Shown piece by piece: positions 1 through 64,000 of a stretch of 64,000 bases of DNA (position 1 is its first letter; each line of letters starts with the position of its first letter). This DNA comes from Bacteroidota bacterium. Lineage in GTDB: Bacteria > Bacteroidota > Bacteroidia > Chitinophagales > LD1. The stretch is taken from the NCBI GenBank assembly GCA_947479455.1, contig CANJZE010000021.1, forward strand, positions 1-64,000, read 5' to 3'. Both the position numbers and the translations under genes were made by a program. The notes beneath the pieces were generated by a model. The model was not told where the DNA came from, made no database searches, and saw only the letters and a list, made by a program, of their open reading frames with translations.

Positions 1-8
1 CCAAACGT

Positions 9-38
9 TTTGTCACTTGTTATGAATAATTACTTTTG
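9..38 (+). promoter_or_regulatory. Bacteroidota-type promoter for the mannose-1-phosphate guanylyltransferase gene
   Basis: A TTTG at 9-12 and a TACTTTTG at 31-38 are separated by 18 bases. This matches the Bacteroidota -33/-7 layout (TTTG, about 19-21 bases, TAnnTTTG). The ATG follows at 71, leaving a leader of roughly 25-30 bases. It is the best two-box promoter match in the window. Confidence 0.6.
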
Positions 39-70
39 CGCGCCTTTTAAAAAGCACACTTCATTCAGCA

Positions 71-1150
71 ATGAGCCATACTTATGTTGCTATCATGGCG
101 GGAGGAATCGGTAGTCGGTTCTGGCCGCAAAGCAGAACAGCCAAACCCAAGCAGTTTCTCGATATTCTGAATACAGGTAAAACCCTTATTCAGTTGACTT
201 ATGAGCGTTATCTTAAGCTCGTTCCCCAGGAGAATATTTACGTGGTGATAAACGATGATTACGAAACACTCACCAAGGAACAATTGCCCGGCTTAAACGA
301 TGCGCAGATTTTGAAAGAGCCGATGCGCAGAAACACTGCGCCTTGCATTACTTACGCCTGCGACAAAATTTATGCACGCGATAAAGATGCCACTATCATA
401 ATTGCTGCCAGCGACCATTTAATTTTGGAAGAAGCGAAATTTCAGGAGGTGATAAAGCAGTGCATTGAGTTTGTGAGCAACAATACTTACCTCGTTACCA
501 TCGGTATTAAACCTACCAAACCGGCAACGGGTTACGGCTATATTCAATTTGAAGATGAAAATGGTGAAGGCAATTTTTATAAGGTGAAAACCTTTACTGA
601 AAAGCCGAGCACTGAAATCGCAAAAACATTTTTGAAGAGTGGAGATTTTTTATGGAACAGCGGCATGTTTGTTTGGAAAGCAAAAACTTTGTTGCGCGCG
701 GTGGTGAAATATTTACCCGAAGTAGCCGAAGCTTTTCGCGAAGGCAATAAGCATTACGATACTCCTACTGAAAAGAAATTTATTCAGGAAGCATATTCGC
801 AGTGCACTAACATTTCAATTGATTACGGTGTGATGGAAAAAGCAGAAAACGTTTACACGCTTCCTGCTGAATTTGGCTGGAGTGATATTGGTTCGTGGGA
901 TTCATTGTATGAAATGTATGAGCACGATTATTTAGGCAATGCCGTGTCGGGCAAGAAGGTGAAAATTTACGATGCCTCGCACAATATGGTGATGGTTCCG
1001 AATGACAAGCTTGTTGTGTTGCAGGGGTTAGATGGCTATTGCGTAATTGATACAGGCGATGTGTTGTTGATTTGTCAGAAAGAAAAAGAACAGGAAATAA
1101 AACAGATAACCGTTGACTTGAAAGTGGCGAACCTGGATAAATATCTTTAA
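71..1150 (+). CDS. manC: Mannose-1-phosphate guanylyltransferase (GDP-mannose pyrophosphorylase)
   Basis: The enzyme makes GDP-mannose from mannose-1-phosphate and GTP for surface polysaccharide and glycoprotein synthesis in the cytoplasm. The 359 residues start with the nucleotidyltransferase signature AGGIGSRFWPQSR (residues 10-22), followed by KPKQFLDI and, near residue 175, TFTEKP. The length matches the short bacterial form, which carries only the guanylyltransferase part; no C-terminal phosphomannose isomerase cupin is present. A good promoter lies just upstream and a hairpin-forming repeat follows the stop. No other sugar-nucleotide gene is next to it, so the pathway partners lie elsewhere. 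The family call is secure; the symbol is used in the broad sense (manC/cpsB). Confidence 0.93.
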   Translation: MSHTYVAIMAGGIGSRFWPQSRTAKPKQFLDILNTGKTLIQLTYERYLKLVPQENIYVVINDDYETLTKEQLPGLNDAQILKEPMRRNTAPCITYACDKIYARDKDATIIIAASDHLILEEAKFQEVIKQCIEFVSNNTYLVTIGIKPTKPATGYGYIQFEDENGEGNFYKVKTFTEKPSTEIAKTFLKSGDFLWNSGMFVWKAKTLLRAVVKYLPEVAEAFREGNKHYDTPTEKKFIQEAYSQCTNISIDYGVMEKAENVYTLPAEFGWSDIGSWDSLYEMYEHDYLGNAVSGKKVKIYDASHNMVMVPNDKLVVLQGLDGYCVIDTGDVLLICQKEKEQEIKQITVDLKVANLDKYL

Positions 1151-1162
1151 CCCAAATTGAAC

Positions 1163-1240
1163 GAATTGGACGAATGAGTAAATTGGACAAATTGAATTTT
1201 TTCATTGGTTCAATTTGTCCAATTGGTTCAATTTACTCAT
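1163..1240. repeat. Inverted and 9-base tandem repeat between manC and the aminotransferase gene
   Basis: A perfect 16-bp stem is formed by 1181-1196 and 1209-1224 with a 12-base loop. Around it, related 9-base units (AATTGGACG, TTGGTTCAA, TTTGTCCAA) repeat on both arms. It could fold in RNA and end the manC transcript, but no U-tract follows the stem, so it may instead be a dispersed sequence repeat. The right arm ends seven bases before the next ATG. Confidence 0.7.
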
Positions 1241-1247
1241 TACAAAA

Positions 1248-2402
1248 ATGAACTTCCCTTCCTCCATAAACTCGAAATTACCCAACGTAGGCACCACCAT
1301 TTTTACGGTGATGAGTGCTTTGGCAAAGGAGCATAACGCCATTAATCTTTCGCAGGGCTTTCCTGATTTTAATCCGCATCCGGTTTTAATGGAAGAAGTT
1401 GAAAAAGCGATGCGCGGAAATTTCAATCAGTATGCACCTATGGCAGGTTACCTTCCGTTGCGTGAACGCATTGCCGAAAAAGCAGAAACACTTTATGGAG
1501 CAAAAGTGGAAGCTGATTCGGAAATTACGATTACTGCCGGAGGAACACAGGCAATTTTTACGGCTATCCTTTCTGTTATTCGCGAAGATGATGAAGTAAT
1601 TTTGTTTGCGCCTGCTTATGATTCCTATGCTCCTGCAGTTGAACTCGCGGGTGGCAAAGCAATTTTCTACGACCTCGAAGCACCCGATTATAAAGTCGAT
1701 TGGCAAAAAGTAAAGCGATTGATAAATCAGCGCACTCGCATGATTATCATCAATACGCCTCACAATCCTTCAGGAACAATTTTGCGTGAAGCAGACATGA
1801 AGGAGTTGGAGAAGCTGGTGCAACGCAGTGACATTGTTTTGCTAAGTGATGAAGTATACGAGCATATTGTGTTCGACAAATTGCAACACGAAAGTGTATT
1901 GCGTTATCCGAAACTGGCGGAGCGTTCATTTGTAGTTTCTTCCTTCGGAAAAACATTTCACACTACGGGTTGGAAAGTGGGCTATTGCATTGCACCTAAA
2001 AACCTGATGGCAGAATTCAGAAAGGTTCATCAGTTCAATGTATTCAGTGTAAACTCAGTGGCACAAATTGCGTTTGCCGAAATTCTGAAACGAAAAGAAC
2101 TTTACTTAGAACTCAATAGTTTCTATCAGGACAAAAGAGATTTCTTTAAGCGTGCTATTCAATCGTCAAGATTTAATTTGTTGAAATGCGAAGGCACTTA
2201 TTTTCAATTGGCAAGTTATAGCCGCATAAGTGATGAGCGCGACATTGAGTTTGTGCGCAGAATAACAAAGGATATGGGTGTTGCTGCTATTCCGGTTTCT
2301 GTTTTTCACCGCAGCCATAGCGATAACAGCATTATTCGTTTCTGCTTTGCCAAAGAAGATGAAACGCTAAAGCGTGCAGCCGAATTGCTCACCAAGATTT
2401 AA
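1248..2402 (+). CDS. PLP-dependent aminotransferase, methionine/glutamine transaminase type (YbdL-like)
   Basis: A class I/II fold-type I aminotransferase of 384 residues. Family features are INLSQGFPDF near the N terminus, AGGTQAIF, the NTPHNPSG segment, LSDEVYEH with the Asp that contacts the cofactor ring, and SSFGKTFHTTGWK with the Schiff-base lysine at about residue 235. Related YbdL enzymes prefer methionine, and glutamine transaminase K enzymes belong to the same group. An in-frame TTG exists at 1215, but it sits inside the inverted repeat; the ATG at 1248 gives the usual N terminus. The next gene, 18 bases on, is an omega-amidase. The two together form the known glutamine transaminase-omega-amidase route, which salvages alpha-keto acids such as the methionine keto acid. 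Substrate is inferred from family and neighbour. Confidence 0.88.
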   Translation: MNFPSSINSKLPNVGTTIFTVMSALAKEHNAINLSQGFPDFNPHPVLMEEVEKAMRGNFNQYAPMAGYLPLRERIAEKAETLYGAKVEADSEITITAGGTQAIFTAILSVIREDDEVILFAPAYDSYAPAVELAGGKAIFYDLEAPDYKVDWQKVKRLINQRTRMIIINTPHNPSGTILREADMKELEKLVQRSDIVLLSDEVYEHIVFDKLQHESVLRYPKLAERSFVVSSFGKTFHTTGWKVGYCIAPKNLMAEFRKVHQFNVFSVNSVAQIAFAEILKRKELYLELNSFYQDKRDFFKRAIQSSRFNLLKCEGTYFQLASYSRISDERDIEFVRRITKDMGVAAIPVSVFHRSHSDNSIIRFCFAKEDETLKRAAELLTKI

Positions 2403-2420
2403 TTCTTCAACTTCGCTGCG

Positions 2421-3218
2421 ATGAAAAATCTTCGCGTTACACTTATTCAATCCATTCTTCATTGGGAAAATATTTCAGCTAACCTCGAAATGTTTTCTAA
2501 AAAAATTTCTTCTGTTGGTGAAACAGACTTGATTGTTTTGCCTGAAACATTCACCACAGGATTCAGCATGAATCCAAAATTTTCGGAGTCAATGGACGGG
2601 AGTGCAATAGAATGGATGAAGAAAATTGCTGTGGAAAAAGACTGTGTTGTTTGTGGAAGTTTAATGATAGTTGACGAGGGAAGGTTTTATAACCGATTAG
2701 TTTGGATGCAACCTGATGGAGAATTTCAGACTTACGACAAACGACATTTGTTTTGCATAAGCGATGAGCCGAAGTTTTTTACCGCCAGCAACGAAAGATT
2801 AATTGTGGAATTAAACGGCTGGAAAATTTGTCCGCTGATTTGTTACGATTTGCGTTTCCCTGTTTGGGCACGCAACACTTTTGAAAACGGCTACGATATT
2901 TTGCTCTACGTTGCCAATTGGCCCGAGAGAAGAAATGTAGCATGGAAGAGTTTATTGCCGGCACGCGCTATCGAAAATCAGGCGTATGTTATTGGAGCAA
3001 ACCGCGTAGGTCTTGATGAAAAAGATATTTCACACAGCGGTGATTCAATGGTGATTGATGCTTTAGGAAAAATACTTTACCACAAAGAACACGAGGAAGA
3101 TATTTTCACGATTGAATTGAATTATGAGGAACTAAAAAAAGTTCGCGAGCAGCTTCCGTTTTTAAAAGATGCCGATGAATTTGTGTTGAATCCTAAATCA
3201 AAAATTAAAAGTCACTGA
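2421..3218 (+). CDS. Omega-amidase of the nitrilase superfamily (YafV/Nit2-like)
   Basis: A 265-residue carbon-nitrogen hydrolase. The catalytic Glu-Lys-Cys triad is visible as E42 in LPETFTTGF, K107 in YDKRHLF and C141 in LICYDLRFP. YafV and Nit2 enzymes hydrolyse alpha-ketoglutaramate and alpha-ketosuccinamate to the keto diacids and ammonia. That removes the product of glutamine transamination and pulls the upstream aminotransferase forward. The two genes are co-directional, 18 bases apart, and probably one transcript. The N-terminal sequence lacks a signal peptide, so it is cytosolic. The omega-amidase assignment rests on the YafV-type spacing of the triad and on the pairing; a general nitrilase-family amidase is the fallback. 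Confidence 0.87.
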   Translation: MKNLRVTLIQSILHWENISANLEMFSKKISSVGETDLIVLPETFTTGFSMNPKFSESMDGSAIEWMKKIAVEKDCVVCGSLMIVDEGRFYNRLVWMQPDGEFQTYDKRHLFCISDEPKFFTASNERLIVELNGWKICPLICYDLRFPVWARNTFENGYDILLYVANWPERRNVAWKSLLPARAIENQAYVIGANRVGLDEKDISHSGDSMVIDALGKILYHKEHEEDIFTIELNYEELKKVREQLPFLKDADEFVLNPKSKIKSH

Positions 3219-3250
3219 TTTGCTTTGTAGTTTATTTCGGGTTTATCAAT

Positions 3251-3258
3251 TACATTTG
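3251..3258 (+). promoter_or_regulatory. -7 box (TACATTTG) of the UPF0175/PIN operon
   Basis: A perfect TAnnTTTG lies only seven bases before the ATG at 3266. A TTTG at 3224-3227 is a possible -33 box, though the 23-base spacer is slightly long. If used, transcription would start at or within a few bases of the start codon, giving a leaderless or almost leaderless mRNA. Confidence 0.45.
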
Positions 3259-3265
3259 AACACCA

Positions 3266-3502
3266 ATGAAAGTTTCAGAAGAGTTAATACAATTAAGTGG
3301 ATTGAATGAAAAACAACTTCGCGAGGAGTTAGCGCTTTGGCTTTATTCAAAAGGTAAACTAAGCATGGGTAGAGCCGCAAAATTCTGCAACACCAACCGA
3401 ATGGAGTTTATGGAGTTAATGAGCAAGCACAACGTTGATGTTAATTATAATGTAGAAGACCTTAAACAGGATATGCTCACCATTGAAAAAATGAGTTTGT
3501 GA
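3266..3502 (+). CDS. UPF0175-family antitoxin
   Basis: A 78-residue protein of the UPF0175 family, a small helical group with an HTH-like core (GRAAKFCNTNRMEFMELM, residues about 37-54) and the typical tail that ends in ED-L-QDM. Family members are commonly encoded just before a DUF3368 PIN-domain toxin, as here, where the downstream gene starts with a GTG overlapping this TGA (GTGA, 3499-3502). That overlap implies translational coupling. A second, diverged copy of the same pair lies at 59.6-60.4 kb. Binding of the toxin and autoregulation of the operon are inferred from the general behaviour of such pairs. Confidence 0.82.
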   Translation: MKVSEELIQLSGLNEKQLREELALWLYSKGKLSMGRAAKFCNTNRMEFMELMSKHNVDVNYNVEDLKQDMLTIEKMSL

Positions 3503-3986
3503 TTATTGTCAGCGACACTACCGCTATTTCTTCTCTACACAAAATTCAACAACTGCATCTTCTTCAATCCATTTTTGGAGTTGTAATTATTCCACAACAG
3601 GTTTTTGATGAACTCAAATTTTTTGAACTGAAAGATTTGTCTTTCAACTGGAGTGAAAAATATCCCTGGATAAAAACAGAAACAGTTACTGACAATACGC
3701 TTCTTGATTCGCTTTCAGAAAATTTAGATGAAGGGGAAGCTGCGGCTATCGCGTTAACAATTGAACTTCATGCCGATTTACTTTTGATAGATGAACGACA
3801 AGGAAGGAAAATTGCGCTAGAAAGAAAGTTGAATATTATCGGGGTAGTAGGAGTAATTGAAATAGCAAAACGGAAAAATTTATTACTGCTGTAAAACCAT
3901 TGTTAGACGACTTAATATCAAAAGCAAATTTCAGAATAAGTAAACATTTGTATGAATACACACTAGAAATTGCTGGAGAAGAATAA
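3499..3986 (+). CDS. DUF3368 PIN-domain toxin, split by a -1 frameshift
   Basis: A PIN-like nuclease of the VapC-related DUF3368 family, expected to cleave RNA using Mg2+ held by acidic residues: D6 in VSDTTAIS, E38, the DEGEA cluster (78-80) and D98/E99 in LLIDER. It starts with GTG overlapping the antitoxin stop. The zero frame ends at 3894 after 131 residues. The -1 frame continues without a gap from 3882 to a TAA at 3984-3986 and encodes ITAVKPLLDDLIS, then a tail ending LEIAGEE. That is the usual DUF3368 C terminus, and it aligns with the in-window paralogue (IQAIKPFLL, ending RDAGEI). The joined product is 162 residues, close to the 157 of the paralogue. The junction is A AAT TTA at 3876-3882. 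Either programmed frameshifting, a recent single-base deletion, or a sequencing error explains it. Confidence 0.78.
3876..3882 (+). other. Slippery heptamer A AAT TTA at the toxin frameshift
   Basis: In the toxin reading frame the codons are AAA AAT TTA, so bases 3876-3882 form X XXY YYZ, the canonical tandem -1 slip site. Slippage here gives exactly the length expected by alignment. No strong downstream hairpin and no SD-like stimulator 10-14 bases upstream was seen. The site lies in an A5T3 tract, where indels and read errors are also common. Confidence 0.5.
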
Positions 3987-4003
3987 ACCAATTTCAAATT
4001 TAC

Positions 4004-4366
4004 ATGCCCCTGCTCAATCAAAATAAAAGCGAAGAAGAAAAAAGCTTTGCGCTGCGCTGGTACGAAGTGCGCAACCGTGTAAAAAATGAATTTGGTCAGC
4101 GGCCCGATATCAATGTGATGCTGTTTCTAATTGGCATGAATGAAGTGGGCATTGTAAAAGAAAAATGGGAGAAAGAAGAAAAGCAGGATTTAATGCATGT
4201 AGCCGTCTGCAAACTTTTTGAAAGCGAAGGATACTTCACACTGGAAGGAACGGATGATGACGGCTGGCCTCACTACGAAGCCAACAAAAACATTCCCAAA
4301 CTGGTTTTGAAAGAGCAGGATGAACTGCTCAAAAGAAAAATTGTAGAGTATTTCGAAAGCCTGTAA
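4004..4366 (+). CDS. Conserved hypothetical protein, 120 residues
   Basis: Function not recognised. The protein is soluble, has no signal peptide, and is rich in Glu, Lys and Trp. Visible segments are FALRWYEVRNRVKNEFG, DINVMLFLIGMNEVG, DLMHVAVCKLF and a GTDDDGWPHYE loop. It reads like one compact alpha/beta domain conserved as a housekeeping unknown, and codon use matches its neighbours. It starts 17 bases after the end of the completed toxin tail and may be co-transcribed with the toxin-antitoxin pair. It converges on the Kup gene with only six bases between the two stop codons. Confidence 0.72.
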   Translation: MPLLNQNKSEEEKSFALRWYEVRNRVKNEFGQRPDINVMLFLIGMNEVGIVKEKWEKEEKQDLMHVAVCKLFESEGYFTLEGTDDDGWPHYEANKNIPKLVLKEQDELLKRKIVEYFESL

Positions 4367-4372
4367 CGCGCA

Positions 4373-6325
4373 TTACTTTACGCGGTGCAAATCAATTTTA
4401 GTAGAAGGTGCAATACGAATAGGAACGGTTTCCTCTTCCACGTTTGTCAACTCCAAACCAAAATCTTCGGCAGTAGAAAGCGAAACACTTTTGATAAAAC
4501 GATAGCCTTTTACAACAAACTGGTCGAAAGGCGAAAGTGCATCGTCAATGGCTACACGACTGTTTAGAATAATGAATTTGAAATCGGCCGGCATATTGTA
4601 TTTGCGTAGCGAAGGATAATGCGACAACTCATCTACCTCACCATTCTTCACCATTTCTTCTACAATCTTGTTGAACATCAAATTCACTTTGTGTTCCACT
4701 TTAAAACCGAATGATAAACGGATAAAGAAAACTCTCCTTGGCACTACTGATTCTACCGCATAGGTTGCACCAAATGGGTCGTTCGAAATATCTACATGCA
4801 CAAACCAATAGATATCTGCACGCTTCGGTCGCTTTCGAAAAATTGAATAGATGATGTTCGAATCAATATGGCTCTTGTCGTTTGCCATAGCCAGGTAAAC
4901 TAAGTTGTTCGCCTCTTTGGGAATGGTATCATCCTGCATTAAATCTTTTAGCGGTGCGATGTAATCTTTGATTTCTACAAACTCAATATGCTTTTTGCGA
5001 AGCTGGCGCGCCTGATAAAAAATCCACATACCGAAAAATATAAGGGCAGCTATGAGTACGGTAAACCAGCCACCGTTTTTAAACTTCAATAAATTAGAAA
5101 CAAAAAACGCTCCCTCAATTGTCAAAAACAATTGCGACAAGCCCCAAGTAATAAGCGTTGGTCTGCGCTGCGTATACATTAAATAAGTAAGCAGCGCGGT
5201 GGTCATGAGCATGTTAATGACAATTGCCAAACCATAGGCGGCTTCCATATTTGCTGAGTCGCGGAACAAAAGCACTACCGCAATACATCCTAAAAACAAA
5301 AACCAATTGATGCCTGGTATATAAATTTGCCCTTGATGCGTAGTGGGATAAATAACTTTTAGGTTTGGCCACAAACGAAGTTTCATGGCTTCGTTTACCA
5401 AGGTAAAGCAACCTGTAATGAGTGCCTGTGAAGCAATGATAGTAGCAAGTGTAGCAATGGTAATTCCTATTGGCAAAAACCAATCGGGCATCATGGTATA
5501 AAAAGTGGACTTGCCTTCGGGCCAATGTTGTCCGTCAAAAACGCGTAGCAACATCGCACTTTGCCCGAAGTAGTTGAGTAGTAACATCACAATCACAAAA
5601 ACCCAACTCATTCTTATGTTTTGCTTTCCGCAATGTCCAAGGTCAGAATATAAAGCTTCTCCTCCTGTAGTGCAAAGAAACACCGCTCCCAGCAACCAAA
5701 ATCCTCCGGGGTACGCCACTAATAAATGAAAAGCATGCTTTGGATTAATTGCCTGCAACACTACAGGATTCAAAAGAATTTCTTTTGCCCCTAAAAAGCC
5801 AATCATGGCGAACCAAATCAGCATGACGGGACCAAAAATTCCTCCCACTATTTTTGTTCCGAATTGTTGAAACACAAAAAGGCAAACCAAAATTCCAATC
5901 ACAATTGGCACGGTTGGAATATCAGGGTTCAACAATTTTAAACCTTCTACAGCCGATGAAATAGAAATAGGCGGTGTAATAAAACCATCTGCAATCAACG
6001 AAGCACAACCAATGATGGCGGGGAAAATTAACCATGGAACTTTATACCTGCGCACTAATGCATAGAGCGCAAAAATTCCTCCTTCACCTCTGTTATCGGC
6101 ATTAAGCGCTAGATAAACATATTTGAAAGTAGTGATAATAAGCAAGGTCCAAAACACGCATGACAAACCACCTAGGATTAATTCGTGAGAAATAATGTGG
6201 CTGCTCACAATTGCGTTCAACACATAAATAGGGGAAGTGCCAATGTCGCCAAAAATAATTCCCAATGTTATAAGTACTCCGGCAGTAGACAACTTATGTC
6301 CGTGGTCGCGGTAACTATTACCCAT
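4373..6325 (-). CDS. kup: Kup-family potassium uptake transporter
   Basis: A 650-residue inner-membrane K+ transporter of the KUP/HAK/KT family, which imports K+ with protons at low turgor. The N-terminal signature GIIFGDIGTSPIYVL is present, followed by about 12 membrane segments over residues 15-450, including the conserved FGTKIVGGIFGPVMLIWF stretch. A C-terminal cytosolic domain of about 190 residues (from about 460) matches the E. coli Kup layout. It stands alone, transcribed leftward from a -7 box at 6427-6420 and divergent from the arsenic genes. No c-di-AMP riboswitch was recognised in the leader. Confidence 0.95.
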   Translation of the reverse strand: MGNSYRDHGHKLSTAGVLITLGIIFGDIGTSPIYVLNAIVSSHIISHELILGGLSCVFWTLLIITTFKYVYLALNADNRGEGGIFALYALVRRYKVPWLIFPAIIGCASLIADGFITPPISISSAVEGLKLLNPDIPTVPIVIGILVCLFVFQQFGTKIVGGIFGPVMLIWFAMIGFLGAKEILLNPVVLQAINPKHAFHLLVAYPGGFWLLGAVFLCTTGGEALYSDLGHCGKQNIRMSWVFVIVMLLLNYFGQSAMLLRVFDGQHWPEGKSTFYTMMPDWFLPIGITIATLATIIASQALITGCFTLVNEAMKLRLWPNLKVIYPTTHQGQIYIPGINWFLFLGCIAVVLLFRDSANMEAAYGLAIVINMLMTTALLTYLMYTQRRPTLITWGLSQLFLTIEGAFFVSNLLKFKNGGWFTVLIAALIFFGMWIFYQARQLRKKHIEFVEIKDYIAPLKDLMQDDTIPKEANNLVYLAMANDKSHIDSNIIYSIFRKRPKRADIYWFVHVDISNDPFGATYAVESVVPRRVFFIRLSFGFKVEHKVNLMFNKIVEEMVKNGEVDELSHYPSLRKYNMPADFKFIILNSRVAIDDALSPFDQFVVKGYRFIKSVSLSTAEDFGLELTNVEEETVPIRIAPSTKIDLHRVK

Positions 6326-6419
6326 TATAATGGCAGATTAAGAGGTGAGAATGAAAAAGGAAAGAAAGAAACTGACAATCGCTTTCGCGTGAAGATTTCA
6401 TAGATTGATTAACGAGGCA

Positions 6420-6427
6420 CAAATGTA
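6420..6427 (-). promoter_or_regulatory. Candidate -7 box (TACATTTG) for kup
   Basis: Read leftward, TACATTTG matches TAnnTTTG exactly, about 95 bases before the kup ATG. No clear TTTG is seen at -33, so confidence is limited. Confidence 0.35.
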
Positions 6428-6545
6428 AAAAAGTTTAGAGTTCCCCGTTCAGAGTTTCAACTGATAAGCGCCAGCGAGCCAGCAATACGCAGGTTGCGTT
6501 TTTCGGCAAGACAAATTAATACACCCTTTTAAAAAAAGGCCGTTC

Positions 6546-6577
6546 AATTATTTATCGTATATTTGCGATAATAAATT
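6546..6577 (+). promoter_or_regulatory. ArsR operator overlapping the -7 box
   Basis: Two 12-base arms, AATTATTTATCG (6546-6557) and CGATAATAAATT (6566-6577), form an inverted repeat with two mismatched positions. The eight bases in the centre are TATATTTG, a perfect TAnnTTTG -7 box. A repressor dimer bound here would cover the polymerase contact directly. The arsR ATG follows at 6582. Autorepression relieved by arsenite is the known mode of ArsR; the site itself is predicted. Confidence 0.65.
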
Positions 6578-6581
6578 AACT

Positions 6582-6911
6582 ATGGTAGACAAAAGAGAGT
6601 TATTTAAGAAAGAAGAAGCTGAGTTGGCAGAATTTGCCTGGGCTTTATCACATCCGGCACGCATTGCTATTTTAAAAATGTTGGCTGTAAAAAACGAATG
6701 CGTTTGTGGCGAAATTGTAGAAGTGTTGCCTTTGGCACAAGCAACTGTATCGCAGCATTTAAAAGAGCTTAAAAAAGCCGGATTGATATGCGGCACTGTG
6801 GACGGGGCCAAATCCTGCTATTGTATTAATTGGAAAAAACTGAACACCTGTATAAAAGATATCAATAAACTTTTCGGCAACATGGAAAAAGCGAAAGCCA
6901 GATGCTGCTGA
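6582..6911 (+). CDS. arsR: ArsR-family arsenite-responsive repressor
   Basis: A 109-residue winged-helix repressor. The metalloid site ECVCGE (C40 and C42, at the start of the helix before the recognition helix) matches the Cys-Val-Cys motif of classical ArsR. The recognition helix is [15 protein letters not shown] (54-68). Extra cysteines occur in SCYC (78-81) and at the very end (ARCC). It should bind the dyad at 6546-6577 and release it when As(III) or Sb(III) binds. It is the first gene of an arsenic block: cysteine-rich peptide, aquaglyceroporin, arsenate reductase. The cysteine pattern and the neighbours favour arsenic over zinc or cadmium. Confidence 0.9.
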
Positions 6912-6937
6912 TTATTTCTTAACCAAAATCAAGTATT

Positions 6938-7030
6938 ATGAAAACTGAAAACGAGGAGACTGCAACATGCTGCCGCTGCAAATGCGAAACTTGCAATTGC
7001 GAAAACTGCACATGCTGTAACTGCTGTTAA
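6938..7030 (+). CDS. 30-residue cysteine-rich peptide, metallothionein-like
   Basis: A short open frame, ATG at 6938 and TAA at 7028-7030, encodes a 30-residue peptide. Its first ten residues are acidic and polar (MKTENEETAT). The remaining twenty residues hold 11 cysteines arranged CCxCxCxxCxCxxCxCCxCC, with no hydrophobic residue. A 15-base unit encoding CETCN/CENCT is tandemly duplicated. It lies 26 bases after arsR and is followed directly by an intrinsic terminator, so it is the second gene of the arsR transcript. The composition indicates a thiolate metal or metalloid chelator. It resembles no metallothionein I can name in length or spacing. Binding and sequestering of As(III) is an inference from context. 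Confidence 0.72.
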   Translation: MKTENEETATCCRCKCETCNCENCTCCNCC

Positions 7031-7037
7031 GCAAACG

Positions 7038-7067
7038 CCCCGATGAAATTCATCGGGGTTTTTATTT
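7038..7067 (+). terminator. Intrinsic terminator after the cysteine-rich peptide gene
   Basis: CCCCGATG (7038-7045) pairs with CATCGGGG (7051-7058) around a five-base loop, followed by TTTTTATTT. It begins eight bases after the peptide stop, so it should end the arsR-peptide transcript; partial read-through to the aquaporin is possible. Confidence 0.85.
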
Positions 7068-7100
7068 AGAAGTTCTACTTCTTCAAGAAGTGGAACTTCT
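7068..7100. repeat. 14-bp hairpin before the aquaporin gene
   Basis: AGAAGTTCTACTTC (7068-7081) pairs with GAAGTGGAACTTCT (7087-7100), one G-U pair, five-base loop. It abuts the T-tract of the preceding terminator. It could be a second terminator-like stem or an RNA control element for the aquaporin; no function is shown. Confidence 0.6.
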
Positions 7101-7153
7101 GCTTTCTCAATTCATGATTTCCGTTACATTTATTTCAACAAAAAATAAACCCC

Positions 7154-7804
7154 ATGAAAAAATACACAGCAGAATTCATTGGCACTTTCATTTTAATTTT
7201 TGCAGGCACAGGATGTGTGGTCGTAAACGAACAACTAGGCGGACATTTAGGTTTAACGGGTATTGCCATGGTTTGGGGCTTTGCCATCATAGCACTCATT
7301 TATGCCTTTGGCGATATTTCGGGAACGCATTTAAACCCCGCAGTTACCGTTTCGTTTGCCGTTGACAAACGATTTGAATGGAAAGAAGTTCCCGCTTATT
7401 TAATGGCGCAATTCGCGGGGGCGTTAGGCGCGAGTTTACTTTTACATTTTCTGTTTCCCGAAAACAAAACGCTCGGCATTACGCAGCCATCAGGCACCGA
7501 AACGCAGGCGTTTATTATGGAAACCGTAATGACGTTTATTTTAATGCTCGTGATTTTGCGCGTGAGTGTTGGCGCTAAAGAAAAAGGAATTACCGCAGGT
7601 ATTGCCATTGGCGGCACAGTTTGGTTTCTCGTTCTTTTCGGTGGTCCTGTTTGCGGCACAGGTTTAAATCCTACGCGCTCTATTGCTCCCGCTATTGTTA
7701 CCGGAAATTTTCAATCACTATGGTTGTATATTGTTGCTCCGTTTGCAGGTGCGCTTACTGCCGTTTTCGTTCATAAATTTTTGCACACGCCTGAGAACAA
7801 TTAA
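7154..7804 (+). CDS. aqpS: MIP-family channel, AqpS-like aquaglyceroporin
   Basis: A 216-residue aquaporin-family channel with six membrane segments and two half-helices. The first pore motif is NPA (61-63, GTHLNPAVT); the second is NPT (172-174, GTGLNPTRS), so the second alanine is replaced, while the selectivity-filter Arg (175) remains. It lies between arsR plus the cysteine-rich peptide and a thioredoxin-type arsenate reductase. In the ars operon of Sinorhizobium meliloti, AqpS replaces ArsB/Acr3 and lets arsenite leave the cell down its gradient. The same role is inferred here, because no ArsB or Acr3 pump gene is present in the block. A general glycerol or water channel is the alternative. 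Confidence 0.85.
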   Translation: MKKYTAEFIGTFILIFAGTGCVVVNEQLGGHLGLTGIAMVWGFAIIALIYAFGDISGTHLNPAVTVSFAVDKRFEWKEVPAYLMAQFAGALGASLLLHFLFPENKTLGITQPSGTETQAFIMETVMTFILMLVILRVSVGAKEKGITAGIAIGGTVWFLVLFGGPVCGTGLNPTRSIAPAIVTGNFQSLWLYIVAPFAGALTAVFVHKFLHTPENN

Positions 7805-7814
7805 AAAAACATCC

Positions 7815-7883
7815 TTACACCAAGACGCGAAAACACAAAGGTTTAGCTAATGAAATTCTTTGCGCCTTCGCGCCTTTGTGTAA
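7815..7883. repeat. Imperfect palindrome between aqpS and arsC
   Basis: Arms at 7815-7840 and 7858-7883 pair over 26 bases with about five mismatches (TTACACnAAGnCGCGAA core). It fills almost the whole gap and ends 10 bases before the arsC ATG. It could act as a terminator-like stem or as a dispersed palindromic repeat. Confidence 0.55.
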
Positions 7884-7893
7884 ACTTTATTTT

Positions 7894-8310
7894 ATGAAAA
7901 ACATTCTCGTTCTCTGCACAGGCAACTCCTGCAGAAGTCAAATAGCACAAGCTTATTTGCAAAAACTTTGTGGCGATAAAGCAAAGGTGTACAGCGCAGG
8001 AATTGAAACGCATGGTGTAAACCCGCGCGCTATTGAAACCATGCGCGAAGACGGTATTGATATTTCGCACCACACCAGCAATCATATTGACGAATACACC
8101 CACCTTAGTTTCAATTTCATTATTACCGTTTGCGATAACGCTAAAGAAAACTGTCCATACTTTCCCGGCAATGCTAAACGCTTTCAACATAATTTCACCG
8201 ACCCTGCCAAAGCAAAAGGAACCGAAGAAGAAATTAGAGAAGCATTCAGGAAAGTGAGAGAGCAAATAAAAGTGTACTGCGAAGACTGGGCGAGCAAAGA
8301 ACTGTTGTAA
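7894..8310 (+). CDS. arsC: Arsenate reductase, thioredoxin-coupled ArsC (low-molecular-weight phosphatase fold)
   Basis: A 138-residue protein with the phosphatase P-loop CTGNSCRS (8-15). C8 is the nucleophile, and C80 and C87 in TVCDNAKENCPYFPG correspond to C10, C82 and C89 of the staphylococcal pI258 enzyme. That triple-cysteine relay identifies an arsenate reductase and not a plain tyrosine phosphatase. It reduces As(V) to As(III) using thioredoxin; the arsenite can leave through the AqpS channel encoded just upstream. An in-frame TTG at 7876 lies inside the palindromic repeat, so the ATG at 7894, directly before KNILVLCTG, was chosen. Confidence 0.92.
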   Translation: MKNILVLCTGNSCRSQIAQAYLQKLCGDKAKVYSAGIETHGVNPRAIETMREDGIDISHHTSNHIDEYTHLSFNFIITVCDNAKENCPYFPGNAKRFQHNFTDPAKAKGTEEEIREAFRKVREQIKVYCEDWASKELL

Positions 8311-8358
8311 TTCAACGAAACTTGAAACCATTCTTCTTTCAACTCCCACTCACTTAAT

Positions 8359-8366
8359 TATCTTCG
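8359..8366 (+). promoter_or_regulatory. Candidate -7 box (TATCTTCG) for the PorP/SprF gene
   Basis: TATCTTCG differs from TAnnTTTG at one base and stands 39 bases before the GTG start. The TTCG variant also occurs upstream of cysC and the ABC ATPase gene. No clear -33 element. Confidence 0.3.
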
Positions 8367-8405
8367 CCCGCGCAATATTTTAAATCAATAGCTGTTTACT
8401 TAACT

Positions 8406-9443
8406 GTGTTCAATCAATTTTATAAAAGGTGCTTTGCGCCATTTTTTTTCTTCCTAAGTTTTACTGCATCGGCACAGGATGTAGTCATGAGCCAGTATTT
8501 CTCGGCACCACTTTATCTTAATCCTGCATTGGCGGGAATTTCTTATGGTCCGCGCGCTACTTTAAACTACCGCAACCAGTGGAGTTCGCTGGGCGATGGA
8601 TTCAATGGCGGCTACACAACTTACATGGCGGGTGCCGATATGCATATTGATAAAATACGCGCAGGTATAGGCTTGCAGTTTGTGGGCGATTTAATTTCGA
8701 ACGGACTTTACGGAAGTTACAAAGCCAGTTTAATGTATTCGCAGCAAATAAAGTTCAATCGCAAAATGGCTATGAAGATTGGTATTGAAGGAACTTATAT
8801 TCACAAACAAATTCGCTGGAACGATTTAACCTGGAGCGATATGATAAATCCTTATACAGGTTTTTACAATAATGTAGATGTTCGAAATCCTACCAACGAA
8901 CCTGTGCCCGGAAAAACTTCTACCGACCAAGGCGATATGGGAGCGGGTCTGGTGTTTTTTACCGAAAAGTTATATGTGGGTTTTGCTGCCAATAATTTAT
9001 TGATGCGCAAGCAATCGGTAACCGGAAGGAGTAGCGATGCAATGCCTGCCCGTTTTGTATTTCACTTTGGAGCCAACCTCAATATTAAGCACCGTCACGA
9101 TAACCAGTACAATATTTGGATATCACCTAACGTTTTATTTGTGAACCAGGGCAAAGCATTGCAGGTGCAGGGAAGTTTGTTGGCAGGAATCAGTTTTATG
9201 TATTTCGGGCTCGGGTATAGAAATGTGATTTATAATTCGGATGCCGTAATTGGTTATTTAGGCTTTAAAAAAGGGAAATTCAGAGTGGGCTATAGTTATG
9301 ATTACACCATTTCGAAGCTGATGAATAAAACGGGTGGCACGCATGAACTTTCGTTTACGTTTAACTGGACGGGTGACGATAATTCACTGAATCCGAAAAA
9401 GAATAAGGGATATGTTCCTTGTCCTGATATTCTTAATTTTTAA
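8406..9443 (+). CDS. PorP/SprF-family T9SS membrane protein
   Basis: A 345-residue outer-membrane beta-barrel protein of the PorP/SprF family. It has a signal peptide (hydrophobic run around residues 12-20, cleavage after SA-SA, about residue 23), then the family hallmark MSQYFSAPLYLNPALAG and an aromatic, glycine-rich barrel. Members help secrete or anchor large gliding adhesins such as SprB. The only plausible start is GTG at 8406, which gives a complete signal peptide. It precedes a GldJ/GldK-type lipoprotein gene and lies some 6 kb from a giant SprB-repeat adhesin, a likely client. It is a family member rather than a proven PorP or SprF orthologue. Confidence 0.88.
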   Translation: MFNQFYKRCFAPFFFFLSFTASAQDVVMSQYFSAPLYLNPALAGISYGPRATLNYRNQWSSLGDGFNGGYTTYMAGADMHIDKIRAGIGLQFVGDLISNGLYGSYKASLMYSQQIKFNRKMAMKIGIEGTYIHKQIRWNDLTWSDMINPYTGFYNNVDVRNPTNEPVPGKTSTDQGDMGAGLVFFTEKLYVGFAANNLLMRKQSVTGRSSDAMPARFVFHFGANLNIKHRHDNQYNIWISPNVLFVNQGKALQVQGSLLAGISFMYFGLGYRNVIYNSDAVIGYLGFKKGKFRVGYSYDYTISKLMNKTGGTHELSFTFNWTGDDNSLNPKKNKGYVPCPDILNF

Positions 9444-9600
9444 AGCGGAAAGGAGTAAACGTTTTACGCGCGTGGCGCGCAGATGATGGAGAAGAAGAGA
9501 AAGCGGGGGCGCCAAATGATTTTAGTTGTTGTATTTTTTAGAAAAAACGACAGCAGCTACCTTGTTAAATACCACCGACAAAATTTATTAAGAAAACCTT

Positions 9601-9629
9601 TTTGACTTTACAGAGAAATTATACTTTAG
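9601..9629 (+). promoter_or_regulatory. Candidate promoter of the GldJ-like gene
   Basis: A TTTG at 9601-9604 and TACTTTAG at 9622-9629 (one mismatch to TAnnTTTG) are 17 bases apart. The ATG is at 9677. A similar TAGTTTAG lies at 41607-41614 upstream of secA. Confidence 0.35.
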
Positions 9630-9676
9630 CAACCTTATAAAAAAGAACCCTTTAAAAACTAAAATAAAAACAAACC

Positions 9677-11170
9677 ATGAAGCTTAGCAAATTGTATCCG
9701 CTTCTCGCTCTTCTGCTTTTTATCGCATCGTGCGGAAAAGAAAAATCTTCGGTAACCGGATGGAACTACAACGACACCAAGAATGGTGGATTTGAAGTGA
9801 CCAAATATCAAGGACAGGAAACAGGTCCGGGATTGGTTTATGTACAAGGGGGCACCTTTATTATGGGTAATACCGAACAAGATGTAATGTATGAATTTCA
9901 TAACGTAGCTCGCAGAGCTACTGTTTCTTCTTACTATATGGATGAAACCGAAGTTGCGAATGTTCACTACCGTGAATATTTATATTGGATGAATCGCGTT
10001 TTCGGAACTGATTTTCCGGATGTGGTACGCAAGGCCTTGCCTGATACATTGGTTTGGAGAGATGAGTTAGCTTACAACGAACCTTACGTGGAGTATTATT
10101 TCCGTCACCCGGCTTATGATTTTTATCCGGTAGTTGGTATCAATTGGTTGCAGGCAAATGATTTTGCTTCATGGCGTTCAGATCGCGTGAACGAAAGAAT
10201 CCTAATCACTAAAGGTGTGTTAGCTGAAAATCCTTCACAGGTAGGAAGTGATAATTTCAATACGGAATCCTATTTAGTAGGTCAATATGAAGGCGCTGCC
10301 GGAAAAAGACCTATGAAAGATTTGAACCCAACAGGAACAGGAACCCGTCACGTGCGTTTGGAGGATGGAATTATGTTGCCGAAGTATCGTTTGCCTACAG
10401 AGGCAGAATGGGAATATGCAGCGCTGGCTTTAATTGGAAACCAACCGGCAGGAACTGAAGAAAGAATTACAGACCGCAGAATTTATCCATGGAATGGAAC
10501 TTCAACTCGTTATCCTAAATCGGGAATGTGGCAAGGTACTTTTCTTGCAAACTTTAAAAGAGGCCGCGGAGATAACATGGGTATTTCAGGAAACTTAAAT
10601 GACAATGCAGATATAACTGCTCCTGTAAAATCTTTCATTCCTAACGATTTTGGTTTGTATAACATGGCAGGAAACGTAAACGAGTGGGTGATGGATGTGT
10701 ATCGCCCAATGACCACTGTTGACGCGAACGATTTTAAAACTTTCCGTGGAAATCAATTCAAAACAAAAGTATTGGATGCTGATGGAAACCCGGTTGAAAA
10801 AGACAGCTTAGGAAAAGTTCAATACCGCGATGTAACGCAGGAAGAAAGTGCTAACCGCAGAAACTACCGCAAAGGTGATGTAAGAAATTATACTGACGGT
10901 GATGAGAATTCTAATGTGGATTATAAATTTGGTCAGTCGAGTTTGATTGATGAGAACGTTCGTGTATATAAAGGCGGAAGCTGGAAAGACAGAGCTTACT
11001 TCTTATCTCCAGGAACCAGAAGATATTTGGATCAGGCATTAGCCACCGATGATTTAGGTTTCCGTTGTGCTATGGACAGAGTAGGTTCTCCTTCGGGAAA
11101 CTTTATGAAGGGCGGTAAAGGCGGAAATAACTTCCCTAAAGAAAAAGGAAAGAGAAAGATGAAAGGATAA
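9677..11170 (+). CDS. gldJ: GldJ/GldK-type gliding lipoprotein with a formylglycine-generating-enzyme fold
   Basis: A 497-residue outer-membrane lipoprotein with a short signal peptide ending FIASC (lipid anchor on C19). The domain is of the FGE-sulfatase family, with VQGGTFIMGN (from about residue 56), YYMDETEVAN, LPTEAEWEYAA, LYNMAGNVNEW, VYKGGSWKD and a final GFRCAMD. GldJ and GldK are structural parts of the Bacteroidota gliding/T9SS apparatus with this fold but no known catalytic role. The TGWNYND sequence after the anchor and the nearby murF favour GldJ over GldK. The C-terminal tail after residue 470 is Gly/Lys-rich. A terminator follows. The symbol is given with moderate certainty. 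Confidence 0.8.
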   Translation: MKLSKLYPLLALLLFIASCGKEKSSVTGWNYNDTKNGGFEVTKYQGQETGPGLVYVQGGTFIMGNTEQDVMYEFHNVARRATVSSYYMDETEVANVHYREYLYWMNRVFGTDFPDVVRKALPDTLVWRDELAYNEPYVEYYFRHPAYDFYPVVGINWLQANDFASWRSDRVNERILITKGVLAENPSQVGSDNFNTESYLVGQYEGAAGKRPMKDLNPTGTGTRHVRLEDGIMLPKYRLPTEAEWEYAALALIGNQPAGTEERITDRRIYPWNGTSTRYPKSGMWQGTFLANFKRGRGDNMGISGNLNDNADITAPVKSFIPNDFGLYNMAGNVNEWVMDVYRPMTTVDANDFKTFRGNQFKTKVLDADGNPVEKDSLGKVQYRDVTQEESANRRNYRKGDVRNYTDGDENSNVDYKFGQSSLIDENVRVYKGGSWKDRAYFLSPGTRRYLDQALATDDLGFRCAMDRVGSPSGNFMKGGKGGNNFPKEKGKRKMKG

Positions 11171-11191
11171 GAGAATCCTTTTCTATAAATG

Positions 11192-11223
11192 AAAAAGCCT
11201 TCCGATTGTCGGAGGGCTTTTTT
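11192..11223 (+). terminator. Intrinsic terminator after the GldJ-like gene
   Basis: AAAAAGCC-T-TCCGA pairs with TCGGA-G-GGCTTTTTT around a TTG loop. The run of six T closes the stem. It begins 21 bases after the stop. Confidence 0.85.
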
Positions 11224-11281
11224 GTTACCAAAACATAAATTCATTGTTTGTTATTATTGCACTGTTACACAAAAAATCACC

Positions 11282-12025
11282 ATGAGTTTGTCACTTACTT
11301 TTAAACGGAAATTCAAAACCATTTTTCTTCGTTTCAATCTACATAAGATAACTGAACCGTTCACGGGTGCCTTGTTGAATCTGGCTTACGTTTCTAAGTT
11401 CAGTGCGTGGCGCGCGCAAAACAGTAATCCGGCTTACAATGATTTTTATTTGGCAGATTGGGATTACGATAAGCGTTACAAACTCTATGAATTTATTTTG
11501 GGTCACGAAAAATTAGACCAGCCGGTAAATTATTTAGAGTTCGGAGTTTGCGAAGGGCATTCGTTTCGTTGGTGGTTGAAGAACAACAAAGATGCTTCAT
11601 CGCGCTTTTATGGTTTCGATACTTTTACCGGATTGCCCGAACAATGGGATCAGTTTAAAGCGGGTGATATGAGCACAAACGGAAATTTGCCCGATGTAAA
11701 TGGTGATACACGTGTTGAATTTTTGAAAGGACTTTTTCAGGAAACGCTTCCAGGTTTTTTAAAACAGTTCGAAAACTCGCGCAGAAAAATAATTCATCTT
11801 GATGCTGATTTGTATTCGTCAACGCTTTACACGCTCGCCAGTTTAGAACCATTTTTGAAAGAAGGTGATATTTTAATTTTTGATGAGTTCGGTGTGCCTA
11901 CACATGAGTTTCTTGCATTGATGAATTATCAGTCGGCTTTCAGAAGAGAAGTGGAGTTAATAGCTGCTGCTAATAATTATTTTTTTACTGCGTTTAAGGT
12001 GAAGGGATTGAAGAAGGGTTTCTAA
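11282..12025 (+). CDS. TylF/MycF-like class I SAM-dependent methyltransferase
   Basis: A 247-residue protein with the layout of the macrocin O-methyltransferase (TylF) family. It shows NYLEFGVCEGHSFRWW as the SAM-binding loop, GFDTFTGLPEQWD, HLDADLYSSTLYTL with the metal-binding Asp, and GDILIFDEFG. Such enzymes methylate sugar or small-molecule hydroxyls using SAM and Mg2+. An upstream in-frame ATG at 11189 lies in the preceding terminator stem, so the ATG at 11282 is preferred. It runs 12 bases before murF and probably shares its transcript, though a functional link to the cell wall is not evident. The substrate is unknown. Confidence 0.8.
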   Translation: MSLSLTFKRKFKTIFLRFNLHKITEPFTGALLNLAYVSKFSAWRAQNSNPAYNDFYLADWDYDKRYKLYEFILGHEKLDQPVNYLEFGVCEGHSFRWWLKNNKDASSRFYGFDTFTGLPEQWDQFKAGDMSTNGNLPDVNGDTRVEFLKGLFQETLPGFLKQFENSRRKIIHLDADLYSSTLYTLASLEPFLKEGDILIFDEFGVPTHEFLALMNYQSAFRREVELIAAANNYFFTAFKVKGLKKGF

Positions 12026-12037
12026 GAATACAATTTC

Positions 12038-13405
12038 ATGTCTCCAAATCTGATAGCAGAACTCTACTCACTTTATCTCGCTTCGAGCGGTGTAACTACC
12101 GACACCCGCAACATTAAGCAAGGCAATATTTTTTTTGCACTGAAAGGCGAAAATTTTAACGCAAATATTTTTGTGGAAGAAGCATTGGCAAAAGGAGCCT
12201 CGCATGTTGTAGTAGATGAAATTTCAAACCCTGAATGGGAAAGTACGTTTGGTGCGCGATTGATCTTAGTAGATGATGTTTTGAAAACACTTCAACTATT
12301 GGCCGGGCATCATCGTGCGCAATTAAAATGCCCTGTGCTGGCAATAACCGGCAGCAATGGAAAAACAACCACCAAGGAATTGATTGCCGCTGTGCTGTCT
12401 AAGAAATTTAAAACATCTGCTACTAAAGGAAATCTGAATAATCATATCGGCATTCCGCTGACCTTGCTTTCGATTAAAACTGATGTTGAATTTGCAGTGA
12501 TTGAAATGGGGGCAAATCATCAGGGGGAAATTGCTTCGTATTGCGAATACGTAAAACCTGAGTATGGTTTAATTACCAATGTTGGCTTAGCGCATATTGA
12601 AGGGTTCGGGGGGTTTGAAGGAGTTGTAAAAGGAAAGACAGAATTGTACCGCCATGTTTTTGAAAACGATGGACGAGTATTTCTCAATGATGATAATGAA
12701 GTGCTAAGAGATGCACTTGTTCAAGTTTTCTTGTCAACGAACAAACCGCTTATTGGGCTTGACAGATTAATCACGTATGGAAAAAACGCGCGATGGTGCA
12801 AAGGCAAAATCGGTAAGAGCAACGAATTTCTTTCTGTTGTAATAGCAGGAGAAACTATTCAAACTAATCTGGTTGGCGAATACAATTTCGAAAATGTAAT
12901 GGCAGCGGCTTGTGTGGGTATTCATTTTGGAGTTGAAGCAAAACAGATTAAAGAAGCGATTGAAAATTATGTGCCGACTAATAATCGGTCGCAAAAAATT
13001 GAGCTAGGTTCAAACACTATTATTCTTGATGCTTATAACGCAAATCCTTCGAGTATGCTCGAAGCATTAAAAAATTTCGAGAAATTGATTGTTGGTGAGA
13101 ACACCAACAATGGCGTTGTCGTTCTTGGACAAATGATGGAGTTGGGAAAATATTCTCAGGAGGAACACAAGAAAATAGTAGCGGCAGTAAGCAGTAGCAG
13201 TTGGCAGTATGTAAAAAAAGTATTCGTTGGAAAAGAGTTTGAATTTGTAAGCATCGTTGTAGGAGATAACACTAACAACGGCATATTATGGTTTGAAAAA
13301 ACAGAGGAGGTAAAAGTATGGTTCAAACAACAGCAGTTTGAAAACTGCTACATACTCATCAAGGGTTCGCGTAAAAATGAATTGGAAAAAATTCTAACCG
13401 ACTAA
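12038..13405 (+). CDS. murF: UDP-N-acetylmuramoyl-tripeptide-D-alanyl-D-alanine ligase
   Basis: Adds D-Ala-D-Ala to the UDP-MurNAc-tripeptide, the last cytoplasmic step of peptidoglycan precursor synthesis. The 455 residues have the Mur ligase plan: an N-terminal substrate domain with SGVTTDTRNIKQGNIFFAL, the ATP loop ITGSNGKTTTKEL (about 104-116), the carbamoyl-lysine region and ATKGNLNNHIGIPLTLL, then a C-terminal domain with ILDAYNANPSSM, diagnostic of MurF. It stops five bases before the convergent uvrB stop. Length and motifs are normal. Confidence 0.95.
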   Translation: MSPNLIAELYSLYLASSGVTTDTRNIKQGNIFFALKGENFNANIFVEEALAKGASHVVVDEISNPEWESTFGARLILVDDVLKTLQLLAGHHRAQLKCPVLAITGSNGKTTTKELIAAVLSKKFKTSATKGNLNNHIGIPLTLLSIKTDVEFAVIEMGANHQGEIASYCEYVKPEYGLITNVGLAHIEGFGGFEGVVKGKTELYRHVFENDGRVFLNDDNEVLRDALVQVFLSTNKPLIGLDRLITYGKNARWCKGKIGKSNEFLSVVIAGETIQTNLVGEYNFENVMAAACVGIHFGVEAKQIKEAIENYVPTNNRSQKIELGSNTIILDAYNANPSSMLEALKNFEKLIVGENTNNGVVVLGQMMELGKYSQEEHKKIVAAVSSSSWQYVKKVFVGKEFEFVSIVVGDNTNNGILWFEKTEEVKVWFKQQQFENCYILIKGSRKNELEKILTD

Positions 13406-13410
13406 CTTCT

Positions 13411-15444
13411 TTATCTATCACCAAATTTTTCTTTCAGCATTTTTTGCATGCGCTGCATTTCATCGCGCAAACGTGCCGCAGTTAAAAAATCAGTTTCGCG
13501 CGAAGCTTCCAACATTTTTTGTCGAGTTGATTCAATGGCTTTATGCAACTGTTGTACATTCATGTATTCTGTTTCAGGTTCTGCTACCATTGCAAATTCT
13601 TCCTCCATTTGTTCGTAACCGCCCGGTGAAGTTTTTCGGAAATCAAGCACCGAAGTTTGCTGCATAATTTCTTCTTTGCTTTTAAGAATGGTCATTGGTG
13701 TAATGTTGTTTTCAGCGTTATGCTTCAGCTGCTTTTCTCTTCTGCGATTGGTTTCATCAATAGTTAATTGCATGCTGTTGGTAATTTTATCGGCATACAT
13801 AATCACCTTACCATTTACATTTCGGGCAGCGCGCCCGCTTACCTGAATCAAACTTCTGCGGTTACGTAAAAATCCTTCCTTGTCAGCATCAAGAATAGCA
13901 ACGAGCGAAACTTCGGGTAAGTCTAATCCTTCGCGTAAAAGATTGACTCCAATCAACACGTCAAATTTTCCGAGACGTAAATCGCGAATGATTTCAATTC
14001 TATCGAGCGTATGTACTTCGCTGTGTATGTAGCGGCACTTGATGTTAATGCGCGACATATACTTGTTCAACTCTTCGGCCATGCGTTTAGTAAGGGTGGT
14101 TACTAAAATGCGTTCGTGCTTTTTTATACACTCATCAATTTCTTCGAGCAAATCATCAATTTGATTTAAGCTTGGTCGCACTTCAATTGGCGGGTCGAGC
14201 AAACCGGTGGGGCGAACCACCTGTTCAATAAAAGAACCTCCGGTTTTTTCCAATTCATAATCACCCGGAGTTGCACTAACATAAACTGCCTGTTTAACTG
14301 CCGCTTCAAATTCAGGAAAATTGAGCGGGCGATTATCCAATGCCGAAGGCAAACGAAAACCGTATTCCACCAAATTCATTTTGCGACTTCGGTCACCACC
14401 AAACATGCCACCTATTTGCGGAATGCTAACATGACTTTCATCTACCACCAATAAAAAATCATCAGGAAAATAATCGAGCAAACAATAGGGACGAGTTCCT
14501 TTTGCTCTTCTATCAAGGAATCGCGAATAATTTTCAATGCCCGAACAATAACCGAGTTCGCGCATCATTTCCATGTCAAACTCCACCCGCTCTTTTATAC
14601 GCGCAGCTTCGGCATGTCTTCCTACTTCCTTAAAATATTGAATTTGCGTATCTAGCTCCAAACGAATTTCATCTAAGATTTGTAACAACGAATCTTTAGA
14701 GGTAACATAAAGATTAGCTGGGAAAATAGAAGCCGTATCTGTTTTACCAATAGAGCGACCGGTAACGGGGTCAAAATTTTCTATCTCCTCCACTTCATCG
14801 CCAAAAAAAGTAATACGAAAAGCATAGTCTACATAAGGCAATGCAATTTCTACTACATCGCCTTTTACGCGGAAAGTTCCGCGCTGCAATTCTTCGCCAC
14901 GCGAATACAAACTATCTACCAGGCTATGCAAAAATTTATTTCGCGCAATGATTTGGTTTTTGTGAACCTTAATAATTCCATTTTCAATTTCAACCGGATT
15001 TCCTAATCCATAAATACAACTCACCGAAGCCACCACAATTATATCTCTTCTGCCTGAGAGCAAAGACGCAGTTGTGCTTAGTCGCAGCTTCTCAATTTCT
15101 TCGTTGACCGCTAAATCCTTTTCAATGTAAGTGCCCGATGAAACGATGTAAGCCTCCGGTTGATAGTAATCGTAGTACGAAACGAAATACTCCACTGCGT
15201 TATCGGGAAAAAACTGTTTGAACTCTCCATACAATTGCGACACAAGTGTTTTGTTATGCGTGAGAATGAGCGTTGGCTTTTGTACTTGCTGAATCACATT
15301 CGCCATGGTGAATGTTTTTCCCGAGCCGGTTACGCCAAGCAAAACCTGATGTTTTTCGTTTTCACGAATGCCATGAACGATTTGTTTAATGGCATCGGGT
15401 TGGTCGCCCGCAGGTTTGTATTTTGTGATGAGATTGAATTCCAT
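13411..15444 (-). CDS. uvrB: UvrABC excinuclease subunit B
   Basis: The damage-verification helicase-like subunit of nucleotide excision repair. The 677 residues contain Walker A GVTGSGKT (about 39-46), the beta-hairpin region VSYYDYYQPEAY, the DEAD-like DESH box, motif VI RAARN, and a C-terminal UVR motif that contacts UvrC (about residues 635-670). The length is standard. It is transcribed leftward, converging on murF, and an upstream -7-like TAAACTTG lies about 15-20 bases before the ATG. No uvrA or uvrC gene is nearby. Confidence 0.97.
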   Translation of the reverse strand: MEFNLITKYKPAGDQPDAIKQIVHGIRENEKHQVLLGVTGSGKTFTMANVIQQVQKPTLILTHNKTLVSQLYGEFKQFFPDNAVEYFVSYYDYYQPEAYIVSSGTYIEKDLAVNEEIEKLRLSTTASLLSGRRDIIVVASVSCIYGLGNPVEIENGIIKVHKNQIIARNKFLHSLVDSLYSRGEELQRGTFRVKGDVVEIALPYVDYAFRITFFGDEVEEIENFDPVTGRSIGKTDTASIFPANLYVTSKDSLLQILDEIRLELDTQIQYFKEVGRHAEAARIKERVEFDMEMMRELGYCSGIENYSRFLDRRAKGTRPYCLLDYFPDDFLLVVDESHVSIPQIGGMFGGDRSRKMNLVEYGFRLPSALDNRPLNFPEFEAAVKQAVYVSATPGDYELEKTGGSFIEQVVRPTGLLDPPIEVRPSLNQIDDLLEEIDECIKKHERILVTTLTKRMAEELNKYMSRINIKCRYIHSEVHTLDRIEIIRDLRLGKFDVLIGVNLLREGLDLPEVSLVAILDADKEGFLRNRRSLIQVSGRAARNVNGKVIMYADKITNSMQLTIDETNRRREKQLKHNAENNITPMTILKSKEEIMQQTSVLDFRKTSPGGYEQMEEEFAMVAEPETEYMNVQQLHKAIESTRQKMLEASRETDFLTAARLRDEMQRMQKMLKEKFGDR

Positions 15445-15512
15445 TTTTTCGCAACCGCAAGTTTACTCTTTCAAATTTCAAGTTTCAAGTTTATCTGCAC
15501 TTCGATAAATAA

Positions 15513-15544
15513 AAAAAGCACCCTTCTTTCAAAGAGTGCTTTTT
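15513..15544 (-). terminator. Intrinsic terminator of the giant adhesin gene
   Basis: AAAAAGCAC (15513-15521) pairs with GTGCTTTTT (15536-15544). Read leftward, the stem is followed by a run of seven T. It lies 46 bases beyond the adhesin stop. The matching A run on the other side means it could work in both directions. Confidence 0.8.
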
Positions 15545-15589
15545 GCATCTGGCTGCTTACTGCTTCTGCCTCCTGCCGCTTTGTGTTTT

Positions 15590-18500
15590 CTACTTCATCA
15601 ATACCACCGTTCCGGTAAAGTCGGTTACGGTATCATCCCAGTACAAAACTTTCATTTGGTAAACGTAAGTATCGAATGGAGCCAATTTGCCATTCACATT
15701 TCCATCCCAACCATTGCGACCGGTAATTTTGTTTTCCTGCGAAGGATTTGAATACACTTGGCTTCCCCAACGAGTGAAAATAGCGATGTCAATATTCTTG
15801 GCGCCCAGAATATCAAATTCAAAACGGTCGTTCAATCCATCATTGTTTGGCGTAAACGCAGTAGGAATAAATGCCGATGGCTGGCGAAGCACTTGCACCG
15901 TTACGGTGTCAGATGCATAACATGAATCGCTGCTCATTACGGTTACCGTAAAGGTGGTAGTTGTTTTTGGCGCTACATAAGGCTTGTTACAATTTGTAGC
16001 ATCAACACAATCGCGGAAATCAAATACGGATGTATCAGGCTCCCAGAAATAATGCAACACAGTAGAGCTTGAATCTGTAGATGTGGTAGCTATTAATTGC
16101 GTTTCCATACCGGTTAGAATTACTTGCTCGACCGAAACGGCATGAACAGAAATTTGCCCCGGTGTAGCCACCGTGAAATTTGAATTGCCCTGACAGCCGT
16201 TTACATCAGTTACCAGTACCAAATAATTTCCGGGAAATAATCCTGCAAATGTTCCGCTGTCCTGCGCTACACCATTCAATAAGTATGTGTATGGTGAAGT
16301 TCCTCCGGTAATATTCGTAATCACACTACCTGTTGCAGTATTAAAACATTTTGATGCGTTTGCATTAGTAATTACATCAATCATTGCAGGGTCAATCAAA
16401 GTGGTTGAATCGCTTATACTGCAATTGGCGGCATCTGTAACAGTTAACGAATAACCGCCTGCATGCAATGCACCAATGGCTACCGAACTTTGCGCATTGC
16501 TCCATGCATAACTATAGGGCTGCACACCACCACTTACAAGAGCCGTTATAGAACCCGTGCTTCCTCCATAACAAATTGGATTGAGCGCTGCCAACGAAGG
16601 AATAATTTTTACCCCTTGCGTAAGCGTGAACGAATTTGTTTTGGAACAAGAATTTGCATCGGTAATTGTTGCGGTATAATTACCAGCGGGTACAGCTGTC
16701 AAATCTTGATTGGTAGTTCCGTTTGACCAGGCAAAAGTATACCCCGGCAAACCTCCGCTCAGGGTAAGCGTTACACCTCCCGTACTATCACCATAACAAA
16801 CTACATTGGTTGTATTGCCTGTAATTAAAATTTCTGTTGGCTGATTTACATTGATACTGTCATAAAGGAAACATCCGTTTGTGTCAATTACTTGCACCAC
16901 ATAATGTCCCGCTGCAATTCCAAGTTGGAATGAATCCACTGCAAAATTATTCCACAGATAATGATAAGGTCGAACACCGCCTAACACTACTGCTTTAATG
17001 GAGCCTGTGCTTGTTCCAAAACAAGTAGCATCTACTACGTCAATATGCGAAGTCAACTGAGCGGGGTCAATTAAAATGTAATTACTAACTGAGTAGCAAC
17101 CATTGGCATCGGTCGTGGTTACATAATAATTACCGCCCGATAAATTATCAATGAACGGTCCGTTTGAAATATTTATACCACTCACACTATCTACCCAGTT
17201 ATAAGAGTAAGGAGTTGTTCCGCCATAAGCAGAAGTAAGTACGCTTCCGTTATTATAACCATGACAGGTGATATTCTTTTTAATTCCTGAAACCAAAAAT
17301 GGAGCAGGGTCAACAATCGTTCTTGAATCGGTAACGGTGCATCCTTTCGAATCGGTTATGGTTACAGAATAAACTCCTGAAGCAAGTCCTGAAATATCTT
17401 CGGTGATAGCAGAGTTGCTCCAGTTGTACGAGTAGCCCGGAACTCCACCGGTTGGAATCAAATCAATAGAACCGTTTGCATCACCAAAACATAAAGGATT
17501 ATTCGCCACAAAATTAGCAGTGATAGCCGAAGGATTTACAATGGTAATGGAGGTTGTAACCGTACAGTTATGCGCATCAATTACGGTAACTGCATATACT
17601 CCATTTGCCAGCGAAGCCAATGAATCGGCATGTGAATTATCGCTCCAATTGTAAACGTAAGGTGGTGTTCCTCCACTTACAAAAACATGAACACCTCCAT
17701 CATTTGCATTGTAGCAAGAAATATCTTTGGTAAGCACCGAATCAAATTGCAAGGCAAGCGGTTCTGCGATTAATGCAGAATCTCTTTTCTCGCAGCCATT
17801 GGCATCTGTAATTACTACATAGTATAAACCACCATGCAAACCAGTTACATTTTGCGAAGCCAAAAAGTTTGACCAGAAGAAAGTATATGGCGAAGTGCCA
17901 CCGCTCACCGTTAAACTTGCAGTAGCATCATCTGCACCATGACACGAAACATCGGTATGTGTAGTCGAAGAAATAATTGCCGAAGGTTCGTTGATGGTGT
18001 AAGAAGCGGTAAGCGTACAACTGTTAGCATCGGTAATAGTTACGTCATAATTTCCTCCACTTATGTTATGCAAGTCTTCGGTAGTTGCGGTGTTGCTCCA
18101 CAAATAAGCATAGGTAAACACACCACCGTAAACGGTAATATCTATAGAGCCGTTGCTTCCGCCAGCGCATCCTACATTGGTAGTTGTTGAACTCACCACT
18201 AAACCGGCAGGTTGCGAAACCACAAATGCAGCACTCGCGCTGCAGCCGTTTACATCGCTCACGGTTACTGAATAATTTCCTGCTGAAATATTATTGAGAT
18301 CAGAAGTAATTGCAGCGTTACTCCAGTTATAAGTATAAGCAGGAATACCTCCGGTTACTGTAGTTACAATAGAACCGGTTAAACCACCGTTGCATAAAAC
18401 ATTCGTTACTGTTCCTGATATGGTCAATGGTAATCCCTCGTTAATCGTAATTGAGTTTGCTGTAGTGCAATTATTAAAATCAGTAATGATAACCGTGTAA

Positions 18501-21500
18501 GTTCCACCGGTAACATTCGATAAGTCTTCGCTCGTTGCACCGTTGCTCCATAAATAAGTGTATGGAGAAACACCACCACTCACGGTTAAATCTGCACTCC
18601 CGTTCGAAGCACCCGGACAAGTAACATCTGTTTTTGTCAATGAAGAAGAGATGGCAGTAGGCTCAGTTATATCAGTCGTGAAAGTTGCAGAGCAAGCATT
18701 TGCATCGGTAACGGTTACTGCATACGCGCCAATAGTAAGGGCATTCAAATCTTCGTTGGTAGCTCCGTTAGTCCACGAGTAAGCATACAAAGGAGTTCCG
18801 CCAAATACATTGATATCAATTGAACCGTTATTGCCACCGTTGCAACTTACATCGGCATGGCCAGCTAGTACTACAACAAGTAAAGCGGGTTCAGAAATAG
18901 TTACACCTGTAGAAGTTGAACATCCTTTAGAATCAGTCACCGCTACATTGTAAGTGCCGGCACCAATTCCTGTTATGTCTTCGGTAGTTAATCCATTGCT
19001 CCATACAAAATTGTTTCCACCATTACCACCTGTAACTGTAATGTAGATAGCTCCTGTTGTATCTCCATTGCATAAAATGTTGTGCGTAGAATCAACAAAT
19101 GCCTGCAATAAATTTGGTTGAATGATAGTAACGTTTGCAAAATCAGTACATCCTTTTGAATCGCGAAGAGTAACTAGGTAATTACCCGAAGCCAAACCCG
19201 TGAACGTAGGCGATGAAACAAATTGCACCCCGTTAATAGAATAAGAATATGGAGGCAAACCACCAACAAGTTGCACAGTTACTGTTCCATCTACTCCACC
19301 AAAACAAGAAACATCAGTTTGCGAAACAATACTTGCCTGAACACTATAAGCGGTGTCAATAAACACCTGCGAAGTATCTGTGCAGCCGTTGAAATCAATG
19401 ACCTGAACTACATAATTTCCAGTTAGTAATCCGCTAAACACATTTCCTAACTGTGTAGGACCATTATTCAATGAATAAGAAAATGGTGACGTTCCGCCTG
19501 TTACGTTTACAGTAATGCTGCCATCAAAAACATTACCGCAACTTGCGTTTTGAACCACGCTTGTATGGTCAAGCACTTGCGGTTCGGTTACCTGAATTCC
19601 GTTCGAAGGAAGCGAAATGCAATTGAGTGCATCGCTCACCAGTGGAAAATAAGTGCCGGCTGTTAATCCGCTAAATGAATTTCCGGTTTGATAAGTTGTT
19701 CCGTTATCAATAGAATAATTAAACGAAGGAGTTCCGCTTGATGCAGTTAAAGTAATTGAACCTGTGTTTCCGCCATTGCACAAAACATTGCTGATAGACA
19801 CATTACTGATGACCGGAAGCGGTGCAACAGTAATAGTTGCCGCACCTAAAAATCCATTGCTGCGAACGCAGCCATTAGCATCGGTAATTTGTTGTACGGA
19901 GTATGTAGTGGTTGATGCAACTAATTCGCGAATGGTGTCCCCAGCGTTTACTCCTGTTTTAGTAAACACATTGGTGCCATCGGTATAAATTACATCGAAT
20001 GGTGCTGTGCCTACAGCAAAATTGAACGTAAGCACTGTGTCTACTCCGGCACAAACCTGTGTACTTCCGCTTATGCTTCCGTTAGGCAAAGGATTAACCG
20101 TAAGTGTAAATGAAGTGCATAGCGTTGTGTTGCACAGACCTTCGGCTCTTACAAAATAAGTTGTGGTGATTACCGGGCTAACATTTGATAGCACTCCTCC
20201 TGTACCTATGGGTGTTCCTCCGCATGAACCAGTATACCATTCCAAAGTAGCAGAGGTTCCTAAACTTCCGCCAGTAACAGAAAGATTAGTTGAACTTCCA
20301 ATACAAATAGCCAGCGGTGCCGAAATACTTGCTGCTGGAATAGAAGTGTCTTGAACCGTTACCGTGGTAAATGCACATGAAGTAGTATTGCAAGTTCCTT
20401 CGGCACGAACAAAATAATCGGTGGTTGATGAAGGACTAACCGTTATAGAAGGTCCAGTTCCTTCAGCAGTACCACCGCAACTTGCGCTGTACCAATTCCA
20501 AGTCCCACCTGTACCTAACGAGCCACCAACTACCGAAAGCGTAGTTGAAATTCCATTGCAAATTGTAGTAACTCCACTAACCGAAGTTGGTGCCACAGAT
20601 GGTTGATTAACGGTAACCGTTAATTGAACGCAAAGCGTATTGTTACAAGTTCCTTCTGCTCTAACAAAATAAGTTGTTGTGGTAGTTGGCGAAACAGAAA
20701 CGGATGTTCCATTTCCTACCAATGTTCCTCCACAACTTCCGCTATACCATTGCCAGTTTGCACCTGTTCCTAATGAACCACCTACCACTGAAAGTGTGGT
20801 GTTATCGCCATTGCAAATAACACTCGTTCCGTTTATAGAAGCAGCATCGGTTGATAATTGATTTACGGTAACAGAAGTAGAAACACAATTTGAATTATTG
20901 CAGGTTCCTTCGGCTCTTACATAATACGTTGTTGTAGCGCTTGGCGAAACGGTAAGCGATGAACCTGTTCCTACAAAAGTTCCTCCGCAACTTGCGGTAT
21001 ACCAATTCCAAATAGCCCCTGTACCTAACGAACCACCTACTACAGAAAGTGTAGTTGATGTGCCGTTGCAAATGGTGGTGGTTCCTGAAATGGAGAATGG
21101 ATCTGTTGAAGGTTGATTTACCGTGATAGTTGTAGATGTACAACCGGTAGTGTTGCAAGTTCCTTCTGCACGTACGTAATACGTTGTTGTTGAAGTTGGA
21201 CTAACCGTAATTGAAGGTCCTGAACCAACGGGCGTTCCTCCGCAACTGCTGCTGTACCATTGCCAGTTTGCACCAGTTCCAAGAGAGCCACCTACTACTG
21301 AAAGTGACGATGAACTTCCGTTGCAAATTACTGCAGACGATGGAGTAATACTTGTAGCCGCTGTTGAAAGTTGATTGACGGTTACTTGTAAATTTACGCA
21401 AGCAGTAGTGTTGCAAGTACCAACAGCACGCACATAATAGGTAGTAGTGGTTGTTGGGCTTACCGTAATAGAAGTACCTGCTCCTGCACTGGTTCCTCCA

Positions 21501-23776
21501 CAGCTTACAGTATACCATTGCCAAGTTGCACCACTGCCCAATGAACCTCCACTTACATTAAGTGTAGTGTTTTGTCCATTACAAATTACGCTGGTTCCGG
21601 TAATAGCACCCGGTGCAGCAGAAAGCGAATTAATAACCACTGTTACCGAAACACAGCCTGTGGTATTACATGTTCCCTGCGCACGCACATAGTAGGTTGT
21701 ATTTACCAGTGGCGAAACAGTAATAGATGGGCCACTACCTATAAAAGTTCCACCGCAACTTGCGGTATACCAATTATAAACGGCCCCTGTTCCAAGAGTG
21801 CCTCCTACTTCGGTTAAGGTGGTGCTGCTGCCCGAACAAATTACTGTGGTTCCGCTAATGCTGGTTGGAGCTACCGATAAACTTTGTACCGTAACCGTTA
21901 CAGAAACACAAGCTGTATTACCGCAAGTTCCTTCGCCACGCAAATAGTAAGTAGTTGCTACTAGTGGCGACACCGTTATATTATCACCTGAACCTACTAA
22001 GGTTCCACCGCAACTTCCGGTGTACCATCTCCATGCGCCACCGCCTCCGGTGGTGCCACCTACACGACTAAGCGTAGTAGAAGTTCCTGAGCAAATAGTT
22101 GTAGTTCCTGAAATACTTGTAGCCGCTACATAAGGCGCTTCATGTGTAATTACTAACTGCGGACGATTCGCATTGCTGTATCCTCTAAAGTCAATCCATT
22201 CATCATTATTTGGTACACAGAAACAACCAAAATCGAAAGCGGGATCAGAGTGACTGTTGTTGAATTTATCGAGAGAGAAAGCCACAAAGTTATAAGTGAG
22301 TGCGGCAGTTACTCTTGCACCTACGTTATCTGGAAAGTTCTTCCATTGATTGGGAGTTTCATCAAAATCAGTACAAGCTCCACCACAATTTCCCCACACG
22401 TTATATCTCCTGTAAACTGTTCCTGTGGCGTCAATATCATTGTAGTTTTGGTCGCAAGTTAAACCCACCGGGCTGGTGCCAATTGGGTCATACGCCTGAA
22501 AATAAAAATCAAGTTGGTTGTCATCGTTACGAGCGTTGTTCCAATTGTATTCGTAAAAACTTACGTAAGCACTTTGAATACAATTTACATCGGGAATACT
22601 GCTGATGTCATAATTAGCATAACACTGATAGTAGTCATTGTCAAAAGTTCCATCATCAAAACCAACACGCATATTGTCATCTGCATCATTATCTGCCGCA
22701 TAATCGCAACCGGCATCTTCATCCACAGTAAATGTCCATGCAAAAGCTATTTGTGGAGTAACAGTAACCACCGGGTCGATGACCAAGGGAAAATGACGCT
22801 TCGCATCGGTTAACCAAGTTGCAGGAACCAAAACGTTCATATAAATTTTTCCGTTTTTTTCTTCGGTAAAATAATTGCCGTTCAATCTCGATTCATTGTT
22901 GAAGGGATCATTTTTTTCGTAAAAAACAGGGAGCTTATATTGCAATAAAATTCTGCCCGCGTTATTTTGTATACGAATGCCCTTATTGTCTTCCTGCACC
23001 ACTACATAATAACCCGCTGGTACGGCCACCGCTTCACGAAAAGAAACGAACGCTGTATTTGAAGGAATCTGGATAGAAGAAAGATTCTGCAATTCATAAT
23101 TTAGTTCATATCCCGCAGCATTGTGTTCAATAACCGCGTTTACTCCGTTGTATAAATTTTGGTAGCCAATGAAATTTTCTTGTGCCTGTTGCACAGTTCC
23201 ATGAAGTAAACCTGCGTTTCCTGTTTCATGAAAATCTTTATCCAGGTAAACGATTCCGGCATCTTGCATCAAATTCAATTCTTCATTTTGCTCGGTCAAA
23301 ATTTTGATACCACCTTGCAAACTGTTGCCATAAAAAGTTTGGAAACGATTATGCGTATTGGCAAAATCAAAATTGACAAATTGATTGTTCGGCAAAACAT
23401 CATTTAAAATGGTATTCCATAAACCGTTCTTTTTATAATGAACAGGACCCGCACTCGCTATGGTTATAATTTTATTATCACTGGTTTGAAAATGCTTTGA
23501 AGTCAAATCGCGCTTATCCAAAATTTCAGCCGCGGGATTTATGTAATCGTAAGGACCACCATTCTGAAAAAGTTTTCTGAACTCAGCACCTGACTCAAAT
23601 CCTTCCGGATATACATTGCTCGCTGCCGGTTTTAAGTTGCTTGTTTTAACCATCAACTGAGGATCACGCGCACTCCCTTGTGCAACTTTTTGATTTACAG
23701 TTTTTTCTTGAGCAAAAACAGAAACGTTGTTAAGATAAAATAAAGCGAAGCATATAAGCGTGAATGCTCTTTTCAT
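15590..23776 (-). CDS. Giant secreted adhesin with Ig-like and SprB repeats and a gliding-type C-terminal domain
   Basis: A 2728-residue surface protein. Order: signal peptide (about 1-22, cut before QEKTV); a unique N-terminal region to about 555, with Asp/Asn-rich and cysteine-bearing stretches; eight Ig-like repeats of about 85 residues (556-1235), each with ICNG-type, WYSxSCGGT and VRAEGTCN motifs; one diverged Ig/PKD-like unit; sixteen SprB repeats of about 75 residues (1325-2540, core VSGGTPPYTYxWSNG and VTDANGC); and a gliding-motility-associated C-terminal domain (from about 2640, FIPTAFTPNNDGLND, ending FTGTVVLMK) for T9SS export. SprB-repeat proteins move along the surface and provide adhesion in gliding cells. 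A PorP/SprF gene and a GldJ-like gene lie nearby. Whether it drives gliding or only binds surfaces cannot be told. Confidence 0.93.
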   Translation of the reverse strand: MKRAFTLICFALFYLNNVSVFAQEKTVNQKVAQGSARDPQLMVKTSNLKPAASNVYPEGFESGAEFRKLFQNGGPYDYINPAAEILDKRDLTSKHFQTSDNKIITIASAGPVHYKKNGLWNTILNDVLPNNQFVNFDFANTHNRFQTFYGNSLQGGIKILTEQNEELNLMQDAGIVYLDKDFHETGNAGLLHGTVQQAQENFIGYQNLYNGVNAVIEHNAAGYELNYELQNLSSIQIPSNTAFVSFREAVAVPAGYYVVVQEDNKGIRIQNNAGRILLQYKLPVFYEKNDPFNNESRLNGNYFTEEKNGKIYMNVLVPATWLTDAKRHFPLVIDPVVTVTPQIAFAWTFTVDEDAGCDYAADNDADDNMRVGFDDGTFDNDYYQCYANYDISSIPDVNCIQSAYVSFYEYNWNNARNDDNQLDFYFQAYDPIGTSPVGLTCDQNYNDIDATGTVYRRYNVWGNCGGACTDFDETPNQWKNFPDNVGARVTAALTYNFVAFSLDKFNNSHSDPAFDFGCFCVPNNDEWIDFRGYSNANRPQLVITHEAPYVAATSISGTTTICSGTSTTLSRVGGTTGGGGAWRWYTGSCGGTLVGSGDNITVSPLVATTYYLRGEGTCGNTACVSVTVTVQSLSVAPTSISGTTVICSGSSTTLTEVGGTLGTGAVYNWYTASCGGTFIGSGPSITVSPLVNTTYYVRAQGTCNTTGCVSVTVVINSLSAAPGAITGTSVICNGQNTTLNVSGGSLGSGATWQWYTVSCGGTSAGAGTSITVSPTTTTTYYVRAVGTCNTTACVNLQVTVNQLSTAATSITPSSAVICNGSSSSLSVVGGSLGTGANWQWYSSSCGGTPVGSGPSITVSPTSTTTYYVRAEGTCNTTGCTSTTITVNQPSTDPFSISGTTTICNGTSTTLSVVGGSLGTGAIWNWYTASCGGTFVGTGSSLTVSPSATTTYYVRAEGTCNNSNCVSTSVTVNQLSTDAASINGTSVICNGDNTTLSVVGGSLGTGANWQWYSGSCGGTLVGNGTSVSVSPTTTTTYFVRAEGTCNNTLCVQLTVTVNQPSVAPTSVSGVTTICNGISTTLSVVGGSLGTGGTWNWYSASCGGTAEGTGPSITVSPSSTTDYFVRAEGTCNTTSCAFTTVTVQDTSIPAASISAPLAICIGSSTNLSVTGGSLGTSATLEWYTGSCGGTPIGTGGVLSNVSPVITTTYFVRAEGLCNTTLCTSFTLTVNPLPNGSISGSTQVCAGVDTVLTFNFAVGTAPFDVIYTDGTNVFTKTGVNAGDTIRELVASTTTYSVQQITDANGCVRSNGFLGAATITVAPLPVISNVSISNVLCNGGNTGSITLTASSGTPSFNYSIDNGTTYQTGNSFSGLTAGTYFPLVSDALNCISLPSNGIQVTEPQVLDHTSVVQNASCGNVFDGSITVNVTGGTSPFSYSLNNGPTQLGNVFSGLLTGNYVVQVIDFNGCTDTSQVFIDTAYSVQASIVSQTDVSCFGGVDGTVTVQLVGGLPPYSYSINGVQFVSSPTFTGLASGNYLVTLRDSKGCTDFANVTIIQPNLLQAFVDSTHNILCNGDTTGAIYITVTGGNGGNNFVWSNGLTTEDITGIGAGTYNVAVTDSKGCSTSTGVTISEPALLVVVLAGHADVSCNGGNNGSIDINVFGGTPLYAYSWTNGATNEDLNALTIGAYAVTVTDANACSATFTTDITEPTAISSSLTKTDVTCPGASNGSADLTVSGGVSPYTYLWSNGATSEDLSNVTGGTYTVIITDFNNCTTANSITINEGLPLTISGTVTNVLCNGGLTGSIVTTVTGGIPAYTYNWSNAAITSDLNNISAGNYSVTVSDVNGCSASAAFVVSQPAGLVVSSTTTNVGCAGGSNGSIDITVYGGVFTYAYLWSNTATTEDLHNISGGNYDVTITDANSCTLTASYTINEPSAIISSTTHTDVSCHGADDATASLTVSGGTSPYTFFWSNFLASQNVTGLHGGLYYVVITDANGCEKRDSALIAEPLALQFDSVLTKDISCYNANDGGVHVFVSGGTPPYVYNWSDNSHADSLASLANGVYAVTVIDAHNCTVTTSITIVNPSAITANFVANNPLCFGDANGSIDLIPTGGVPGYSYNWSNSAITEDISGLASGVYSVTITDSKGCTVTDSRTIVDPAPFLVSGIKKNITCHGYNNGSVLTSAYGGTTPYSYNWVDSVSGINISNGPFIDNLSGGNYYVTTTDANGCYSVSNYILIDPAQLTSHIDVVDATCFGTSTGSIKAVVLGGVRPYHYLWNNFAVDSFQLGIAAGHYVVQVIDTNGCFLYDSINVNQPTEILITGNTTNVVCYGDSTGGVTLTLSGGLPGYTFAWSNGTTNQDLTAVPAGNYTATITDANSCSKTNSFTLTQGVKIIPSLAALNPICYGGSTGSITALVSGGVQPYSYAWSNAQSSVAIGALHAGGYSLTVTDAANCSISDSTTLIDPAMIDVITNANASKCFNTATGSVITNITGGTSPYTYLLNGVAQDSGTFAGLFPGNYLVLVTDVNGCQGNSNFTVATPGQISVHAVSVEQVILTGMETQLIATTSTDSSSTVLHYFWEPDTSVFDFRDCVDATNCNKPYVAPKTTTTFTVTVMSSDSCYASDTVTVQVLRQPSAFIPTAFTPNNDGLNDRFEFDILGAKNIDIAIFTRWGSQVYSNPSQENKITGRNGWDGNVNGKLAPFDTYVYQMKVLYWDDTVTDFTGTVVLMK
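16155..19805 (-). repeat. Sixteen SprB-type coding repeats
   Basis: A tandem array of units of about 75 codons (period about 225-230 bp) inside the adhesin gene. Each unit has C-G, GSI, GG-PY-Y-WSNG, L--G-Y-V-VTDANGC and an EP/DP boundary. Units are diverged in DNA sequence, so the array is old. Confidence 0.9.
20080..22113 (-). repeat. Eight Ig-like coding repeats
   Basis: A tandem array of units of about 85 codons (period about 255 bp). Units 2-7 are strongly similar in DNA and protein (SVVGGSLGTGA, SCGGT, TTYYVRAEGTCN), suggesting recent duplication or gene conversion. Each unit carries four conserved cysteines. Confidence 0.9.
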
Positions 23777-23819
23777 ACAATAGAAATTTGATTAAAGAAG
23801 TGTGTGTTTATAAAGGTGG

Positions 23820-23827
23820 CAAAGATA
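23820..23827 (-). promoter_or_regulatory. Candidate -7 box (TATCTTTG) for the adhesin gene
   Basis: Read leftward, TATCTTTG matches TAnnTTTG exactly, 43 bases before the adhesin ATG. No clear TTTG at -33. Confidence 0.4.
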
Positions 23828-23930
23828 GATTTAAGCATCACATAAAAAATCTTGACACCGCAACCATTTTTACAAAACAGGCTTCTTAATATCAGTAATC
23901 TTTTCACCTTCACACACCAAATGCCATGAC

Positions 23931-26345
23931 ATGAAAAAAATTTTACTTCTTCTCTGCTTTTTAGTTTCAACCACTGCTTTTTCTTTTGCCGCATGTGGCG
24001 GTGGTCAGTCGGAAGTAATGATCACCATCATTCAAGATAATTATCCGCTCGAAACCCATTGGAGTTTGCGCGATGGTGTTACCAATGCGCTTATTGATAC
24101 TGGTAATATAATTGGCGACACGGTTTGTGTGGCATCAAATAATTGTTTGCGCTTTACCATTTTTGATCAGGCTGGTGACGGCTTGTGCTGCGGCTATGGT
24201 AACGGTTCTTATTCGGTAAAACTAAATGGTGTTGTGGTCGTAAGTGGAGGTCAATTTGGTTCCAGTGAAACCAGTTATTTTAATTGTCCCCCCGGACAAA
24301 ATTGTGGTAGCCCACTCACCGCCACTTTAGATACGATGACAGCACCAAAACCTGAAACCTGGTATGTGTTTACAGCAGATTCCAGTGGCACTTATGAAAT
24401 AAGTACTTGCGCTTTAGGAAATTCGTGCGATACAAAAATTTACGTTTACGATCACTGCGCAGGAATAACCATTACCGAAGGTAATACCGGCACTACTTTT
24501 TATGACGATGATGGTTGTGGAGTTAATCTACAGTCGAGAATTACAGGTGCACTAGCCGCAGGAAACACCTACTATATTCGTATTGGTGACTATGATACTA
24601 GTTGCCGTAATCATACCATTAGCTGGCAAATAAAATTTAATGGACCAATAGTTGGTTGTACCGATGTAGCTTCATGCAATTACAATCCGCTGGCTACCAT
24701 TAGCGATAGCAGTTGTGTATATCCGCCAAGTGTTTTGTGTGCTTCACCCGATTTAACGGTGGACGGGAACGTACTAGAATCTTCCATGTATGTAGATAAT
24801 TTAACCGTGGGTCAAACCAATTGCTATATCAGCGAAGGTTGTTTATCAGGGTACGGTGTGCGAAGGTTGATTCGCTTTACAACACACATTCGTAACATAG
24901 GCAATCTCGATTATTTTATTGGTGCGCCCGATACCAGTGGCGGACAGTTTGTTTTTGATGCTTGTCATGGCCATTGGCATTATTCAGGCTATGCCGAGTA
25001 TTTAGTTTACGATCAATTCAATCAACCGCTTCAACAAGGATTTAAAAATGGATTTTGTGTGCTTGATTTAGAATGCAGCGGTGGAGGACAAGCAAAATTT
25101 GGTTGCGGCAACATGGGGATTTCTGTTGGCTGCGGAGATATTTACAGCAGCGGTTTAGATTGTCAATGGATTGATATTACCGATATTGATACCGGAAATT
25201 ACACACTGGTTGTGCGCGTAAACTGGGATCAATCACCCGATAAATTGGGGCACTACGAAAGAACCTACACCAATAACTGGTCACAGGTTTGTTTTAATTT
25301 GTTTTACGATGGAGGTGGAAACAAAGTCTTCTCTATTCTGCCCAACTGTGTGCCTTATGTAGATTGTGCAGGCGATACTTTTGGTAATGCCGCTCGCGAT
25401 TGCAACATGGTTTGCAATGGTTCGGGCAAACGAGGCGATGTAGATGTAAATACTGTGGTAGATAGTGTTGACATGAATTTTTATCTAAACGGATTAAAAG
25501 AAGACACTCTTTTGTATTCAATTTGCGATGATTTGAATGGTGATAGCATAATGACAGTAACTGATGCTGCGCGGCTCAATGGGTGTTTAGCGAATAATAC
25601 GAATCAACATCATCACCCCGGTGGTACACAAAACACCCATAAGCACTGCGAGTTTCCGTTCAACATTTATAATCCGTTCGACAGTATTATGTTCAGTATT
25701 GCCGATACCGATTTGGTGCACCATTTTATTGATTTGAGTGTGTACAATCCCACTTGTTTGATGTTGGCATACGAGTTTAAATTGCACGGCTTGATGGTTG
25801 ACTCTATCAAAAATTTGGCTCTTGGAAATTATGGTCCTGATATTCGTTGGTCAACTACCGGACATGTGGTGGGAATTTCGAACGATGAAAATTCTCTCTT
25901 TAAACAATTAGCTCCCTTAAATTTCTTACGCGTGTACTTCAGTTCATTGACCGATTCGCAAATTTGCATTTCGAATATTGTAGCAGTGCTGAATGCCGAT
26001 TATGAAGAAGTGCCAGGAAAAATAACCAATGGTTGTATAAAAATTGAACAGCCACATCAGGATACCGTGATTAGCCATACCGATTTTATTTCTCCGGAAA
26101 ATTTACAGGTTATTCCAAATCCATCTACTGGAATATTTGAAATTTATTTAGATGGAAAATCTTTATCGGGTGCCGAAATAAAAGTGTTTAATGAACTGGG
26201 ACAGATTGTTCTTCAACTCAAAAATGAATCACTAACCAATCACACCACACTTGACTTAACTACTCATGAACGTGGTATGTATTCCCTTCAAATCAACTTG
26301 AACGGCAAGCTAATTTCGAAGCGGTTGATGTTGATGAAGAGATAA
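23931..26345 (+). CDS. Secreted lysyl oxidase-domain protein with a dockerin-like segment and T9SS sorting domain
   Basis: An 804-residue exported protein. Order: signal peptide (about 1-20); two beta-rich cysteine-bearing domains (about 25-115 and 125-240); a GCTDVASCNYNPLA-type motif (242-265); a lysyl oxidase domain (about 268-458); a dockerin-like pair of Ca2+ loops (GDVDVNTVVDSVD, about 502; DLNGDSIMTVTD, about 534); a His-rich spacer; a beta-domain; and a T9SS type A tail (VIPNPSTGIFEI to the end). In the oxidase part CHGHWHY (345-351) matches the copper site CHxHxH, K372 in GFKNGFC and Y405 in DIYSSGLDCQWIDITD match the lysine and tyrosine that form the lysyl tyrosylquinone cofactor. 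It would oxidise peptidyl lysine to allysine outside the cell. It is divergent from the giant adhesin, 154 bases away. Confidence 0.88.
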   Translation: MKKILLLLCFLVSTTAFSFAACGGGQSEVMITIIQDNYPLETHWSLRDGVTNALIDTGNIIGDTVCVASNNCLRFTIFDQAGDGLCCGYGNGSYSVKLNGVVVVSGGQFGSSETSYFNCPPGQNCGSPLTATLDTMTAPKPETWYVFTADSSGTYEISTCALGNSCDTKIYVYDHCAGITITEGNTGTTFYDDDGCGVNLQSRITGALAAGNTYYIRIGDYDTSCRNHTISWQIKFNGPIVGCTDVASCNYNPLATISDSSCVYPPSVLCASPDLTVDGNVLESSMYVDNLTVGQTNCYISEGCLSGYGVRRLIRFTTHIRNIGNLDYFIGAPDTSGGQFVFDACHGHWHYSGYAEYLVYDQFNQPLQQGFKNGFCVLDLECSGGGQAKFGCGNMGISVGCGDIYSSGLDCQWIDITDIDTGNYTLVVRVNWDQSPDKLGHYERTYTNNWSQVCFNLFYDGGGNKVFSILPNCVPYVDCAGDTFGNAARDCNMVCNGSGKRGDVDVNTVVDSVDMNFYLNGLKEDTLLYSICDDLNGDSIMTVTDAARLNGCLANNTNQHHHPGGTQNTHKHCEFPFNIYNPFDSIMFSIADTDLVHHFIDLSVYNPTCLMLAYEFKLHGLMVDSIKNLALGNYGPDIRWSTTGHVVGISNDENSLFKQLAPLNFLRVYFSSLTDSQICISNIVAVLNADYEEVPGKITNGCIKIEQPHQDTVISHTDFISPENLQVIPNPSTGIFEIYLDGKSLSGAEIKVFNELGQIVLQLKNESLTNHTTLDLTTHERGMYSLQINLNGKLISKRLMLMKR

Positions 26346-26384
26346 TCTCCGTTTTTAAAAGTTCCCCTTTTGGAAACCTTTTTC

Positions 26385-26392
26385 TATACTTG
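26385..26392 (+). promoter_or_regulatory. Candidate -7 box (TATACTTG) of the higBA pair
   Basis: One mismatch to TAnnTTTG, only seven bases before the toxin ATG, the same spacing as at the UPF0175 gene (3251-3258). Confidence 0.3.
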
Positions 26393-26399
26393 CAGTAGA

Positions 26400-26693
26400 A
26401 TGAGAATCATAGCCAGAAGCACGCTAAGAGATTTTTGGGAAAGCAATGCAGCCGCAGAAACACCTCTTAAAACTTGGTTCAGTGAAGCAAGAAAGGCAGA
26501 GTGGAAAAATTTCAATCAACTGAAGGCGCAATTTGGAAATGCAAGCGTAGTGGGTAATGACCGTGTGGTTTTTAATATAAAAGGCAATAATTACCGTTTA
26601 GTAGTTGCCCTGGATTATGAAAAGCAGATTTTGTGGATTCGGTTTATTGGCACTCATAAAGCATATGATAAAATTGACGCAAAAAATATTTGA
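26400..26693 (+). CDS. higB: HigB-family mRNA interferase toxin
   Basis: A 97-residue RelE-like toxin of the HigB group. It starts RIIARSTLRDFWE and includes LKTWFSEARKAEW, RVVFNIKGNNYRLVVAL and IRFIGTHKAYDKID, the family hallmark. HigB cleaves mRNA on the ribosome. The ATG at 26400 follows a few codons of non-homologous in-frame sequence. The antitoxin ATG is two bases after its stop codon. Toxin-first order is typical of higBA. The module lies between a T9SS cargo gene and an ABC exporter, with no mobile element in sight. Confidence 0.9.
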   Translation: MRIIARSTLRDFWESNAAAETPLKTWFSEARKAEWKNFNQLKAQFGNASVVGNDRVVFNIKGNNYRLVVALDYEKQILWIRFIGTHKAYDKIDAKNI

Positions 26694-26694
26694 C

Positions 26695-27045
26695 ATGAAC
26701 ATAAAACCAATAAAGACAAAACGCGATTATAGCGAAGCGCTCAAACGAATGGAAATTCTGTGGGGGGCGAAAAGCGGAACGCCTAATGGCGATGAACTGG
26801 ATGTTTTGGCTACGCTCGTTGATAATTATGAAGAAGTAAATTATCCCATTGAAGCACCCGACCCGGTGGAAGCCATTAAGTATTTAATGGAAGAAAGGGG
26901 TCTTGAAAGAAAAGACCTTGAAAAAGCACTTGGAGATAAAAGCAAGGTTTCAGAGGTATTGAATCGCAAACGTGAACTTTCAAAGAGAATGATTCGCGCA
27001 CTTCACGATTCGTTTGGAATTCCTTATGAAATTTTGATGGCTTAG
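26695..27045 (+). CDS. higA: HigA-family antitoxin with Xre-type HTH
   Basis: A 116-residue antitoxin. The N-terminal half (KTKRDYSEALKRMEILWGA) is the HigA variant with an extended toxin-binding region; the C-terminal half is an Xre HTH (about 66-110) with MEERGLERKDLEKALGDKS and VSEVLNRKRELSKRMIRAL. It neutralises HigB and likely represses the pair. An upstream in-frame start inside higB is possible, but the ATG at 26695 gives the family N terminus. Converges on the ABC permease gene, 12 bases away. Confidence 0.9.
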   Translation: MNIKPIKTKRDYSEALKRMEILWGAKSGTPNGDELDVLATLVDNYEEVNYPIEAPDPVEAIKYLMEERGLERKDLEKALGDKSKVSEVLNRKRELSKRMIRALHDSFGIPYEILMA

Positions 27046-27057
27046 TATTAGCTTTTT

Positions 27058-28383
27058 TTACGTTCTCGCAAAAATCCACTTGCCCATTTCTTTCAGCGTA
27101 ATCTTTTTGCCATACATTAGAATACCTACGCGGTAAATGCGTGCAGCTATGTAAGTAGTTAATACAAAACCGCCAATCAGCAGCAAAATGGACAGAGCAA
27201 TTTGCCACCATACCGGGCGAAACGGCAAGAGCGCACTCATGACCACCGGAGAAGTAAACGGAATAATAGAACCCCAAAACCCAAGTGAACTATCGGGATT
27301 GTTGATGACGTTAATGGCAATGAAAATAGAAATGATAATAGGAACGGTGATAGGAATCATGAGCGATTGCTGGTCGCCATCTTCGCCCATAGCAGCACCT
27401 ACCGCGGCAAACAAAGAACCATACAATAAAAAACCGCCAAGAAAATAAAGCGGAAAGAGCAAAGCAATTTGTGTAAACGGAAGTGATGAAAGATTTTTCA
27501 TGAGCAGTTGCATATCATCTGCATCTAAACCGCCACCCTGCATGCTTCCCATGCTTGAAGAGTGTGAATGAATGGCTGCGCCAAAAATAATTCCCGCAAC
27601 AAGGTTTACTACTGCCATTAATACTATCCACAAAATAAATTGAGTAAGCCCTACGGCACCTACCCCAATAATTTTTCCCATCAATAATTGAAAAGGCTTT
27701 ACCGAAGATGTGAGCACTTCGACAATGCGATTTGTTTTTTCTTCCATCACTCCTTTCATAATCATGGTGCCGTAAAAAAAGAGCGAAATGTAAATGGCAA
27801 AACCCATCACCATGCCAGCAATGCCTGCCGCTTCAGTGTACCCTTTTTTTTCGCTTTGGTTATCGAGTGAAGAATAATCGAGTTGAAATTTTTTCTCCAT
27901 CTGCTGCTGCACCTCTTCGTTGATGTTCAGCAGTTTCATACGCAGTTTCGCAACAGCATCGTTCATGCGGTCGCTGATAAATTGCTTTTTCATCATGCCT
28001 GGTCGCTCTACGTAGCGATAAGAAATTACAGGATTGTTTGGGTTGTTGATGTTGAAGTTGGCAGGTATATAAAGTATTGCCTGATATTTTCTTTTCTCCT
28101 TTTCTGCCTTGGGAAGTTCTGATGAAAGCTCTTCAACATTTCCGTTTATTTTGTGGAAATAAACCGTTTGGTCATCGGCATCTGGCAGTGGAACATCTTT
28201 AAACAAACCGCTGTCATCTATCACTGCAACATCGGTTCTACCCTGCGAAAAAGTGCTGATTAAAACCGAGCCACTGATGAGGGCAAAAAAGCCAAGTGGC
28301 GCAAGCAGCGTAGTGATGATAAAACTTTTACGTTTTACCCGCGTGATGTATTCGCGCTGAATGATGATGAGTATTTTTTTCAT
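27058..28383 (-). CDS. ABC-2 type transporter permease, NatB-like
   Basis: A 441-residue permease with one N-terminal membrane segment (about 22-42), a large extracytoplasmic domain (about 45-185), then five or six membrane segments to the C terminus. This is the NatB/ABC-2 layout. It begins QREYITRVKRKSFIITTLLAP, typical of Na+ or lipid exporters of this group. The ATP-binding partner is directly upstream: its TAA is next to this ATG with no gap. The substrate is not identifiable; NatAB proteins export Na+ or take part in envelope stress. Confidence 0.88.
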   Translation of the reverse strand: MKKILIIIQREYITRVKRKSFIITTLLAPLGFFALISGSVLISTFSQGRTDVAVIDDSGLFKDVPLPDADDQTVYFHKINGNVEELSSELPKAEKEKRKYQAILYIPANFNINNPNNPVISYRYVERPGMMKKQFISDRMNDAVAKLRMKLLNINEEVQQQMEKKFQLDYSSLDNQSEKKGYTEAAGIAGMVMGFAIYISLFFYGTMIMKGVMEEKTNRIVEVLTSSVKPFQLLMGKIIGVGAVGLTQFILWIVLMAVVNLVAGIIFGAAIHSHSSSMGSMQGGGLDADDMQLLMKNLSSLPFTQIALLFPLYFLGGFLLYGSLFAAVGAAMGEDGDQQSLMIPITVPIIISIFIAINVINNPDSSLGFWGSIIPFTSPVVMSALLPFRPVWWQIALSILLLIGGFVLTTYIAARIYRVGILMYGKKITLKEMGKWIFART

Positions 28384-29280
28384 TTAGTTGGCTTCTACCT
28401 GGCGAATAAAGATTTCATTAATACTCGGCAACAATTCATTAAACGAAGAAACTTCCATGCCGTGCTCTACAAACAATTTCAGCAACTCGTTCCCTCGATG
28501 TTCTTCGCTGTATTTCACGGTTACTTCTCCTGCTCTTTGTTCAACCACATTCAAATTATTGAGCAAGCCGTTTTTAATTTCTCCATTAAAAGATATTTGG
28601 AATTTGTTTTCCTTGAAACGTTGTTTCAATTCCTTCACTCCTCCTTCGAGAATTTTTTTGCCCTTGTTTACCAAAACAATTTCATCGCAAATTTCTTCAA
28701 CCTGCTCCATGCGATGAGTAGAAAAAATAATCGTCTTTCCTTTGCGGCTCATGTCGCGAATTTCTTCTTCAATCAATTTAGAATTTATAGGATCTAATCC
28801 TGAAAATGGTTCATCGAGAATCAGTAAATCGGGATTGTGAAGCACCGTGGCAATGAACTGCACTTTCTGACTCATACCTTTCGAAAGCTCTTCAATATTT
28901 TTGTTGAACCAGGTTTCAATCTCAAACTTCTTTAACCAGTCGTTTACGTTTTCTTTTGCCTGGGTTTGTGAAAGCCCTTTCAATCTTCCGAGGTAAATTA
29001 AATGCTCACCCACTTTCATCTTCTTATACAAGCCACGCTCTTCGGGCATGTAACCAATGTTCTCGGTGTGTTTGTCGCTCAATTGTTCGCCATTGAAAAG
29101 AATATTGCCGGAGTCGGGATAAAGAATGCGGGTAATCATTCTAATCAAGGTTGTTTTACCCGCACCGTTTGGCCCCAGCAAACCAAAAATTTTTCCTTTG
29201 GGTATTTCGAAACTTACATCATCGCTAGCGCGATAGTTTCCGTACTGCTTTACAATATGTTGAAGCGATAATAAAGACAT
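28384..29280 (-). CDS. ABC transporter ATP-binding protein, NatA-like
   Basis: A 298-residue ATPase. Walker A GPNGAGKTT, signature LSKGMSQKVQ, Walker B LLILDEPFSGLDP and switch His in FSTHRMEQVEEI are present. The C-terminal part (about 225-298) is the extra domain common in NatA/CcmA-type ATPases. The start at 29280 follows a non-homologous in-frame extension; a -7-like TACATTCG lies a few bases upstream of it. It drives the permease encoded downstream. Confidence 0.92.
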   Translation of the reverse strand: MSLLSLQHIVKQYGNYRASDDVSFEIPKGKIFGLLGPNGAGKTTLIRMITRILYPDSGNILFNGEQLSDKHTENIGYMPEERGLYKKMKVGEHLIYLGRLKGLSQTQAKENVNDWLKKFEIETWFNKNIEELSKGMSQKVQFIATVLHNPDLLILDEPFSGLDPINSKLIEEEIRDMSRKGKTIIFSTHRMEQVEEICDEIVLVNKGKKILEGGVKELKQRFKENKFQISFNGEIKNGLLNNLNVVEQRAGEVTVKYSEEHRGNELLKLFVEHGMEVSSFNELLPSINEIFIRQVEAN

Positions 29281-29311
29281 GGGCGCGAATGTAAGTGCTA
29301 TGTTGAGAAAC

Positions 29312-29344
29312 AAAAAAGCCTTCCGCATTTCGGCAGAAGGCTTT
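29312..29344 (-). terminator. Intrinsic terminator after the frameshifted lipoprotein gene
   Basis: AAAGCCTTC (29315-29323) pairs with GAAGGCTTT (29336-29344); read leftward the stem runs into six T. It lies between the lipoprotein stop and the ABC ATPase start. Confidence 0.8.
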
Positions 29345-29364
29345 CTGTTTTAAAACGCTTTCAA

Positions 29365-29897
29365 TTATTTGCTTGCCGAAAACTCTATAACTCCGTTAGT
29401 GAGTGTCAGGCAAATTGCCGGAGAAGAATCTTTGTTATATGCACGCAAAGTAATTACGATATCTTCTGTTCCTAAAAAACTTTTCAAATCAGTGCCGTGA
29501 ATAGCCAAATCAACTTCGTTTGCACCAGTTGCAAAAGCGGTGCTGGTAGATGCAATCATGGTTCCAAGCCCTGCAGTGCTTTGGACTTTGGCAAACACTT
29601 GAAACCCCGAAATTTTATCGAGGTTGGTTGCACCACCAGATATTTTTACTTTGAATCCTTTCGCTACCACTTTGGTTATACGATCAAGGCTATAGGTAGT
29701 TGAAGCTGCGGAAAAAGCTGCTTGTAATTGTGCTTGTGTAATATTGAACGAAGTAGTTGAACCATCAGCCAAAGCAAAAGGTAAGTCGACAAGGCAAAGT
29801 TGGTTGTCCGCTATGTTGTAAGTAATGACAACATCCTTTTTGCATGAAGTACTCCGAAAAGGAAAGCAACGAGTAAAAGTTGTAAAGATTTTTTCAT
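29365..29897 (-). pseudogene. Small lipoprotein gene with a frameshift in its signal peptide
   Basis: The ATG at 29897 opens a lipoprotein signal (MKKSLQLLLVAFLFG), but the frame then leaves the mature protein. The next frame carries the rest from TSCKKDVVITYN to a TAA at 29365. Adding one base in GGAGTACTT (about 29850) would give LFGVTSCKKD, a perfect Bacteroidota lipobox. The mature part is about 165 residues, Ala/Ser/Thr-rich, with no domain I recognise; it reads like a small beta-sandwich. As given, no export signal is in frame. A sequencing error or a true one-base deletion fits; the coding body has no further disruption. Confidence 0.65.
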
Positions 29898-30294
29898 GAT
29901 ATTGTTTTTTTTTGTTGTGGTAAATGTAAGTTTTGGTTTTGCTTCTCACAAATTAAATTTTGAAGTAAGTTAGGTTTCGGAATACCTTTAATGTGCCCTT
30001 TGGGGCAGTTGTACTTTTTCTGCTTCGCACAGGTGCATTAATCTGTCATAAAATTGCTACAAACTAACTTTCCCAATTTTTTGTGGTAATATTTTTTTTA
30101 ATCAAAGTGAAGCTAAGTCTTTCAAACGCAGCGGGTTTAACACATATCGTGTTTACACTGTGATCTTTTGATCCACTTGGCATTGTTATAGCCTTATTGT
30201 AGAAATGTTGTCAATTCAATAAGTAATGCACAACATAATGTAAACAGAAACGTTTTATTCGTGTATCAAAATTTAATTATTTAAACCGTCAACT
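29898..30294. other. 397-base intergenic region
   Basis: No reading frame of note. Two small dyads occur: AACAC-ATATC-GTGTT (30139-30153) and GATC-TTTT-GATC (30162-30173). The region is AT-rich toward the following small gene and may hold its promoter and that of the lipoprotein, but no TAnnTTTG box was clear. Confidence 0.5.
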
Positions 30295-30438
30295 ATGAAA
30301 ACTGACACCTCCATGAATTTAATGCTTGTGGTTTTTTGCGTAGTGCTGATTGGATTTGTACTCCTCAACAGCCGCATGAGCGAGGCGCTTGGTAAAAAAC
30401 AGGCTGCCTTAGAGAACACCCAAGTTATAACGAAGTAG
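30295..30438 (+). CDS. 47-residue single-pass membrane peptide
   Basis: ATG at 30295, TAG at 30436-30438. The peptide has a short polar N terminus (MKTDTSMN), one hydrophobic segment of about 17 residues (LMLVVFCVVLIGFVLL) and a charged C-terminal tail (SRMSEALGKKQAALEN). This is the plan of a small inner-membrane peptide. It lies after a 397-base gap and ends 12 bases from the convergent subtilase stop. Homology is unknown to me. Coding potential rests on the strong membrane segment, the start codon and the fitting stop. Confidence 0.5.
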   Translation: MKTDTSMNLMLVVFCVVLIGFVLLNSRMSEALGKKQAALENTQVITK

Positions 30439-30450
30439 TTTATTCTCTCC

Positions 30451-32328
30451 CTATTTGATGACGGTAACTTTTCTAGTTGCCGTGTTTGTACCGCTGTCCA
30501 GTTTAGCTATGTAAACTCCCGCAGTAAGCGAGCCTGTAAAAACTTGATTAATACCTTTTACAATTTCGGTCGACATCATTTCTTCGCCAGTTAGGTTGTA
30601 AATTTTCATTACCGCTTTATCGTTGCTCAACAGCACCTTCATATTTCCATTGTTTGGGTTCGGATAGATGTTGAACACGGTTTCTGTTTCTACATTTTTT
30701 ACCGAAGAGGGAACGTAAGAAAGAGAATACATCAACGCATTGTAAGCGTTCACTCTTCCGTAACCAAGTTCGCGACTCCACGTACCGTTATAGTAAAGTG
30801 AATCGTAACCATAGCCACCAACTTTATCGCATGAACGGGCTATGATGTTGCGAATATCTTCGGCACCCCAATTAGGAAGAATAGAAAGCAACAAAGCACC
30901 CACCGCTGCAGCGTTTGGACAAGCAGCGGAAGTTCCATTGAAGGAAACGTAGTAATTGCCTGCTGTTCCTGCACCAGAATTAAATCCTTTATTCCCCTGC
31001 ATATCGGTAGTGGAAATTTTTACTCCTGGTGCACTGAAATCAATCTGTGCTCCCCAGTTTCCGCTCCAGGTTTCGCTACTGCAATCGTTGGCGTTTTTTC
31101 GCTCATCGCACATAGACGTAGCATTTACTGCAATGGTTTGTGGTAATTTTCCGGGCCAGATAGAGCCTGAACTATCTTCTTCGTTTCCACTGCTGAAAAA
31201 CATCGCTAGTCCTTTTCCTCCACGACCTGTGGTATATGCCTGTTGAATGGCATCCTCAACGGGTTGCGTTCCTCCGGGCAACGAAATAATATATTGCTCG
31301 GGCAAGCCCCACGAATTGCTAAGAATATCGGCACCGGCTGCAGCAGCCCATCCTATTGCATTTGCAAAAGCTTCGGCAGTAGAAAAAGGCAGAACAGTAG
31401 AACCTAAAACGAGATAGTAGAAGGTGCGCACCGGAATTATTTTACACGATGGCGCCACACCAGCTACTCCTAAACTATTTCCCATTACTGCGGCTACAAT
31501 TCCTGCACAACAAGTTCCATGTCCGTCTTCGGGATGAGCAGGCGTAGGGTAACCATCTGTTGAATCGTTGATAGCATCATACCCCGGAAGCATGTTTCCG
31601 GCTAAATCAGGATGCAAAGTGTCAACACCAGAATCAATAATTCCAATTTTAATGTTCGAGTTGCCTGTAGTCATAGTCCATGCGCTGTCTACATCCATAT
31701 CGGCATCAATTGTTCCGCTACCCTGCACAAAGGTTCCTGTGTTTTGAATATTCCATTGACGATTGTAGTATAGGTCGTTTGAACAAACTTCGGGATTCAA
31801 TAAATAATTTGGCGATGCATATTCGCACCAACCCTCTTGAAGAAATGAAGCGCAGATGTCAACTGTGTTTATGCCCAGCGCTTTTAAATTCTGCACTTTA
31901 AAAAGATTAGGAATGTATTTATCTGACACCGCTTCACCTAAGTGTTGCTGCAGTAATTTTTGGCGAAACATAGGTTCAAAGTTTTTGTCTTTGAGCTTCA
32001 CAAAGAAATTATTGAGCACTCCGCCAAAGTGTTTGCCGTCTGTAATAAAAAACGAAACGAATTTTATTTCAGGAACCAAAGAAAAATACTTGGTAGCACT
32101 TTCAACATCAGGAGTAGAACAAATAGTGAGCGATGGTGAAGGAACATGCGTAAATGACGTAACGAGATTCGATTGATTGACAATAGCGGCCTTTTGTTCA
32201 GCGGTTATATTCTTTTCAAAAATCAGAATGAAGCGGTCTTTGGCTATGTGCTTTTGGTAATCGGTAAAGGAGTTCGCAAAAATGCAATGTGCGAGTGCAA
32301 CGAATAGTATTGTAAGCTTCAATCTCAT
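30451..32328 (-). CDS. Secreted subtilisin-like serine protease (S8) with T9SS sorting domain
   Basis: A 625-residue exported protease. Signal peptide at about 1-18 (LKLTILFVALAHCIFA); an N-terminal prodomain-like region to about 185; a subtilase domain with Asp in IGIIDSGVDTLHPDL, His in DGHGTCCAGI, and Ser in NGTSAACPNAAA; then a T9SS type A tail (FNIYPNPNNGNMKVLL to RKVTVIK). It should digest extracellular protein. An in-frame ATG 33 bases upstream exists; the ATG at 32328 begins a normal signal peptide. All three catalytic residues are present. Confidence 0.92.
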   Translation of the reverse strand: MRLKLTILFVALAHCIFANSFTDYQKHIAKDRFILIFEKNITAEQKAAIVNQSNLVTSFTHVPSPSLTICSTPDVESATKYFSLVPEIKFVSFFITDGKHFGGVLNNFFVKLKDKNFEPMFRQKLLQQHLGEAVSDKYIPNLFKVQNLKALGINTVDICASFLQEGWCEYASPNYLLNPEVCSNDLYYNRQWNIQNTGTFVQGSGTIDADMDVDSAWTMTTGNSNIKIGIIDSGVDTLHPDLAGNMLPGYDAINDSTDGYPTPAHPEDGHGTCCAGIVAAVMGNSLGVAGVAPSCKIIPVRTFYYLVLGSTVLPFSTAEAFANAIGWAAAAGADILSNSWGLPEQYIISLPGGTQPVEDAIQQAYTTGRGGKGLAMFFSSGNEEDSSGSIWPGKLPQTIAVNATSMCDERKNANDCSSETWSGNWGAQIDFSAPGVKISTTDMQGNKGFNSGAGTAGNYYVSFNGTSAACPNAAAVGALLLSILPNWGAEDIRNIIARSCDKVGGYGYDSLYYNGTWSRELGYGRVNAYNALMYSLSYVPSSVKNVETETVFNIYPNPNNGNMKVLLSNDKAVMKIYNLTGEEMMSTEIVKGINQVFTGSLTAGVYIAKLDSGTNTATRKVTVIK

Positions 32329-32364
32329 AAACAGATTTTTTGTGAAAGTAAAAACTAACATGAT

Positions 32365-33144
32365 TCAATTTTCCTTTTTAGGAAACCAAGGAAGGAAAGC
32401 ATTGGTCGTTCGTTTGTATTTCGCGTAAGCATCATTGCCATCGTATTTTTTTTCGAGCATGGTTACGCCCGAAACTTTGAGCAGAAGAAAAGTAATCGTT
32501 AGTGGAGCCAAAACAGAAAGATACCACTGCCCCGAAGGAATGGCGATCAGAAAAATTCCCCACCACATCACTGCCTCGCCAAAGTAATTGGGATGGCGTG
32601 TAAATTTCCACAAACCGCGATTCATGATAGCTCCTTGGTGGTGATGGTAGTTTTTGAATTCATACATCTGCAAATCGCCTAAGGCTTCAAAGAAAAAACC
32701 TACGCACCAGACCACGCAACCCATGGGATAAAGAAATTTGTACGATTTGAAAATAGCGAGATCGTTATTAATAATGATAACAGGCAGCGTATTGATAAAC
32801 ATGATTAAGCCCTGCAACATGAACACTTGCAAAAAAGAACGCCAGAAAAAATTACTGCCCCATTCTTTGCGCCAGTTGGCGTAGCGAAAGTCTTCGGGCT
32901 TGCCAAAATTGCGAATAGCTATATATATAGATAAGCGCAGCCCCCAAACAATAACGAGATAGCTAACGAGTTTTTGATGAAAGCGTTCATCGCCATAAAC
33001 AAAATAAGTGGCAGAGGTAACGATGATGAAGCCGATTCCCCAACCTATGTCGACAATGCTGTTATCGCGTTTCAATAACGCCAGCACGAACATAAGGCAC
33101 ATGAAGGTGAAGATACAAATTGCACAAAGCAGAAAGGGATTCAT
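32365..33144 (-). CDS. DUF1295 / steroid-reductase-like membrane protein
   Basis: A 259-residue integral membrane protein with about six or seven segments. The C-terminal signature TRHPNYFGEAVMWWG (about 190-204) and the final KYDGNDAYAKYKRTTNAFLPW belong to DUF1295, related to 5-alpha steroid reductases and isoprenylcysteine methyltransferases. Those relatives act on lipids with NADPH or SAM; which applies here is unknown. A TATCTTTA box lies only four bases before the ATG. Confidence 0.85.
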   Translation of the reverse strand: MNPFLLCAICIFTFMCLMFVLALLKRDNSIVDIGWGIGFIIVTSATYFVYGDERFHQKLVSYLVIVWGLRLSIYIAIRNFGKPEDFRYANWRKEWGSNFFWRSFLQVFMLQGLIMFINTLPVIIINNDLAIFKSYKFLYPMGCVVWCVGFFFEALGDLQMYEFKNYHHHQGAIMNRGLWKFTRHPNYFGEAVMWWGIFLIAIPSGQWYLSVLAPLTITFLLLKVSGVTMLEKKYDGNDAYAKYKRTTNAFLPWFPKKEN

Positions 33145-33265
33145 TGGTTAAAGATAATCGAAAGAGTTTGTCCATTTTATATGGTTTCAATTTGAGTTTT
33201 AATAAACAGTATAAAATGTAAAATACCTGAATTGGTTTCCGGATCTAACTTCTTTCTTTTGTGCT

Positions 33266-34018
33266 ATGAAATTTCAAGACCACTTTTCGCGGCAAGCAGA
33301 AATTTACCTAAGAGCTCGACCTACTTACCCCGACAACCTTTTCGAATTTCTCGCTTCTGTTTCGCCTTCAAAAAAAATTTGTTGGGATTGTGCCACCGGA
33401 AACGGACAAGCAGCCGTTTCGTTAGCCAATCATTTCGAAAAAATAATTGCTACCGATGGCAGCGAGCAGCAGATTAAAAACGCTATGCCGCGAAACAACA
33501 TTGAATACAAAGTAGGCACAGCCGAACAAAGTGGTTTGCCAAATAATTCCGTTGACCTCATTACTGCTGCCACTGCTGCTCACTGGTTTAATCACGATTT
33601 ATTTTACAAGGAAGCTCAACGCGTAGCCAAACCAAACGGCATCATCGCATTGTGGACATATAGCGAAGCAAAAATCTCTGCACCTATTGATGAATTGATG
33701 GATTGGTTCATGTATGAATTCCTTCACGATTACTGGCCCGATGGCAGATGGTATGTGCGTAATCAATATAAAACCCTTCCGTTTCCTTTTGAGTCGCTTA
33801 GCAGTCCCGATTTTTTCTGTACTATGAATTGGAATCGAGAACAATGGCTCAACTACGTAAAAAGTTGGAGTTCTTATAATAACTATGTAGCCAAACACAA
33901 CAGCGATCCTATTGAGTTTCTGTTGCCAAAACTAAATGTGTTTTGGAATGAAGAAGAAACAAAAGAGGTTGTTTGGAAACTCCATTTGAAGTGCGCGCGA
34001 TTAAATAAAAACACATAA
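33266..34018 (+). CDS. Class I SAM-dependent methyltransferase (TMT1-like)
   Basis: A 250-residue soluble methyltransferase. ICWDCATGNGQAAVSLA (about 37-53) is motif I, IIATDGSEQQIKNA motif II, and GLPNNSVDLITAATAAHWFN motif III. The HWF signature and the C-terminal part resemble trans-aconitate or small-carboxylate methyltransferases of yeast Tmt1 and Crg1 type. The substrate is unknown. The gene stands alone. TTCTTTTG, close to a -7 box, ends four bases before the ATG. Confidence 0.85.
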   Translation: MKFQDHFSRQAEIYLRARPTYPDNLFEFLASVSPSKKICWDCATGNGQAAVSLANHFEKIIATDGSEQQIKNAMPRNNIEYKVGTAEQSGLPNNSVDLITAATAAHWFNHDLFYKEAQRVAKPNGIIALWTYSEAKISAPIDELMDWFMYEFLHDYWPDGRWYVRNQYKTLPFPFESLSSPDFFCTMNWNREQWLNYVKSWSSYNNYVAKHNSDPIEFLLPKLNVFWNEEETKEVVWKLHLKCARLNKNT

Positions 34019-34095
34019 TTCCTTTTTAGGAACTGCATTTAAATCCTGCTTACATTTTTTTGTTGGAAGGAAGATGAAACTATCATCAGAAAAAT

Positions 34096-34320
34096 TTACT
34101 CCGGCTTTTTGCTTTCCGGTTTTTCATCGAACATTTTTTCTCTGAACTTTCTTTGCCCTCGAATGTTGAACCAAATCAACATACAAAACATAGCGCAGAA
34201 CATAGGGAAGTAAACGCGGTTACTTATTTCGCGAAGCACAATAAGATTATACACGGCCACAATAATAGATGCAATAGCTGCACCAATCCATGCTTTTTCA
34301 AAATACTGTAGAATTTTCAT
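34096..34320 (-). CDS. Small two-segment membrane protein
   Basis: A 74-residue protein with two hydrophobic segments (about 10-28 and 38-52) and a basic, then acidic tail (GQRKFREKMFDEKPESKKPE). No family recognised. It is the last gene of the envelope operon, 10 bases after lptC, which favours a role near the LPS export machinery by context only. Confidence 0.75.
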   Translation of the reverse strand: MKILQYFEKAWIGAAIASIIVAVYNLIVLREISNRVYFPMFCAMFCMLIWFNIRGQRKFREKMFDEKPESKKPE

Positions 34321-34330
34321 AGTGCAAAAT

Positions 34331-34921
34331 TTATTCGAGTTGACTTGTCTTTACCCTTATGGTTCCTGTGATGTGTTTAATCACATAATCGGTAAAGTTT
34401 TCGTTGGCGGTCATTCCGTTGCCGTAAATAATTTCATCGGGCGTTGTAATCTTTACAAATGAGTTAGAGTAAATTATTTTTTTGTCCTCGTCCCAAATCA
34501 ATTCATCGGTATTTAAAATTTCTCCTTTTTGGTTAACCACGACTACACTATCACGAGCGGTCATGGAGTGACTGTTTTCGATAGCCGTGGCATATTTTGC
34601 AGTGAGGGTACTTTCAACTTTATGCTCGGCATTATAAAACAGGAGTTTCATTCCATCAGAAAATTCAAGATAAGGTTTAGCGGTGTTATAGCGCGTAACA
34701 GTATGCCCGCTTGCCTGAATGCGCACTACTCCTTCATCGGAATAATTTATTTCAACATCTTTTCCCTTTTCAATATTTACGTTGGCGCGAGAGATAATCA
34801 GCTTCGCAGTTTCAGAATTATTGCTGCAAGAAGAAAGCGAGACAGTAGACAATAGACAAAAGACAATAGATAGAAAATGAAACAGCGCGTTCAACTGTAA
34901 TTTGTTTGTTGCGCATTTCAT
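34331..34921 (-). CDS. lptC: LPS export protein LptC, lipoprotein form
   Basis: A 196-residue protein with a signal peptide ending SLSSC (lipid anchor on C32). The mature part is a beta-jellyroll of the LptC/OstA-like type: repeated beta-strand pairs with INYSDEGVVRIQASGH, YNAEHKVESTLTAKYA, ARDSVVVVNQKGE and a terminal ITTPDEIIYGNGM. LptC receives LPS from LptFG and passes it to LptA in the periplasm. The ATG at 34921 is preferred to a TTG at 34930; it lies one base from the upstream TGA. The signal peptide is encoded by a 7-base repeat array. Confidence 0.88.
   Translation of the reverse strand: MKCATNKLQLNALFHFLSIVFCLLSTVSLSSCSNNSETAKLIISRANVNIEKGKDVEINYSDEGVVRIQASGHTVTRYNTAKPYLEFSDGMKLLFYNAEHKVESTLTAKYATAIENSHSMTARDSVVVVNQKGEILNTDELIWDEDKKIIYSNSFVKITTPDEIIYGNGMTANENFTDYVIKHITGTIRVKTSQLE
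34841..34873. repeat. Heptamer array (TAGACAA) inside the lptC signal-peptide codons
   Basis: Units TAGACAA, TAGACAA, AAGACAA and TAGATAG are in tandem, with a partial unit before them. On the coding strand they encode FCLLSTVSLSS. Same family as the arrays at 39314 and 45791. Confidence 0.75.
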
Positions 34922-34922
34922 C

Positions 34923-36272
34923 TCAATCAAATTTACGCTTGATAAACCAGATATCGTTTAGCACAAAGCCGAAGGTGAGTTTGTAATAATTTTCGCGAAA
35001 AATACTTTTGTCGCTACCACCACGCGTGCCGAAATCGCCACTGATATTTAATCTGCCCACTGAACGGAATGGAAATCCAATTCCGATAGTTCCACCTGCC
35101 TGCGTAAGTGCTTTTCCGTTTACGTTGATTTCACTAACACCGTAGTAACCGCCAAAACGATATTGCACGCGGCTCAAATATTTTTTCTTATCGAGTTCAT
35201 CATACTTCGGTGTAATTTGAAAGCCAACAGAAATTCTCCAGCTATCATTCAACCCTGCATTGTTCAATGGCGAAGTGAAATTTTTCCAATTCATGAATTT
35301 GAAATCAATGCCTGCCATCCAATAACGTTCGTTGCCAAACATAACCCCCGTTCCAATATTGAACGGCAAATTGATTTTTGATTTTTTATTGAAGGTGGCT
35401 TCTGCTGTATCCACCGCAATAAATCCGTAAGTAGAGTTGTATTCAAATCGCTCCCAACGCTTCGAAAGCTTTGCATCCATTTTCATTCCGCCTGAACCAT
35501 AAGCACCAAACGTAAAGAAGATATCGCTGCGTGCATCAGGATCATTATCGTTATGAAATATTCTGCGTTGATATTGAATGCCTACGTTGTAAATAAAACT
35601 TTTCACATTCAGGTTGGTAATATTACGTGTGCTGTACGCTTCTATACTATCAGGGAAAGTGATCGTCTTTTGATAATCTAATTTGCCGAACAGAAAACCA
35701 AAATTTGCTCCAATAGAAAAGCCTCTTACTTTGTAGGCACCGCCTGCATAAACCTGATATAACGAACCCGTTCCGCTGAATACCTCGCGATGAACACCAA
35801 TAGCGGAATCATTAAAATTTTGAATGAACGTGTAATTAATGTTGGTATAAGGAAGCAACCCAAGGCTAATCGCATAGCTATTCTTTTTCGGATTCGGAAC
35901 AAATGCAATGGCAAAGTGACTGATGCCACCGCTTGTAGCTTTATAAGTAGAATCTTTCACGATGCTCAGTCCGTCAAAGTTAGCACCTATCTCAACCGTA
36001 GTGCGCGTGAGCGAAGCATACGATGCAGGATTGGTATAATTGATATTTACAGAGCTGAAATAAGGAGCAGCTAATTCACCCATTCCTTTGTTTGCCGAAA
36101 AAACGGTTGAACGAACATAACCCAAACCATAACGCGAGTAAGGCGAAGAGGCCTGAGCGAAGACAGATTGAATATTGAAAATTGAAAATTGAACAACAAA
36201 CAGCATCGTCAAAATCCGAAAATTCATGCTGAAAGTTCGGGTGTTAAATAGAGATGCAAATATTTTTTTCAT
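34923..36272 (-). CDS. Outer-membrane beta-barrel protein of the lptC-coaX operon
   Basis: A 449-residue exported protein. A signal peptide (hydrophobic run about 20-38, ending VFAQ) is followed by SSPYSRYGLGY and a barrel of alternating hydrophobic and aromatic strands with Gly turns (GANFGFLFGKLDY, GTGVMFGNERYWMAG, GFVLNDIWFIKRKF at the end). The sequence starts with a 7-residue pattern found in many Bacteroidota outer-membrane proteins, but the exact function is unknown. It overlaps coaX by four bases and precedes lptC by one base, so it is an envelope protein by sequence and company. Part of the signal peptide is coded by the heptamer array at 36167-36194. Confidence 0.83.
   Translation of the reverse strand: MKKIFASLFNTRTFSMNFRILTMLFVVQFSIFNIQSVFAQASSPYSRYGLGYVRSTVFSANKGMGELAAPYFSSVNINYTNPASYASLTRTTVEIGANFDGLSIVKDSTYKATSGGISHFAIAFVPNPKKNSYAISLGLLPYTNINYTFIQNFNDSAIGVHREVFSGTGSLYQVYAGGAYKVRGFSIGANFGFLFGKLDYQKTITFPDSIEAYSTRNITNLNVKSFIYNVGIQYQRRIFHNDNDPDARSDIFFTFGAYGSGGMKMDAKLSKRWERFEYNSTYGFIAVDTAEATFNKKSKINLPFNIGTGVMFGNERYWMAGIDFKFMNWKNFTSPLNNAGLNDSWRISVGFQITPKYDELDKKKYLSRVQYRFGGYYGVSEINVNGKALTQAGGTIGIGFPFRSVGRLNISGDFGTRGGSDKSIFRENYYKLTFGFVLNDIWFIKRKFD
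36167..36194. repeat. Heptamer array (ATTGAAA) inside the outer-membrane protein signal peptide
   Basis: Four exact-length units, ATTGAAT, ATTGAAA, ATTGAAA, ATTGAAC, coding on the opposite strand for FSIFNIQS. Confidence 0.8.
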
Positions 36273-36988
36273 GGAAGATTATAATTCAGAATGCGGTTCA
36301 ACCCCTCGAGGACTAAATAAGGGCGGGCAAATATCTCAGTTTTGAGCAGAGAAACAAATAAACCCGCATCGCCTCCTGTGGCTATTACATTCAGGTCACC
36401 AAAACGCTTTTTATATTCATTTATTATGCCGTCTGTCTCTTCTTTTATTCCGTTCACCACTCCGCTCAAGATAGATGTAGAAGTATCTGTGCCGGTAAGT
36501 TCAAACGTGCTAAACTGCATTGGGTCAACAAGCGGAAGTTTAGCGGTGTAATTGTGCAGGGCTTTAAAACGCATCATCATACCCGGTGAAATAGCACCAC
36601 CGCAAAATTCATCTTTCGCATTTACAAAGTCATAAGTAATGCAGGTGCCGAAATCAATTTTTAAAACATTTTTCTGAGGGAAAAGAAAATTAGCTGCTGC
36701 ACTTCCCGCAATTCTATCGGCACCGAGGGTTTGTGGTGTGGTATATGAAATTCTCAAAGGCAGTTTCAATTCGTGCGAAAGAAAAAGTGTTTTGATTTTT
36801 TTCTTCTGCGATAATTTGAATTCTACTAATTCGCTTGAACCTGTTTTTGAAAGAATGGCATTTTCAATTTTGAAGTTTTTCAAAACCTCTTCTATGCTGT
36901 GCTCATCATGAAAAATTTCTTTGAGTTCGTCCTGCTCAAACAGCCCGAGCTTTACCTGCGTGTTTCCTATGTCGACCGCCAGATTCAT
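36269..36988 (-). CDS. coaX: Type III pantothenate kinase
   Basis: Phosphorylates pantothenate, the first step of coenzyme A synthesis. The 239 residues show the ASKHA fold: phosphate-1 loop AVDIGNTQVKLGLF (4-17), phosphate-2 loop IDFGTCITYDFV, TLGADRIAGSAAANFLF, and the GGAISPGMMMRFKAL motif. CoaX needs K+ or NH4+ and is not inhibited by CoA. It overlaps the CapA-SPOR gene upstream (ATGA) and the outer-membrane protein gene downstream, so it is embedded in an envelope operon by position only. Confidence 0.93.
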   Translation of the reverse strand: MNLAVDIGNTQVKLGLFEQDELKEIFHDEHSIEEVLKNFKIENAILSKTGSSELVEFKLSQKKKIKTLFLSHELKLPLRISYTTPQTLGADRIAGSAAANFLFPQKNVLKIDFGTCITYDFVNAKDEFCGGAISPGMMMRFKALHNYTAKLPLVDPMQFSTFELTGTDTSTSILSGVVNGIKEETDGIINEYKKRFGDLNVIATGGDAGLFVSLLKTEIFARPYLVLEGLNRILNYNLP

Positions 36989-39360
36989 TGCAATACTCTT
37001 TTGCCCGACACATACTTACTGATGAAACTTTGCTTATAGCGCGGTTGTATTTGCGTTTTCCAATATTGTTCACACTCTTCGTTGGTTTTAAATTTACCGA
37101 GCAAATATTTGAACAAGCCTTCTTCTTCTAAAACTTCATATCCTTTCAAGTGCGTGTAATAATTAGTGTCGAGCGGAATGAATTTTTTTAGCGCGTAAAA
37201 CTGAATGCGATAAAAAGTATCAAACACTACTTTCGAATTTGTCCCACTCACAGGTTTGATTTCCGAGTTAATTGCGGAAGTGTTTTTTGAAGCAATATTT
37301 TCAGTAGCTGTTGGACTTGTTTCGATGCTTACTTCCTTTTCTCTTTCTTTAGTTTCTGTTGTTGCTTTTTTCTGTTTAGCTGCGGCAACTTCTTTTTCTT
37401 TCAACTCATAATCGTTACCAACGGTGTGGTAATTGGTATTAGCAGGTTGATTTTTGCTTTTGCTTTTTGCGGTTGATGTATCAACAGCAGTCGTTTTGTT
37501 TTTTCTGTTTACAGAATCTTTTTCTGCCAATAAATTTTCGCTGTTCTGTTTATTGTTTTTTGCAACTGATGAACTATCGTTTGAAGCAACCTTGCTTTTA
37601 GCCACAGCAACAACTTTGGTTGAATCATTATTTACTGGAATCACATCTGCTTTCTTCTCAGCTACATTTTTTTCTTTTGTCGAAGCTTTCTTGTTCTCTT
37701 TTCTGTTTTCAGCAACAACAGGGTTTGTGGCTGTAGTATCAGCGCTAGGAATTTTCAACGCCACACTTTCATTATTCAAAACAGCGGTAATTGTTTTACG
37801 CGTAAGGCTATCAGTTGCCTGCGGATAAAGATTAGGCGCGTTTCCATTTATTGGTTTCGAAGATAGAGAACTTGTTTCGGTTGTATTATCAAGAATGCTT
37901 TTTGCTTTAGGGTATTGTTTTCCTAAAGACGTTTCCGGTTTAATCGGCTCTTCATATAACACAGCGATGGATGGTGGATTGTTTGAACCTAAAGTAGCCA
38001 TTGGTAAAACGGGAGCATCGCTTGGGTCAATTTCACTGGCGCGTTTCTGACTGAATTTATTGTTGAGCGATGCGCTGGTGATATCGATTGTTTCCTGAAC
38101 ATTGTTTACGATAAGTTCGTTGAGGTTGTATTGAATTTCATCGGCAGTTGCACCTAAAAGTTTGCGCACATCATACGCGCTATTCACGGCTCTTCTTTTT
38201 TCTATGTAAGGAATGTTGGGGAAAATATCTCCGCTTTCAACGTTAGAACATGGCACAGCAAAAACCTTTGTAGCACCATGAGCGGAAGTGGTATCGTAAT
38301 AAGTGTAAACCGGAATAGCTCCCCAATCATTCACATCGGTTTCTCCGGTGAAATTATTTTTCTTCAATTCCAAATCAATCAAATAACCCTTCCGGTTTTT
38401 TACATCATCGTTACTCGCAATTAAATTTCCGAGCGAGTAAGCTACAATGCCTTCCTTCATTTGTCCGTTGCGATTGTAACTATTGTAGTCAATGCGCATG
38501 GGCGCATTCGGATTAGTGCCCACAACCATATTCGCTCCCAATTGAAAAGCGTATTGCACAATATCCATTTGCATGTAGTTGGGCGTTTCCTGATTGTTCG
38601 CGCCCCAATCGAAATAGGCAATAATAAAATCAGGTTTTTGCGCCAGCGCCATTCGCATATCTCGCTCAATGGCAAACTTGTCAATTTCGTTAATGATAAA
38701 ATCGCGGGAGATGGATGGACGATTGGTGACGCGCGTGTAATTCAATATTGCAATCCGGAAACCCTTTTTGTTGATGATGAGCGGATAATTTCCGTTTCGT
38801 TGCATATTGTCGGTGAATGCGCCCGTATGATACATGTCGTACGTATTCAGCAAATCGCGCGTGCGCTTCAACATCGTTTTGCTGATGTTTGCCGTGTGAA
38901 TATTTGCGTGCATAGCCACATTGATGCCGGCATATTTCAACGCTAAAGCAAATTCATCGGGAGCCGAAAACATATTTTTCACATTGTTGCCAAATGATGT
39001 TTTCAAATTCACAATGGAGATGTCACCAAGATTTAAAATTGGTTGAATGTACTTGAACTCATTTCTGAAATCATACTTCTTAGTTTTTTCATCGTACGCG
39101 TAGTTCAAATGTTTTTCGGTTTGATAAACATTGCCACCAATCATTACATGGAGAATACGAAACGAGTCAACGGTTTCTTTTCCTTCATCGTGTTTAATAT
39201 GCACCAACCGCTGACGAAGTTTGATAATGCCACTCGTGCTATCGCCTTGCGAAAACGAAAATTGAAACGAGCATATCACAGCTATAAAAACCAAACACAA
39301 AGAACAGAATGTCTTTGTCTCTTGTCTCTTGTCTAAAATCTCTTGTCTATTTTTTTTCAC
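36985..39360 (-). CDS. CapA-like metallophosphoesterase domain fused to a SPOR-like domain
   Basis: A 791-residue protein. The N-terminal signal (about 16-38) is followed by a CapA/PGA-cap domain (about 60-385, with IQPILNLGDISIVNLK, GINVAMHANIHTANIS, KGFRIAILNYTR and GIVAYSLGNLIAS). A long Lys/Ser/Thr/Asn-rich linker (about 500-700) leads to a SPOR-like C-terminal domain (about 705-791, RIQFYALKKF, YLLGKFKTNEECEQYW). SPOR domains bind denuded peptidoglycan at the septum. In the CapA part, usual catalytic positions are altered: the early GD is GG, the NLEG Glu is Lys, and the NNH-D Asp is Asn. It is therefore probably a non-catalytic, cell-wall-bound protein. The GTG start is directly after the upstream TGA. 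Confidence 0.83.
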   Translation of the reverse strand: MKKNRQEILDKRQETKTFCSLCLVFIAVICSFQFSFSQGDSTSGIIKLRQRLVHIKHDEGKETVDSFRILHVMIGGNVYQTEKHLNYAYDEKTKKYDFRNEFKYIQPILNLGDISIVNLKTSFGNNVKNMFSAPDEFALALKYAGINVAMHANIHTANISKTMLKRTRDLLNTYDMYHTGAFTDNMQRNGNYPLIINKKGFRIAILNYTRVTNRPSISRDFIINEIDKFAIERDMRMALAQKPDFIIAYFDWGANNQETPNYMQMDIVQYAFQLGANMVVGTNPNAPMRIDYNSYNRNGQMKEGIVAYSLGNLIASNDDVKNRKGYLIDLELKKNNFTGETDVNDWGAIPVYTYYDTTSAHGATKVFAVPCSNVESGDIFPNIPYIEKRRAVNSAYDVRKLLGATADEIQYNLNELIVNNVQETIDITSASLNNKFSQKRASEIDPSDAPVLPMATLGSNNPPSIAVLYEEPIKPETSLGKQYPKAKSILDNTTETSSLSSKPINGNAPNLYPQATDSLTRKTITAVLNNESVALKIPSADTTATNPVVAENRKENKKASTKEKNVAEKKADVIPVNNDSTKVVAVAKSKVASNDSSSVAKNNKQNSENLLAEKDSVNRKNKTTAVDTSTAKSKSKNQPANTNYHTVGNDYELKEKEVAAAKQKKATTETKEREKEVSIETSPTATENIASKNTSAINSEIKPVSGTNSKVVFDTFYRIQFYALKKFIPLDTNYYTHLKGYEVLEEEGLFKYLLGKFKTNEECEQYWKTQIQPRYKQSFISKYVSGKRVLQ
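39314..39348. repeat. Heptamer array (CTTGTCT) at the CapA-SPOR start codons
   Basis: Five units in tandem, TTTGTCT, CTTGTCT, CTTGTCT, AAAATCT, CTTGTCT, lie over the first codons of the CapA-SPOR gene and just before its signal peptide. Confidence 0.75.
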
Positions 39361-40011
39361 TCAATTCAAAATTTCTTCGTTCTCTAAAATTCTAATGCCT
39401 TTAATTTTTTGCTGTGCAAGGCTCACCATCAATTTACCAAGCAGGTCAGCGGACGTACCACGATATTTTTTTAAAGGTCCTACAAAAAGAAACGAAAGCT
39501 TTTCAGCGGCAAACCTTCCTATTTCTTCCCCAGCTCTTCTTTCTTTTCTGTCTCCCAATAAAATTGACGGACGCAAAATAACCAGCGATTCAAAATTCAA
39601 CTTCATTAACTCATTTTCCAGTTCGCCTTTTGTTTTGCTATAAAAAACAAAAGAGGCGGCATCGGCACCCAAAGACGAAACAAGGATGAATTTTTTAGCA
39701 CCATTCCATAAACCGAGTTGAGCTACCTGCAAAGGAATTTCGAAATCTACTTTTCGGAACCCTTCTTTACTTCCTGCTTTGGCAATGGTAGTTCCCATTG
39801 CACAAAAAACATCATCAGCTTTCAATTGGTCTTTGATGCGTTCAAGATTTTCAAAATCGGTTACGATGTTTTCAAGTTTCGGATTTTGCAACAAAAGCCT
39901 TTTTCTGGTAAGCGCAATCACTTTTTCATAAGCGGCAGAAGCGAGCAACTCCTTTAAACATTGCTCGCCCACCAAACCTGTTGACCCGATTATTAAAGCT
40001 GTTTTTGCCAT
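39361..40011 (-). CDS. NAD(P)-binding Rossmann protein (YbjT/HTATIP2-like)
   Basis: A 216-residue short-chain-dehydrogenase-like protein. IIGSTGLVGEQCLKELL (7-23) binds the dinucleotide, DDVFCAMGTTIAKAG follows, and FILVSSLGAD with the YSKTKGELE Tyr-Lys pair completes the fold. It looks like atypical SDR/HTATIP2 group members, whose substrate is unclear. It is the first gene of the envelope operon, with its TGA adjoining the next GTG. A palindromic element lies upstream. Confidence 0.85.
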   Translation of the reverse strand: MAKTALIIGSTGLVGEQCLKELLASAAYEKVIALTRKRLLLQNPKLENIVTDFENLERIKDQLKADDVFCAMGTTIAKAGSKEGFRKVDFEIPLQVAQLGLWNGAKKFILVSSLGADAASFVFYSKTKGELENELMKLNFESLVILRPSILLGDRKERRAGEEIGRFAAEKLSFLFVGPLKKYRGTSADLLGKLMVSLAQQKIKGIRILENEEILN

Positions 40012-40055
40012 GCGCTAAAAATAGAAATTGAAGTGAGTTTGGTATGATTAAAAGA

Positions 40056-40168
40056 TGAGGCTGTCTCAAAAGCTGATAATTTACACTTCGGTCAGATGGA
40101 AGCATCTGACCGCACAACGTGGAGTCGGATGCTTCCATCCGACACAAGATACTTTTGAGACAGCCTCA
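40056..40168. mobile_element. 113-bp palindromic element with 17-bp terminal inverted repeats, MITE-like
   Basis: Ends TGAGGCTGTCTCAAAAG (40056-40072) and its exact complement (40152-40168) bracket two hairpins: GTCAGATG-GAAG-CATCTGAC (40091-40110) and GTCGGATG-CTTC-CATCCGAC (40124-40143). The two hairpins are near copies in opposite orientation. Ends like these resemble insertion sequence termini, but there is no transposase and no clear target duplication. It may also terminate purD transcription. Confidence 0.7.
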
Positions 40169-40170
40169 AT

Positions 40171-41472
40171 TTATCGAAACTCATAACCTATATCTTTCCG
40201 ATAATATTTTCCCTCGAAATTTATTTTCTCAATCGCAGCATTCGATTTAGCAACGGCTTCATGAATATCTTTGCCATAAGAACTAACCGCAAGCACCCTT
40301 CCGCCATTCGTCAATATTTTATCTCCGTCATCTTTCGTTCCTGCGTGAAAAATAATCGTCTCGTTGTATTCACTGCTTCCTGCTACTGTTTCCTGCCGCT
40401 GTATTCCAGTTATCTCTTTCCCTTTCTCATAATCTTCAGGATAACCACCCGATGCCACAATCACAGTGGCACAAGCGCGCTCATCAATTTCAATTTGCAT
40501 TTCCTGCAAACTGCCGCTGCCTACTGCTGCTAAAAGTTTAACTAAATCGTTCTTAATACGAGGCAGCACAATCTCTGTCTCAGGGTCGCCCATTCTGCAA
40601 TTGTATTCAATCACATAAGGTTCGCCATTCACGTTCATAAATCCGATATAGATAAAACCTTTGTAAATGATATTGTCTTTTTTCAATCCTTCAATGGTGG
40701 GAATGATTACGCGCTCTTCCACTTTTTTCATCAGCACAGCATCTACAAACGGAACAGGAGAAATACAGCCCATACCTCCTGTGTTTAATCCCGTATCGCC
40801 TTCGCCAATGCGTTTGTAATCTTTTGCATTGGGAAGAATTTTGTAGTTCACTCCATCGGTCAGCACGAAAACAGAAAACTCAATTCCTTTTAAAAATTCT
40901 TCAATCACCACCTTCGCACTTGCCTTGCCAAATTTATTCTGCTCAATCATTTCTCGGAGATTGTCTTTGGCTTCTCCGTGCTCGTTAATAATCAAAACAC
41001 CTTTTCCCGCAGCCAATCCATCGGCTTTTAAAACGATAGGCGGAGTTTGCTCATCAATAAAATCGAAACCATCTTCTAAATTTTCAATCGTAAATTCTCC
41101 ATAAGCAGCAGTAGGAATGTTGTGGCGAACCATGAACTGTTTTGCGAATGCTTTGCTGCCTTCCAATTGAGCACCCGCTTTTGATGGGCCGATAACAGGG
41201 ATGTTTTTCAATTCGTCTTTCGCTTGAAAATAATCGTAGATACCATTCACCAATGGATCTTCGGGGCCAACTACAACGAGTTCAATTTTATTTTCGAGAA
41301 CAAATTTTTCAATAACATCAAAATCATTCACGCTAATAGCTACATTTTCTCCGTGCTGAGAAGTTCCTGCATTTCCCGGAGCAATAAAAAGTTTTTCGCA
41401 AAGCGGACTTTGAGAAAGTTTCCAGGCAAAAGCATGTTCGCGACCACCGGCACCCAACAACAATATCTTCAT
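40171..41472 (-). CDS. purD: Phosphoribosylamine-glycine ligase
   Basis: Second step of purine synthesis: joins glycine to phosphoribosylamine using ATP. The 433 residues have the ATP-grasp plan, starting LLLGAGGREHAFAWKL, with FIAPGNAGT, the VGPEDPL loop, the grasp core PIVLKADGLAAGKGV, LNTGGMGCISPVP and EYNCRMGDPETE. The length and all motifs are standard. It ends three bases before the palindromic element. No other pur gene is in view. Confidence 0.96.
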   Translation of the reverse strand: MKILLLGAGGREHAFAWKLSQSPLCEKLFIAPGNAGTSQHGENVAISVNDFDVIEKFVLENKIELVVVGPEDPLVNGIYDYFQAKDELKNIPVIGPSKAGAQLEGSKAFAKQFMVRHNIPTAAYGEFTIENLEDGFDFIDEQTPPIVLKADGLAAGKGVLIINEHGEAKDNLREMIEQNKFGKASAKVVIEEFLKGIEFSVFVLTDGVNYKILPNAKDYKRIGEGDTGLNTGGMGCISPVPFVDAVLMKKVEERVIIPTIEGLKKDNIIYKGFIYIGFMNVNGEPYVIEYNCRMGDPETEIVLPRIKNDLVKLLAAVGSGSLQEMQIEIDERACATVIVASGGYPEDYEKGKEITGIQRQETVAGSSEYNETIIFHAGTKDDGDKILTNGGRVLAVSSYGKDIHEAVAKSNAAIEKINFEGKYYRKDIGYEFR

Positions 41473-41636
41473 CTTGATTCAGAATTTATGGCGCGAATCT
41501 AAAATCGCAACGGACACATTCGCCCATTTATTCTCCACACTCTGCCAATAATTCTTTAAAAAATCCTTTGCTTGATTATTGAATTCAACCGCTTCGGCAA
41601 AACTTTTAGTTTAGCACCCCTTAAAGAAGAAGAAGA

Positions 41637-41708
41637 AATAATCAATAACCAATTTTCAATATTAAACACGACTACAGTCTTATCAATTATCATTAATCAA
41701 TAATCAAT
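41637..41708. repeat. Degenerate heptamer arrays in the secA leader
   Basis: Units AATAATC, AATAACC, AATTTTC, AATATTA (41637-41664), then TATCAAT, TATCATT, AATCAAT, AATCAAT (41681-41708), keep a 7-base period. The second array ends six bases before the secA ATG. The rest of the 240-base purD-secA gap holds a TAGTTTAG box (41607-41614). Confidence 0.65.
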
Positions 41709-41714
41709 TCAGCA

Positions 41715-44700
41715 ATGGGCTTTTTCGATAACCTAGTGAAATCAATTTTCGGTAACAAAAGTGACCGTGAGTATAAAGAAATGCAACCTGTAGTTGCGGA
41801 AATAAACGCAGAGTATGAGAAGCTGAAAAGTTTGAGCAACGATGAGTTGCGCAACAAAACCGTAGAGTTTCGTGCGCGCATTGCAGAACATCTTTCAGTG
41901 ATTGACAAGGAAATTGCCGATGTAAAAGAACTGGCAGAGACCGAAGAGGATTTGCAAACTAAAGATGGTCACTACAAAAAAATTGATGAGTTGCGCAAAG
42001 ACCGCGATAAGCAAATTGAAGAAGTGCTGAAAGAACTTTTGCCGCAAGCATTTGCTGTGGTGAAAGAAACGGCTTTCCGCTTTAGCAATAACGCAGCACT
42101 CGAAGCAACGGCTACAGATTTGGATAGAGAACTCGCGGTTAAATTTCAGAACATAAAAATTGATGGCGATAAAGTTACCTACTCAAGCACTTGGCTTGCT
42201 GCAGGCAGCGAAGTGAAATGGGAAATGGTGCACTACGATGTGCAGTTGATTGGGGGGATGGTTTTGCATCAGGGAAAGATTGCCGAAATGGGAACGGGTG
42301 AAGGGAAAACATTAGTGGCTACGCTTCCTGCATACACGAACGCACTTGCGGGTGAAGGCGTGCACATTGTAACGGTGAACGATTATCTTGCGCGAAGGGA
42401 CAGCGAATGGAACGGACCAATTTTTCAGTTCCTCGGTTTGCGCGTTGATTGCATTGATAAATATCAACCGCACAGCGAAGCAAGACGCAATGCTTATTTA
42501 GCTGACATTACTTACGGAACGAATAATGAATTTGGTTTCGATTACCTGCGCGATAACATGGTGAACGACCCGAACGAAATGGTTCAACGCAAACATCATT
42601 TTGGAATGGTGGATGAAGTGGATTCCGTTTTGATTGATGATGCACGAACACCGCTCATCATTTCAGGTCAGGTTGATTCTGATGATGAAAAACAGTTTCA
42701 GGAATTGAAACCGCGAATTCAAAAACTGTTTGATGTTCAGAAAAAAATTACCAATCAGTTTTTGACCGATGCTAAGCGTTTAATCAAAGAAGGAAAAACG
42801 GGAGAGAAGGAAGGCGAAGGCGGTTTGGCTTTGTTCCGTGCGCATAGAGGTTTGCCGAATAATTCTGCCTTGATAAAATTTTTGAGTGAGCCGGGCATGA
42901 AACAAATTATGCAGGCATCGGAAAATTTTTATCTGGGTGAGCAGCAAAAAAATATGCCGTTGGTAGATAAAGAACTCTATTTCCATATTGATGAAAAAAA
43001 CAACAGTGTTGAATTAACCGATAAAGGAATTGAACTCATCACCGGCTCTGGCGAAGACCCTGCATTCTTTGTTATTCCTGATATGGGAAGTGTGATTGCT
43101 GAAATTGAAACACAAAATCTTTCACCCGAAGAAAAAATAAATCGCAAAGATGCGCTCATGCGCGACTATAGCGAGAAGAGCGAACGCATTCATTCAGTTA
43201 GCCAGTTGTTGAAAGCATACACACTTTTCGAAAAAGATGTGGACTATGTGGTGATGGATGGCAAGGTGAAAATTGTGGATGAAAACACCGGTCGTATTTT
43301 AGATGGAAGACGATACAGCGATGGTTTGCATCAGGCAATTGAAGCCAAAGAAAATGTGAAGGTTGAATCAGCTTCGCAAACACTTGCTACAATCACCCTG
43401 CAAAATTATTTCCGCATGTTCCATAAACTTTGTGGTATGACGGGAACGGCAGAAACCGAAGCACAGGAGTTGTGGGATATTTACAAGTTGGAAGTTTCGT
43501 CTATTCCAACAAATCGCCCTGTAGTGCGCGATGACCGGGAAGATTTGATTTACAAAACACGGAAAGAAAAATTCAATGCCATCATTGAGGAAATTGTAAA
43601 ACTTACAGGCGAAGGAAGACCCGTTCTTGTCGGAACAACTTCGGTGGAAATTTCGGAATTGCTTGCGCGAATGTTGACGATGCGAAAAATTAAACACAAC
43701 GTGTTGAACGCAAAACAACATCAACGCGAAGCGGAGATTGTTGCAGAAGCAGGAAATGCAGGAACCGTAACCATCGCCACGAACATGGCTGGTCGTGGAA
43801 CCGATATCAAGATTAAAGATGACGTAAAAAAAGCAGGTGGTCTTGCCATCATTGGTTCAGAGCGTCACGACTCACGAAGAGTGGACAGACAGTTGCGCGG
43901 TCGTGCCGGTCGTCAAGGTGACCCGGGCAGTTCTCAGTTTTTTGTTTCTATGGAAGATGAGTTGATGCGCTTATTCGGCAGTGATAGAATTGTAAAAGTG
44001 ATGGACCGCATGGGTTACGAAGAAGGCGAAGTGATTCAGCACTCAATGATTTCGAAATCAATTGAGCGTGCCCAGAAGAAGGTGGAAGAAAACAACTTTG
44101 GTATTCGTAAACGTTTGTTGGAATACGATGATGTAATGAATCGTCAGCGTGAAGTGATTTACTCGAAACGCAAGCACGCTTTGTTTGGAGAACAACTTTC
44201 GCTCGACATTGACAACAGCTTTTATGATTTGTGTGAAGAGCTTGTTGCTACTGCACACGATGGCGGTGGTTACGATAATTTCAAGTTAGATGTGATTCGT
44301 TATTTCTCGTTAGACACAACCATTACACAACAAGAATTAGGAAGCTCGAACATTGAAACGGTTACCGGAAAATTATTTGCTGAGGTAAAAGAACTTTACA
44401 AACGCAAAGCCGAGAACACCATCAAAACAATTTTGCCGGTGCTCAAAAATATTCATCAAACCCGTGGCGATTCTGTTCATCGCGTGGCGGTACCTTTTAC
44501 CGATGGTAAAAAGGGATTGAATATTTTGATTGACTTGCAGGATGCCATGACAACCGAAGGCAAAAACCTTGTTTCGTATTTCGAAAAAGCGGTAACGCTT
44601 TCGTTGATTGACGAAGCGTGGAAACATCATTTGCGCGCGGTAGATGATTTGAAACAGGAAGTTCAACTCGCCTCTTACGAACAGAAAGACCCGATTGTGA

Positions 44701-45035
44701 TTTACAAGAAAGAAGCATTCAATCTTTTCTCTTTAATGATTGGTGAAGTAAATCGTGAAATTTCTTCGTTCCTTTTCAAAGGTCAAGTGCCGCAATCAAA
44801 TCCCGATGCAGTTCGCAATGCGGAGAATGAAAAGCAAAAGCAGTTTGCTAAAAAAATTCAGGAAGGTAGAGGCGAAATAATGAGCGGACCAAATCCTGAT
44901 GCTGGTCAACAGGAACAACAGGAGATAGAAAAGAAACCCGAGCCAATTCGCGTAGGTGATAAAACGGGTCGCAACGATCCTTGTCCTTGCGGAAGCGGAA
45001 AAAAGTTCAAAAACTGCCACGGCAAGGAAGCATAG
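41715..45035 (+). CDS. secA: Preprotein translocase ATPase SecA
   Basis: The motor that drives unfolded preproteins through SecYEG. The 1106 residues carry Walker A EMGTGEGKT, DEVDSVLIDDARTPLI, the second nucleotide-binding fold with TNMAGRGTDI and RQLRGRAGRQGDPG, a helical wing domain and a C-terminal Zn site DPCPCGSGKKFKNCHG (C, C, C, H) that binds SecB or the ribosome. The protein is longer than E. coli SecA (about 900) because of insertions in the N-terminal half (about residues 75-115 and 330-420), as is usual for Bacteroidota. A terminator follows. Confidence 0.97.
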   Translation: MGFFDNLVKSIFGNKSDREYKEMQPVVAEINAEYEKLKSLSNDELRNKTVEFRARIAEHLSVIDKEIADVKELAETEEDLQTKDGHYKKIDELRKDRDKQIEEVLKELLPQAFAVVKETAFRFSNNAALEATATDLDRELAVKFQNIKIDGDKVTYSSTWLAAGSEVKWEMVHYDVQLIGGMVLHQGKIAEMGTGEGKTLVATLPAYTNALAGEGVHIVTVNDYLARRDSEWNGPIFQFLGLRVDCIDKYQPHSEARRNAYLADITYGTNNEFGFDYLRDNMVNDPNEMVQRKHHFGMVDEVDSVLIDDARTPLIISGQVDSDDEKQFQELKPRIQKLFDVQKKITNQFLTDAKRLIKEGKTGEKEGEGGLALFRAHRGLPNNSALIKFLSEPGMKQIMQASENFYLGEQQKNMPLVDKELYFHIDEKNNSVELTDKGIELITGSGEDPAFFVIPDMGSVIAEIETQNLSPEEKINRKDALMRDYSEKSERIHSVSQLLKAYTLFEKDVDYVVMDGKVKIVDENTGRILDGRRYSDGLHQAIEAKENVKVESASQTLATITLQNYFRMFHKLCGMTGTAETEAQELWDIYKLEVSSIPTNRPVVRDDREDLIYKTRKEKFNAIIEEIVKLTGEGRPVLVGTTSVEISELLARMLTMRKIKHNVLNAKQHQREAEIVAEAGNAGTVTIATNMAGRGTDIKIKDDVKKAGGLAIIGSERHDSRRVDRQLRGRAGRQGDPGSSQFFVSMEDELMRLFGSDRIVKVMDRMGYEEGEVIQHSMISKSIERAQKKVEENNFGIRKRLLEYDDVMNRQREVIYSKRKHALFGEQLSLDIDNSFYDLCEELVATAHDGGGYDNFKLDVIRYFSLDTTITQQELGSSNIETVTGKLFAEVKELYKRKAENTIKTILPVLKNIHQTRGDSVHRVAVPFTDGKKGLNILIDLQDAMTTEGKNLVSYFEKAVTLSLIDEAWKHHLRAVDDLKQEVQLASYEQKDPIVIYKKEAFNLFSLMIGEVNREISSFLFKGQVPQSNPDAVRNAENEKQKQFAKKIQEGRGEIMSGPNPDAGQQEQQEIEKKPEPIRVGDKTGRNDPCPCGSGKKFKNCHGKEA

Positions 45036-45044
45036 AAATAATAC

Positions 45045-45080
45045 AGGGACAACACAGAGTTGTCCCTATTTTTTTATTTT
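45045..45080 (+). terminator. Intrinsic terminator of secA
   Basis: AGGGACAAC (45045-45053) pairs with GTTGTCCCT (45059-45067), loop ACAGA, followed by ATTTTTTTATTTT. It ends seven bases before the deoC ATG. Confidence 0.9.
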
Positions 45081-45086
45081 CAATCA

Positions 45087-45734
45087 ATGAATCTCGCGTC
45101 TAAGATTGACCACACACTTTTAAAAGCAGATGCTTCTGAAAAGGAGGTGAAAAAAATTTGTGCCGAAGCAATGGAATTTGGTTTTGCCGCAGTTTGCATT
45201 CCCCCTTATTTTGTTCGTAAAAGTAAATTGTGGCTCAGCGACTCAAAAGTGAAAGTGGCAACGGTGGTTGGTTTTCCGCTAGGCTACGCGCACACACCGG
45301 CCAAAGTAGAAGAAGCTCGAAGAGCCATTGATGAAGGTGCCGATGAAATTGATATGGTGATTAACTTGATTGCGCTCAAAGCAGGTGATTGGAATTATTT
45401 AAAAAACGAATTGACGAGTGCTGCAACTATTGTTCAGTTGCGCGGAGGAAAACTGAAAGTGATTTTAGAAACGGGATTATTGAGCGATGCAGAAATTATT
45501 AAAGCTTGCGAATTGTGTAAAGAGATGACCGTTGATTTTGTAAAAACATCTACAGGATTTATTCAACCCGGAGCCACTGTAGAAGCCGTAAAATTATTAA
45601 GAGCTAATCTTCCAAAATCAATTAAAATAAAAGCCAGCGGAGGAATCAAGACAAAAGAATTTGCTTTAGAACTAATTGAAGCTGGGGCCGACCGTTTGGG
45701 ATGTTCGGCAAGTGTAAGTATTGTTGCAGAATGA
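45087..45734 (+). CDS. deoC: Deoxyribose-phosphate aldolase
   Basis: Splits 2-deoxyribose-5-phosphate into acetaldehyde and glyceraldehyde-3-phosphate in nucleoside breakdown. The 215 residues are a TIM barrel with KIDHTLLKADA at the N terminus, VGFPLGYA, GADEIDMVINL, KVILETGLL, VDFVKTSTGF (the Schiff-base lysine in KTSTG) and IKIKASGGIK. The ATG at 45087, after the terminator, is the start; upstream in-frame codons run through the terminator. Its TGA overlaps the next ATG (ATGA). Confidence 0.95.
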   Translation: MNLASKIDHTLLKADASEKEVKKICAEAMEFGFAAVCIPPYFVRKSKLWLSDSKVKVATVVGFPLGYAHTPAKVEEARRAIDEGADEIDMVINLIALKAGDWNYLKNELTSAATIVQLRGGKLKVILETGLLSDAEIIKACELCKEMTVDFVKTSTGFIQPGATVEAVKLLRANLPKSIKIKASGGIKTKEFALELIEAGADRLGCSASVSIVAE

Positions 45735-46180
45735 AAAGAGTTTCCAGTTTCCGGTTTCCGGTTTTCAGTTTAGCAGCAAAAGGTTGTTTGTTGTCCATTG
45801 TCTATTGTCTATTGTCTATCGTCTGTTATTCTCAAGACAGCACAACCGTTTCAGTGAACAAAAACTTCTCTGTAAAACAGGAAGCAAAAACTTCTGAACT
45901 GCTTTACAAATACAAAGAGTATAACCGCAGAAAAGAATTTGCAGATGGTTATCGCATTCAAATTATGTATACCGACATTCGCGATGAAGTTTATAAAAGC
46001 AAAGGAGCCATGTATAAAGAGTTCGCTGAACTTACTTCTTATGTAGAGTATGAACAGCCCTATTATAAACTTCGCATGGGAGATTTTACATCAAGATTAG
46101 AAGCCACCTATTTTTTGCAACGAATTGTTACGCTCTATCCAGGCGCATTTATCGTGCGCGACAAAATTAAATTGAAGTGA
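45731..46180 (+). CDS. SPOR-like exported protein
   Basis: A 149-residue exported protein. A signal-like N terminus ends CYSQDST (about residue 35). A SPOR-like fold follows (about 65-145) with GYRIQIMYTDIRDEVYKS, YVEYEQPYYKLRMGDF and FLQRIVTLYPGAFIVRDKI. SPOR domains bind denuded glycan strands at division or polar sites. It overlaps deoC by four bases; an in-frame start at 45701 inside deoC is less likely. The signal peptide is mostly coded by the heptamer array 45791-45825. The C-terminal SPOR domain resembles that of the CapA-SPOR protein. Confidence 0.82.
   Translation: MKRVSSFRFPVFSLAAKGCLLSIVYCLLSIVCYSQDSTTVSVNKNFSVKQEAKTSELLYKYKEYNRRKEFADGYRIQIMYTDIRDEVYKSKGAMYKEFAELTSYVEYEQPYYKLRMGDFTSRLEATYFLQRIVTLYPGAFIVRDKIKLK
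45791..45825. repeat. Heptamer array (TTGTCTA) in the SPOR-like signal peptide
   Basis: Five units, TTGTCCA, TTGTCTA, TTGTCTA, TTGTCTA, TCGTCTG, in perfect phase, coding LLSIVYCLLSIV. Three units equal seven residues, which gives the repeating hydrophobic pattern. Confidence 0.85.
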
Positions 46181-46195
46181 AATCCATTTTGATTT

Positions 46196-47257
46196 ATGTC
46201 TGAAAAGAAAAAACGAATTCTATTTCAACTCTCCTTTCTCCTTATTTCATTTCTATCAATTGAATTTATTCTTCGTGCTAAAGGCTACGCACCTGGTGAT
46301 TTAAAACCCAACTGGATGAACTTTAAACCGGTTGATTCACTCTACACTATTTCAGATTTCGTAACGAACAGCGAAGGAATTTTAGTGGCAAATGTCAGTC
46401 GAATGAAGCTACAACAAATTGCTGTAAACAATGAAGGATTCAGAACAAAGGAGTTTTCCGAAATTGACACCACAAAGAAAAAGCTGCTTTTTATTGGAGA
46501 TAGTTTTACCTGGGGCCTGAGTGCTCATCCTTTTGATAGTTGCTTTGCAGATATCTTGCAACGTGAAACAAATTTTGAAATCATCAACCTTGGCATTCCG
46601 GCCACGGACCCACCTCAGTATTTTGAGTTAGCCAAAAAATATGTACCCCTACTAAAACCCGACTTTGTCTTTATTGCGTTTTTCATGGATAATGACTTGA
46701 TGCGGTTCGACCGAAAAATTTTTGCTAACGAACCGCTTTATTTTCTAACGAATGCGGGAGCTATTCTTGCTGATATAGATGGCAGGCATTTTCATACAGC
46801 ACCCCAAGCGTACAACTACTGCGTAAACGAAAGATACTTTCTGCGCCATCCGAAAAATTTTCTGGAAAAACTTATTTCAAAAAGCGCTTTGCTCTCGCGA
46901 CTATATTCGGTTAAGTTTAGAATAGATGAAAAGTTACAGTTTATGCGCACGGCTAAAGATTCGCATATCACTAAAAAATATTTGCGCGGCATAAATCGAA
47001 TTGCCGAAGAAAATAAAGTGCTTTTGAAATTTGTTTTAATACCCGCCCGAAACGAAGCAGATTTTAGTTTAGAAAAATACAGAACACGATATGCTGATTT
47101 GCTGAACGATGACGTTTTAGAAACCAGTTGGCTCACCTTTCAAAACTGCAGTTCAAATTTTACAGAATACCCCGATGCACATTTGAATAATCGAGGGCAC
47201 CGCGTGTATGCAGATTCTATAAAACAGTTTTTGAAAACGCAGTTTGAAAAGCAATAG
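46196..47257 (+). CDS. SGNH/GDSL-family hydrolase, membrane-anchored
   Basis: A 353-residue protein with an N-terminal hydrophobic segment (about 8-24) that anchors or exports it. The hydrolase part shows LLFIGDSFTWGLS (Ser nucleophile block I), INLGIPATDPPQY (block II Gly), and DAHLNNRGHRVYAD (block V, Asp-x-x-His form). FMDNDLM stands in for the block III Asn. Such enzymes deacetylate or hydrolyse sugars and lipids at the cell envelope. It follows the SPOR gene by 15 bases and precedes an M20 amidohydrolase by 10, so the four genes likely share a transcript. Substrate unknown. Confidence 0.83.
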   Translation: MSEKKKRILFQLSFLLISFLSIEFILRAKGYAPGDLKPNWMNFKPVDSLYTISDFVTNSEGILVANVSRMKLQQIAVNNEGFRTKEFSEIDTTKKKLLFIGDSFTWGLSAHPFDSCFADILQRETNFEIINLGIPATDPPQYFELAKKYVPLLKPDFVFIAFFMDNDLMRFDRKIFANEPLYFLTNAGAILADIDGRHFHTAPQAYNYCVNERYFLRHPKNFLEKLISKSALLSRLYSVKFRIDEKLQFMRTAKDSHITKKYLRGINRIAEENKVLLKFVLIPARNEADFSLEKYRTRYADLLNDDVLETSWLTFQNCSSNFTEYPDAHLNNRGHRVYADSIKQFLKTQFEKQ

Positions 47258-47267
47258 CTTTATTTGA

Positions 47268-48434
47268 ATGATGAAAGAAAAAATCAAATCGCTTTCCGAA
47301 AAATATTTTCCTCGTATAGTGGAATTGCGCAGACAGATTCACGCCAACCCGGAATTGAGTTGGGAAGAGACAGAAACATCGAAGTTGGTGGCGGAAGAAT
47401 TGATGCGTTGCGGAATTGAAGTGCAAACCAAGGTGGCGAAGAATGGAGTCGTAGGTATTTTGAAAGGAAAAAATCCTGAATCAAAATGTATTGCATTGCG
47501 TGCTGATATGGATGCATTGCCTATTCAGGAAGAAAATAAAATCGATTACTGTTCGAGAAATGCAGGAGTGATGCATGCTTGCGGGCATGATGTACACACG
47601 AGTAATTTGTTGGGTGTGGCAATGATTCTCTCAGAATTAAAAAATGAAATCGAAGGCACTATCAAATTTATTTTTCAGCCGAGCGAAGAAAAAATTCCAA
47701 GCGGAGCTGAGGCAATGATTAACGCAGGAGTTCTTGAAAATCCGAAACCAAACAAAATTTTTGGCTTGCACGTTTCGCCTGAATTAGAAGCAGGCACTTT
47801 TGGATTTTGTGGCGGCAGATTTATGGCAAGCAGCGATGAAGTTTATTTGAAAGTTATTGGCAAAGGCGGTCATGCCGCTCGAATTGAAGAGCTAAAAAAT
47901 CCGCTTTTGATAGCTGCCGAAATTTTATTGGAACTAAAGTCGCTTACCAATCCGCAAATTCCGGTAGTGCTTTCGTTCGGGAAAATTGAAGGCAAAGGCG
48001 CAACGAATGTGGTTCCTGATGTGGTTGACATTGCCGGAACGCTTCGCTGCTTTGATGAAAATTTGCGCATACAATTACATAAGCAGATAGAATTTATTTG
48101 TCACCGCGTTACTGAAAAGTATTTGACGCACTGCGAAGTTACTATCCTGAAAGGTTATCCTGTTCTTGTCAACAACGAAGTGGTAACAGCAAAAGCAAAA
48201 GCACTTTCGCAGGAATTTGTTGGAAAAAAGAATGTGACCGATTTACCAGTGCGCATGGGTAGTGAAGACTTTGCTTATTACACGCATCACGTTCCTGCGT
48301 GTTTTTATCGCCTTGGTGTAAGCAATAAAAAACTTGGAATTACTTCGGGCATTCACACGCCTACCTTCAACATTGATGAAAATGCTTTGAAAGAAAGCAT
48401 CGGGCTGATGAGTTACATCGCCATCAACTCCTAA
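47268..48434 (+). CDS. M20-family amidohydrolase (N-acyl-amino-acid / hippurate hydrolase type)
   Basis: A 388-residue metallopeptidase. IVELRRQIHANPELSWEE is the N-terminal hallmark, RADMDALPI and VMHACGHDVHTSNLLG bind the metals, and QPSEEKIPSGAEAMI and GLHVSP follow. The lid domain (about 180-290) starts with GHAARIEE. The family removes acyl groups from amino acids. Start 47268 gives an M-M pair; either codon is possible. It ends directly beside the convergent hydrolase gene, with no bases between the stops. Confidence 0.92.
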   Translation: MMKEKIKSLSEKYFPRIVELRRQIHANPELSWEETETSKLVAEELMRCGIEVQTKVAKNGVVGILKGKNPESKCIALRADMDALPIQEENKIDYCSRNAGVMHACGHDVHTSNLLGVAMILSELKNEIEGTIKFIFQPSEEKIPSGAEAMINAGVLENPKPNKIFGLHVSPELEAGTFGFCGGRFMASSDEVYLKVIGKGGHAARIEELKNPLLIAAEILLELKSLTNPQIPVVLSFGKIEGKGATNVVPDVVDIAGTLRCFDENLRIQLHKQIEFICHRVTEKYLTHCEVTILKGYPVLVNNEVVTAKAKALSQEFVGKKNVTDLPVRMGSEDFAYYTHHVPACFYRLGVSNKKLGITSGIHTPTFNIDENALKESIGLMSYIAINS

Positions 48435-49703
48435 TTACTCCACCACTAATTTTCCGCTCTTCAAAATTTCGTTTGAAGAATTTTTCAGTTGGTAGAAGTA
48501 AATGCCACTATCAAAAATTGAAGATTGAAAATTGAAGATTGAAGATTGTATTTGTTCTTGCTGTAACATTGCCCCTCTTAAATCATACAGTTCAAACTTC
48601 AGTGGTTGTTTTATTTCGTAATTCGTAATTCGTAATTCGTAATTTCCTCTGGATGGATTCGGAAAAACAGAAACACCAATTTCATTTTTCAAATCACTAA
48701 CCGCTGAAACTGCATGCGGTGTAATTTCCAAAATCCTCACAGCAGTGCCATCGCTCCAGTTGCCCATGCCGCGCTGTTCGGGAGTATCACCAAAAGCATA
48801 TTCGCAATTTTGATTGTGCAGCGCGCAATCCATAAGCGCATCTTGCAATTTCCATGTGCAGTAATAATCAAAAGCATCTACAGGTCCATTGCCCGATGCT
48901 AGAATAAACAGATTGGTTTCGCCATTATCAAATGCGGCATCGCCAGCCAGCGGGTCGAAATGCGTAGCGGTAATTCCAGGTGAACCGTGACTATCGCTAT
49001 AGGTGTGAACTAAATTCTTGTGTGAAGTAGGAGCATTAACCGATTGATTAAAAATTGTGGTGCCGGGCGCGGTGCCCACCACCGCATCGTCTTGACTAAC
49101 TAGAATTAAATATTTTACATCAGCAGGAAACGGAGAATAATCGCTCATTAAATAATTAGCGGCACCGGGTTGCATCGAAAACGCAGTGAGTGGTTTGGGC
49201 AAGCCATATTGCGCGTGAAGCATAGTCATATCAGCAGTAAGAACTCCTCCTACCGAATGACCGAGAATAAAATAATTCTCTATGCGCCCTTTCACGTGAC
49301 CTGGCTGCTGAATGGTATCAAGCGCTCGCTGAATTCCTTTTGCGCAACTGTCGTTGAATTCTGCAATTTGAGTGGTAAAATCCAACGTTCTTTGATAACG
49401 CGGATAAATCACGATGTTTCCTTTGCGAACCAAATGTTTGATAAATGCTCCATACAACTTCGGATTAGTTTCTCCCAAACCGTGAATGAAGACAACTACA
49501 TTTGCTGAATCGGGAGTAGGATTATTGGGCTCATACAACCAAAAATCTTCTCCATTTCCATTGGTGGCATAATCGAATTGTGTAACACCACCGTTGGTAT
49601 AGCTGTTACCACCGGGACCAAAATCGGGTTGCAGTGGTTGAGTAATTTGTGCAGAGAGAAAAATAGAAAGAAGAACTGCGATAGAGAGTAGAAGTTGCTT
49701 CAT
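48435..49703 (-). CDS. Secreted alpha/beta hydrolase with T9SS sorting domain
   Basis: A 422-residue exported protein with a signal peptide (about 1-18). Body: VVVFIHGLGETNPK (oxyanion region), NIVIYPRYQ, YFILGHSVGGVLT (Ser nucleophile in GHSVGG, about residue 171), LILVSQDDAVVG (Asp), and TYSDSHGSP (His). It looks like an esterase or lipase of the chlorophyllase-like group. The tail (VFPNPSRGNYELRI to KSGKLVVE) is a T9SS type A domain, which contains two heptamer arrays (48517-48548 and 48613-48645) in frame. These lengthen its loops with repeated NYE and SSIF motifs, so the sorting domain is altered but its ends are intact. Confidence 0.82.
   Translation of the reverse strand: MKQLLLSIAVLLSIFLSAQITQPLQPDFGPGGNSYTNGGVTQFDYATNGNGEDFWLYEPNNPTPDSANVVVFIHGLGETNPKLYGAFIKHLVRKGNIVIYPRYQRTLDFTTQIAEFNDSCAKGIQRALDTIQQPGHVKGRIENYFILGHSVGGVLTADMTMLHAQYGLPKPLTAFSMQPGAANYLMSDYSPFPADVKYLILVSQDDAVVGTAPGTTIFNQSVNAPTSHKNLVHTYSDSHGSPGITATHFDPLAGDAAFDNGETNLFILASGNGPVDAFDYYCTWKLQDALMDCALHNQNCEYAFGDTPEQRGMGNWSDGTAVRILEITPHAVSAVSDLKNEIGVSVFPNPSRGNYELRITNYEIKQPLKFELYDLRGAMLQQEQIQSSIFNFQSSIFDSGIYFYQLKNSSNEILKSGKLVVE
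48517..48548. repeat. Heptamer array (ATTGAAG) within the esterase sorting domain
   Basis: Units ATTGAAG, ATTGAAA, ATTGAAG, ATTGAAG plus a partial unit, coding IQSSIFNFQSSIFD on the opposite strand. Confidence 0.8.
48613..48645. repeat. Heptamer array (AATTCGT) within the esterase sorting domain
   Basis: Three exact AATTCGT units (48620-48640) with degenerate flanking units, coding YELRITNYEI on the opposite strand. Confidence 0.85.
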
Positions 49704-49753
49704 GGCGTAATATTTTTGTGGATGAAAAGTAAAACTTCTTCTCCAACATTCAC

Positions 49754-49788
49754 AAAATAAAAACGGAAGCTACTTTCGTAAACTTCCG
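49754..49788 (-). terminator. Intrinsic terminator of the ELWxxDGT gene
   Basis: Read leftward, CGGAAG pairs with CTTCCG around an inner TTAC-GAAA-GTAG stem, followed by TTTTTATTTT. It lies beyond both the present stop (49858) and the extended stop (49831). Confidence 0.75.
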
Positions 49789-49857
49789 CTTTAGCAATAA
49801 GAAAACAAATTCATATTGCTTCATGAAGAATTAGTGTTGCACAATAAATTTCTGTTG

Positions 49858-51429
49858 TTAAATTTTTCCGTTTGTGTTTACAGACAAAATGTAAAATCCG
49901 TTTGCCAGTTCAGAAACATCAACACGATTGGAATTAAATTTCTCATCGCGAATTAATTTTCCTGTCAAATCAAAAATTTGGAATTGCATTTCTGCATTTA
50001 GCTTTAAACCGTCAACTGTCAACTGTAAATTTTGGTTCACGGGATTTGGATAAACAGAAAAACTCAACTCAGATTTTTTTTCTTCAATTGCCGAAGGCAA
50101 ACCGCTAATGCTCCAAAGTTCTTTGCCGTGTGTGCCATCGTTAGCTACAAAAAACAAATTAGTACCAACAACAGTAAGCGATGCGGGTAATGAAGATTGC
50201 ACACCAGGCATAATATCTGCCACTATAGTTGTGCCGGCATCAGTTCCGTCACTCTTCCAAAGTTCAGAGCCGCTGCTCGAAACCAATGCTACAAAATACA
50301 AGGTGCCGTTGGCATTGGTAAAATCTGAATACAGTGCGTCTAAATTTTTCACCATTACAGTGCCTGCGGATGTTCCATCGCTTTTCCAAAGTTCAGAACC
50401 ATTCAATCCATCATCGGCAGTAAAAAATAAAGTGCCGTTTACGTTGATTAACTTGCCCGGATTAGCATTAGCTGTTCCCGGATTAATGTCTTTCACCATG
50501 ACAGTTCCTGCTGATGTACCATCGCTTTTCCATAATTCAAAGCCGTTTCCAAATTGGTCAGAAGCAGTGTAAAACAAAGTGCCGTTTACATTGGTTAACT
50601 GGGATGCACCACCATTAAAGCCAAACGGCTCCGGCAAATTGGCAACTAAAACAGTTCCTGAATTTGTTCCATCGCTTTTCCAGATACCATAGCCACTTGC
50701 ATCTTTCGCGCTAAAAAACATGGTACCATTTACCTCTTTAAAATATTCCGGCCCCGAACCATTACTGCCCGAAGTAATGTCCTTTACTAATACAGTTCCC
50801 GCAGTGGTACCATCTGTTTTCCAAAGTTCATCGCCATTAGTCAGGTCTTCGCCTTGAAAGTACATAACTCCATTCATTACGCAGTAGTCGGTGCGGACAT
50901 TAAAGTTTGTTGCTGTATTGATACTTGGAGCCATGAGCATGTACGTTCCGGCATCGGTTCCATCGCTTCTCCAAAGTTCCTCACCGTTAATCTGGAAAAC
51001 ACAAATGCCATTTACGTTTACCAAAAATTCCAAATCGGTATCACCTGAACCCAAAGTAATGTCTTTAACCAACACAGTTCCTGCATCAGTTCCATCACTC
51101 TTCCAAAGTTCTTTACCATGTGTGCCATCGTTGGCGTGAAAAAACAACGTGCCGTTTACGTTGGTGTACTGACCCGATGCCGAGCCATTACTCGTGGGGT
51201 CAATATTTTTTACCTCCACCGTTCCGGCATCGGTGCCGTTACTTTTCCAAAGCTCGTTTCCGTTGGTGCCATCGCTGGCTCTTAAAAAAAGTGTGCCGTT
51301 TACATCAATCAAACCGGTAGCGTTTGAATTTCCCGAACCATTGTTGATGTCTTTTACCATTGCTGGTGTTTGTGCTTGTGCTATGACTGCTACTATGAGC
51401 ATCATGGCGAGTGTAAATTTTGTTTTCAT
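49858..51429 (-). CDS. Secreted ELWxxDGT-repeat protein with a T9SS domain cut by a premature stop
   Basis: A 523-residue exported protein with a signal peptide (about 1-20, ending VIAQAQ). It holds eight repeats of about 45-55 residues with the core ELWKSDGTDAGTVLVKDI plus a shorter last unit; the ELWxxDGT repeat is widespread in secreted Bacteroidota proteins, role unknown. The T9SS tail starts VYPNPVNQNLQL. The TAA at 49858-49860 follows NTNGKI, but the same frame then continues QQKFIVQH before a second TAA at 49831-49833. QKFIVQH is the expected end of such a domain, so the present stop removes its last strand. Start 51429 begins a normal signal peptide. A single base (TAT or TAC to TAA) would explain it. 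Confidence 0.83.
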   Translation of the reverse strand: MKTKFTLAMMLIVAVIAQAQTPAMVKDINNGSGNSNATGLIDVNGTLFLRASDGTNGNELWKSNGTDAGTVEVKNIDPTSNGSASGQYTNVNGTLFFHANDGTHGKELWKSDGTDAGTVLVKDITLGSGDTDLEFLVNVNGICVFQINGEELWRSDGTDAGTYMLMAPSINTATNFNVRTDYCVMNGVMYFQGEDLTNGDELWKTDGTTAGTVLVKDITSGSNGSGPEYFKEVNGTMFFSAKDASGYGIWKSDGTNSGTVLVANLPEPFGFNGGASQLTNVNGTLFYTASDQFGNGFELWKSDGTSAGTVMVKDINPGTANANPGKLINVNGTLFFTADDGLNGSELWKSDGTSAGTVMVKNLDALYSDFTNANGTLYFVALVSSSGSELWKSDGTDAGTTIVADIMPGVQSSLPASLTVVGTNLFFVANDGTHGKELWSISGLPSAIEEKKSELSFSVYPNPVNQNLQLTVDGLKLNAEMQFQIFDLTGKLIRDEKFNSNRVDVSELANGFYILSVNTNGKI

Positions 51430-51546
51430 TTTGCTAAATGTTTTTTTGGTTAATAAATATTTACACCGCAAAAGAATTCAGCTTGAAGGGTTATGAATGA
51501 TTTGAGTAAGAATGAACGCGAAAAGGAAAAATTCGAAAATGAAAAA

Positions 51547-52929
51547 TTAATCTTCGAGCAAACGATTGAACACCGTAAAAATTCCTTTTTGCAACGAAGC
51601 AATTTGCTCTTGCAGTTTTTCGGGTGAACGAAGAGTGTTCAGTCTTTGCTTGATGAGTTTGCCTATAGAGTCAACGTAGAGCAGGTAATATTCAAAGCTG
51701 GGGTTTCCTCCAATCTCTTTGTTTAAAAATTTTAGATTCTTTTTCACTAGGGCTGCTGCTAGAGTAAAATCTTGAGTGCGATAGAAATAAACACATTCAT
51801 AGAGGCGCATCATAGCTAACCCGAAATGTGTGATTTCATTTTTCCTGTACTTCTGCAATTCGCTGAGATAACGGAATGCTTCGTCATAATTCATTAAGTG
51901 GAGATTGTGTAAGCAACCCATCATATACATATCAAACAGAACAGAGCGATTAGTGCCCGGCTGAATCCGAGGCAGCAAGTATTTTTCAAAAGCGCGTTGG
52001 GCTTTTTCATACTCCTTATTAATCAAGCAAACGGTAAAGTAATTTCCACCGTGGTAATAGCTCTTACCAACCGTATCGGGATATTCATTCAGCCCACGTT
52101 CGTAAAATTGCTGCGCGGTTTTAAAATTGTTGATTTCTATATTAGCAAAACCAATTTCGCAAAGCGTAATGCCTTTAAACTTTGCTTCTACGGAAGAAGG
52201 ATTTTCAGCCAGACATTTCAGTGCTTGCGTATAAGCTGACAGTAATTCTTTGTTGTCTTCAGCCAGATATTTGTGAAAAGTGGCTTTTAAAAAATAGTAA
52301 TAAAAATGGGCGCCAGAAATTTTCCCGGGCAGAACCCTCTTTTCCCATTTTTTTAAAATTGCTTCTGCGATAGAACGATAAGAAACTTCATTGCCTGCAA
52401 GTTGTTCAGAAATAATATCTCCGTAAAGCGAAAGCATAGCCACATAGCTTTCATCGTCCAACGTTTTCGCTTTGCCTAATGAGCGCAGATATTTTTCTCC
52501 GTATTCGTGCGTTAGTTTCGAATTGTATTTGGGATGAAACATGCTGCGCAAATTTTCGAATGCAGCTTTGTAGAATTTTGTTTTCTCTGAAGGGTTAGCG
52601 GCATTCAAAATTCTGCGTTCAACTATTTTTTGTTCATGCAACATCAAATCGGTGAGCCCTTTCATCAAAATGTTGCTAAACACTTTGTTGTAATCATCGC
52701 CATAAAACCTCGCAATGGTTTTATCAAGAATTACAGAATTTATTTTGTCGAAATAGCTTTGCGTGAGTTTGTATTTAGAAACAAGAATTGCTTCACTGAA
52801 ATCTTTTTGCTGTGCATGTTTCGCATATTCATCGCGCAGCAATTCTTCCTTTCCAATCAAATCCAATTTGCGGAATTGCTTCAGTTCGTTTTCATCAAAA
52901 GATTTTACAAAGTCGAGGAGGTAACTCAT
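51547..52929 (-). CDS. TPR-like helical-repeat protein
   Basis: A 460-residue soluble protein with no signal peptide, made of amphipathic helix pairs. In the second half (about 205-400) TPR-like repeats are visible, including FANIEINNFKTAQQFYERGL, YEKAQRAFEKYL and YDEAFRYLSELQKY. It starts LLDFVKSFDENELKQFRKL. No catalytic motif. I do not recognise a named family; proteins like this are common unknowns in Bacteroidota. It is divergent from cysC with 101 bases between starts. Confidence 0.8.
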   Translation of the reverse strand: MSYLLDFVKSFDENELKQFRKLDLIGKEELLRDEYAKHAQQKDFSEAILVSKYKLTQSYFDKINSVILDKTIARFYGDDYNKVFSNILMKGLTDLMLHEQKIVERRILNAANPSEKTKFYKAAFENLRSMFHPKYNSKLTHEYGEKYLRSLGKAKTLDDESYVAMLSLYGDIISEQLAGNEVSYRSIAEAILKKWEKRVLPGKISGAHFYYYFLKATFHKYLAEDNKELLSAYTQALKCLAENPSSVEAKFKGITLCEIGFANIEINNFKTAQQFYERGLNEYPDTVGKSYYHGGNYFTVCLINKEYEKAQRAFEKYLLPRIQPGTNRSVLFDMYMMGCLHNLHLMNYDEAFRYLSELQKYRKNEITHFGLAMMRLYECVYFYRTQDFTLAAALVKKNLKFLNKEIGGNPSFEYYLLYVDSIGKLIKQRLNTLRSPEKLQEQIASLQKGIFTVFNRLLED

Positions 52930-53030
52930 GATATGTGCAATATAAAACTACTTGCGATGACACCATATTTTCTATTCCCTACATACCTTATAGATTAAGA
53001 GAGGAACGATTATATTCGCCCTTCGTTTCT

Positions 53031-53636
53031 ATGAATACGAAATCAGAAAATATTCATCCGTTCAACCAACTGTTGCCTCGCGAAAGCAAAGAGCAATTGT
53101 TGAAACAACACGCAAAAGTTTTGTGGTTCACCGGCTTGAGCGGTTCGGGTAAAAGCACTATCGCTAAAGGAGTAGAGGAAGAACTACATGCTAAAGGTTT
53201 TTTTTCTGTTGTACTTGATGGTGATAATGTTCGCACCGGAATCAACAACAATCTTGGATTTAGTGATGAAGACAGAAAAGAAAACATACGCAGAATTGCG
53301 GAGGTGGCAAAATTGTTTTTGCAAAATGGCGTAATTGTGATTTGCTGTTTTGTTTCTCCTACCCAAGAAATAAGAAACCTCGCACAAACAATTATTGGCG
53401 AAAATGATTTTGTAGAAATATTCGTGAACACTCCAATTGAAGAATGTGAGAAGCGTGATGTGAAGGGACTTTATGCTAAAGCAAGAAGAGGAGAAGTTAA
53501 AGATTTTACAGGTGTAAATGCGCCATTTGAAATTCCTTCAAAACCCAACTTAGAAATTCAAACACAAAATAAATTGGTAGAAGAATCAGTAACAGAGGTT
53601 GTCGATTTTGTGAAACAACTTATTGTATTCAAATAG
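53031..53636 (+). CDS. cysC: Adenylylsulfate kinase
   Basis: Phosphorylates APS to PAPS. The 201 residues have Walker A GLSGSGKST (about 36-44), LDGDNVRTGIN, GFSDEDRKENIRRIAEVAK, CFVSPTQEIR and the DVKGLYAKARRGEVKDFTG lid. An in-frame extension upstream to 52935 shows no homology; the ATG at 53031 fits the family. A TATATTCG box lies 11 bases before it. First gene of a sulfate-activation run with cysD and cysN. No PAPS reductase gene is in view, so PAPS may serve sulfotransferases or a reductase elsewhere. Confidence 0.95.
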   Translation: MNTKSENIHPFNQLLPRESKEQLLKQHAKVLWFTGLSGSGKSTIAKGVEEELHAKGFFSVVLDGDNVRTGINNNLGFSDEDRKENIRRIAEVAKLFLQNGVIVICCFVSPTQEIRNLAQTIIGENDFVEIFVNTPIEECEKRDVKGLYAKARRGEVKDFTGVNAPFEIPSKPNLEIQTQNKLVEESVTEVVDFVKQLIVFK

Positions 53637-53669
53637 TAATTTGTACTTCGATAAATAGTAATTCCAGCA

Positions 53670-54572
53670 ATGTCATATACCCTCAATCATCTCAAAACTC
53701 TCGAAGCAGAATCTATTTTCATTCTACGCGAAGTAGCTGCACAGTTTCAAAACCCCGCTATACTTTTTAGTGGAGGAAAGGATTCTATTCTTGTAACCTA
53801 TCTGGCTAAAAAAGCTTTTTACCCCGCAGCTATACCTTTTCCGTTAGTGCATGTAGACACAGGGCATAATTTTCAGGAGACACTTGATTACAGAGATTCG
53901 CTCGTAAAAAAATTGGGGGTAAAATTGTTGATTGGTTCTGTGCAAGAATCCATTGACAATAGCAGAGTAGCCGAAGAAAAAGGATACAACGCTTCGCGCA
54001 TACGTTTGCAAACAACTACGCTGCTCGATACGATTGAGAGATACAAATTTGATTGCTGTATGGGTGGTGCCAGGCGCGATGAAGAAAAAGCAAGAGCAAA
54101 AGAAAGATTCTTCAGTCACCGCGATGAATTTGGTCAATGGGACCCGAAGAATCAACGACCTGAACTTTGGAATTTATTCAACGGAAGAATGCACGTAGGT
54201 GAAAATTTTCGCGTGTTTCCTATTTCAAATTGGACAGAATTAGACGTGTGGCAATATCTCGCAATGGAAAAAATTGAAATGCCTTCGCTTTACTTTTCGC
54301 ATAAGCGCAAAGTCTTCAATCGCGATGGAACTTGGCTGGCAGAGTCACCATTTATTCCAATGAAACCAAACGAAAAAGCCGAAGAGCAAGTTGTTCGCTT
54401 CAGAACGATTGGCGACATCACTTCAACCGGTGCAACTTTTTCTACAGCTTCAACTTTAGATGACATTATACAGGAGGTAGCAAGTTCAAGAACAACAGAG
54501 CGCGGAGGAAGAGCCGATGATAAACGAAGCGAAAGTTCAATGGAAGACAGAAAGAAGGAAGGATACTTTTAA
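53670..54572 (+). CDS. cysD: Sulfate adenylyltransferase subunit 2
   Basis: The catalytic subunit that makes APS from ATP and sulfate, driven by CysN GTP hydrolysis. The 300 residues begin LNHLKTLEAESIFILREV and contain the PP-loop ILFSGGKDSILVTYLAKKAF, HVDTGHNFQET, CCMGGARRDEEKARAKERFFS and WTELDVWQYL. A C-terminal low-complexity tail with SRTTERGGRADD is the common CysD end. It is 33 bases after cysC. Downstream lies a palindromic repeat, then cysN. Confidence 0.95.
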   Translation: MSYTLNHLKTLEAESIFILREVAAQFQNPAILFSGGKDSILVTYLAKKAFYPAAIPFPLVHVDTGHNFQETLDYRDSLVKKLGVKLLIGSVQESIDNSRVAEEKGYNASRIRLQTTTLLDTIERYKFDCCMGGARRDEEKARAKERFFSHRDEFGQWDPKNQRPELWNLFNGRMHVGENFRVFPISNWTELDVWQYLAMEKIEMPSLYFSHKRKVFNRDGTWLAESPFIPMKPNEKAEEQVVRFRTIGDITSTGATFSTASTLDDIIQEVASSRTTERGGRADDKRSESSMEDRKKEGYF

Positions 54573-54580
54573 AACAATCG

Positions 54581-54605
54581 GCCCCGAAACCCCCGAAGGG
54601 GGCTT
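54581..54605. repeat. Palindromic repeat, copy 1, cysD-cysN gap
   Basis: GCCCCGAAACCCCCGAAGGGGGC matches the complement of copy 2 (54666-54690) at 20 of 23 positions. The two copies face each other across the cysN start. Confidence 0.75.
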
Positions 54606-54632
54606 AAAGACAAATACAAAACCAGAATAGTG

Positions 54633-55958
54633 ATGAGTGATGCAAAAAATATAGACAAAACTATAGTCCCCTTCGGGGATTTAGGGGCTTTTGATTCAAA
54701 GTCATATTTAAACATGGAGCTGCTGCGTTTCACCACCGCAGGAAGTGTAGATGACGGCAAATCAACTTTGATTGGAAGATTGCTTTACGATAGCAAATCA
54801 ATTTTCGAAGACCAGTACGAAAACATAAGAGCAACTTCTGAACGCAGAGGAGAAACTACGGTGAACCTTGCGCTGTTTACAGATGGTTTAAAAGCAGAAC
54901 GCGAACAGGGAATTACAATTGATGTGGCCTATAGATATTTTTCTACGCCTAAAAGAAAATTCATTATTGCCGATACCCCCGGGCATATTCAATACACACG
55001 TAACATGGTTACCGGTGCAAGCACTGCAAATCTTGCAATCATTCTCGTTGATGCGCGACAAGGAATTGTAGAACAAACAAAACGACATTCAATTATTGCT
55101 TCTCTCCTAGGCATTCCGCACATTGCTGTTTGCGTAAACAAAATGGATTTGGTGAATTACGATGAAGCTGTTTACAATAGTATTGTTGCCGAATATCGTG
55201 AGTTCGCCACACGATTAAAAACAAGGGACATACACTTCATTCCTATTTCTGCTTTGAATGGCGATAATGTGGTGAATCGGTCGGATAAAATGAAATGGTA
55301 TGAAGGCGTTACTCTCATGTATCTGCTTGAGAACATTCACATTGCCAGTGACATCAATCATATTGATATGCGCTTTCCGGTGCAGTATGTGGTGCGTCCT
55401 TATAGCGATGAGTTTCATGATTATCGTGGTTATGCAGGAAGAATTGCCAGCGGTGTAATTCGCAAAGGCGATAAGGTTACGGTAATGCCTTCAGGTTTTT
55501 CTTCAAAAGTAAAATCGATTGAACTGGACGGCAAAGAATTGGAAGAAGCCTTTGCTCCGCTCTCGGTTACTATTCAACTCGAAGATGATATTGATATTTC
55601 GCGTGGAGATATGTTAGTGCGCGAGGGTAATGTGCCAAAGCAATCACAAGATATTGAAGCAATGGTTTGCTGGATGAGCGACAAACCGATTCAACTTAAC
55701 GGGAAATATTTTTTGAAGCATACTACGAAAGATGCACGTGCAGTTGTAAAAGAAATAAAATACAAACTAGACATCAACACACAACACCGCATTACCGAAA
55801 ACCCGAGTATTGGAATGAATGATGTAGGAAGAATTTCTTTGCGCACAACCGCGCCTTTGATTTACGATGCTTACACGAAGAATCGTGACACAGGAAGTTT
55901 TATTCTGATTGATGAAAGAACAAATGTGACGGTGGGAGCATGTATGATTATTGATTGA
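54633..55958 (+). CDS. cysN: Sulfate adenylyltransferase subunit 1 (GTPase)
   Basis: An EF-Tu-like GTPase that couples GTP hydrolysis to APS formation with CysD. The 441 residues have P-loop GSVDDGKST (about 38-46), the switch region EREQGITIDVAYRYF, IADTPGHIQYTRNM (DxPG motif), NKMDLV and later beta-barrel domains. The N-terminal 12-26 segment (VPFGDLGAFDS) is not part of the family and is encoded by the palindromic repeat copy 2, so the repeat has been absorbed in frame. The ATG at 54633 is preferred to a GTG at 54630. No fused CysC domain is present. Confidence 0.94.
   Translation: MSDAKNIDKTIVPFGDLGAFDSKSYLNMELLRFTTAGSVDDGKSTLIGRLLYDSKSIFEDQYENIRATSERRGETTVNLALFTDGLKAEREQGITIDVAYRYFSTPKRKFIIADTPGHIQYTRNMVTGASTANLAIILVDARQGIVEQTKRHSIIASLLGIPHIAVCVNKMDLVNYDEAVYNSIVAEYREFATRLKTRDIHFIPISALNGDNVVNRSDKMKWYEGVTLMYLLENIHIASDINHIDMRFPVQYVVRPYSDEFHDYRGYAGRIASGVIRKGDKVTVMPSGFSSKVKSIELDGKELEEAFAPLSVTIQLEDDIDISRGDMLVREGNVPKQSQDIEAMVCWMSDKPIQLNGKYFLKHTTKDARAVVKEIKYKLDINTQHRITENPSIGMNDVGRISLRTTAPLIYDAYTKNRDTGSFILIDERTNVTVGACMIID
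54666..54690. repeat. Palindromic repeat, copy 2, inside cysN codons 12-20
   Basis: GTCCCCTTCGGGGATTTAGG and the following GGCTT are the complement of copy 1. It codes VPFGDLGAF in the cysN N terminus. Confidence 0.75.
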
Positions 55959-56005
55959 CCCCTAAATCCCCTTCCCGCTAAAACGGGATGAAACAAAAGG
56001 GGACT
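55957..56005. repeat. Palindromic repeat, copy 3, after cysN
   Basis: GACCCCTAAATCCCC, a 26-base middle containing CCCGCTAAAACGGG, and GGGGAC: the same repeat split by a second hairpin. It starts on the last bases of cysN and could serve as a transcription end. Confidence 0.65.
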
Positions 56006-56056
56006 TTGAAATACAATTACATAAATTGCATTTTTGAAAATAAATTTCAACAACTT

Positions 56057-56374
56057 ATGAAAGAAAAAACAGTTTTAGAATTGAAAGCAATGCTTGACAA
56101 CAAAGAAGATTTTCAATTGATTGATGTTCGTGAAGAACACGAATTTGAAATTTGCAATTTGAAAGGCGAATTGATTCCAATGGGAGAAGTTCCTAATAGC
56201 GTAACGAAGATTTCGAAAGACAAACCAGTTATTATTCATTGTCGCAGCGGAGCACGCAGCGGAAACGTTTGTAATTATCTCGAACAGAATTTCGGCTACA
56301 CCAATCTCTATAATTTGAAAGGCGGCATTCTTGCTTGGGCCGATCAAGTTGACCCAAGTATGCCGAAGTATTAG
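56057..56374 (+). CDS. Single-domain rhodanese-like protein
   Basis: A 105-residue sulfurtransferase domain. LIDVREEHEFEICNL is the family front, and IIHCRSGARSGNVC gives the active-site Cys and loop CRSGAR. Typical for moving sulfane sulfur. It follows cysN and a palindromic repeat, so a place in sulfur metabolism is plausible. An in-frame ATG lies at 55988 inside the repeat; the ATG at 56057 gives the normal domain. Confidence 0.92.
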   Translation: MKEKTVLELKAMLDNKEDFQLIDVREEHEFEICNLKGELIPMGEVPNSVTKISKDKPVIIHCRSGARSGNVCNYLEQNFGYTNLYNLKGGILAWADQVDPSMPKY

Positions 56375-56439
56375 AACGGGTTTTGTAACAACCTGCCTAT
56401 TTCAGCGTTCATACAAATGATTAGATTCGTTTTAATCAA

Positions 56440-58056
56440 ATGCTGAAACGCCTCAACCAAACCTTATCGAAACTAATTGATCATGAACTGCGCACTGCGC
56501 AATTGCTGTTCTTGTTTTTGTCAGTTGGATTTACCGCGTTCACATTGTTTGGCGATAACCTTCCGGTAAAAGGACCACTCAAGCATGAGTGGCTAAATGG
56601 TATTGATGCACTGGCCGCTACTGTAATTCTACTTGGTTTATTGTTTTTGAAACCAATTCAAATTCGCTATCAACAGTGCGCCTACGTGTTCATGTATGTC
56701 ATGAACTTTGTAAATATTTATTTGCTCTATGGCACTTCGTTTCATATTCAATACGCCTATCAGTTTATCGTTGCGTATACCATCTCAGGTTGGTTTTTTC
56801 GCGATAAGCGAAACTGGTTGATTCATACTGCGGTCATGAATTTCCTCTTAATCTTTGTTATACTCATTGCCGAAAAAAACACCGCTTCCTCTTTCGATTT
56901 TTATGCTACTTACATAGTTGCCTCGTTTGCCCAGGCCATCCTAATTCATTTCCGTTTTTCCATTGAAGAAAAGTTATCGGTAAGCGAAAAAATGTATCGC
57001 TTGCTTGCCGAAAATTCTTTTGACTTAATCTGCATTCATAATGCTGATGGGTCATTGGAGTTTGTGAGCCCGTCTATTAAACGTTTACTAGGTTATGAGC
57101 CCACAGAATTGGTAGGTAGAAAGCCTTACGAATTTATTCATACCGATGATAGAGATATAATTCGTTCACTAAATTTAAGTAAACCTAACCATCCTTCAAT
57201 ACAACACCCCAGTCAATATCGTTTGCAACACAAAAATGGAAGTTCTGTTTGGGTAGAAACAATTTTTATTGCCCTGGAAGAAACGGATGGAGTAAAAGGC
57301 ACGGTGCTTAGTCAGTCACGCGATATTCGCAGAAGCAAAGCCATTCAACTTCAATTAGAAGAACGCACAAAAGAACTGGAGCGCAGCAATGCAGATCTGG
57401 AAACTTTTGCTTTTGTGTCGTCACACGATATGCAAGAACCGCTGCGCATGATTTCAAATTACATGCAGCTTTTGAAAAAGCGTTACCACGGGCAACTAGA
57501 TAAAGATGCAGACGAGTATATCGAATACGCCAACAAAGGTGCCGTTCATTTGCAACAACTCATTCGTGATTTACTTTCGTATTCGCGTATCACTCGCACC
57601 GAGTTAACTCGGGTTTCGGTGAACATGAATGCTGCTATTGATGAAGTGATAAAAAACATACAAATAGAGATTAAAGAAAAAAACGCAACCGTTGCTCGTG
57701 AGGACTTATGCTCAGTGGAAGTAGATCGAAATTTATTGCTGCTTGTTATTCAGAATTTAATTTTGAACGGAATCAAGTACAATCATTCGTCAAATCCCGA
57801 AATTAAAATTAGTTGTACAAAACACGATAAGGAAACTATTTTCTGTTTTACTGATAATGGCATTGGCATTAAACCCGAATATCAGCAGCGAATTTTTGAA
57901 CCATTTCACCGTCTGCATACAAAGGCTGAAATTTCGGGAACGGGTTTAGGACTTTCTATTTCCAAAAAAATTATTGAACGTCTAGGTGGTAAAATTTGGA
58001 TGGAAAGTGAGTTTGAAAAGGGTTCAAAATTTTTCTTCTCCCTACCGAACAGCTAA
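56440..58056 (+). CDS. Membrane PAS-domain sensor histidine kinase
   Basis: A 538-residue kinase: about six membrane segments (20-170), a PAS domain (about 185-305, with FDLICIHNADGSLEFVSPSI), a coiled segment, then DHp with the phospho-His in FVSSHDMQEPLRMI and the ATPase domain (N-box ILNGIKYNHS, DNGIGIKPEYQQRIFEPFHRLH, GTGLGLSISKKI). The DHp and ATPase part resemble light- or redox-type kinases of the HWE-neighbour group. No response regulator is adjacent. The gene converges with the GMC gene, sharing four bases of stop codons. Confidence 0.93.
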   Translation: MLKRLNQTLSKLIDHELRTAQLLFLFLSVGFTAFTLFGDNLPVKGPLKHEWLNGIDALAATVILLGLLFLKPIQIRYQQCAYVFMYVMNFVNIYLLYGTSFHIQYAYQFIVAYTISGWFFRDKRNWLIHTAVMNFLLIFVILIAEKNTASSFDFYATYIVASFAQAILIHFRFSIEEKLSVSEKMYRLLAENSFDLICIHNADGSLEFVSPSIKRLLGYEPTELVGRKPYEFIHTDDRDIIRSLNLSKPNHPSIQHPSQYRLQHKNGSSVWVETIFIALEETDGVKGTVLSQSRDIRRSKAIQLQLEERTKELERSNADLETFAFVSSHDMQEPLRMISNYMQLLKKRYHGQLDKDADEYIEYANKGAVHLQQLIRDLLSYSRITRTELTRVSVNMNAAIDEVIKNIQIEIKEKNATVAREDLCSVEVDRNLLLLVIQNLILNGIKYNHSSNPEIKISCTKHDKETIFCFTDNGIGIKPEYQQRIFEPFHRLHTKAEISGTGLGLSISKKIIERLGGKIWMESEFEKGSKFFFSLPNS

Positions 58057-59663
58057 GCCAGTTCGGTCATTCGTTCTACCAGCGTTTTTACTTTAGAATT
58101 TTCTTTTGAAGGAATTTGCGCCATTGCGTACTCGCTCAATGCTGTAATAGTAAGCGAAGGATTCACACCTAAATTGCAAGGCATAATAGAACCATCGAGC
58201 ACTAGCATGTTCGGGTATCCATGCACCCGGAAAAACTCATCTACCACACCTTCATTTGTTGTTTTCCCCATTGGGCAACCACCGAGAATATGCGCGGTGG
58301 AAGCCAGACCAAGCGTAACTTCAGTCAGAGCATTCATAGGAATGCCGTTTACTTTTTTTGCATAGCGCAAAAGGGCATCTTGCCCAACCGGAATAAAAGT
58401 AGGCACAGGTTGTTTGCTCTCGTTAATCATACTTATGCCGGTGCCAAAAATTCCACGTTTCAGTTTTATCTGCATCGAATTTTCGAGGGTTTGCATGATC
58501 AAGAAAATAATTCCTTTCTCAGCTGGTGCAATGGTGAAAAATAATTTGAGAAACGAAATTGGCTTCATCAGCATTTGTCCTATTAGTTTTGCAGTGCGTA
58601 CTGCCGGTGTGCCATCACCCACAGCAAGAGTGGCTAAGTGCATCATAGAGCCGCTACCATTGGGAAACTTGCAAACTTCAATGTTCGTGTTTTCATCGGG
58701 CGAAAAAATTCGAGATATAGCAAGTCCGTTATTCAGTTTTCTATCCGCACCACCTACACCGCTCAACATTTCTGAATTGGTGAGAATATTGTCGCCTAAC
58801 TTATCAGAGAGATTTGGCAATGTTTTGTGAATGTGTTTTTGCTTCAGCAATAAATCCATAGTTCCAAGAACACCACCTGCCACCACCAATCCTTTAGAGC
58901 GAAACACTTTTTTGTTCTTCGAAAAAAATGAAGTTGAACATTCCGTATGAATCAAATATTCATTGTCAACGAATTCAATTTTAGTAACTAAGGTTTCGGC
59001 CTCCACTTTTGCATGGAACATGTTTTCGGCAAACCATAAATAGTTTTTATCGAGTGTATTTTTTGCTCCATGTCTGCAACCAACCATACACGCAGCACAT
59101 TCCGTGCAGCCTTTGCGTAAGGGACCAAGTCCTTTAAAATAAGGGTCAACTTCTTTTTCGGTATCGCCTAAATAAACACCCACACCATCTACACTCGTGA
59201 AAGAATTTCCATAGCCCATATCTTCGGCTACTTCGCGTAGCACTAGATCTTCGGCATTGTCCTTTTTATATTTTTCAGAGCCGAGCATAAAATGCGCCCG
59301 TTCGAAAAAAGGTGCTAACACCATCTTCCAATCTTTTATATCGCTCCAAATTTTATTGGTATAAAAATTTTCCTTCGGTTTCATATGCGTGTTAGCATAC
59401 ACGAGCGAACCACCCCCCACTCCTACTCCACTTATCACAAACACCTCTTTAAAAAAAGTGAGTTTCTGAATGCCGAACCATTTTAATAATGGTACCCATA
59501 AATATTTTGGAAGGTTCCAATCGCTTTTTGGAAAGTCCTCTTTCTTCCAGCGTTTGCCTTTTTCAATTACTAAAACTGAATAGCCTTTCTCTGCCAAGCG
59601 CATCGCGCTAACGCTTCCGCCAAAGCCGGAGCCGATAACGATGTAATCAAATTTCTCCTGCAT
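58053..59663 (-). CDS. GMC-family FAD oxidoreductase (cholesterol-oxidase-like)
   Basis: A 536-residue flavoenzyme. VIGSGFGGSVSAMRLAEKGYSVLVIEKG (FAD binding, residues 9-36, shown in part) is followed by GVGGGSLVYANTHM, and the C-terminal part has AHILGGCPMG, VLDGSIMPCNLGVNPS with the active-site His/Asn region. A CTECAACMVGC cluster (C-x2-C-x2-C-x3-C, about 191-201) resembles a ferredoxin-type iron-sulfur motif and is found in some ChoD-like relatives. The substrate is likely an alcohol; sterol is not proven. It overlaps the PIN toxin gene upstream by 17 bases, so its translation is coupled to that gene. Confidence 0.85.
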   Translation of the reverse strand: MQEKFDYIVIGSGFGGSVSAMRLAEKGYSVLVIEKGKRWKKEDFPKSDWNLPKYLWVPLLKWFGIQKLTFFKEVFVISGVGVGGGSLVYANTHMKPKENFYTNKIWSDIKDWKMVLAPFFERAHFMLGSEKYKKDNAEDLVLREVAEDMGYGNSFTSVDGVGVYLGDTEKEVDPYFKGLGPLRKGCTECAACMVGCRHGAKNTLDKNYLWFAENMFHAKVEAETLVTKIEFVDNEYLIHTECSTSFFSKNKKVFRSKGLVVAGGVLGTMDLLLKQKHIHKTLPNLSDKLGDNILTNSEMLSGVGGADRKLNNGLAISRIFSPDENTNIEVCKFPNGSGSMMHLATLAVGDGTPAVRTAKLIGQMLMKPISFLKLFFTIAPAEKGIIFLIMQTLENSMQIKLKRGIFGTGISMINESKQPVPTFIPVGQDALLRYAKKVNGIPMNALTEVTLGLASTAHILGGCPMGKTTNEGVVDEFFRVHGYPNMLVLDGSIMPCNLGVNPSLTITALSEYAMAQIPSKENSKVKTLVERMTELA

Positions 59664-60120
59664 CGCGTAGTGTTTTGTTAAATAATTCTTGAGAAATAAA
59701 TCGTTTAAAGAATTTCATCTGCAAGAGAAATGGCTTTATCGCTTGAATATATCCCGCTTCTTTTGCTTTAAGAAAAACAGCTATTGAACCAAAGCAAACA
59801 ATGCCTTTTGTTTCGGCAAAATTACGTGCATCTTTATCTTCGATTAAAAGAGCATCTGCTTTTGTTTGGTAATAAAGAGCAATACAAGCATCCTCACCTT
59901 CATCCAAATCTTCATGGCGCACTATTTCATCCGTCACTTTTCGAACATGCTTTAATAACGAATTGGTTTGCTCGGTGAAATCTCTCATGGGCGCATAGCC
60001 GATTAATTCATCAAACACTTCTTGCGGTAAAACAAAATCAGGATACAATTTGTGTAGCAATTCCAGCTGTTGTAACTGAATAAGAGAAATAAGTGGACCA
60101 GTCTCTGCAACTACGAGCAT
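59647..60120 (-). CDS. DUF3368 PIN-domain toxin, intact copy
   Basis: A 157-residue PIN-like nuclease with the acidic site in AETGPLISL (E6), FDELIG, LDEGEDACIAL and LIEDKDARNF. It ends KPFLLQMKFFKR, then ISQELFNKTLRDAGEI, the family C terminus that the first copy (3499-3986) reaches only through a frameshift. Four bases separate it from the UPF0175 antitoxin gene ahead. Its end overlaps the GMC oxidoreductase start by 17 bases. The two copies are clearly diverged, so not a recent duplication. Confidence 0.85.
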   Translation of the reverse strand: MLVVAETGPLISLIQLQQLELLHKLYPDFVLPQEVFDELIGYAPMRDFTEQTNSLLKHVRKVTDEIVRHEDLDEGEDACIALYYQTKADALLIEDKDARNFAETKGIVCFGSIAVFLKAKEAGYIQAIKPFLLQMKFFKRFISQELFNKTLRDAGEI

Positions 60121-60124
60121 TGCT

Positions 60125-60391
60125 TTATTTTAATCCAAGTGTTTTCATGTCCTGCTCTAAATTTTCAATTGTATAAAACTCGTACGGTATGCCTAAGTCA
60201 AAAAGAAAATCTTCAAACTCGCGCTTTGTCATTCCAGCTAATTGTGCTGCTTTCCATAACGATAATTTTTTTGATTGAAACAAGGTTACCGCTGCTAATT
60301 GCTTCAACACCTCGCCTGAATTTTCCTTTGTAACCTTCATGATAGAAAGCAGCGATTCGTCAATGTCAACTCCAATGTGTATGGTTTTCAT
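60125..60391 (-). CDS. UPF0175-family antitoxin, second copy
   Basis: An 88-residue antitoxin, with KLSLWKAAQLAGMTKREFEDFL as the HTH-like core and IENLEQDMKTLG at the end. It has a 10-residue longer N terminus than the copy at 3266. It lies four bases before the DUF3368 toxin. An exact TATCTTTG box stands 15 bases before its ATG. Function inferred from the pair. Confidence 0.83.
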   Translation of the reverse strand: MKTIHIGVDIDESLLSIMKVTKENSGEVLKQLAAVTLFQSKKLSLWKAAQLAGMTKREFEDFLFDLGIPYEFYTIENLEQDMKTLGLK

Positions 60392-60406
60392 AAATCAAAT
60401 TTGTTT

Positions 60407-60414
60407 CAAAGATA
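60407..60414 (-). promoter_or_regulatory. -7 box (TATCTTTG) of the second UPF0175/PIN operon
   Basis: Exact TAnnTTTG, 15 bases before the antitoxin ATG. The adhesin gene uses the same eight bases. No TTTG at the proper -33 distance. Confidence 0.4.
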
Positions 60415-60433
60415 GAAAATACAAACAGGCAAA

Positions 60434-61645
60434 TCAATCTTCATAAACTGAACTAAAAGTAATTTTTGTAGTGTATAAATCCTGCACCGAAACGGCATAA
60501 TGCAAATAGCCGCTCAACACATGAAGTTGTTTATCGTAGTTCAAATCGGTGAACCAATATTTTAACGCATCGGTTTTTAAAATTTGATTGAATTGCAAAT
60601 TGCCTTCAATGTGCGAACTGTCATCAACAAAAAAAACAAGTTCTTGTTTCAGCTGTTTCGAATCCAAGGCTTTTGCAGGCACTTCAAATTTTTTCAGCTC
60701 TTCGTTTTCGAATTTATTAAACACAAGGTGCTCCACCTTAATATGCAGTTCCGGACTGTAATTTTCTGTTTTCTCAAACGCAAATGGAATTTTTATTTCA
60801 CCGCTCAGTGGGTTTCTGCTCCATTGCGGAAAGCGATTACTGCCTTCGTGAAACAGGCCAATCAACCAAGTTTTATCAGTTGAGTTTTCATTCTGCAGAT
60901 TCAGCCACCAGGTCCATTCATACGGATGCAATTCTGGATGACAGTTATGATTGCAATCCAAACAATAGCTACCATAAAACCCCATAGTAGGATGGGGGGT
61001 TCCAAAATTCGGATGTTGTTTTAATCCGCCAGCTCCCGGCAATGTTGGAAAAAACAAATAATTGATTTGAGGAATGAAAGCGGGAGGAGGTGTTAGTTCG
61101 CAACCCAAATCGTAAAGTCGAGAATCAATGTTGCTGCTATCACGCACAAAAGGTGCCACCCCGTAATTGGTACGGTGCGATGGACGAATATCCTGTCGGT
61201 GGTACTTGCGCTGTAAATCATACGCGGTAAATTCTTTAAACAAATATTTTTGTAAATGAAAATTGAGATGATACTTAATGTCCCATTCAGTATATTCAAA
61301 ACTACCACTTCTGCCATCACCTGTAACAGTGCCTACAAACTTTTGTTTGTGCATATCCACCGCCCGCCAGTTGTAACCGCCAAAAGCATGAATCAACCAT
61401 CCCACTAAAAAAAGACGGTGATGCTGTTTCTTTCGCGGTAAAACAGAATCGAGTAACATGGGTTCAACCAGGTCAACAATTTTTTCATTGGTAGTATCGT
61501 TATCTGCTATTTCCTTATTGGTGAGCAAGAGATATTTGAAATCAGCGGGCGTGGTCTGAAAAGAAGAAATTTGAAAACTTGTTTGCGACAAAATTGTTTG
61601 ATGTAATATTGCCGTTGCAAAAGCAAGCGAAAGAATTTTTTTCAC
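60434..61645 (-). CDS. Exported protein of unknown function with a His/Cys cluster
   Basis: A 403-residue protein, not recognised. The chosen GTG at 61645 opens a good signal peptide (KKILSLAFATAILH, cut near residue 20); an alternative TTG is at 61666. The mature part is Trp/Tyr/His-rich, with WDIKYHLNFHLQKYLF, PHPTMGFYGSYCLDC, NHNCHPELHPYEWTWWL (a C-x2-C-x3-C-H-x3-H pattern that could bind metal) and FVDDSSHIEG. It resembles a secreted beta-rich domain that may hold a metal or ligand. No repeat or T9SS tail is seen. It is divergent from the DAHP synthase gene, about 50 bases apart. Confidence 0.65.
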   Translation of the reverse strand: MKKILSLAFATAILHQTILSQTSFQISSFQTTPADFKYLLLTNKEIADNDTTNEKIVDLVEPMLLDSVLPRKKQHHRLFLVGWLIHAFGGYNWRAVDMHKQKFVGTVTGDGRSGSFEYTEWDIKYHLNFHLQKYLFKEFTAYDLQRKYHRQDIRPSHRTNYGVAPFVRDSSNIDSRLYDLGCELTPPPAFIPQINYLFFPTLPGAGGLKQHPNFGTPHPTMGFYGSYCLDCNHNCHPELHPYEWTWWLNLQNENSTDKTWLIGLFHEGSNRFPQWSRNPLSGEIKIPFAFEKTENYSPELHIKVEHLVFNKFENEELKKFEVPAKALDSKQLKQELVFFVDDSSHIEGNLQFNQILKTDALKYWFTDLNYDKQLHVLSGYLHYAVSVQDLYTTKITFSSVYED

Positions 61646-61661
61646 TCTAGGGTATTTGTTT

Positions 61662-61689
61662 TTCAATCTTCAATATTAAATCTTCAATT
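61662..61689. repeat. Heptamer array (TTCAATC) in the divergent leader before the DAHP synthase gene
   Basis: Four 7-base units, TTCAATC, TTCAATA, TTAAATC, TTCAATT, end six bases before the GTG of the DAHP synthase gene. Confidence 0.7.
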
Positions 61690-61695
61690 GTTACT

Positions 61696-62787
61696 GTGGC
61701 AAATAAATTTGAAATAACACCTTTAAGCGACTGGACAAAAGTAAACGCACATCCTTTTGTAATCGCAGGACCTTGCAGTGCTGAGGGTGAAGAGCAAGTG
61801 ATGAACACCGTGAAGGAAATTGTGCAACACGCCAACGGCAAAGTACACATGATACGCGCAGGAATTTGGAAACCGCGCACACGACCAAATAGTTTTGAAG
61901 GAGTGGGCGAAATTGGTTTGCCCTGGGTAAAGAATGCAGGGCGCGCTTTTGGTTTGCCAGTGTGTGTAGAAGTCGCAAATCCTGAACATGTTGAAGCTGC
62001 TTTGAAAACTGAAATTGATGTATTGTGGATTGGTGCGCGCACGACAGTTTCGCCTTTTGCCATTCAGGAAATTGCCGATTCATTGCGCGGTGTTAATATT
62101 CCGGTGCTGATTAAAAATCCGATCAATCCTGACTTGGAATTATGGATTGGGGCAGTGGAACGTTTTTATCAAAGCGGAATAAAAAAATTAGGAGTGATTC
62201 ACCGCGGTTTTTCGAGTTACGAAAAAACAGTTTATCGAAACCCGCCTATGTGGGAAATTCCCATTGAGCTACGCAGACGTTATCCGGAAATTCCAATCAT
62301 TGTTGACCCGAGCCATATGGCAGGCACGCGTGATTTGATTTATATGCTTTCACAACAGGGAATGGATATGGGCTTTGAAGGACTGATGATTGAATCGCAT
62401 ATTAATCCTGATAAGGCGTGGAGCGATGCTAAACAGCAGGTAACCCCTGAACGTCTCGGGGAAATTTTAAATGCTCTTATTGTTCGTCAGCCAAAAGTTT
62501 CGGAAGATGGTTTGCATTCGTTGCACGACTTGCGCGCGCGCATTGACAGAATTGACGATTATATTATTGAATTGCTGGCAGAGCGAATGGGAATTTCGGA
62601 AGATATTGGTGCATTAAAAAAAGAAAACCAACTCGCCATTCATCAGAGTGAGCGCTGGGCTCAAATTGTAAAACGTGCCCTCGATAAAGGTAAAACAGGT
62701 GGACTCACCGAAGAGTTTATTCTGAAATTATTTCAGCAGGTGCACAACGAAAGTATACGACATCAGGTAAATGTGATGGAAGAATAA
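61696..62787 (+). CDS. Bifunctional DAHP synthase / chorismate mutase
   Basis: A 363-residue fusion. The N-terminal 260 residues are a type I-beta (KDSA-like) DAHP synthase: VIAGPCSAEGEEQV, GIWKPRTRPNSFEGVGE, KNAGRAFGLPVCVEV, PVLIKNPINPDLELW and IIVDPSHMAGTRD. Its product opens the shikimate pathway. The C-terminal 85 residues are an AroQ-type chorismate mutase (LHDLRARIDRIDDYIIELLAERM, partly shown; AIHQSERW). The fusion is typical of Bacteroidota and permits feedback control of DAHP synthesis by prephenate. The start is GTG at 61696; no in-frame ATG precedes it. Confidence 0.93.
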   Translation: MANKFEITPLSDWTKVNAHPFVIAGPCSAEGEEQVMNTVKEIVQHANGKVHMIRAGIWKPRTRPNSFEGVGEIGLPWVKNAGRAFGLPVCVEVANPEHVEAALKTEIDVLWIGARTTVSPFAIQEIADSLRGVNIPVLIKNPINPDLELWIGAVERFYQSGIKKLGVIHRGFSSYEKTVYRNPPMWEIPIELRRRYPEIPIIVDPSHMAGTRDLIYMLSQQGMDMGFEGLMIESHINPDKAWSDAKQQVTPERLGEILNALIVRQPKVSEDGLHSLHDLRARIDRIDDYIIELLAERMGISEDIGALKKENQLAIHQSERWAQIVKRALDKGKTGGLTEEFILKLFQQVHNESIRHQVNVMEE

Positions 62788-62799
62788 ATTTTAATCGAA

Positions 62800-62872
62800 G
62801 TGGGATATGTCATGGTGAACTTGTCGAACCAATTTGAAAAAACCCTTCGACAAGCTCAGGGTGACATATCAC
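62800..62872. repeat. Inverted repeat after the DAHP synthase gene
   Basis: Arms at 62800-62828 and 62846-62872 pair with GATATGTCA and CTTGTCGAA blocks. The right arm, TTCGACAAGCTCAGGGTGAC, matches a string I have often seen in bacterial intergenic repeats. It sits between two convergent genes and could end both transcripts. Confidence 0.65.
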
Positions 62873-62882
62873 AAAGCAAATT

Positions 62883-64000
62883 TTAATCGAGTTGCCCTTT
62901 CACGTCAAGTGCATCGCGCAAACCGTTACCAACTAAATTAAAAGCAAGCACGAGCAGCATAATTGCTAAGCCCGGAAATAAAGCGAGATATGCTTTGTTG
63001 GTATCAATGAAATCTTTGTATTCATTTAACATGCTTCCCCAACTTGGCGCAGGTGGTTGAATGCCAAGGCCGATATAACTAAGTCCGCTTTCAACTAAAA
63101 TTGCACTTGCAAAATTTGAACAAGCCACCACTATAATAGGTCCCATGATGTTTGGAAGTATGTGTTTGAAAATAATTCGCGCATCGCCAAAGCCCAAACT
63201 TCTTGCAGCACTCACAAAATCCATTTCGCGAATGGAAAGAAATTGACCGCGCACTATACGCGCGGTTTCCACCCACATGGTTAAACCCACTGCAATAAAA
63301 ATCATCACGAGTTTGTTTTCAATCAAACTTCCCGCGCTGATGTATAATCCCATAGCTAAAAGTAAAGTAGGAATGCTCCAGAAAACATTTATCACCCACA
63401 TGATGCCTTCATCAATCCATCCTTTAAAGTATCCTGCTAATGCACCCAACACAATGCCGATGATGAGCGAAATGAAAACAGAAATGAGACCCACAGAAAG
63501 CGAAACGCGAACTCCTATCAGCAATCGAGAAAGAATATCTCTTCCGAATTTATCGGTGCCGAGTAAAAATATTTTGTGGGCAATGAATTCATTTTCGAAA
63601 TCCTTTTCGGAAATCGAACTCAAATCTCTTCCTGCCAAATCTGTTAAGGAAATTTTATTCGCTTCAGCATTGAAACCTCTACCCTTATATTCAGTGTAGG
63701 CAACACTATCGGCTGTAACTTTGTAATCAAGAACTGGAATGGGCTCATAGTTTTTAAGAAAGCCATTCAACATGCCATCTAAAATTCCTGACGCAGTTGC
63801 GCCTTCTCTTTTCTTCTTTAAAATTTTTATAGCAAAGCCGGGTGGGTGAGTTTCGAGTTGCAGAATCTGTTCGTTGCCCGATGGAGAGTTATCAGGAGCC
63901 GCCACATAAGCAAAAACAGAAAGTAATACCGCCAGCACAATAATGGCGAGACCAACCATAGCACTTCGGTTGCGCTTTAATCTGCGCCATGCTTTTTCGT
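62883..64000 (-). CDS. Oligopeptide ABC transporter permease (OppC/DppC-type), 5' end outside the window
   Basis: A permease whose coding sequence runs past the right edge. In-frame residues KAWRRLKRNRSA precede the internal ATG at 63959, the usual OppC N-terminal region, so the real start lies outside. Visible parts: membrane segment (about VGLAIIVLAVLLSVFAYV), a long extracytoplasmic loop (about 100 residues, longer than usual), then the permease core with HKIFLLGTDKFGRDILSRLLIG, the EAA-like loop SAARSLGFGDARIIFKHILPN and a C-terminal GNGLRDALDVKGQLD. It imports peptides or nickel with partners outside the window. Confidence 0.88.
   Translation of the reverse strand, partial: EKAWRRLKRNRSAMVGLAIIVLAVLLSVFAYVAAPDNSPSGNEQILQLETHPPGFAIKILKKKREGATASGILDGMLNGFLKNYEPIPVLDYKVTADSVAYTEYKGRGFNAEANKISLTDLAGRDLSSISEKDFENEFIAHKIFLLGTDKFGRDILSRLLIGVRVSLSVGLISVFISLIIGIVLGALAGYFKGWIDEGIMWVINVFWSIPTLLLAMGLYISAGSLIENKLVMIFIAVGLTMWVETARIVRGQFLSIREMDFVSAARSLGFGDARIIFKHILPNIMGPIIVVACSNFASAILVESGLSYIGLGIQPPAPSWGSMLNEYKDFIDTNKAYLALFPGLAIMLLVLAFNLVGNGLRDALDVKGQLD

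Follow-up and report, generated by a model that had tools for sequence, protein, structure and literature searches.

A cysteine-dense 30-residue peptide encoded behind arsR in a Bacteroidota genome, a candidate As(III) scavenger

The window, that is, the whole 64,000-nt stretch of Bacteroidota DNA that was analysed, carries a very short ORF between arsR, encoding an ArsR/SmtB-type repressor, and aqp, encoding a MIP channel, with the arsenate reductase gene arsC behind the channel gene (Table 1). Translation of this ORF, from an ATG start to a TAA stop, gave 30 residues, and together with the profile matches of the neighbours it confirmed the 30-residue, 11-cysteine peptide that an initial annotation had placed between arsR and the channel gene. 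The arsR product scored 65 bits against the NCBIfam model HTH_metalloreg (cut-off 55). The scanned neighbours were a K+ transporter, the MIP channel, ArsC, a PorP/SprF protein, an FGE-sulfatase domain protein, a TylF-like methyltransferase, a PIN-like protein and one unknown.

Table 1. Features at and around the arsR-peptide-aqp-arsC locus of the window.
Feature	Position	Strand	Remarks
PIN-like protein	3499-3894		upstream of K+ transporter gene; Pfam match below cut-off
Palindrome TTATCGTATATTTGCGATAA, near-perfect, candidate ArsR operator	6552-6571	+	overlaps -7-like element
Promoter-like -7 element TATATTTG before arsR	6558-6565	+	inside palindrome 6552-6571
arsR, ArsR/SmtB-type repressor	6582-6911	+	109 aa, 8 Cys, C-terminal CC
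Cys-rich peptide gene	6938-7030	+	30 aa, 11 Cys, product MKTENEETATCCRCKCETCNCENCTCCNCC
Intrinsic terminator, 10-pair stem	7037-7059	+	z -4.9; most likely closes the arsR-peptide transcript
33-nt palindrome, near-perfect	7068-7100	.	dispersed genomic repeat, not specific to ars
Promoter-like -7 element TACATTTA of aqp	7125-7132	+	7 of 8 match; putative role; stretch common to relative G004
aqp, MIP channel	7154-7804	+	Pfam MIP 176 bits
arsC, thioredoxin-type arsenate reductase	7894-8310	+	pI258 family 154.5 bits, below curated 174.3

Every cysteine of the peptide (11/30 residues) falls within its final 20 residues, in three CC, five CxC and six CxxC spacings, overlaps included, and the chain holds neither histidine nor aromatic residues. 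It thereby has the composition of a metallothionein in the broad sense (short, about one-third cysteine, with CC, CxC and CxxC spacings and no aromatics). Among the 931 ORFs of at least 20 aa in the window, it alone reaches at least 25% Cys; in 30 copies of the window simulated with a first-order Markov model, which held 38,338 ORFs of at least 20 aa, two ORFs reached 25% Cys and none 30%, and the 14,010 distinct ORFs over all retrieved loci included four at 25%, among them the peptide and its homologue. An 18-aa ORF with 6 Cys was seen at another locus (L033), shorter than the 20-aa length limit of this count. Scans of Pfam, NCBIfam, PHROGs and PDB sequences, which are limited by the shortness of the query, returned no family match, in agreement with the earlier view that the peptide stands outside known families. 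Within the ORF, two 15-base units (6977-6991 and 6992-7006) are 80% identical and are followed by a weaker third, each unit comprising five codons of the form C-x-C-x-x.

A homologous gene occupies the equivalent position in a congener, G015, where the product, MKTENEETKTCC-CKCETCTCENCTCCNCC, retains the frame and all 11 cysteines. A further record with the peptide, L001, from a Lac Pavin metagenome bin, is by its coordinates the same contig (113079 + 5000 = 118079), so that the two amount to one independent witness rather than two. Between the window and this congener the peptide gene has undergone 6 synonymous changes over 13.3 sites and 3 non-synonymous changes over 73.7 sites (p = 0.0002, Fisher, on rounded sites), and the sole indel is a 3-nt deletion that leaves the frame intact. 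The resulting dN/dS of 0.061 compares with 0.035 for arsR, 0.041 for aqp and 0.065 for arsC in the same pair. This pattern, drawn from one pair of sequences, looks like that of a protein under purifying selection; equal rates and frame breaks, which the initial annotation had named as evidence to the contrary, were not found. The 15-base repeat it had described is present, yet it is not recent: the G015 gene has the same repeat units, placing the duplication before the split of both species.

Conservation extends beyond the ORF. The spacer between the peptide gene and aqp (7031-7153) is unusually conserved, with 4 substitutions over 123 positions and a 3-nt indel relative to G015, as against 49/330 in arsR and 67/651 in aqp. 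A chance ORF, or a conserved RNA from which no peptide is made, might be read from the fact that these 123 nt have changed even less than the ORF, but the changes inside the ORF are biased to third positions, its one deletion is in frame, all cysteines are retained and its composition lies beyond chance; moreover, an Rfam scan gave four matches, all far below the gathering score, and hence no known RNA family. We regard such a reading as highly improbable. The selection pattern in the congener and the composition support the earlier claim of a genuine small gene, which the ORF very likely is. The spacer also holds a near-perfect 33-nt palindrome, which recurs at seven further genomic sites (E at most 3.2e-5, with matches on both strands of a site counted once) and is missing from the aqp upstream region of the relative G004; since it is dispersed over the genome, we rejected it as an ars regulator.

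The peptide is most likely the second and last gene on the arsR transcript, as had been proposed: 26 nt separate the arsR stop from the peptide start, the terminator scan found none in this gap (a weak 5-pair match lies within arsR), and a promoter-like element and a palindrome precede arsR. The -7 elements before arsR and aqp were named by what we take to be the Bacteroidota promoter consensus, and the one before arsR is the sole exact TAnnTTTG within 6400-8400. The palindrome around it, unique in the window even when 3 mismatches are allowed, is probably the operator of ArsR. A strong terminator begins 6 nt after the peptide stop, and the extension of this transcript through the channel gene and arsC, also put forward earlier, is unsupported, since the terminator intervenes and aqp is preceded by a promoter-like upstream stretch of its own, common with a relative that has no arsR there.

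The history of the locus points in the same direction. The aqp gene occurs in 15/18 genomes of the genus, and comparison of about 1.5 kb on each side (one locus being shorter) revealed that 13 of these 15 loci lack arsR and arsC alongside; both are present in the window and G015. The K+ transporter gene of G004 and G017 has its start directly next to the aqp upstream region, an empty site indicating that the arsR-peptide unit was inserted between these two genes. The stretch immediately before aqp, with TACATTTA, is common to the window and to G004, which suggests that aqp probably retains its own promoter and that the peptide gene ends a separate, short transcript.

A short ORF with 11 cysteine codons, a terminator 6 nt after its stop and aqp downstream could also encode a leader peptide, with ribosomes pausing at the cysteine codons to set readthrough of the terminator into aqp-arsC; control of a copper operon by a small uORF is a precedent, as outlined in the available part of PMC9426467. 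This would require the terminator to be opened, but the best pairing of either arm with the ORF is weaker than that with most shuffles (296 and 294 of 300 equal or better), the RNA of the ORF is not unusually structured (z -0.82), and the aqp upstream stretch predates the insertion of arsR. In addition, the next ORF is convergent at 5/11 comparison loci bearing other Cys peptides (described below), leaving nothing there to attenuate. The absence of an antiterminator pairing, the older sequence before aqp and the peptides without a downstream target together weaken this explanation, which we consider very unlikely; as a transcription attenuator, the element was rejected, as no alternative pairing that breaks the terminator was seen.

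The closest relatives of the channel among PDB sequences are plant NIP2-1 proteins (chains 7cjs and 7nl4). Rice NIP2-1 passes arsenite. On a manual reading of the NIP2-1 alignment, the selectivity-filter positions of the channel, as we assign them, are occupied by W, V, T and R, and its second box reads NPT, not NPA. As at an AqpS-type locus, ArsR, the MIP channel and an ArsC below the curated cut-off adjoin; in the same genome (95.9% complete) there is no ArsB, and the ACR3-like match reached 52.9 bits only, against a cut-off of 282.8, so that no pump above cut-off accompanies the channel. Behind arsC, the G015 locus (L001, 6740-8500) has an extra opposite-strand gene for 586 aa with 22 Cys, where the window has the PorP/SprF gene directly.

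The interpretation that we favour, at somewhat better than even chances, is that the peptide is a metallothionein-like scavenger of As(III) under ArsR control. As(III) reaching ArsR would lift repression at the palindrome, so that the sensor and the peptide would be produced together on arsenite exposure. The translated product would be a short, flexible thiol chain whose CC, CxC and CxxC motifs wrap As(III), and perhaps Sb(III) or Cu(I) as well; at about three thiolates per As(III), one chain might hold about three As(III). It would thereby lower free cytosolic As(III) while ArsC generates more and the passive channel, with arsenite as its presumed substrate, leaks both ways, and could so raise resistance. 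A scavenger suits a genome without ArsB and without ACR3 above cut-off, since a channel merely equilibrates As(III). The arrangement with arsR, the selection pattern in the congener and the recurrence of other Cys peptides at ars genes (described below) also speak for this reading. The accessible part of a review (PMC6205960) describes AqpS of Sinorhizobium meliloti as giving resistance to internally made As(III) and sensitivity to external As(III), and this weakness toward external As(III) is a gap that a scavenger would fill.

Transcription together with arsR would also suit an arsenic chaperone, which stores nothing and instead delivers As(III) to one of three partners (ArsR, ArsC or the channel) or serves them as a thiol reductant. 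ArsR, ArsM and DUF6428 proteins of the order likewise end in cysteine pairs, making an exchange between Cys tails conceivable, but the peptide bears no likeness to a known chaperone sequence (Pfam, NCBIfam) and 11 cysteines exceed the need of a single-ion carrier; we hold this role to be unlikely. It is rather unlikely, too, that the target of the peptide, whether as a metallothionein or as a thiol buffer, is a different soft metal (Cu(I), Zn(II), Hg(II)) or an oxidant, with arsenic a mere inducer or irrelevant. Cys-dense chains do bind numerous soft metals, and known bacterial metallothioneins act on zinc and copper, according to the accessible part of PMC7387436; against this, the peptide gene is surrounded by arsR, the MIP channel gene and arsC, and no copper or zinc gene is found among the scanned neighbours. 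The polar head and Cys-rich core resemble the leader and core of the precursors from which modified peptide natural products are made, but no maturation enzyme occurs among the scanned neighbours, and we find such a role scarcely credible.

Significant matches to the peptide were obtained in 2/30 genomes of the family, 2/396 of the order and, in a phylum sample at E 0.05, 1/395, namely its own genome. From 285 confirmed relatives 80 arsR loci were retained, of which L001 alone carried the peptide. Judged by these searches, the exact peptide is a rare gene confined to its lineage, and its absence from 28/30 family genomes implies that it is not generally needed for arsenic resistance there. Weaker matches in family genomes (E 0.25, 1.72 and 8) and four in order genomes (E 0.018-0.075) were dismissed as noise, since the larger ORFs around them included no ars gene and nothing like the peptide was seen there. 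Plasmid records gave no match to the peptide (P0001) or to the G073 peptide described below, in BLAST searches whose low-complexity filter may mask such queries, and one irrelevant DNA match (75.8%). Close behind 8 of 113 distinct arsR genes lay an ORF with at least 4 Cys; the window, G015 and G073 were accepted from these, and L046, L054, L055, L056 and L110 were left out. The expectation that the peptide would be conserved at arsR of relatives was thus borne out in one congener only; other Cys peptides hold that place elsewhere.

One of these is encoded in G073, 30 nt after an arsR 65% identical to that of the window; it has 29 residues, and behind its gene come a terminator, a short ORF that by eye resembles an acetyltransferase gene, aqp and arsC. 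A search with this peptide and a five-sequence profile (A4), neither of which used position, over draws with overlapping genomes, gathered a set from 11 genomes of one order-mate family (G073, G788, G866, G873, G200, G318, G248, G336, G236, G208 and G175). The peptide search matched 50/195 genomes at E 1 but just 5 at E 0.001 or better, all 5 in ars surroundings; at 15 loci examined among the weaker matches (L158-L172), none lay beside arsR, aqp or arsC, and G171, the second genome of the G073 genus, had no match. With the profile, 9/348 order genomes matched at E 0.01, 8 of them in ars surroundings and one (G025) not, and 4/296 genomes of the phylum: G073, G589, where the profile picked up the Cys tail of a longer protein whose gene sits between arsR and arsC, and G517 and G439, with no ars genes nearby. 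As the searches were blind to position, the clustering of these peptides at ars genes was not built in.

The peptides of this set have 16-31 residues with 4-6 Cys, typically arranged as PGCC-x5-CC-x5-8-CC. Ten of the 11 contain three CC pairs, with spacers of x5 and x5-8, and the eleventh contains two; the overall spacing is 3-8 residues, and the first pair reads DPGCC in 9/11. The nearest upstream gene is arsM in 9/11 cases (one tested, NCBIfam NF008823, 360 bits, cut-off 263; the rest labelled by similarity to that one) and arsR in 2/11, and arsR lies within the sequence stretch examined at 7/11 loci. A terminator follows the peptide in 10/11 cases by script and in the remaining one (L154) by eye, as compared with 83/400 sampled long-ORF ends. 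Two close pairs within the set gave too few changes to bear on selection (synonymous/non-synonymous 2/3 and 4/2).

The window peptide has the same place, with arsR or arsM in front and a terminator immediately behind, but not the PGCC-x5-CC-x5-8-CC sequence. Aligned with the profile of the set by hhalign, it matched over one column (E 0.13), and its own genome had no match to that profile; the start regions of both sets are weakly alike, with 3-4% of 758 other gene starts scoring equally. Homology is demonstrated by neither comparison, and in the absence of a profile link we limit the claim to a common place and kind rather than one family: both sets share place, size and Cys richness.

Cys tails are common to unrelated proteins of one operon, as ArsR proteins commonly end in CC and C-terminal tails of the CCxPGxGCC type were seen in ArsM (L004, L009, L045, L154-L157 and others) and in DUF6428-like proteins (L109, L110 and L183; DUF6428 confirmed by Pfam in L109 only). 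The short CC-pair peptides look like freed Cys tails of ArsM or DUF6428 proteins, which we offer as a suggestion only. More broadly, and with slightly less than even confidence, we propose that ars operons of the order may repeatedly have gained micro-metallothioneins of 16-31 residues before the terminator, as arsenic sinks; the window peptide would be the densest in Cys, independent or diverged beyond recognition, and the CCxPGxGCC tails a fused version.

Cys peptides look like an overlooked and recurring part of arsenic resistance, which escape annotation because of their length of just 16-31 residues. The ars operons are known for arsenic sensing, reduction, methylation and export. A 2025 paper (PMC12093948) states, in its accessible part, that no gene for intracellular arsenic sequestration has been found within an ars operon; if the proposal is true, operon-encoded Cys micro-peptides would be the part there declared missing, and would explain how a locus with a passive channel only could cope with arsenite. 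The titles and abstract beginnings of open papers in PubMed Central included none that we recognised as describing such a peptide.

Among known systems, the arsenic chaperone ArsD is likewise a small ars-operon protein with Cys pairs, but it is folded and far longer, and the peptide matched no Pfam family at E 0.1. The short copper metallothioneins of fungi, of about 25 residues, are alike in length and Cys density; they are eukaryotic and copper-linked. SmtA is longer than the window peptide, which has no histidine, no aromatics and no match to an SmtA-type family in Pfam, NCBIfam or PDB sequences, scans in which short queries are at a disadvantage. The smtA/smtB pair of Synechococcus nevertheless offers a likeness, in that a small Cys-rich chain is paired with an ArsR/SmtB-type repressor; zinc is the metal handled by SmtA, and smtA and smtB are divergently oriented, as given in the accessible part of PMC7387436, whereas the window peptide is encoded codirectionally after arsR. 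The CC-pair set resembles the window peptide in place after arsR or arsM, size, Cys pairs and the terminator behind, and differs in having two or three spaced pairs where the window peptide has one dense Cys block. As to the whole locus, the likeness is to the ars operon of Sinorhizobium meliloti, in which, in the portions available of PMC4435449 and PMC6205960, a sensor and an arsenate reductase are joined by AqpS, a MIP channel replacing the pump. In the window, in contrast, arsR and the peptide gene were added beside an older aqp with arsC behind it, and an extra Cys peptide and a terminator stand ahead of the channel.
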